Part shown: positions 1 to 20,471 of the stretch, in pieces
Layout of the letters: each line of letters begins with the position of its first letter
Numbering within the stretch: position 1 is the first letter of the stretch
Source of the DNA: a virus
DNA length: 20,471 nucleotides
Direction: 5' to 3' (one strand)
IMG/VR virus record: IMGVR_UViG_3300000242_000007
Location: 1-20,471 of that record
Made by a program: the position numbers and the translations under genes
The notes under the pieces: model-generated
Seen by the model: the letters and a program-made list of their open reading frames with translations, nothing else
Database searches by the model: none
Told to the model about the DNA's origin: nothing

Positions 1-391
1 TGTCGGGCATAGGTATTGTGATCTTATCGCCGCCGATGTCATGCCCACCCCAACCTATAGCTGGACCGAACACATACCAATCAGTTTCATGCTGGTAATC
101 CCATAGGTCTGTTACTTGGCAATCAAAATTCCACGGACATACGGCTTGGGTAACTCTATCGTTCCCGATTACCGTCCGTGCCTGCTCAAGTGAATGGACT
201 ACTGTGAACTCATTATCAAGACCACGACCTATGATCTCAGCAGGGTTTGCAGGTGGAGAATCTGTCAGGTTAATCACAACCATTTTATCAATATCCCCTG
301 CCGCCATACACGCATAACTCCACGCGAATAAGTCTCTCCCAGAACAGATGTCTACGTCCGGCGCTTCATAATAAAAACAGACGCCTGCCAT
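1..391 (-). CDS. Partial phage protein, possibly SPOUT/TrmH-like (C-terminus off window)
   Basis: The ATG at 391-389 lies 2 bp after the stop of the Hint gene, so this is the next gene of the leftward operon. The frame stays open for 130 codons to the window edge, and the C-terminus is missing. The N-terminus reads MAGVCFYYEAPDVDICSGRD, followed by a Trp-containing stretch (FAWSYACMAAG), a hydrophobic strand (KMVVINLTD), and near the cut end DWYVFGPAIGW then KITIPMP. The last two stretches resemble the 'VFGpe..G' and 'IPM' segments of the knotted AdoMet-binding region of SPOUT (TrmH/SpoU) RNA methyltransferases. That is a pattern match by eye. The protein is short and the diagnostic Ser-Leu-Asn region would lie beyond the edge. 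It could equally be an uncharacterised phage protein. The gene itself is well supported; the function is weak. Confidence 0.6.
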   Translation of the reverse strand, partial: MAGVCFYYEAPDVDICSGRDLFAWSYACMAAGDIDKMVVINLTDSPPANPAEIIGRGLDNEFTVVHSLEQARTVIGNDRVTQAVCPWNFDCQVTDLWDYQHETDWYVFGPAIGWGGHDIGGDKITIPMPD

Positions 392-393
392 GA

Positions 394-1281
394 TTAGTAC
401 ACCAGTATCCCGTTGGCAAAGAACTTCGAGTTCGCAAATGTGTAAACCGTCTCCGGGTAATCAATCAGTCTAATCTCGTCAATCCTGACAGTATCTCCAG
501 CGATAGTCATCACCCTGTCACCGACCGCCAGCGCCTTGGCAACCCCAAGGTCTTTGTAGTCGATACCGGGATCAGGATTGACAGCAGCATAACCCTTGCC
601 TGCAACGTACAGCGGGTGGTCCTCAGAAGCGTCGAGGTAACGGTCGTCGTCAAAGGTGATTCGATACATGACACGATCCACACGAGTGATGACCTCGGTT
701 ACCTTTTCGATGCCGTTCTCTACCCGAATCATATCGCCAACCTTGACTCTACCAATTGGCATTGGCAGTCCGTCTGCCATAGTAATCATCGTCTCTGGCG
801 TGAAGCAGCAAGTCGGGCACATATCAGGGAGTAGGTTACAACTCCACGTAGCACCTGATGTAGTCTGTAAAACATTACCACCAGACGCGGCATCGTGAAA
901 ACGGAAATAACCAATGATAGTTACTGCGGTTGAATTTGAGGTGTTGTCGAGAATCTGGAATGTCTGGGTCGTACCAAGATTGTATCGTGTACTATTACTT
1001 TTGCCACTCCACGCGCCTGCCGTTCCACCTGTACGGATGAACTCGACCCAAGCATCTGATGCTGATCCTGTGTCTAACCAACCAGCAGTTATAGCTACGG
1101 AGAAGCTGCCGGTAGCGTTAGTCTCATACTCATCACCCGCGCTGTCGAACCTAGCACCAACGTAAATTGACGAGTAGATGGAGTCAATACCAGTATTGGT
1201 ATCGCCGTCTGCTACAGCGGATACTGTTGGTGAAGCACCGCCCGACTCATGCCACATCCCTATTGGATGCATACCCGGCAT
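394..1281 (-). CDS. Virion-associated protein with C-terminal Hint (hedgehog/intein) autoprocessing domain
   Basis: This 295-residue protein has two parts. Residues 1-150 are Ser/Thr/Gly-rich and probably beta-structured, like the distal parts of phage tail proteins. Residues 155-295 are a Hint domain: CPTCCFTPETMI with the likely nucleophile at Cys159, then VKVGDMIRV (about 180-188), the block-B-like ASEDHPLYV with His222, LAVGDRV (about 251-257) and the closing VYTF....FFANGILVY. In the family, the first Cys attacks its own peptide bond by an N-S acyl shift, allowing cleavage or ester transfer of the N-terminal part. The usual last His-Asn is absent: the protein stops at LVY. Splicing is therefore not expected, and any processing would release only the N-terminal half. 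The ATG shares one base with the TAA of the upstream fibre gene, which suggests translational coupling. Position after the fibres suggests an adhesion or appendage role. Confidence 0.88.
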   Translation of the reverse strand: MPGMHPIGMWHESGGASPTVSAVADGDTNTGIDSIYSSIYVGARFDSAGDEYETNATGSFSVAITAGWLDTGSASDAWVEFIRTGGTAGAWSGKSNSTRYNLGTTQTFQILDNTSNSTAVTIIGYFRFHDAASGGNVLQTTSGATWSCNLLPDMCPTCCFTPETMITMADGLPMPIGRVKVGDMIRVENGIEKVTEVITRVDRVMYRITFDDDRYLDASEDHPLYVAGKGYAAVNPDPGIDYKDLGVAKALAVGDRVMTIAGDTVRIDEIRLIDYPETVYTFANSKFFANGILVY

Positions 1282-3491
1282 TACGGTGTAATCCCAGCAC
1301 CCATCAAGAGGTACACAGTTGTAGACTCACGTATCAAAGTTGCGTATCCACCGGGGGCAATTGTCGCGCTTCCTGCTGCATCGGTAGTAGCAGAGCCAGT
1401 CAGGACATACAGCGTTGTTCCAGTGCCTTCTGTGACAGTCATGTTGCCAGATGCGCCTCGGTTCCAAATTGCGATCTGCGCGCCGACCGGGAACTGCGTA
1501 TCAGTACTCGGTTCGAGTGTAAGGGTTCGGGCTGTCGTGGTCGTCTTGCCCCAGCAACCATTGACCATAGCGTCGGCAACTGAGTCGGTCGTCATGTTCA
1601 ATGTCTGGTTGAGGTTATCGAGTACGCTGGCAGAACTTCTGCGGTACGTCGCGTAGGCCAGTGGATAATCAATGCCCGTGTCACCAGTAAAGTATGCGTC
1701 ATTGGGCACGTTGTTCTTAACCCAGAACTGCCCATAAGTTGCGGAGTCTGTCGCCGCTGCGGTGTCCTCCTTTAGAAATACATTCGCTGGTAATGTAATC
1801 GCAGCAGCACTGAACACCCACTGCCCCGAGACGGTTTCAGTGGTCGACTTATCGAGTAGGTTCGCCGCAGTGATGCCAGCGATCTGCGTGGCACTGAGAT
1901 TGCCAGTTGACGAATTGAACGTCAGATTGGTGCCGGTCTTCGGTGCGATGTCACCTGTCGCTGAGATAGCGAACATGGGAAAGCATGTAGTATCAGCACT
2001 CTCATCTTGTACTGTGATCTGGGTTGGAACGCTACCACCAGCTGCCTTACTACCCCATGCCCATGCCACAGCATCGGAGTACTTGTAGAGTGTGACAATA
2101 CCACCCTGCTCAATCGTTACATTGCCGGATGATGGCGCTGCACCAGCCTCCAGCCAGTAGATTGTCGTGCCGCTCTGAGCAAGGGTCAGGTCTTCAGTGT
2201 CATCGTTGTGAACAACCCATGTAGCGCCCTGTGGAATGGTTGCATCATTAGCAAACGTAAAGCTGAGCGCTCCACCAGCATCCTTATGCCAGATCATGCC
2301 GTTGTGGGCGAGATCAAACGTATCAGCCGCATCGATCTCATACACAGGCATGACGTTGAATCCAACTGGTCGTGATACGTCAGTGCCGTCTTTAACTCTG
2401 CCACCCGTGCCGTAATCGGATGTCGTTACCGCACCATCGAGCGTCCACGTTCCGGCGATGGCTTCAGTCGCAGACTTATCAACGAGGTTTGCTTCGGTGA
2501 TGCCGCCGAAGCTATTAGCGGTTACGGCAAGGTTGAAATCTACAGTGGTCATACCGCCAGTTGGCTGAACGGTGACGGTGCCTGATACGGCACTCCAGAT
2601 TATCGTGTCAGTGCCATCTGACATCTTGAGACTGCCGCCAGCGTTTGTGTCCCACGTCCAGTTTGCACTAATGGTTTCGACTGCTGTTTTATCAACGAGG
2701 TTTGCTTCGGTGATGCCACCATAACTTGTTGCTGTTATTGGAGCGCCGAAGACCACTGAGTCAACTGTTGTTCCTGTTCGATTGACAGTGAAGACGCTGG
2801 CACCTGCTCCATCAGCGTCTGTACGGGTACGAAGGGCAAACACCTCTGCTTGCGCACGAAAGTCCCAGTACCCGTTATCCGCAGTAACGCCAGTCTCGTA
2901 CATGCGAAGACGTGGGATAGCACTGGTGACGGTAATTAAATTGCTTGAGTCAATGGTGCCAGTGACATCGAGGCCACCAGCGGTAGTAGCCGCCTTCACC
3001 ACGTTATTGTGGTAGAGATCGACACCAGCGTTGGCTGAGATAACAAGCCCAGTCTCAGAACCGTTCTCCATCGTGAAGCGGAAGTCACCGCCAACTGGAG
3101 CCTTGAAGTAGGTGTCTGTGCCATTGAACAGGATGGTCGAGTCATCGCCAGTCCCAAGATAGATAGTACCGTTGTCCACCAAGTGGACGTTCGGAACATC
3201 GACATCGCCGCCAGTTACTTCCAGACCAAGGGACGTGTGGATGCCGGTTCCGTCATACGTGAGAGTGACGCTGCCCTCGATGTCGTCAGCAGTTGCTGCG
3301 CCCACGGCAATTTGGTCGTTTGCAATTGAGCCGCCAATTCCACCGCCGCCAATCTCAAAGATAGCGTTACTCGTGTTCTTCGAGAACAGCTTCTCATCAA
3401 GCGTATTGATCGCAAGCTCGCCCTGCTCCAGATCACCGGGTACCGGATCACCAGTCGTCGACTTACGCTTTGTAAGTATTACGTTAGCCAT
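1281..3491 (-). CDS. Large tail fibre protein with repeated LVDK modules
   Basis: The protein has 736 residues and is Gly/Thr/Ala-rich with almost no Cys. The N-terminus (MANVILTKRKS...LEQGELAINT...KLFSKN) is the attachment-type domain common at the start of phage fibres, and the next protein upstream shares its plan. Three copies of a G-I-T-x-A-N-L-x-D-K...W-x-x module lie at about 259-281, 330-351 and 539-561. Segments such as DTTCFPMFAISATGDIAPKT (about 500-519) and FWVKNNVPNDAYFTGDTG (about 589-606) recur in many tail-fibre genes. A longer Ile-Pro/Gly-rich unit appears twice (about 405-480 and 655-733), so the protein contains an internal duplication. It is inferred to form an elongated trimeric fibre in receptor binding. 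ATG 3491 lies 11 bp after the previous stop. No chaperone or peptidase (S74) tail was recognised. Confidence 0.85.
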   Translation of the reverse strand: MANVILTKRKSTTGDPVPGDLEQGELAINTLDEKLFSKNTSNAIFEIGGGGIGGSIANDQIAVGAATADDIEGSVTLTYDGTGIHTSLGLEVTGGDVDVPNVHLVDNGTIYLGTGDDSTILFNGTDTYFKAPVGGDFRFTMENGSETGLVISANAGVDLYHNNVVKAATTAGGLDVTGTIDSSNLITVTSAIPRLRMYETGVTADNGYWDFRAQAEVFALRTRTDADGAGASVFTVNRTGTTVDSVVFGAPITATSYGGITEANLVDKTAVETISANWTWDTNAGGSLKMSDGTDTIIWSAVSGTVTVQPTGGMTTVDFNLAVTANSFGGITEANLVDKSATEAIAGTWTLDGAVTTSDYGTGGRVKDGTDVSRPVGFNVMPVYEIDAADTFDLAHNGMIWHKDAGGALSFTFANDATIPQGATWVVHNDDTEDLTLAQSGTTIYWLEAGAAPSSGNVTIEQGGIVTLYKYSDAVAWAWGSKAAGGSVPTQITVQDESADTTCFPMFAISATGDIAPKTGTNLTFNSSTGNLSATQIAGITAANLLDKSTTETVSGQWVFSAAAITLPANVFLKEDTAAATDSATYGQFWVKNNVPNDAYFTGDTGIDYPLAYATYRRSSASVLDNLNQTLNMTTDSVADAMVNGCWGKTTTTARTLTLEPSTDTQFPVGAQIAIWNRGASGNMTVTEGTGTTLYVLTGSATTDAAGSATIAPGGYATLIRESTTVYLLMGAGITP
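2476..2504 (-). repeat. 29-bp direct repeat in fibre gene, copy A
   Basis: A 29-base stretch identical to 2689-2717 encodes the G-I-T-E-A-N-L-V-D-K core of the second fibre module. The identity is perfect at the DNA level, whereas the third module (around 1850-1880) shows only a degenerate version. This suggests a recent duplication or gene conversion between modules one and two. Confidence 0.9.
2689..2717 (-). repeat. 29-bp direct repeat in fibre gene, copy B
   Basis: Second perfect copy of the 29-base stretch at 2476-2504, offset by 213 bp (71 codons). It encodes the same module core in the same frame, so recombination between the copies would delete or add 71 codons without breaking the reading frame. 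Confidence 0.9.
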
Positions 3492-3502
3492 TACCAGCTA
3501 CC

Positions 3503-4861
3503 TTAGAACGTGCCACCATCAATGATGAAGCTATCAAGCGTTGCTGCTGCGTTGTCGCCAGAGATGTCCTCGAACGTCTTGGTACCACCGAAGGTCTGTG
3601 CACCTACACTGACGTAACCCGGAGTGCTGATCGTTGCTGCACTAAGGTTCTGCTGCACGATGGTCCAGTCAGCGACATCATTCAGTACACCGTCAGACTC
3701 AGCGATCAGTACGTCACCAACCTCAAGGATGGCAGAGCCAGTTGTCCAGTTGTAAGTACCGGCAACGGTGACTGTGTACATGTCGCCAGTGACAGAAGTG
3801 ATCGTATCCAGATCAGGAGAACCTGCACCTGCACCGGCGGTCGGGTCGAACGCACCCTTGTAGACAACTCCACCGACAACAGCCGCGTCAACATATGCCA
3901 CGATCGACTCAGACGATGCTAGGGTTGTAGCCGAAGCGGTAGCCATTGTGTCGTCATCAATGAACCATGTCCAACTAGCCGAACCCGTGTCAGTTGTTGA
4001 TACGAGGTTGGCGATCGTCTTGCCATTCAGTGTGCCCATGCCGGTGACGTTCTCGGCATCGTCAATAACAATCGAGGACTCTTGAATGGTGTCGCCGCCT
4101 GTTCCTGACCAGCGAACAATCGTATTATCGACCGTAGCGCCTGAACCGGATACATCACCACCACCGGCGGGGACACTCCACGTGCCAGAGCCATCAAGGA
4201 AGTATGTCGAGCCGACCGAGTTACTACCCGGCACGAGGCCAGAGGTGGTAGCTGCTGTTGCGAAGTCATCGAGCATCGCTGTTGCTTCAGTGCCAGTCAG
4301 CTCATCAACAATGGCACCGGCACCGGCGTTGTTACCGAGGAACACATTGTTCGCGACCACGTTCTGGATCATCGAGTACTCGACAGCATCAGGCTGGATG
4401 GTCAGGACAGTTGCACCTGCCACGTCGCCTGTATGCGTAGCGTTCTCCACGTGACCAAGGTCATCGTTGAAAAAGCTCAGCCCGATCTCACTCGCTGCCT
4501 TGCGGCTCTCGGTAGTGCCATCCTGCAAGATGAACTCTGTCGTGCCGGAAATGGTCGCTGTCATGTCAGTCAGCTCTGAGAAGTCCAGAGCCATCGTGAA
4601 TGCAGTTGCTGAACCAGCGTTTGCACCTGAAATACCGACACCTGTCGTAAGTGTCTGGTTGTCCTGTGTCGAGCTGTTTGGCTCTGCTGCAGCGGCACCA
4701 GTCAGGGTGGCGATCTTCTGAACGCCCGGTCCAGCGATACCGATGAACAATTCACCTACACTATTGCCAGAGTCCGACTCGGAAAAAGCAAGCTCACCTT
4801 GCGCCAACGAGGACGGAGTGTTTGTTGCATTGGATCTTGCGATCCTGATTACGTTAGCCAT
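3503..4861 (-). CDS. Tail fibre protein, paralogous N-terminus to the downstream fibre
   Basis: The protein has 452 residues. It starts MANVIRIARSNATNTPSSLAQGELAFSE...GELFIG, the same plan (MANVI, Q-G-E-L-A, then a short L-F segment) as the 736-residue fibre encoded downstream. Even the DNA around the two starts matches over 16 bp. Residues about 140-155 (NATHTGDVAGATVLTI) are a fibre module also found near the end of the 600-residue protein upstream. Around 216-232 is a STYFLDGSGTWSVPAGGG linker typical of fibre shafts. Residues about 380-425 (GDVLIAESDG...TPGYVSVGAQTFGGTKTF) are a widespread fibre segment. It ends in an aromatic FIIDGGTF. Its role is inferred as tail fibre or adhesin subunit. 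The ATG overlaps the upstream TAA by one base. Confidence 0.82.
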   Translation of the reverse strand: MANVIRIARSNATNTPSSLAQGELAFSESDSGNSVGELFIGIAGPGVQKIATLTGAAAAEPNSSTQDNQTLTTGVGISGANAGSATAFTMALDFSELTDMTATISGTTEFILQDGTTESRKAASEIGLSFFNDDLGHVENATHTGDVAGATVLTIQPDAVEYSMIQNVVANNVFLGNNAGAGAIVDELTGTEATAMLDDFATAATTSGLVPGSNSVGSTYFLDGSGTWSVPAGGGDVSGSGATVDNTIVRWSGTGGDTIQESSIVIDDAENVTGMGTLNGKTIANLVSTTDTGSASWTWFIDDDTMATASATTLASSESIVAYVDAAVVGGVVYKGAFDPTAGAGAGSPDLDTITSVTGDMYTVTVAGTYNWTTGSAILEVGDVLIAESDGVLNDVADWTIVQQNLSAATISTPGYVSVGAQTFGGTKTFEDISGDNAAATLDSFIIDGGTF

Positions 4862-6663
4862 TAGAAATATCCTGCATCAGTTATTGAGCTTAAGTTTACT
4901 TTCTTTATTGCGCCATCAGTATCATCGTGAATGGCCACGTCATCTGCTGAGTCAGCTACCACATCTGTCTGATTTGTGATGGCTGTCACATCCACAGTAA
5001 GGGCAGTTGCGCCTGTTACTTCGCCCGTGTGGGTTGCATTTTGTACAAGAGGAACACCATTTATGAGTACCTCACTACCTTCAATGTCCGTAGGGTACCC
5101 CGGATCACCGACATGGAATTCTTCTGGGTCTTGACCAATAAGCGGATAGTCACCGGGTATCGTAACTGATCCTACATTGCCATACCGGGCGCACCTCGTT
5201 AAACGAATATCATCAAGGTGCCCATCAAGAACCTGAGTGAAGGTCTGATTACTCGTATTATCCCATGCACCGACCGTGATCGGAACGCCGCTTACATTGG
5301 CTGATGGGTTGTTGTTGCTAAGGGTTTGGCTCACACGAGAAGCAGTGCCACCTGACACAAGACCGAAGAATATATCGACGTAGTGGTTCGCTCCGTTGAT
5401 GCGGCGTTGGGCTGCAAAGTAATACCAAACGTCAAGAGTAGGAGCAACGATTATTCCAGTTGGCGTATTACCAAAGCCGAAGCGTGCTTCTATTTGGTAC
5501 AGCGTTCCATTGAGATTGCCAAAACGCACCTCGAAGCTATTTACATCCTGTTGCGCCTGATTGACGAGCTGCCAGTCAGTGCCGGCTCCAGCTGGCAAAG
5601 AGTTGAGCCTAACAAAGCCATCAACCGTAACCTCATCCTCAGTCTCCAAGTCAAAGATCGTATCGCCAGTTGACTGCACGCCATCAGTAGTGCCATCCAA
5701 TAGGAGAGAAGCAGCGCCGTAATTGAATTGCGCCGTGTCCAGCTGAGCATTACCGTAGAAATTCTGTACGTCAGACTGCTTCAGCTCTGTGTAAGCTGTG
5801 GCAGCATCAGTGCCTTCCCACTTAGCGAGATAGAGGACATCGGCCCAGCACGGATCACCACCTACACCCTGCGGCGTAAATTCAAGAAGCTCAACGGGCG
5901 TCGTTGCCTCATTCTCCCAGTCCACTACAAAAGCATTGGGGAACTGCAACGCTCCGGAGGGGCGCAAGCGCATCCACTCTGTTGGTACGTTGCTACCAGC
6001 TTCTGACGTTGCGAACACCATCTCGGATGGCATGTCACCATTACCCGGTGTGCCGTCTATACGCACATCAATATCACCAGCACGATGGTAGCTGCTGGTA
6101 TGCCATGCGGTGAACCCGAGTCGGCCTACGTAGTCGTTATCTACAACATTGGAATGGCTGGATGTGTTCCCACGGGAACGGGCAATAATCAAGTTGGCGG
6201 CAACACCTGCACTTTCCGCATGTCGGTGAAGAACAAGGGTGGCATCGTTCGAACCACCGAACTCGTTGATCTTCATTACAGCATCGAACGAAGCACCGTT
6301 GACTAGGATGTTAGTTGCTTCAGTACCGGGGTCACCAACATTAAAAGTGCTGCCGTCCCATGTTAGTAACCCAGCAGTGACAATCCAGTCCGCGCCATCC
6401 CAGAACACCATGTCATTTGTGAGGAGACCAGTGACATCAGTGTCAGTCAAATCTGCGAAAGTAGTGACAACGCCACCACTGATAATGTTTTGGACAATAG
6501 TACTGGCAATGTTGTCCACATCAGATAGGAGGGCATACTCACGATTTCCACGTATGCCCTGCATCACCTCAACCGTCTCTTTCAGCGCTTGGGTGGTTCT
6601 CCAAAGGGCATCAACTTCATTGATTGGCTCTGGGATAGGTATGGGGTTTTGTACAATTGCCAT
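4861..6663 (-). CDS. Tail fibre/appendage protein with concanavalin A-like (LamG-type) domain
   Basis: The protein has 600 residues. The N-terminal 40 residues are Pro-rich then helical (VDALWRTTQALKETVEVMQ), plausibly an attachment coil. Residues about 105-235 are a fibre domain (LVNGASFDAVMKI, ARSRG, GRLGFTAWH, FATSEAGS.VPTEWMRLRPSG) seen ahead of many phage fibre tips. Residues about 280-495 look like a concanavalin A-like lectin/LamG sandwich: AQFNYGAASLLLDG, VDGFVRLNSL, WYYFAAQRRING and the C-terminal signature DGHLDDIRLTRCARYG. This suggests carbohydrate binding. The end (about 541-600) contains the NATHTGEVTGATALTV module shared with the downstream fibre, then IKKVNLSSITDAGYF. The motif VGDPG..T..I-L-(V/I)-N-G occurs twice, around 109-123 and 518-537. 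The start overlaps the upstream stop (TAATG), with a weak AAGG ribosome site. Confidence 0.85.
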   Translation of the reverse strand: MAIVQNPIPIPEPINEVDALWRTTQALKETVEVMQGIRGNREYALLSDVDNIASTIVQNIISGGVVTTFADLTDTDVTGLLTNDMVFWDGADWIVTAGLLTWDGSTFNVGDPGTEATNILVNGASFDAVMKINEFGGSNDATLVLHRHAESAGVAANLIIARSRGNTSSHSNVVDNDYVGRLGFTAWHTSSYHRAGDIDVRIDGTPGNGDMPSEMVFATSEAGSNVPTEWMRLRPSGALQFPNAFVVDWENEATTPVELLEFTPQGVGGDPCWADVLYLAKWEGTDAATAYTELKQSDVQNFYGNAQLDTAQFNYGAASLLLDGTTDGVQSTGDTIFDLETEDEVTVDGFVRLNSLPAGAGTDWQLVNQAQQDVNSFEVRFGNLNGTLYQIEARFGFGNTPTGIIVAPTLDVWYYFAAQRRINGANHYVDIFFGLVSGGTASRVSQTLSNNNPSANVSGVPITVGAWDNTSNQTFTQVLDGHLDDIRLTRCARYGNVGSVTIPGDYPLIGQDPEEFHVGDPGYPTDIEGSEVLINGVPLVQNATHTGEVTGATALTVDVTAITNQTDVVADSADDVAIHDDTDGAIKKVNLSSITDAGYF

Positions 6664-8516
6664 TACGCCTTCGCGAGTTCCTTCGCGGTCCCTGCCATCT
6701 TGAATGAATAGATGTTCTGAGCAGTGGTAAATTCAATCTGCCACTTGTCGGCCTTGTACCCACTGGGTAGACGCATCACGTCGTTGCTAGTGATCTGACT
6801 CTCATAACGTAAGACCTCGTCACCCCAGATACGGATACGTACGTTGTCACGAATAGTCAGCGCCTCGTTCGGGAACAACACTGGCCCACCGATCGGACTG
6901 CGATTCTGCGTAATTGGTGGTGAGTCGGTCATACCCGGCTCAACCTTTACGGCATTCAACGGGCGCAAGTTCAAAGTGTCGAGCGGTGTCGCAATGCGAT
7001 CAGTGTTGTATACCTCGTAATCAAACGCAGGAACGAAGTCACCATCGGTGATGACGTCTTTATACTGTAGACGGTACGCTCCCATATTCACCGGCATCGG
7101 TGTCTCAAACACTTTGGACTTCCACGTGTAAGACAGGGGTTCTGTGTCTGTTGGGTTCCACAAGGCAATAACGTCCTGCGTCACCATGTAGGCTTCACCT
7201 GTGAACGGGTCTGTCTGCACTGTCTGCACGTCGACAAATCCGCTGAGGTCAACAATATGGCCAAGCGGTTCCATAGGCTGGAACAGGAACCCAGAGCTTA
7301 GTGAGCTGAAGCCCACTGTCTTGGCACCATCAGCAGCAGCCTGAATCGTGAATGGGCTGTACTCCTGTCTCCACTCGTTGCGAGTAATCAAAGGCTGCGT
7401 TGCATTGTACGCACCCGACTGATTGACCACTATCATTCCGTTTGCGGATGCGAACGTGACACCATTCATTCCGTTCACAATACTACGGAAGGATGCACAC
7501 GGCTCCACGTCGTCAATACGAGTAAGCGAGATGCTGGCTGGATGTACGCCGGTAGCAACATAGGGGTTCGCGGCGGTGCACACCACGACACCTGACTGGT
7601 ATACACCAAGCCCTATGATGTCAGCATCAACTGAGACGCCGTAAGCAGGAGGCCATGAGTGGGGGCGGTAAGGCTCACTGAAGTACAGGTCTCTGCCAAC
7701 GAAACCACACATGATCCCGTTCGGCATATTGACAATACCCTGCAAGCCGGCAGGGGGGATAGACCAACCATTAGTGCCTAGCGATTCATTCAGTGATACG
7801 ACATCGAGTGAGGTTACAGCTCCGTCATCGTCATACGTAGCAGCAGGCGGGTCAACTTCATCGACATAGCGATAGTCAACAGAGCGAGAACCAGTGACAG
7901 TACGATAGATACGGATCTTATCAATGGTCTGGAAAGACCCAGCCACAGGATAAGATGTATCCATAGCAGTGAGCTGCCAAGTTAAAGTGATGTCACCAGT
8001 TGCGGGATCAGAGGCAGGTGAAGGTCCAGACTCCTCTCCCCAGATGTTCACAAACGTATATACATACGCCCGCGTCTCATCAACAGTTCCTGACGCTGGA
8101 GGGGTGACAGTCGGAGCGGTATCAGGAGCAGGCACACCAAGATCAAGTCCCGCTGTGCCAGCCGCCCACGCTGCCTTTGTATTCACTACTGGATCAGTAG
8201 TGCCACCCGCTGCGTAGTACCTATCATACTGGTCGTTTTTCAAAGCACCACGAATGAAGTTCACATCGGTTTCGTCAAACGCTACCCAGTCTCCGACTGC
8301 ATCGGCAATGGAGACAGAGCCATCGTATAAACGATATGCTCGCCTAACGGTAAAGATCTCTGCAGTCAGGTCAGCAACAACCTTCGGGTCGTCAAGACCA
8401 CGTAACTCGCCCGAGTACAACTGAACATTGTCAGCGTCCGCTGCCGCATTAGCGCCCAGTGAACGGTCAGATGCCTTCGGTACCAGCCCCGCAAAATTCT
8501 TCAGGTGTATGAGCAT
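6663..8516 (-). CDS. Tail nozzle/stabilisation-type virion protein (putative)
   Basis: The protein has 617 residues. The N-terminus, MLIHLKNFAGLVPKASDRSL, followed by ADADNVQLYSGELRGLDDP, is characteristic of a large family of phage virion proteins that begin 'L.nf.G..P......L....A..A.N..L.sG.LR'. The middle (about 250-350: NGIMCGFVGRDLYFSEPYRPHSWP, then VSVDADIIGLGV...VVCTAANPYVATG) repeats short beta-strand patterns that suggest a propeller-like fold. By size, position after the connectors, and known podovirus architecture (T7 gp12, P22 gp10), it could be the tail nozzle or hub. This is inference, since no sequence identity to those proteins can be shown by eye. The start ATG at 8516 shares a base with the upstream TAA and has no clear ribosome site, so translation is probably coupled. 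Confidence 0.7.
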   Translation of the reverse strand: MLIHLKNFAGLVPKASDRSLGANAAADADNVQLYSGELRGLDDPKVVADLTAEIFTVRRAYRLYDGSVSIADAVGDWVAFDETDVNFIRGALKNDQYDRYYAAGGTTDPVVNTKAAWAAGTAGLDLGVPAPDTAPTVTPPASGTVDETRAYVYTFVNIWGEESGPSPASDPATGDITLTWQLTAMDTSYPVAGSFQTIDKIRIYRTVTGSRSVDYRYVDEVDPPAATYDDDGAVTSLDVVSLNESLGTNGWSIPPAGLQGIVNMPNGIMCGFVGRDLYFSEPYRPHSWPPAYGVSVDADIIGLGVYQSGVVVCTAANPYVATGVHPASISLTRIDDVEPCASFRSIVNGMNGVTFASANGMIVVNQSGAYNATQPLITRNEWRQEYSPFTIQAAADGAKTVGFSSLSSGFLFQPMEPLGHIVDLSGFVDVQTVQTDPFTGEAYMVTQDVIALWNPTDTEPLSYTWKSKVFETPMPVNMGAYRLQYKDVITDGDFVPAFDYEVYNTDRIATPLDTLNLRPLNAVKVEPGMTDSPPITQNRSPIGGPVLFPNEALTIRDNVRIRIWGDEVLRYESQITSNDVMRLPSGYKADKWQIEFTTAQNIYSFKMAGTAKELAKA

Positions 8517-8875
8517 TACGTAATTACTGAACTCACGATGTCCACGGTGCCTGCTGTCGTCTTCGTAATCAGCACGTTGTTCTCAGAAGCAACTGCGGTG
8601 ACATCAGTCTCTGCAGTGATCTGCGTTGCTAATCCGGAAGCTGCAGCGAACGCATCTTCATCGCCTGCAGGCGAGTACGAAGGCGTAAGGTCACTTGCAC
8701 CTATGTTGACAGTTACCGTAATGGTGTCTGTGCCACTCCACAGGCCGGTGAGATTCAGAATTGCGTAGACAGTGTCAGTGCCATGCTGCGTCTGAATCTG
8801 CGAAATTGCTTTACGGTCGAACTGGGAGTTGTACCCCCGAGTGTTCAACTTATGTAATTGACTCGATCGTGCCAT
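8516..8875 (-). CDS. Small beta-rich phage protein, unknown function
   Basis: The protein has 119 residues. The N-terminal third is basic and polar (MARSSQLHKLNTRGYNSQFDRKAISQ). The rest is Thr/Val/Ala-rich with alternating strand patterns (DTITVTVNIG, TAVASENNVLITKTTAGTVDIVSSVIT). No motif was recognised. It sits between the lysis pair and the nozzle-like gene, has a strong ribosome site (AAGGAG about 8 bases before ATG 8875), and shares its stop with the next start. A minor virion or tail protein is the likeliest role from position only. Confidence 0.62.
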   Translation of the reverse strand: MARSSQLHKLNTRGYNSQFDRKAISQIQTQHGTDTVYAILNLTGLWSGTDTITVTVNIGASDLTPSYSPAGDEDAFAAASGLATQITAETDVTAVASENNVLITKTTAGTVDIVSSVIT

Positions 8876-8876
8876 T

Positions 8877-9056
8877 TCAATGCTCCTTCAGTTCTTCAAC
8901 TGCATTTTTTAAGTAAACTATTTCAACTCGCATCTCTGCGACTGCAACGGACGTATTCTGGGTGGTGTTCCCAACCCAAAGCAATAGAGCCACCAGTAAC
9001 ATAACCAGCGCTGTTTGTGCATGTCGCTCAAAAGCGTTGGTAATAACTTCAGTCAC
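8877..9056 (-). CDS. Small membrane protein with C-terminal coiled coil (holin-associated)
   Basis: The best start is the GTG at 9056-9054, which overlaps the holin stop (GTGACTGA) and has an A/G-rich ribosome site just before it. The frame is open further back to 9140, but that part is an out-of-frame reading of the holin. From GTG the product has 59 residues: an N-terminal amphipathic part (MTEVITNAFERHAQ), one hydrophobic segment (about 16-29, ALVMLLVALLLWVG) and a C-terminal heptad-like helix (VAVAEMRVEIVYLKNAVEELKEH, split here by description only). The predicted topology is a single TM with a soluble coil, the mirror image of XhlA-type lysis helpers. The overlap with the holin points to a role in lysis, such as holin partner or spanin-like. 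No lipobox or signal peptidase site is seen. The gene is likely real; the function is inferred. Confidence 0.65.
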   Translation of the reverse strand: MTEVITNAFERHAQTALVMLLVALLLWVGNTTQNTSVAVAEMRVEIVYLKNAVEELKEH

Positions 9057-9489
9057 CCTTCTTTTTCCCTGAGATAGAATTACGCTCAACGCCAAGGCGT
9101 TTCTCATAAGTACGTAGACCACCAAGCCCCAGCATACCAAGCAACAGGGTCATCAATGGAGCAATGTCCAGTTTCGGGAACGGCGGTATGTCTCTAACCG
9201 AGAATGCCAGTAGCCCCCATGTGGCCATCGGCTCCAACAGGAACTGCCAGAGCAGCGCTGACCCACAGACCCACATGATAAATGGTCGGGCTCCTGCCAC
9301 GAAGATACTCGAATGCTTGGCCTGCTCTTTGTTGATATCAAGCTGGCCCTGCACAAGCCCCGTCATGGCATTCAACATCTGCCCCTCGAACTGTTCCTTA
9401 GCTCGGGCGCGTTCATTCTTATCGGGGATGAAGCGTAGTACTCCATCCATGATCGGACCAAGGGCCCCTTTAATCAGATCAGCTAGCAT
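9049..9489 (-). CDS. Three-TM holin (GTA-holin-like)
   Basis: The protein has 146 residues. The N-terminal 60 residues are a charged helix (IPDKNERARAKEQFEGQML, then GLVQGQLDINKEQAKHSS). Next come hydrophobic segments at about 66-85 (AGARPFIMWVCGSALLWQFL), 87-98 (PMATWGLLAFSV) and 110-125 (APLMTLLLGMLGLGGL), then R-T-Y-E-K and a basic tail (GKKKGD). The order 'helix, A-R-P-x-x-x-W, TM, TM, LLGMLGLGGLRTYEK' matches the 3-TM holin family first described for gene-transfer agents. Holins form inner-membrane lesions that release endolysin or collapse the membrane potential. ATG 9489 is preceded by TAGGAG and AAGGA. The stop lies inside the start of the next small membrane gene. It is embedded in tail genes rather than next to an endolysin, and none is visible. 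Confidence 0.85.
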   Translation of the reverse strand: MLADLIKGALGPIMDGVLRFIPDKNERARAKEQFEGQMLNAMTGLVQGQLDINKEQAKHSSIFVAGARPFIMWVCGSALLWQFLLEPMATWGLLAFSVRDIPPFPKLDIAPLMTLLLGMLGLGGLRTYEKRLGVERNSISGKKKGD

Positions 9490-9494
9490 GTTCC

Positions 9495-10097
9495 TTATGC
9501 TCCTATAACCACGGCATCACCAACTGCGAGTGTCTCATCAAACGTAATCTGGTTCAGCCCAGTACGAGTGAAATTCGCTGGTGGTAACTGTCTCACGCCA
9601 TTGATGTACGCAATGATGCCGGTAGCAGCCACTGGTAAGTCTACAGTCGTGTTAAAAACGTCCTGTCCCTCTGTTGAGGTGTAGGACTCATACGTTATCT
9701 CCGTCAGTACGGAGCCTGTCCGGTCAACAAGCTGCCCTTGGCTATCTACTGTGAGAACAGCTCCCGGTGTCAGTGGTGCGCCGGTCTGGACAAACCTATC
9801 AAACGTCTCCTTCGTCATGCGAAGTTGGATAGCCGTGTCCACGACAGTCCATGCCTTAGGAGTAGAGCCGTCCACGCCACGATCAACAGTGAGCGAGTCA
9901 ACTGTTCGGTCAGTGACCCTGCAAATCTCAATCAGCTGAGCTGCGTAGTTGTGCAACGTAATGTAGAAAATCTCATCCACAGCTGGGTCTGGGAAGTTTG
10001 CTCCCTGTCCACCTGCCAACGCTATCGTCGTTTGCGAATTATCAATGTCCGCCAACAACGTACCGTTACTGTTATTTTCAAATACGATCAGTGCCAT
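9495..10097 (-). CDS. Tail-associated structural protein, N-terminal domain shared with the 335-aa fibre protein
   Basis: The protein has 200 residues. Residues 1-105 follow the pattern L-(x)F-x-N-N-(x)-G-T-L...T-(I/V)-x-L...G...F-P...E-I...V-T-x-R...D-x-L-T-(V/C)-x-R...L-R-x-T...F-x-x-F-(V/I)-Q. The same domain begins the protein encoded at 10618-11625, so the two are paralogues over this part. Residues about 143-200 (GQDVFNTTVDLP...IAYINGVRQLPPANFT...ITFDETLAVGDAVVIGA) form the 'Y-x-N-G-x-x-x-x-P-x-x-(Y/F)-T' module common in phage tail and baseplate proteins. It is probably a structural adaptor carrying fibres. The ATG shares one base with the preceding TAA. Confidence 0.75.
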   Translation of the reverse strand: MALIVFENNSNGTLLADIDNSQTTIALAGGQGANFPDPAVDEIFYITLHNYAAQLIEICRVTDRTVDSLTVDRGVDGSTPKAWTVVDTAIQLRMTKETFDRFVQTGAPLTPGAVLTVDSQGQLVDRTGSVLTEITYESYTSTEGQDVFNTTVDLPVAATGIIAYINGVRQLPPANFTRTGLNQITFDETLAVGDAVVIGA

Positions 10098-10621
10098 TAG
10101 TTCTCTGCACTCACAAGCCCTCTATAGTATCCAGTAGCAACAACTGGTGTACCACTAGCATCAGTTGATAGCTCAACCTTAATTGTCCCACCCTTCACGA
10201 TGGGCCCGTCATGCTTCCAACCCCAAAATCTGTTGCCTGAGGTTGCGTCAAGCCATGAATCAAGGGCACTTGATCCTACGGAAGTAGGGTCGAGTTCGGT
10301 GTTACTAACACCATCGCCTTCATTAGTCGCTCTGATCCAGTAATCTCCAGCGTAGCCCGTGTTTGGTGTGACCCAAGAATGTTGAGTCACATACACGGCA
10401 ACATCGCCCTCATCATATTTAGCAGACTGGCACTTACCCGGGACAAGGTTGTTAGGGATAGAGGCGGTGTTTACAAACGCCCATTGAACAATAGCTTCGT
10501 CTGGGATAAGCGCTAGGTGGGTCTTTGTAATGGGTGAGCCACTTGATCCCTGCAAAGTTACAAACTCGCGATAGGGGATGCCTCCCCCCAGCGCCGCCAT
10601 CATTTGAATGAGAAAACTCAC
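10097..10621 (-). CDS. Virion protein of unknown function
   Basis: The frame opens at 10663, but the best start is GTG 10621-10619. It overlaps the upstream TGA as GTGA and has GGGGA six bases in front. An ATG-ATG pair at 10603/10600 has no ribosome site. From GTG the product has 174 residues: MSFLIQMMAALGGGIPYREF, then a long beta-type, Trp-rich body (VQWAFVNTASIPNN, HSWVTPNTGYAGDYWIRA, NRFWGWKHDG) ending TIKVELSTDASGTPVVATGYYRGL. The final pattern ('W-x-W....G-T-(I/L)-x-V-E-(I/L)-S....V-x-A-T-G-Y-Y-R-G') is like the tips of several phage fibre or minor virion proteins. It lies between two genes that share an N-terminal domain, so it probably belongs to the same tail complex. No enzymatic motif was seen. 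Confidence 0.68.
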   Translation of the reverse strand: MSFLIQMMAALGGGIPYREFVTLQGSSGSPITKTHLALIPDEAIVQWAFVNTASIPNNLVPGKCQSAKYDEGDVAVYVTQHSWVTPNTGYAGDYWIRATNEGDGVSNTELDPTSVGSSALDSWLDATSGNRFWGWKHDGPIVKGGTIKVELSTDASGTPVVATGYYRGLVSAEN

Positions 10622-11625
10622 ACACAGTCCCCGTACAAAGTCCAGACGTTCGTCTGAGTGCACACAAGTATCGCAACAGAGTATTGCTCTTTAGTCTGGT
10701 CGCCCACTGCGGAGTTAAGCGTAATGCCGGTGCCGCCAGAGAAATCAATAGCGCCTGCTCCCCCCTGCTGAACAATAAAGACATTGCCGGTTTGCCCTAT
10801 ACCAGCGTCGATATCAAAAAAGACAGTCGCGGCGTTCGTGCAAATCCAGTACGCATTAACCTCGTCATCAGTCGGCTCTGGATTGATAGTCGTGTCATTG
10901 ATGATTGGGATACCCGCTTCACGATAGGGGATCGCTTTGTGCACTGTATTGATGTCGTCATACATCAACGCTAAGTCACCACCTCGTATGTCGTTACCAG
11001 CCATAGTGGTCAGTTCAGTGAGATCCAGATCCACGGTACGATCAGCAGACAGATCTCCAAGAGCAGCAATGCCTTCACCACCAGTGATAGTCCGAGTCGT
11101 CTGAACATATGCAGTGTCATTACCCGTATGGATAATCGTATTACCACCAATCGTCGGAGCGGCCCCAGCGGTCGGTACGAGTATTTGATTCGCTGTCCCG
11201 CCATCGGTGCCCCTGATAGGTGCGTTCCTGATCTCCCCGTCAGTTACCAAGGGGTCACGAAGAATGTTATCAGCCATGTCCAACTCACCCTGCATCTGGT
11301 CACCAGACTGTTGGATGAACTCACCGAATGTGGCAGCGGTAGTACGGAGCTCAAGCCGTGAACCCGTAGCGAATGCTTGGCCGGCGGTACCTTCCTGTGC
11401 TCTCTCGCACGTGAGGACATCACTGCCGTTTGTGCGGGCAGTAATCTTCATTATCTCGAAGTTGCCACCGACATCTTCGACAGTACACATGGCGAAATCA
11501 GGCGCTGTGATGATAGGGAACAAGTCACCTTCGCTCGCCTGTAAGGTCACAGTCGAAGGGCCCGCCTCAATAATTATCTCGACGCTAAGAGTGCCTGAAG
11601 CATTGTTTGAAAATAGCTGTGTCAT
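10618..11625 (-). CDS. Tail fibre-like protein with shared N-terminal attachment domain
   Basis: The protein has 335 residues. The N-terminal ~105 residues (MTQLFSNNASGTLSVEI, FEIMKITARTNGSDVLTCER, LELRTTAATFGEFIQ) are the same domain that opens the 200-residue protein at 9495-10097. Then comes GDQMQGELDMADNIL (about 107-121), a fibre motif usually seen as 'G-D-x-M-x-G-x-L-D-M', followed by NTIIHTGND and TRTITGGEGIAALGDLSADR (about 176-195), both recurrent in fibre shafts. The C-terminal third (NAYWICTNAATVFFDI...NVWTLYGDCV) resembles the small capping domain at the end of many fibres. The role is inferred as fibre or baseplate attachment. The ATG overlaps the upstream stop (ATGA). Confidence 0.8.
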   Translation of the reverse strand: MTQLFSNNASGTLSVEIIIEAGPSTVTLQASEGDLFPIITAPDFAMCTVEDVGGNFEIMKITARTNGSDVLTCERAQEGTAGQAFATGSRLELRTTAATFGEFIQQSGDQMQGELDMADNILRDPLVTDGEIRNAPIRGTDGGTANQILVPTAGAAPTIGGNTIIHTGNDTAYVQTTRTITGGEGIAALGDLSADRTVDLDLTELTTMAGNDIRGGDLALMYDDINTVHKAIPYREAGIPIINDTTINPEPTDDEVNAYWICTNAATVFFDIDAGIGQTGNVFIVQQGGAGAIDFSGGTGITLNSAVGDQTKEQYSVAILVCTQTNVWTLYGDCV

Positions 11626-11936
11626 GTGTCTCTCACCTTGAATTCAATCTCACTCTCAACTGTCTGAGTGTCAGACGTGCTGGCTTGGAAAGTAACCTTG
11701 TAACGCTTACCATCCGTGCCGGCACTGACGTAATACTCATACACATTTCCACCAACAATCTGCGTTGTGCCGATCGTCATTGTCGGCTCACCAACATCGT
11801 CAGTGGCCGGGTTAAGCAAGGTCACTGCTGTCACCACACTGGTCACAGTCTCACCAGTTGCCAACCACTCAGAGTAGTCGATCTGGTACTTTTTGATTTC
11901 GGCCGGTTGCTTAATGAACCGATCAAGTAATGTCAT
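11622..11936 (-). CDS. Small Ig-like tail/fibre-associated protein
   Basis: The protein has 104 residues. It reads MTLLDRFIKQPAEIKKYQID then YSEWLATGETVTS, and ends YYVSAGTDGKRYKVTFQAST...ESEIEFKVRDT. The layout 'F-I-K-Q-P-A-E...Y-x-(I/V)-D-Y-S-x-W-L....G-T-x-G-x-x-Y-K-V-T' is a small beta-sandwich found in many phages beside connector and fibre genes, probably an Ig-like decoration or fibre adaptor. The start is an ATGA overlap with the preceding gene, and the end overlaps the next start by four bases, so it is embedded in the operon. The family's function is not experimentally known to me. Confidence 0.72.
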   Translation of the reverse strand: MTLLDRFIKQPAEIKKYQIDYSEWLATGETVTSVVTAVTLLNPATDDVGEPTMTIGTTQIVGGNVYEYYVSAGTDGKRYKVTFQASTSDTQTVESEIEFKVRDT

Positions 11937-12472
11937 GAGTCTCCCCTTGGGACTTTAACTTTTCTGTACTCCGGCGGGACGATGGAAACATCGACTTGAT
12001 CCGGCTCTTGACTCGGCGGTAGTTCGTCCACATCCGAATCTTTTCGCTCCGGTGGAGCAGAGGCAGGATGTGTCGCCAGTACATACGCCGTACGGTACTC
12101 GGCTGGGACGATAGAGATACCCTCCACTTCATACGCCAACGATACGACTTCAGCTGTAACGCTCGAACCCGCTCTTTCCGCCGGAGCTTCAGCGCTACAA
12201 CGAGGAGCCCAGACTTCCGATACAGTCTGATCGTCTCCCTGATAAGAAACAGCATTGCTATCTGAAAGCACTGACGGGTAGATGGCGCGTAGATCGGCAG
12301 CTTGTGGCTCGCCCGGTAGGATCGACCTATAGGGGTCAAGCGTGAAGGTGCCCCCCGCAAATGGGGAGTCCACGAAACCAAATCCATTGACTGCGAATCC
12401 GTTGATCTCAAAGCCATTGACCCCTCCCAGTGGGAGATACAATGACTCGTCTATGTAAGCAGGAGTGCCCAT
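11933..12472 (-). CDS. Pro/Glu-rich small phage protein with repeated S-I-V-P-x-E-Y-R motif
   Basis: The protein has 179 residues. The N-terminus has three N-G-F motifs in a row (GGVNGFEINGFAVNGFGFVD). The C-terminal half carries SIVPAEYRTAYV (about 120-131) and SIVPPEYRKVKV (about 163-174), separated by a Pro/Asp/Glu linker (PASAPPERKDSDVDELPPSQ). It has low hydrophobic content, so is probably partly disordered with two short repeated strands. It lies between the connector genes and the Ig-like gene, which suggests a head-tail junction or decoration component. A second open frame on the same strand (11923-12417) overlaps it almost completely but has basic, unstructured composition and poor junctions; this frame fits both neighbours (ATG after TAG upstream, ATGA downstream). 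Confidence 0.7.
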   Translation of the reverse strand: MGTPAYIDESLYLPLGGVNGFEINGFAVNGFGFVDSPFAGGTFTLDPYRSILPGEPQAADLRAIYPSVLSDSNAVSYQGDDQTVSEVWAPRCSAEAPAERAGSSVTAEVVSLAYEVEGISIVPAEYRTAYVLATHPASAPPERKDSDVDELPPSQEPDQVDVSIVPPEYRKVKVPRGDS

Positions 12473-13153
12473 CTACATGTTCCATTGAGGAAAGCCCCAA
12501 GGCTGTGCAGATTCGCCGTAGCCCTGTTCAGCCACAGAGCGGGAACGTGCCATCTCGGAACGATACTTCTGTCCCCAGTATTCCGCTTTCGTCGCATTGG
12601 AGTAGAGCTTGTCAGGCTCCTCATACAAACGATGCAAGGTGCCTGCCTTGATAGCCTCGTAGTGCTGGTCAATAACCCACTGTGTAATGCGGTTGTCTGC
12701 ACGCAAACGGGGTGTCAGCGCCACGGTGACATAGATGTCCTCAATGTCCACCGTAGGCGTTGGATGTATATGAATAGTGTGGTACGGCTCCAGATAGAAT
12801 CTGGAAGGGTTCCGGTTATCGTTTTCGTTCGCAAGCGAACGCGGTAACGCCCTCATGTCAATTTGCGACATGGTGCTGCTGTTACGAGTAACGGAAAGAA
12901 CCTGAATGGCATTGGAGTATGCGTCAACGGGGTTCAAACAAATCGTCCCGTCATTCGCAGAAGCAGACAGTGGACCAATGAAGGTCCGCCACGATTTCGT
13001 GCGCTGGAAGAAGTCCTTCAAGACCAGCTTTAACTGATCGTAAATGTATTCCTCAATAGCGCCCGGAACCTTCGCATGAATCTCCTTAACCCAAACATCA
13101 AGTGATCCGCTCGTGGTTACTGCGAACCCATCTTCAAAGCCACTTTGCGGCAT
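12473..13153 (-). CDS. Head-tail connector/adaptor candidate (tail-tube A-like)
   Basis: The protein has 226 residues. The N-terminal helical part contains EEYIYDQLKLVLKDFFQRTK with SWR following (about 34-56), a pattern of phage adaptor proteins ('...L...DF..rS..Wr'). Then come beta elements (GTICLNP, IQVLSVTRN, TIHIHPTPTVDIEDIYVTVALTPRL) and a C-terminal helical hairpin (WVIDQHYEAIKAGTLHRLYEEPDKLYSN followed by AEYWGQKYRSEMAR; broken here only for description). This helical-bundle-plus-beta layout fits T7 gp11-like adaptors. It lies two genes after the capsid gene and beside another connector candidate, which supports the role. The ribosome site is AGGAGA four to five bases before ATG 13153. 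Function is inferred from pattern and position. Confidence 0.7.
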   Translation of the reverse strand: MPQSGFEDGFAVTTSGSLDVWVKEIHAKVPGAIEEYIYDQLKLVLKDFFQRTKSWRTFIGPLSASANDGTICLNPVDAYSNAIQVLSVTRNSSTMSQIDMRALPRSLANENDNRNPSRFYLEPYHTIHIHPTPTVDIEDIYVTVALTPRLRADNRITQWVIDQHYEAIKAGTLHRLYEEPDKLYSNATKAEYWGQKYRSEMARSRSVAEQGYGESAQPWGFPQWNM

Positions 13154-13165
13154 TTCTCTCTCCTG

Positions 13166-13522
13166 TTACCTGATGTTACCGGTTAAGTTCCTCCGATACG
13201 CTGCTAGTAAAGTCATTGCTCTGCCATCAACTGCGAACTCATCATCACGTAGTTCAGCATTACCTGCCAAGTAATAGATGAAGCTCTGGTAAAAAATCTC
13301 AGGCAAAGGGAAATCTGTAGGCGTGGGAAGTACTCCCAAATCAGCCACAGTAATTTCCGGTAATACTTCTCCCAGCTTAAAAGCATCTGGGCGAAGCATC
13401 TTTGTCATCGAGACGGCACTGTTGAAATCAGAAACCAAGTCCGCGTCGGTATACCTGTCGCCAGCGGTGTCATTCAAGATGACCCTCGCGTCAGTCAAGG
13501 CATCGTCGATAGACTTAGGCAT
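13166..13522 (-). CDS. Head-tail connector-like small protein
   Basis: The protein has 118 residues. The N-terminal helix is followed by R-V-I-L-N-D (13-18), R-Y-T-D (23-26), the helix DLVSDFNSAVSMTKMLRPDAF (described as 28-48) and a C-terminal helical half (YQSFIYYLAGNAELRDDE, then LLAAYRRNLTG). This 'LND....RY(S/T)D..L...(L/F)N.A......RPD.F' layout recurs in short phage adaptor proteins that sit between portal and tail. Its start overlaps the previous stop (TGATG), and the next gene is the other connector candidate. Assembly onto the portal ring is inferred. Confidence 0.72.
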   Translation of the reverse strand: MPKSIDDALTDARVILNDTAGDRYTDADLVSDFNSAVSMTKMLRPDAFKLGEVLPEITVADLGVLPTPTDFPLPEIFYQSFIYYLAGNAELRDDEFAVDGRAMTLLAAYRRNLTGNIR

Positions 13523-13818
13523 CAGTCGGTCTCAAGAGCTCCGAGGACGGCCTCTACTGGATCGAGATCTTCAACGAGCATCTCGCCAACCTCAGGCTCA
13601 ACAACAACCTCTGGCTCCACAACAACCTCAGGCTCAACAACAACCTCAGGCTCAACAACAAGCACCTCTGGAGGAGCAGTTGCGGCGGGCTTGTTCATAC
13701 CTGCCTCGTACTCTGCACACTCTTGAGGGTCCATCAGACGGATGTCTGCAGACTTTAGAGCTGCCACGTTGTACGGAAGCACAACCCCTGTCACCAATGA
13801 TTTCAAATACTGCGCCAT
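13522..13818 (-). CDS. Small protein with tandem PEVVVE repeats
   Basis: The protein has 98 residues. The folded part is probably residues 1-45 (MAQYLKSLVTGVVLPYNVAA, then IRLMDPQECAEYEAG). This is followed by a repetitive acidic stretch at about 50-80 (P-E-V-L-V-V-E and then P-E-V-V-V-E three times) and an acidic tail (DLDPVEAVLGALETD). 'LP.N......sa..R.M.P.EC..Y' resembles the head of other small proteins found next to phage capsid genes, function unknown to me. The acidic repeat suggests an extended arm. The ATG comes 18 bases after the terminator hairpin of the capsid gene, with TGGAAAG as a weak ribosome site. Confidence 0.68.
   Translation of the reverse strand: MAQYLKSLVTGVVLPYNVAALKSADIRLMDPQECAEYEAGMNKPAATAPPEVLVVEPEVVVEPEVVVEPEVVVEPEVGEMLVEDLDPVEAVLGALETD
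13585..13656 (-). repeat. 18-bp tandem repeat, four copies
   Basis: Four head-to-tail units of 18 bp (plus-strand consensus aacaacctcaggctcaac). The third and fourth are identical and the first two carry a few substitutions. Each unit encodes six residues of the PEVVVE array, so gain or loss of a unit keeps the frame. This is likely a slippage-prone length-variable tract. Confidence 0.92.
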
Positions 13819-13836
13819 ATTACTTTCCAGTCAAAA

Positions 13837-13859
13837 GGGAGGGGGACTGCCCCCCTCCC
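13837..13859 (-). terminator. Rho-independent terminator-like hairpin after the capsid gene
   Basis: On the minus strand a perfect 9-bp stem (GGGAGGGGG / CCCCCTCCC) with a five-base loop is followed by TTTTGACT. It lies 18 bp beyond the capsid stop and 18 bp before the next ATG. The U-run is only four long, so partial termination is more likely than full. That would give high capsid but lower downstream expression. Confidence 0.72.
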
Positions 13860-13861
13860 AT

Positions 13862-13876
13862 GTCAGAGCCCCTGAC
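13862..13876 (-). other. Small hairpin immediately after the capsid stop codon
   Basis: Perfect 5-bp inverted repeat GTCAG / CTGAC with a five-base loop, starting directly after the capsid TAA and ending two bases before the larger terminator hairpin. It could protect the 3' end of the capsid message or assist termination. Chance occurrence is possible. Confidence 0.4.
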
Positions 13877-14824
13877 TTACACTCTTGAAGCGTAAAGGAT
13901 TCCGAGAGCCGTACCGTCAACCACTTTGTAACCAAAGACCTGCAAACCACGCAGGATGGTACCAAAGGTGCTTTCGGCACGAAGCGTCTCTACCTTCGTC
14001 AGCTGTGAAGCGAACGTCAGGCCGTGAGAGTGACCGAACAAAATGCTGTGCGCTGCATCCGTCGAGCCGTAAGGCAGGAGGTTGGAAGCGTAGAGCGTAA
14101 AGCGGTCAATCATTCCGAGGCGACCATTACGAAGCATCGAAACGCCATCGCCGGTCAGCGAGGCATCGCGCAGATCTGACGTCTTAATCATTGCCGCCAG
14201 CCAAGCTGGGATAACAATCCAACGTCCCGTTTCCGGAATGTTGTTCTCGTCAAGGATCTGGCCACACTCGATGATCTTGTCGATTGCGGTTGCTTTCGTA
14301 ATTGTGACTGGTGCTGCAGCTGCGCCGAGGTCAATCGAGGTGCCACTCTGGACACCGGCGGTTGCGCCTTGGTTAGTAGCTGCTACGCCGGCTGGAATGC
14401 CAGCGAGGACATCCGTGTCGATCTCGATCTTCATCTGCTCGGAGGCATCATCTGCCCACAGGCTGAAGTGGTCGAGGTCCGACTGGATCTCCATCACGTC
14501 GTCAAGCGCGGTTGACCAGTACTTACCTTGGTCGATAAGCAATTCAACAACAGCGGCGGACGGCGTCTCGGTGGTCAGAGCGGTGTACGCGGTGTAGTCG
14601 TTGATTGCGATCGACGGCTTGGTACGGATCGTAACCTTGTCGCCGTAGCTTGTAATCTCGCCTTCATAGTCCGTATTCGCGACTGCTGCCAAAACAGTTG
14701 CGTCATAGAACTTTTCAATGATCTTTCCAGACCAAAGTTCAGGAATAAAGGTACCGGTGTATGCCGGGGTCGGGAGTGTTCCCGTCCACGAACCGGTGGT
14801 AGTCGCTGGTACTGGATATGCCAT
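13877..14824 (-). CDS. Major capsid protein (HK97-fold type)
   Basis: The protein has 315 residues. After a flexible Gly/Thr/Pro N-terminus (MAYPVPATTTGSWTGTLPTP) come FIPELWSGKIIEKFYDATVL (about 26-45), DKVTIRTKPSIAINDY (about 62-77), a long helical/E-loop-like region (ELLIDQGKYWSTALDDVMEIQSDL split at about 93-116), a central helix (IDKIIECGQILDENNIPETG), WIVIPAWLAAMIKTSDL and a C-terminal beta part ending VFGYKVVDGTALGILYASRV. 'IPE.W...I......' near the start and 'G.-.-.P.-.....(L/M)' in the second half are typical of HK97-type coat proteins of phages with a separate scaffold. It lies directly after the scaffold gene. The ribosome site TAGGAG is 10 bases before ATG 14824. No protease-cleaved delta domain is seen. 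Confidence 0.88.
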   Translation of the reverse strand: MAYPVPATTTGSWTGTLPTPAYTGTFIPELWSGKIIEKFYDATVLAAVANTDYEGEITSYGDKVTIRTKPSIAINDYTAYTALTTETPSAAVVELLIDQGKYWSTALDDVMEIQSDLDHFSLWADDASEQMKIEIDTDVLAGIPAGVAATNQGATAGVQSGTSIDLGAAAAPVTITKATAIDKIIECGQILDENNIPETGRWIVIPAWLAAMIKTSDLRDASLTGDGVSMLRNGRLGMIDRFTLYASNLLPYGSTDAAHSILFGHSHGLTFASQLTKVETLRAESTFGTILRGLQVFGYKVVDGTALGILYASRV

Positions 14825-14837
14825 GAGCTTTTAGCTC
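14825..14837 (-). promoter_or_regulatory. Hairpin at the capsid ribosome binding site
   Basis: On the minus strand the leader reads TAGGAGCTAAAAGCTC then ATG. GAGCT and AGCTC pair around a three-base loop, so part of the TAGGAG site lies in the stem and the stem ends at the start codon. It could modulate capsid translation or simply shorten the effective spacer between ribosome site and ATG. A 5-bp stem is weak, so this is tentative. Confidence 0.35.
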
Positions 14838-14844
14838 CTAAAAA

Positions 14845-15912
14845 TTATTTAATGCGCCCTTCTCTTGTGGCAGCAATTATGTCTGCCTCTATTCTGGCCT
14901 TATCATCTGGGCGAGTTTTGTAGCGTCCCTTCTGGACGTCTGAGTAAAACTTACCCACATCTTGGTTGGACCAGATGCGCTTATCTTTAGGAGCGCTTGC
15001 ATCGCCACCGGACCTTGGTTGTCCGGGAGCTACGTAGTTTTCCAAATTCAGTGTCGATCCGGTGTCCATTCCCCCTTGCCCAGAGGGTGTTGGATCGGTT
15101 GGTATTGGAACTACTGCAGCGTTTTCCTGCTGATACCCGTCGAAGAAAGCTTTAACCTGATGGGCGTTTTTACGGTTAAAGGCTTGCAACATTAGGTCTT
15201 TACGAGTTGCCCCACTATAGGGGTCGACTTTATCCAGCCACTCGTGAAAAGCTGGGTCAACATTTACTTTACGCCAGTCTTGGACAGTGCCGTCCAGCTG
15301 GGCGAAAACTTCGTTTGTCTCTTGTTTTGCAACTTTCTGGCCCGTCTCTCCAACCTGAGTCTTGAGAGAATTGAGCTCAGTGTTCAACGAGTTCATCTGA
15401 GGCAGGTACTCTGCTTCAACAATCGCTCGCGCTTTACGACCAATCACATCCAAGAGGTCTTCACCGTAATCGGCTATCTCCTCAGGAGTGAAATCCGTCC
15501 GGGACCCTTCAGGCTCCGGAGTCGGTGTGGCTGCAGGCGGTGCAGCAAGTCTATCTTCGAGGGCTGTGATGCGAGCATTCGCTTCACGGACAGTCTCAGA
15601 CAAACGTGGAACTTCAGCATCGTACTTGCCCTTCAAGACATTGTACTTCTGCTTCCAGTCGGTGCGCTCAGGCTTAGGTTCAACCGGCGCAGCTACAGGA
15701 TCACCTCCTTCTGGGGTTGGGTGAAGTTCAGTTACGGTAGCAGCTGGAGTCGGTTCCGCAGGCGGTGCCTGAGGGTCTACTTCTGCAAGCAAGCTGTCAA
15801 TCTCGTTTTGTGAGGTATCGGTATCACCGGCCTCAGCTTGCTCCTTACGGAGAGTTTCTTCGATCTCTTGGCCTTGCTTGATCTGCTTGCGTAATTGTTT
15901 TGGGAGCGCCAC
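14845..15912 (-). CDS. Capsid scaffold protein
   Basis: The protein has 355 residues and is highly charged, with no Cys. The N-terminus is helical and basic (MALPKQLRKQIKQGQEIEET), then Pro/Ala/Glu-rich to about 80. A coiled-coil region follows (LSETVREANARITALEDRLA, about 103-122), then a long helical middle with LNTELNSLKTQV (about 175-186), and a Gly/Ser/Pro linker. The C-terminus (about 312-355) contains IWSNQDVGKFYSDVQKGRY and then RPDDKARIEADIIAATREGR. That ending, 'I...DV..FY.DV..GRY...P..KARIEADI..A..EGRI', is typical of scaffolds encoded just before podovirus-type coat genes. It binds coat subunits to guide procapsid assembly and leaves before packaging. The start is GTG 15912 with AAGGA nine bases upstream. 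Confidence 0.85.
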   Translation of the reverse strand: MALPKQLRKQIKQGQEIEETLRKEQAEAGDTDTSQNEIDSLLAEVDPQAPPAEPTPAATVTELHPTPEGGDPVAAPVEPKPERTDWKQKYNVLKGKYDAEVPRLSETVREANARITALEDRLAAPPAATPTPEPEGSRTDFTPEEIADYGEDLLDVIGRKARAIVEAEYLPQMNSLNTELNSLKTQVGETGQKVAKQETNEVFAQLDGTVQDWRKVNVDPAFHEWLDKVDPYSGATRKDLMLQAFNRKNAHQVKAFFDGYQQENAAVVPIPTDPTPSGQGGMDTGSTLNLENYVAPGQPRSGGDASAPKDKRIWSNQDVGKFYSDVQKGRYKTRPDDKARIEADIIAATREGRIK

Positions 15913-15925
15913 AGGCGTATTCCTT

Positions 15926-16165
15926 TCAGCTTATTTTTTGAATTCGACCGGCAACTTCAGGCGCTTTTTCCATCTCATGTTTCAAGATGGAGAGTCCTTG
16001 TGCACGGCCACGTAGTACATCAGAGTTGTGATTCTCATCAAAACCCATCACTGCACCTTGGGTAAAAGTAACCAAAGCAGAGTCGAACCAATTCAGGAAC
16101 AATGCAAAGTCCCTGTTGTTGGTCAGGCGCAGTATTGCTTCTGCGGTTTCTTGGTCAAGCTTCAA
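15926..16165 (-). CDS. Small helical phage protein, unknown function
   Basis: The product has 79 residues from the TTG at 16165, which overlaps the preceding TGA as TTGA and has AAGGGGA about six bases before it. An earlier TTG at 16186 would add seven residues (MDERGKL) but has only a weak ribosome site. The protein reads KLDQETAEAILRLTNNRDFA, then LFLNWFDSALVTFTQG and VLRGRAQGLSILKHEMEKAP. It is all helix and acidic at the start, and resembles short proteins found before scaffold genes in other phages ('L..eta.ai..L..n.DF..fl.wl'). Its function is not known to me. The next gene is the scaffold, 13 bp on. Confidence 0.6.
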   Translation of the reverse strand: MKLDQETAEAILRLTNNRDFALFLNWFDSALVTFTQGAVMGFDENHNSDVLRGRAQGLSILKHEMEKAPEVAGRIQKIS

Positions 16166-16425
16166 TAGCTTTCCCCTTTCATCCAACTGAACATCCGTCC
16201 AGCACGACGGCTTTCCTCACCAGTCTCCACATCAACTTCGTTGCGAGCCTTAGCGTTTTTGCCGTAGATATTCGTGAATCGTCGCGAACCATCAGGTTTC
16301 CCACTGCCGAAATCGACAGCAGAGTACATGCTTGAAGGCGTATGTGACTGCCCACTGGAACCCCCTCTATCTTCCTTCCCGGGGTTCTTACCGAACTTGC
16401 CTCGTTTTGCGGCAGTGATGAACAT
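16162..16425 (-). CDS. Small basic Gly/Ser-rich phage protein, unknown function
   Basis: The protein has 87 residues: MFITAAKRGKFGKNPGKEDR, then GGSSGQSHTPSSMYSAVDFG, DGSRRFTNIYGKNAKARNEV and a C-terminal RRAGRMFSWMKGESY. It has high Lys/Arg/Gly/Ser and no TM, and is probably disordered. AGGGGAG lies five bases before ATG 16425. It forms a group with the two small genes upstream, all lying between portal and scaffold. A DNA-binding or ejection-associated minor virion role would fit the charge, but this is only inference. Confidence 0.62.
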   Translation of the reverse strand: MFITAAKRGKFGKNPGKEDRGGSSGQSHTPSSMYSAVDFGSGKPDGSRRFTNIYGKNAKARNEVDVETGEESRRAGRMFSWMKGESY

Positions 16426-16426
16426 G

Positions 16427-16711
16427 TCAGCTCCCCTGCGACTTCGTAGTACCGAACTTCGTAGCGCTGTGACCCTTCTTCGGGTAGCTCAGCTTACTGA
16501 AGTCAGCACCTCGGCCGGCGCTTTCTTTGCCGGACTTAAACTTGTCGCTGTTTTGAGCTGCACCGGCGAACTCCATACGGCCGGACTTCATGTATCCATC
16601 CCGCTTCTCGCGGTTGTTGCGGGTCGTCAAAGCGTCGCCGCCAATGGATTCACCGGAGAAAATCTTACGGGAGCCTTGCTGCCCGTTCTTTGGAAACGTT
16701 TCGTATCCCAT
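16427..16711 (-). CDS. Small basic phage protein, unknown function
   Basis: The protein has 94 residues. MGYETFPKNGQQGSRKIFSG opens it. The middle is NREKRDGYMKSGRMEFAGAA, and the end is Lys/Gly/Ser-rich (LSYPKKGHSATKFGTTKSQGS split by description). It is strongly basic with no hydrophobic core. The pattern 'G.......Y(M/L)K.-.-M(E/D)F.GA' resembles small virion-region proteins seen in other environmental phages. It has a strong ribosome site (AAGGAG seven bases before ATG 16711). It is probably co-expressed with the portal. Confidence 0.62.
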   Translation of the reverse strand: MGYETFPKNGQQGSRKIFSGESIGGDALTTRNNREKRDGYMKSGRMEFAGAAQNSDKFKSGKESAGRGADFSKLSYPKKGHSATKFGTTKSQGS

Positions 16712-16721
16712 GATGTTCTCC

Positions 16722-16895
16722 TTACTTGCCTACGCCGTTGACGCCGTAGCCGCACCGGTCTGACTTGGTGTTAGGGTTCGACATGATGGACGAGTTCTTG
16801 CCACCACCACTCGTTTTCGACTGGGTATGCTCGCCATCTGTGTACGACAGCGGTTTGCCGTACTTCTTAGCGAGACCTGCGTTAATCTTCTTCAT
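16722..16895 (-). CDS. Small 57-residue basic protein between portal and scaffold
   Basis: This short open frame has all the marks of a gene. ATG 16895-16893 overlaps the portal TGA as ATGA, GAGGAG lies eight bases before it, and the TAA at 16724-16722 comes just ahead of the next gene's ribosome site. The product starts MKKINAGLAKKYGKPLSYTD, has a Gly-rich centre (KTSGGGKNSSIMSNPNTKSD) and ends RCGYGVNGVGK. It has one Cys, is basic, and is likely unstructured. It makes the portal-scaffold gap a run of four small genes, of which this and the next two are Lys/Gly/Ser-rich. Function unknown. Confidence 0.7.
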   Translation of the reverse strand: MKKINAGLAKKYGKPLSYTDGEHTQSKTSGGGKNSSIMSNPNTKSDRCGYGVNGVGK

Positions 16896-18946
16896 TGAGC
16901 TACTCCTCGGGTTACATTCTCTTGGCCTTCCCTCGCAGCCATTGCGGGGTCGCGTCCTGCTTGCGGAGACCCGCCGGGGGCACCACCTGCTTCCTGTGCA
17001 GCTGCAGCTTGCTGAGCCTTATCAGCTTCCTGCATCTTCTCCTGAAGTTCTTCAGACGATGGTACTACCTTTTTCCCTTTCATACCAAGTTCTTCCGCAA
17101 CATCTTCAAGCACTGCTGCGCGTCCCGGTATACCCATGATCTGCATATCCATCGGATTAGCAGTCATTTGCAGGAACTCAAGTTTGCGCATTCGATCAGT
17201 TTCTTTCTGGACGGCTACTGTCACGCCCTTGACGACAATGGTCTCATCGCCACGGAGCTGCGGCCCAGCTGAGCTGAGCATGACCATCTCGTAAAGCCCC
17301 TCTATAGAAGGAGTGAGGATGTCATCATCCACATTCGCAGCCACGTTCTGCATTACTTTAGATGCGTTATCCATGAGCATGGCAAGCCCTGAGGCGGTGC
17401 GGCCGGCTCCTCCGGTGGCCCCTGATCCTGTCAGGTACTTGGGGAGAGCAGATGCTTCGTCGGCCATGTTCGCAAACTTCTCGTAGACCATCATGAGCTC
17501 TTGGACATTGCTCTGTGGCTGGAAGAAGTCGACCGGCTTCTCGGTCTTATTTTGACCAAGTGGGTCGTCGATAACGTGCCAACGCTTCCACGGATAGAGG
17601 GTGTTCGCGTCTTCCGTCTGGGCTAATCGATCGAGATTCACGACCACCTGCGGCCCAGAGGCTATTGACAGGTTGTTGACAATACTGCGCATGGTCGTGT
17701 TGCAGACGGATGTGATGTCCTCAAGTATGTCAGGAAGACCGTAGCCCCAGATAGATCCGGGGATCTTCTCGAAGCTGGAGATGAAGTAGTTCGGCCGGTT
17801 CGTCAGGCTCGGGGCGATCTGCGCTTTGATACAGTATCTGTCCACAACCCAAGCATCGACCATGTACTCCTTTTCCGGATCATCGACCTCCTGCTCAGAG
17901 AACCCGTGATCCAGCAGCATCTGTCCCTGTATGCAACCATGCCACTCAAGAGCGTCAATCAACTGGCCACGGGCGGACTCCCAATGATCTCTGTCCTCAA
18001 GGTCTTCCCTTTCCTCGTCAAACCAATCTCGCCACGACCTCGATTGGGTCTTGTCCTTAAAGTCAGCAAGGACGGCACGGATTTCATCCTCCTTGTAACC
18101 CGGGACTCCGATGAGATTGTACAAATCCTGCCGAGAATACCTAACGTGTTCAATGACATAGGACTCGTCCAGATGACCGGCATCGGGGGTGAAATACAAG
18201 TCCAGCGGGCTGACCCGATCCCAAAAGAGCTTGGGAGTGGTCTCCTGAGAAGGCTTTCCATCCTTCCATCGAACCTTGGTCTGCTGTCGAACGACAGGGC
18301 CCTTGATGCACGCGATAGGGAAAATCGGCAGGTCAATGAGGAATTCTTTGAGCGCTTGGTAAAAACGCCCCTCAATCAATACGTCATTGAGCTCCCGACT
18401 TGCTTCCTTGGCCTCCTCCACGGAGTTCTTGATGGCTGCCATCTGAGCGGAATCAAACAGCTGAGCCATACGATCCCGGATCATTTCCTCAGTAATGGCG
18501 CTGCCTTGGGCCTGCATAGCCTGAACTTCAGACTGTACTAACCCAGACACAGCCTCGTTTATATCATCAGGCAGCGTAGGTACTGGCGTAGGGGTGAGCT
18601 CCCAAGGAGGCTCGGTTCCGGAGAGATACAAGTCCCTGAGAACACTGGTAGCGCCGCGACACTTGGTGGGGGTGACCCGAGAATAAACTTCAGAGCCACC
18701 GAAGGCTTTAATGGCCTTCAGCTTGTTGGGGGAATACTGGCCACGGTATGTGCGCTGAGCTTCGATGAGTCTTTGAGATATACCGTTGACGTAGCGGGCA
18801 TTGCGAGCATCATGGAACTCACGTCGGATAATCGACACGAGTCCTTCCATTTCTATGGCCGGTTCAGGGGGTGTCCGTTGAGCTTGAACTTCAGCTTCGT
18901 AATCGGATACCTGCTGGGGGGAAACGACCTGTAAAATACCCGCCAT
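16892..18946 (-). CDS. Portal protein (head-to-tail connector)
   Basis: The product has 684 residues from ATG 18946; a GTG two codons earlier (18952) is possible but less likely. It forms the dodecameric ring at the portal vertex through which DNA is packaged and ejected. Evidence: a helical N-terminus (REFHDARNARYVNGISQRLI), then YRGQYSPNKLKAIKAFGGSEVY with the T-P-x-K-C-R-G region (about 70-105). LWDRVSPLDLYFTPDAG-type wing motifs follow (FWDRVSPLDLYFTPDAGHL, about 242-260). Next come IPGSIWGYGLPDILEDITSV with NTTMRSIVNNL (about 405-435), the crown-helix region SGATGGAGRTASGLAMLMDN, and a disordered Gln/Ala/Gly-rich C-terminus. The size and the 'G-x-G-x-P-D-x-L-x-D-x-x-x-x-x-N' segment match podovirus-type portals. 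It is the first gene of the leftward operon, 26 bp from a candidate transcription start. Confidence 0.9.
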   Translation of the reverse strand: MAGILQVVSPQQVSDYEAEVQAQRTPPEPAIEMEGLVSIIRREFHDARNARYVNGISQRLIEAQRTYRGQYSPNKLKAIKAFGGSEVYSRVTPTKCRGATSVLRDLYLSGTEPPWELTPTPVPTLPDDINEAVSGLVQSEVQAMQAQGSAITEEMIRDRMAQLFDSAQMAAIKNSVEEAKEASRELNDVLIEGRFYQALKEFLIDLPIFPIACIKGPVVRQQTKVRWKDGKPSQETTPKLFWDRVSPLDLYFTPDAGHLDESYVIEHVRYSRQDLYNLIGVPGYKEDEIRAVLADFKDKTQSRSWRDWFDEEREDLEDRDHWESARGQLIDALEWHGCIQGQMLLDHGFSEQEVDDPEKEYMVDAWVVDRYCIKAQIAPSLTNRPNYFISSFEKIPGSIWGYGLPDILEDITSVCNTTMRSIVNNLSIASGPQVVVNLDRLAQTEDANTLYPWKRWHVIDDPLGQNKTEKPVDFFQPQSNVQELMMVYEKFANMADEASALPKYLTGSGATGGAGRTASGLAMLMDNASKVMQNVAANVDDDILTPSIEGLYEMVMLSSAGPQLRGDETIVVKGVTVAVQKETDRMRKLEFLQMTANPMDMQIMGIPGRAAVLEDVAEELGMKGKKVVPSSEELQEKMQEADKAQQAAAAQEAGGAPGGSPQAGRDPAMAAREGQENVTRGVAQ

Positions 18947-18964
18947 GTGCACGCCCGCAATAAG

Positions 18965-18993
18965 TTGCTAGTATGCGGAATATCGTTTATAAA
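18965..18993 (+). promoter_or_regulatory. Candidate sigma70 promoter for the rightward genes
   Basis: On the plus strand, TTGCTA (18965-18970, four of six -35 bases) is followed by a 17-base spacer and TATAAA (18988-18993, five of six -10 bases). Transcription would begin near 19000 and lead into the ParB-like gene at 19032. Its footprint lies almost entirely over that of the leftward promoter. Confidence 0.5.
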
Positions 18994-19007
18994 CAAGCTC
19001 GTGTCAA
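18979..19007 (-). promoter_or_regulatory. Candidate sigma70 promoter for the leftward virion operon
   Basis: On the minus strand, TTGACA (19007-19002, perfect -35) is followed by a 17-base spacer and GATATT (18984-18979, four of six -10 bases). Start of transcription would be near 18972, about 25 bases before the portal ATG. The -35 is strong and the -10 moderate. Confidence 0.55.
18985..18994. promoter_or_regulatory. Perfect 10-bp palindrome between the divergent promoters
   Basis: GTTTATAAAC is a perfect palindrome. It contains the rightward -10 and lies in the spacer of the leftward promoter, next to its -10. A dimeric regulator binding here could block both promoters. Short AT-rich palindromes also arise by chance. 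Confidence 0.4.
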
Positions 19008-19031
19008 CAGTAATGACAAGGATCTGCTGAG

Positions 19032-19499
19032 ATGTCCTGCCGGTACAAGGCATACTACTTCGAGAACTTCCCCATCAGCAGGCTCACCATTTGCGATGCC
19101 GCCCATCTCTACAAGGATGGAGTCAAAACCGGAGGCATGACGTTAGACAAATTTTACGAGCTAACAGCCAGCATCGAAGAACACGGACAGAGAGACCCAA
19201 TCATTGTAGAAGTTGACTCTGGAGGCCCGCCCCGCTACAGAATTTGCATGGGGAATAACCGAGTTGAAGCGCTTATATCCCTCGAAAAAACACACGTACG
19301 CGCACTGGTTATCCACAGAGCAAGGCAGCCTATGGCAGAGGATGGCGCTTATGAAAGGATTCAAGATGAGAACCTTGTTAGTTTCATGGAAGAAGTCCAT
19401 CCCGGCAACGACTGGTGGAAAAAGAGCGCTTGGGCCCAACGCATTCTCAGGTTTGCTGGGGAATCAGTAATGACCAGTACGCCGGCACCAACTGTGTAA
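19032..19499 (+). CDS. ParB-like (ParB/Srx-fold) domain protein
   Basis: The protein has 155 residues. The core is I-E-E-H-G-Q-R-D-P-I-I-V-E (48-60) followed by YRICMGNNRVEALISL (69-84) and a C-terminal strand VRALVIHR. The order 'sI...Gq.dPiiV......Y.i..G..R.eAl..L....V.a.v' is that of the ParB N-terminal / sulfiredoxin-like nucleotide-binding domain. The usual G-H-R-R is G-N-N-R here. The helix-turn-helix of true partition ParB is absent, so partition is unlikely. In phages such stand-alone domains occur near packaging and head genes and may act as CTP/ATP-binding or nuclease-like factors. AAGGA lies nine bases before ATG 19032. It is the first gene of the rightward block. Confidence 0.78.
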   Translation: MSCRYKAYYFENFPISRLTICDAAHLYKDGVKTGGMTLDKFYELTASIEEHGQRDPIIVEVDSGGPPRYRICMGNNRVEALISLEKTHVRALVIHRARQPMAEDGAYERIQDENLVSFMEEVHPGNDWWKKSAWAQRILRFAGESVMTSTPAPTV

Positions 19500-19955
19500 A
19501 TGGGTATTCAACGAGCCCAACGATCAGCAACGCTACGTGCACGCACTTACGCGGAGTTGCGCGAACTTGAAGTGCCTGTCCACAATGACTTAGCATCAGT
19601 GCTGGTAGGTAACGAGGAAGGTTGGTTCATATTTGACGACACTGACGTCCGAGCGGATGATGGTGTTGATATCATAGAACCTGATGACACGACCCCCGGG
19701 TCTTGGGTGCGAACAGATTTTGGGATTGATAAGTTGAAAAATGCAGGGCAATTAGACGAGCAAGACGACGGCGATACGCTGTATATCGGTGAAGCTCTCC
19801 CCGGCACAGCGACCAGCTCTGCCACTTGGAGTATCAAGAAGGTCGTATTCACAGAAGACGTTGGTGGCAATACTGACGCGGTGACTACATGGGCTGATGG
19901 CGATAGCAATCGTGACAACATCTGGGACAACCACCTCGCGTTGAGTTACTCATGA
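19500..19955 (+). CDS. Tail-type structural protein (putative)
   Basis: The protein has 151 residues. The first part (TLRARTYAELRELEV, then ADDGVDIIEPDDTTPGSWVR) matches the small beta domain often found at the front of phage tailspikes and fibres ('...DG...I.P.....G.W.R'). The second part (SATWSIKKVVFTEDVGGNTD, then WADGDSNRDNIWDNHLALSYS described to the end) matches the 'W.IK.i......t...wadG....d.iWd.r..lsY' ending of a common phage tail module. It begins directly after the previous stop (TAA then ATG) without a ribosome site and overlaps the next gene as ATGA. A structural role is inferred, although it lies on the opposite strand from the main virion genes. Confidence 0.68.
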   Translation: MGIQRAQRSATLRARTYAELRELEVPVHNDLASVLVGNEEGWFIFDDTDVRADDGVDIIEPDDTTPGSWVRTDFGIDKLKNAGQLDEQDDGDTLYIGEALPGTATSSATWSIKKVVFTEDVGGNTDAVTTWADGDSNRDNIWDNHLALSYS

Positions 19956-20365
19956 GAGAGTGCGGTGAATGTACCTTGTGCTGTCTGGTTACAGAGATCC
20001 CTGAGCTGAGCAAGCCGATCAACGTGATGTGCAATTTCTGCGATCAGGGCTGCACGATCCACGCTGAGCGTCCCAAGTCTTGCCGCAATTATAATTGTGC
20101 TTGGCTGCTGGGTGCTATGGATGAGGACATGCGACCCGACAAGTGCCACGTTGTAATTGAGCCACTACCAGATGAGAGCGTCGTGCTCGCCCTGATTGAG
20201 CCGGGGTACGAGGAATCTCTTGTTGACCTTGACCTTTCGGAGTTCACCAAGCGTGGTGCCTCCATTGTTGCCAGTGATGGTAGGGCGCTGTTTTGCGAGG
20301 GCGCAGACCACAAGAGCGTACAGAAGGTGCTGAATGATTCAGCACAACTGTTTGGGATGATCTGA
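19952..20365 (+). CDS. CxxCxxCC cysteine-cluster protein (YkgJ-like)
   Basis: The protein has 137 residues. The N-terminal half carries nine cysteines: C4-x2-C7-x2-C10-C11, C27-x2-C30-x3-C34, C44 and C49, with the phrase C-T-I-H-A-E-R-P-K-S-C-R-N-Y-N-C. This is the signature of the CxxCxxCC (YkgJ) family, thought to bind Zn or an Fe-S cluster ('C..C..CC......C.I...RP..CR.....C'). The C-terminal half is acidic with two more Cys. Function in phages is not established. The start is an ATGA overlap, and the end shares a base with the next ATG, so it belongs to the rightward operon. Confidence 0.78.
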   Translation: MRECGECTLCCLVTEIPELSKPINVMCNFCDQGCTIHAERPKSCRNYNCAWLLGAMDEDMRPDKCHVVIEPLPDESVVLALIEPGYEESLVDLDLSEFTKRGASIVASDGRALFCEGADHKSVQKVLNDSAQLFGMI

Positions 20366-20471
20366 TGGCTGTACCTGCCACAACAACTGACCTGACAACG
20401 ATGAGCGATGCCGAGTCTGCGACCAACTGGGATGAATCCTTGGCGAGTGGTTGGTCTGACGGTCGTGGTGT
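20365..20471 (+). CDS. Partial phage protein (C-terminus off window)
   Basis: The ATG at 20365 overlaps the previous TGA (TGATG). Thirty-five codons are visible: MAVPATTTDLTTMSDAESAT, NWDESLASGWSDGRGV. The 'T.-.-.t.s.AES.tNW' opening resembles large phage virion proteins whose rest carries lectin-like domains, but too little is seen to name it. It continues the rightward operon. Confidence 0.55.
   Translation, partial: MAVPATTTDLTTMSDAESATNWDESLASGWSDGRG

Follow-up and report, generated by a model that had tools for sequence, protein, structure and literature searches.

Type B BILs combine a Hint fold and a catalytic Cys1 with the absence of a block G; they are described as performing uncoupled cleavage at the splice sites (PMC4031507). 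The phage Hint domains discussed here share with them the fold, Cys1, the lack of the block G His-Asn and the predicted cleavage without splicing (PMC4031507), but differ in being always C-terminal, in belonging to proteins of the tail region, and in carrying a CxxC motif at positions -4 and -1 as well as an invariant terminal Tyr. BIL2 of Tetrahymena thermophila BUBL1 (6y75/6tmm) is the best structural and profile match, although it possesses a C-terminal Asn (N143) and a C-flank and serves ubiquitin-like conjugation in the ciliate. The Hog domain of Hedgehog (1at0) is likewise a C-terminal Hint without His-Asn, which cuts off its N-part through a thioester; the phage family, in contrast, has no sterol recognition region, and in an alignment made by eye a conserved counterpart of Hog Asp303 was not seen.

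Two further systems are comparable in part. Self-processing of phage fibres is known from S74-type intramolecular chaperones, which, like the phage Hint (whose removal is predicted), are constant, self-removing C-terminal domains combined with exchangeable adhesin parts, although fold and chemistry are unrelated (Ser/Lys autoproteolysis in S74). Redox-controlled inteins (internal disulphide switch, DnaE redox trap) contain cysteines whose pairing with the catalytic Cys can gate the reaction; there they occur in individual inteins, whereas in the phage Hints they form a fixed family-wide motif with a putative gating role. In a literature search conducted mostly outside the subscription journals, where an earlier description may exist, no Hint module at the C-terminus of phage tail proteins was found; as far as this search reached, a phage module with a CPxC|C junction is undescribed. 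BFVD entries for uncultured phages bear automatic 'Hint domain' names.

The Hint gene and its genomic context

The window, i.e., the whole stretch of DNA analysed (20,471 nt), belongs to a virus record of 21,155 bases, of which it covers the greater part. Its minus strand carries a tailed-phage structural module comprising an SU10-like portal, a major head protein and tail fibre-like genes, one of them at 4861..6663 (phrog_9942, 1.1e-11). The Hint-protein gene (394..1281, 295 aa, ATG start, stop codon TAA at 394-396) is the final complete gene of this module; an earlier, sequence-only reading had given its coordinates correctly, and its strand is minus. The start codon lies within the stop codon of the preceding gene (TAATG at 1279-1283), a minus-strand gene of 736 aa (1281..3491), and this one-base overlap recurs in the related contigs L014, L006, L033 and L041. 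The 736-aa product had no tail-fibre family match of its own; its C-terminus resembles that of the protein preceding the Hint gene of L002. On the other side, a minus-strand gene with unassigned function (1..391), cut by the contig end, starts with the ATG from 391, two bases past the Hint-gene stop, and a protein similar to its product also follows the Hint gene in L002 and L014.

Tail fibre genes adjoin the Hint gene in L006, L045, L046 and L050, while in L014 a tail fibre gene follows closely after the first Hint gene, which itself comes after those for the tape measure and the distal tail proteins. Adhesins and fibre chaperones of well-studied phages are often encoded at such a place in the tail-fibre region. 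Both the location in the tail-fibre module and the fusion to a known tail protein in one homologue are features of a tail or adsorption protein, and a tail- or adhesin-type precursor, presumably located in the virion, would be the best explanation for the window protein. Its assignment to the adsorption apparatus in the sequence-only reading is thus borne out by context, namely the tail-fibre region, the one-base overlap upstream and the homologue fused to a gpL-like hub.

Several other genes were observed in passing. Directly behind the Hint gene, sulfotransferase-like genes are found in L006 (1610-2194) and L041 (1963-2547), and a 2OG-Fe(II) oxygenase-like gene, with a match below the cut-off, in L033 (71-571). 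In or beside the phage module of the window are a GTA-type 3TM holin (9049-9489, minus strand) and a ParB_N-like protein (19032-19499, plus strand; match below the cut-off). The plus strand also encodes a small cysteine-rich protein (19952-20365; CGECTLCC ... CNFCDQGC ... CRNYNC) with no Pfam match at 0.01, which we take to resemble YkgJ-type cysteine clusters.

Evidence for a Hint domain

Residues 1-154 of the window protein (820..1281, minus strand, as for all features of this gene) form a beta-sandwich-like domain, as judged from alignment, AlphaFold2 strands at 27-151 and group comparison. It is followed by the conserved CxxC, Cys155-Pro-Thr-Cys158 (808..819, positions -4 to -1), and by the Hint domain at residues 159-295 (397..807), delimited by profile search, AlphaFold2, Foldseek and family HMM. 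The latter includes the predicted nucleophile Cys159 in CFTPET (Cys1; codon at 805..807), the block B T/SxxH motif Ser-Glu-Asp-His222 in SEDHPLYV (616..627), and block F with the C-terminus, FFANGILVY (397..423). Cys159, His222 and FFANGILV are all at the residues where they had been read from the sequence alone. The C-P-T-C-C cluster that had been placed before the nucleophile is present, but its third Cys is the nucleophile itself.

Searched as a single sequence against Pfam, the window protein gave matches below the cut-off only. The family profile matched Hint, BIL and intein domains among solved structures (E 1e-13 to 1e-8), including BIL2 (E 3.6e-13), a C. thermocellum BIL (E 1e-10) and the gp41-1 intein. 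An AlphaFold2 model built with 19 related sequences reached a mean pLDDT of 86.6, with most of the Hint region above 90 and modest confidence at the junction (67 at residues 151-160). All of the best 50 Foldseek matches in the PDB were Hint folds (inteins, BILs, Hedgehog), the first being BIL2 of Tetrahymena BUBL1 (6y75; E 8.2e-10, TM-score 0.79 on target). Structure prediction, proposed earlier as a check, therefore gives a Hint fold, and together with the N-terminal Cys nucleophile, the T/SxxH of block B and block F this places the protein in the Hint superfamily: by model and profile, its C-terminal part is a Hint domain, beyond chance resemblance.

A PHROG 'DNA primase' match and a Pfam AXH match of the window protein were not accepted as function. 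AXH, the ataxin-1 module, also matches the Hint regions of L057, L062 and L045 (82.7 bits in L057, above the cut-off), and ataxin-1 structures give weak matches to the family profile, which suggests a possible kinship of AXH and Hint.

Family members and conserved residues

A protein search gave the first relative; the others came from scanning IMG/VR with degenerate DNA patterns for different blocks, and members were collected with an HMM of the Hint domain. Including the window, the family consists of 20 distinct proteins, all from uncultured virus contigs: the window, L002 (the same as the second gene of L014), L033/L037, L039, L048, L052 and L075; the first gene of L014 (the same as L038), L044/L046, L050, two genes of L006, L041, L042 and L045; and L047/L053/L055, L049/L051/L054, L056, L062 and L069. 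A search among cultured phages returned just ordinary inteins or distant Hints, the N-part of L033, which is of the window's type, had no match among cultured phages, and searches of genome contigs found no relatives.

Cys-1, Cys1, the block-B His and the terminal Tyr are present in 20/20 proteins, each of which stops directly after this Tyr (...V/A-Tyr-stop). Cys-4 is found in 17 of them; it is absent in L045, while L062 and L069 have a CxxCC a few residues earlier. In an alignment of 19 of the 20 proteins (without L075), the invariant residues were Cys-1, Cys1, Phe160, Thr161, Arg200, His222, Pro223, Tyr242, Lys243, Asn290 and the last Tyr (Tyr295 in the window). Since each scan fixed a different part of the module, the parts can be checked against each other: the block F scan and the block B scan, neither of which required the cysteines or the stop, both found members with Cys-1, Cys1 and the Tyr-stop end, and the block A scans recovered the identical C-terminal end. 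The dN/dS of the Hint part was 0.10-0.30 in the measurable pairs, and by this measure it is under purifying selection.

Two candidate lines of support were discarded. The CPTCCF pattern alone gave mostly chance matches (27 loci, most of them short frames). The Hints of L057-L061, with several preceding Cys, could not be used as evidence for the CxxC motif, because the pattern with which they were found demanded CxxCC.

Absence of the C-terminal His-Asn

The window protein ends in FFANGILVY followed by the stop: Tyr stands where the penultimate His would be, and there is no Asn after it, so that the frame does stop at the expected His-Asn position, as had been read from the sequence. The comparison with homologues, also proposed earlier, found the Cys/His pair in all family members and His-Asn at the C-terminus of none. 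A simple truncation in one phage is rejected by the fact that every member ends at the same Tyr. Class 1 inteins have a C-terminal Asn/Gln/Asp and a C-extein nucleophile, whereas all members of this family have the Tyr-stop. Hints located mid-protein in the fetched contigs keep their His-Asn (VVHN in L057, LSHN in L065, LVHN in L071); as these retain it and the terminal ones do not, His-Asn appears to have been lost where nothing follows the Hint, the simplest reading being that Asn cyclisation would be dispensable when no C-flank exists. The loss alone is not new, since type B BILs have already been described without block G. In L057 (262-3354), one of the mid-protein examples, two Hint domains that both end in VVHN precede an S74-like chaperone segment in a single protein.

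Interchangeable N-terminal parts

Profile comparison and family searches distinguished at least four types of N-part in front of the Hint: beta-sandwich, BACON-like, lambda gpL-like tail-tip hub and subtilase. The domain of the window is common to L002, L033, L039, L048, L052 and L075, and in the beta-sandwich group this type A is linked with B2 and L045, and B with B2 (hhalign probabilities 59-95%). The BACON-like group was named from sequence and had no Pfam match. The N-part of the first gene of L014 is a lambda gpL-like hub (phrog_2048, 3e-28). Roseobacter phage CRP-406 and other cultured hub relatives have the same gene order as L014; their hub proteins end ...SWGGS, whereas that of L014 continues through a short linker into CPHC and the Hint. 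The subtilase (PF00082) proteins of uncultured viruses (L062, 2-1540; L069, 3-1661) have a C-terminal Hint preceded by many cysteines.

The boundary of the module can be located in closely related phages. L047/L053 and L056 resemble each other at about 80-94% in the flanking DNA and about 80% at the gene start; between L047 and L056, nucleotide identity is ~40-60% in the middle of the N-part, in the 315 bases leading up to the Cys-4 codon, and rises to 93-100% from this codon onward. L056 and L042 show the reverse pattern, with N-parts 80-97% alike (180 bases before the junction) and Hints 51-77%. Judging from these alignments, related phages have swapped N-parts with a breakpoint at the Cys-4 codon, and the Hint is an interchangeable C-terminal module. 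CPxC counts as part of this module because the exchange boundary sits there, which strengthens the importance ascribed to the cluster in the sequence-only reading.

Proposed mechanism and alternatives

We consider it fairly probable that the window protein is a phage tail- or adhesin-type precursor with a C-terminal self-processing Hint, in which a thioester forms at Cys159 and the N-part is released or transferred. For Hog and inteins, it is established that Cys1 together with TxxH carries out an N-S acyl shift (PMC4695875, PMC4031507), and with Cys1 and the block-B His invariant in the homologues, the claim that the domain could in principle activate its N-terminal bond holds. Cys159, aided by Ser219-x-x-His222, would attack the Cys158-Cys159 peptide bond to give the thioester; compared with type B BILs, the N-terminal bond is the only one that exists in the window Hint, and splicing would be impossible because there is neither an Asn nor a C-extein. 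Resolution by water or another nucleophile would then yield a 158-residue N-product ending in ...CPTC and a 137-residue Hint fragment, with the Cys-4 thiol (close in sequence), water or an amine as possible finishers. Most likely, the CPxC thiols would either act as a redox- or metal-dependent control on this step or pass on the acyl group, Cys-4 attacking the carbonyl of Cys-1. As a constant C-terminal domain that removes itself from behind exchangeable host-contact domains, the module would play a role like that of the S74 chaperone, for which the auto-proteolysed 133-residue chaperone of T5 pb1 is a precedent (PMC4690869). Cleavage, acyl acceptor, role of CPxC, virion location and timing are what we infer from these comparisons, and the interpretation given in the sequence-only reading is partly supported. 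Against this reading speak the modest model confidence at the junction and the restriction of the family to uncultured virus contigs; in addition, the fixed Cys at -1 and -4 could instead form a metal site, and resolution by water only would not by itself explain the strong conservation of the last residues of the N-product.

An alternative is conjugation, in which the Cys159 thioester would be passed to an acceptor: a lysine, a hydroxyl, or the thiol of Cys-4, which would give a small thiolactone. The N-part of an adhesin or hub would thereby be linked covalently to the host surface or to another protein of the virion, in the way that Hedgehog receives cholesterol. We regard this as a doubtful but serious option, because BIL2, the closest structure, hands its N-flank to lysines in isopeptide bonds (PMC8616854); the conserved CPxC on the acyl side suggests that the C-terminus of the N-product matters, and the family-specific Tyr242-Lys243 pair is invariant. 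However, no acceptor was identified, the protein ends after block F, leaving no sterol-type recognition region, and no conserved counterpart of Hog Asp303, which is needed for transfer, was seen (by-eye alignment; the position varies in the family). More doubtful still is the specific proposal that the CPxC end of adhesins and hubs carries a reactive thioester or thiolactone as a thiol-gated covalent linker to a virion partner or the host envelope.

A further alternative is a structural domain in which CxxC-C and His222 would be ligands of zinc or an iron-sulphur cluster, the Hint acting as a catalytically silent scaffold or trimer cap. Three closely spaced cysteines, still more of them in L062 and L069, and the Fe-S cluster in the C-terminal domain of lambda gpL (PMC10721106), at the place corresponding to the L014 Hint, are consistent with such a domain. 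We nevertheless judge it improbable: the catalytic Cys1, S/TxxH and block F are retained under purifying selection, L045 has lost Cys-4 but retains Cys-1, Cys1 and the His, and the compared cultured gpL-like relatives end without a cluster domain and without a Hint. Cleavage with release therefore ranks as most likely, conjugation next and the silent metal-binding cap third. A decaying intein or selfish remnant stranded at a gene end would account for an intein-like fold incapable of splicing in phages, where inteins abound, but is highly improbable, as twenty members share an identical end, low dN/dS and four unrelated partners, there is no room for an endonuclease, the conserved motif lies outside the canonical blocks, and purifying selection and the invariant terminal residue already contradict it.

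Implications for phage biology

Under the favoured reading, the Hint domain on proteins beside tail fibres probably cuts itself off, consistently at one unusual cluster of cysteines, which hints at a thiol-controlled finishing or attachment of the host-contact part of the virus. If the family cleaves, intein chemistry would be a further means by which phages finish their host-contact proteins, supplied as an exchangeable C-terminal module whose thiol motif is built in at the cut. The family would then be a natural set of ~20 diverse, cassette-like N-cleaving Hints having a defined CPxC|C junction, of use in protein ligation chemistry and in the search for the redox or metal cue that triggers maturation.
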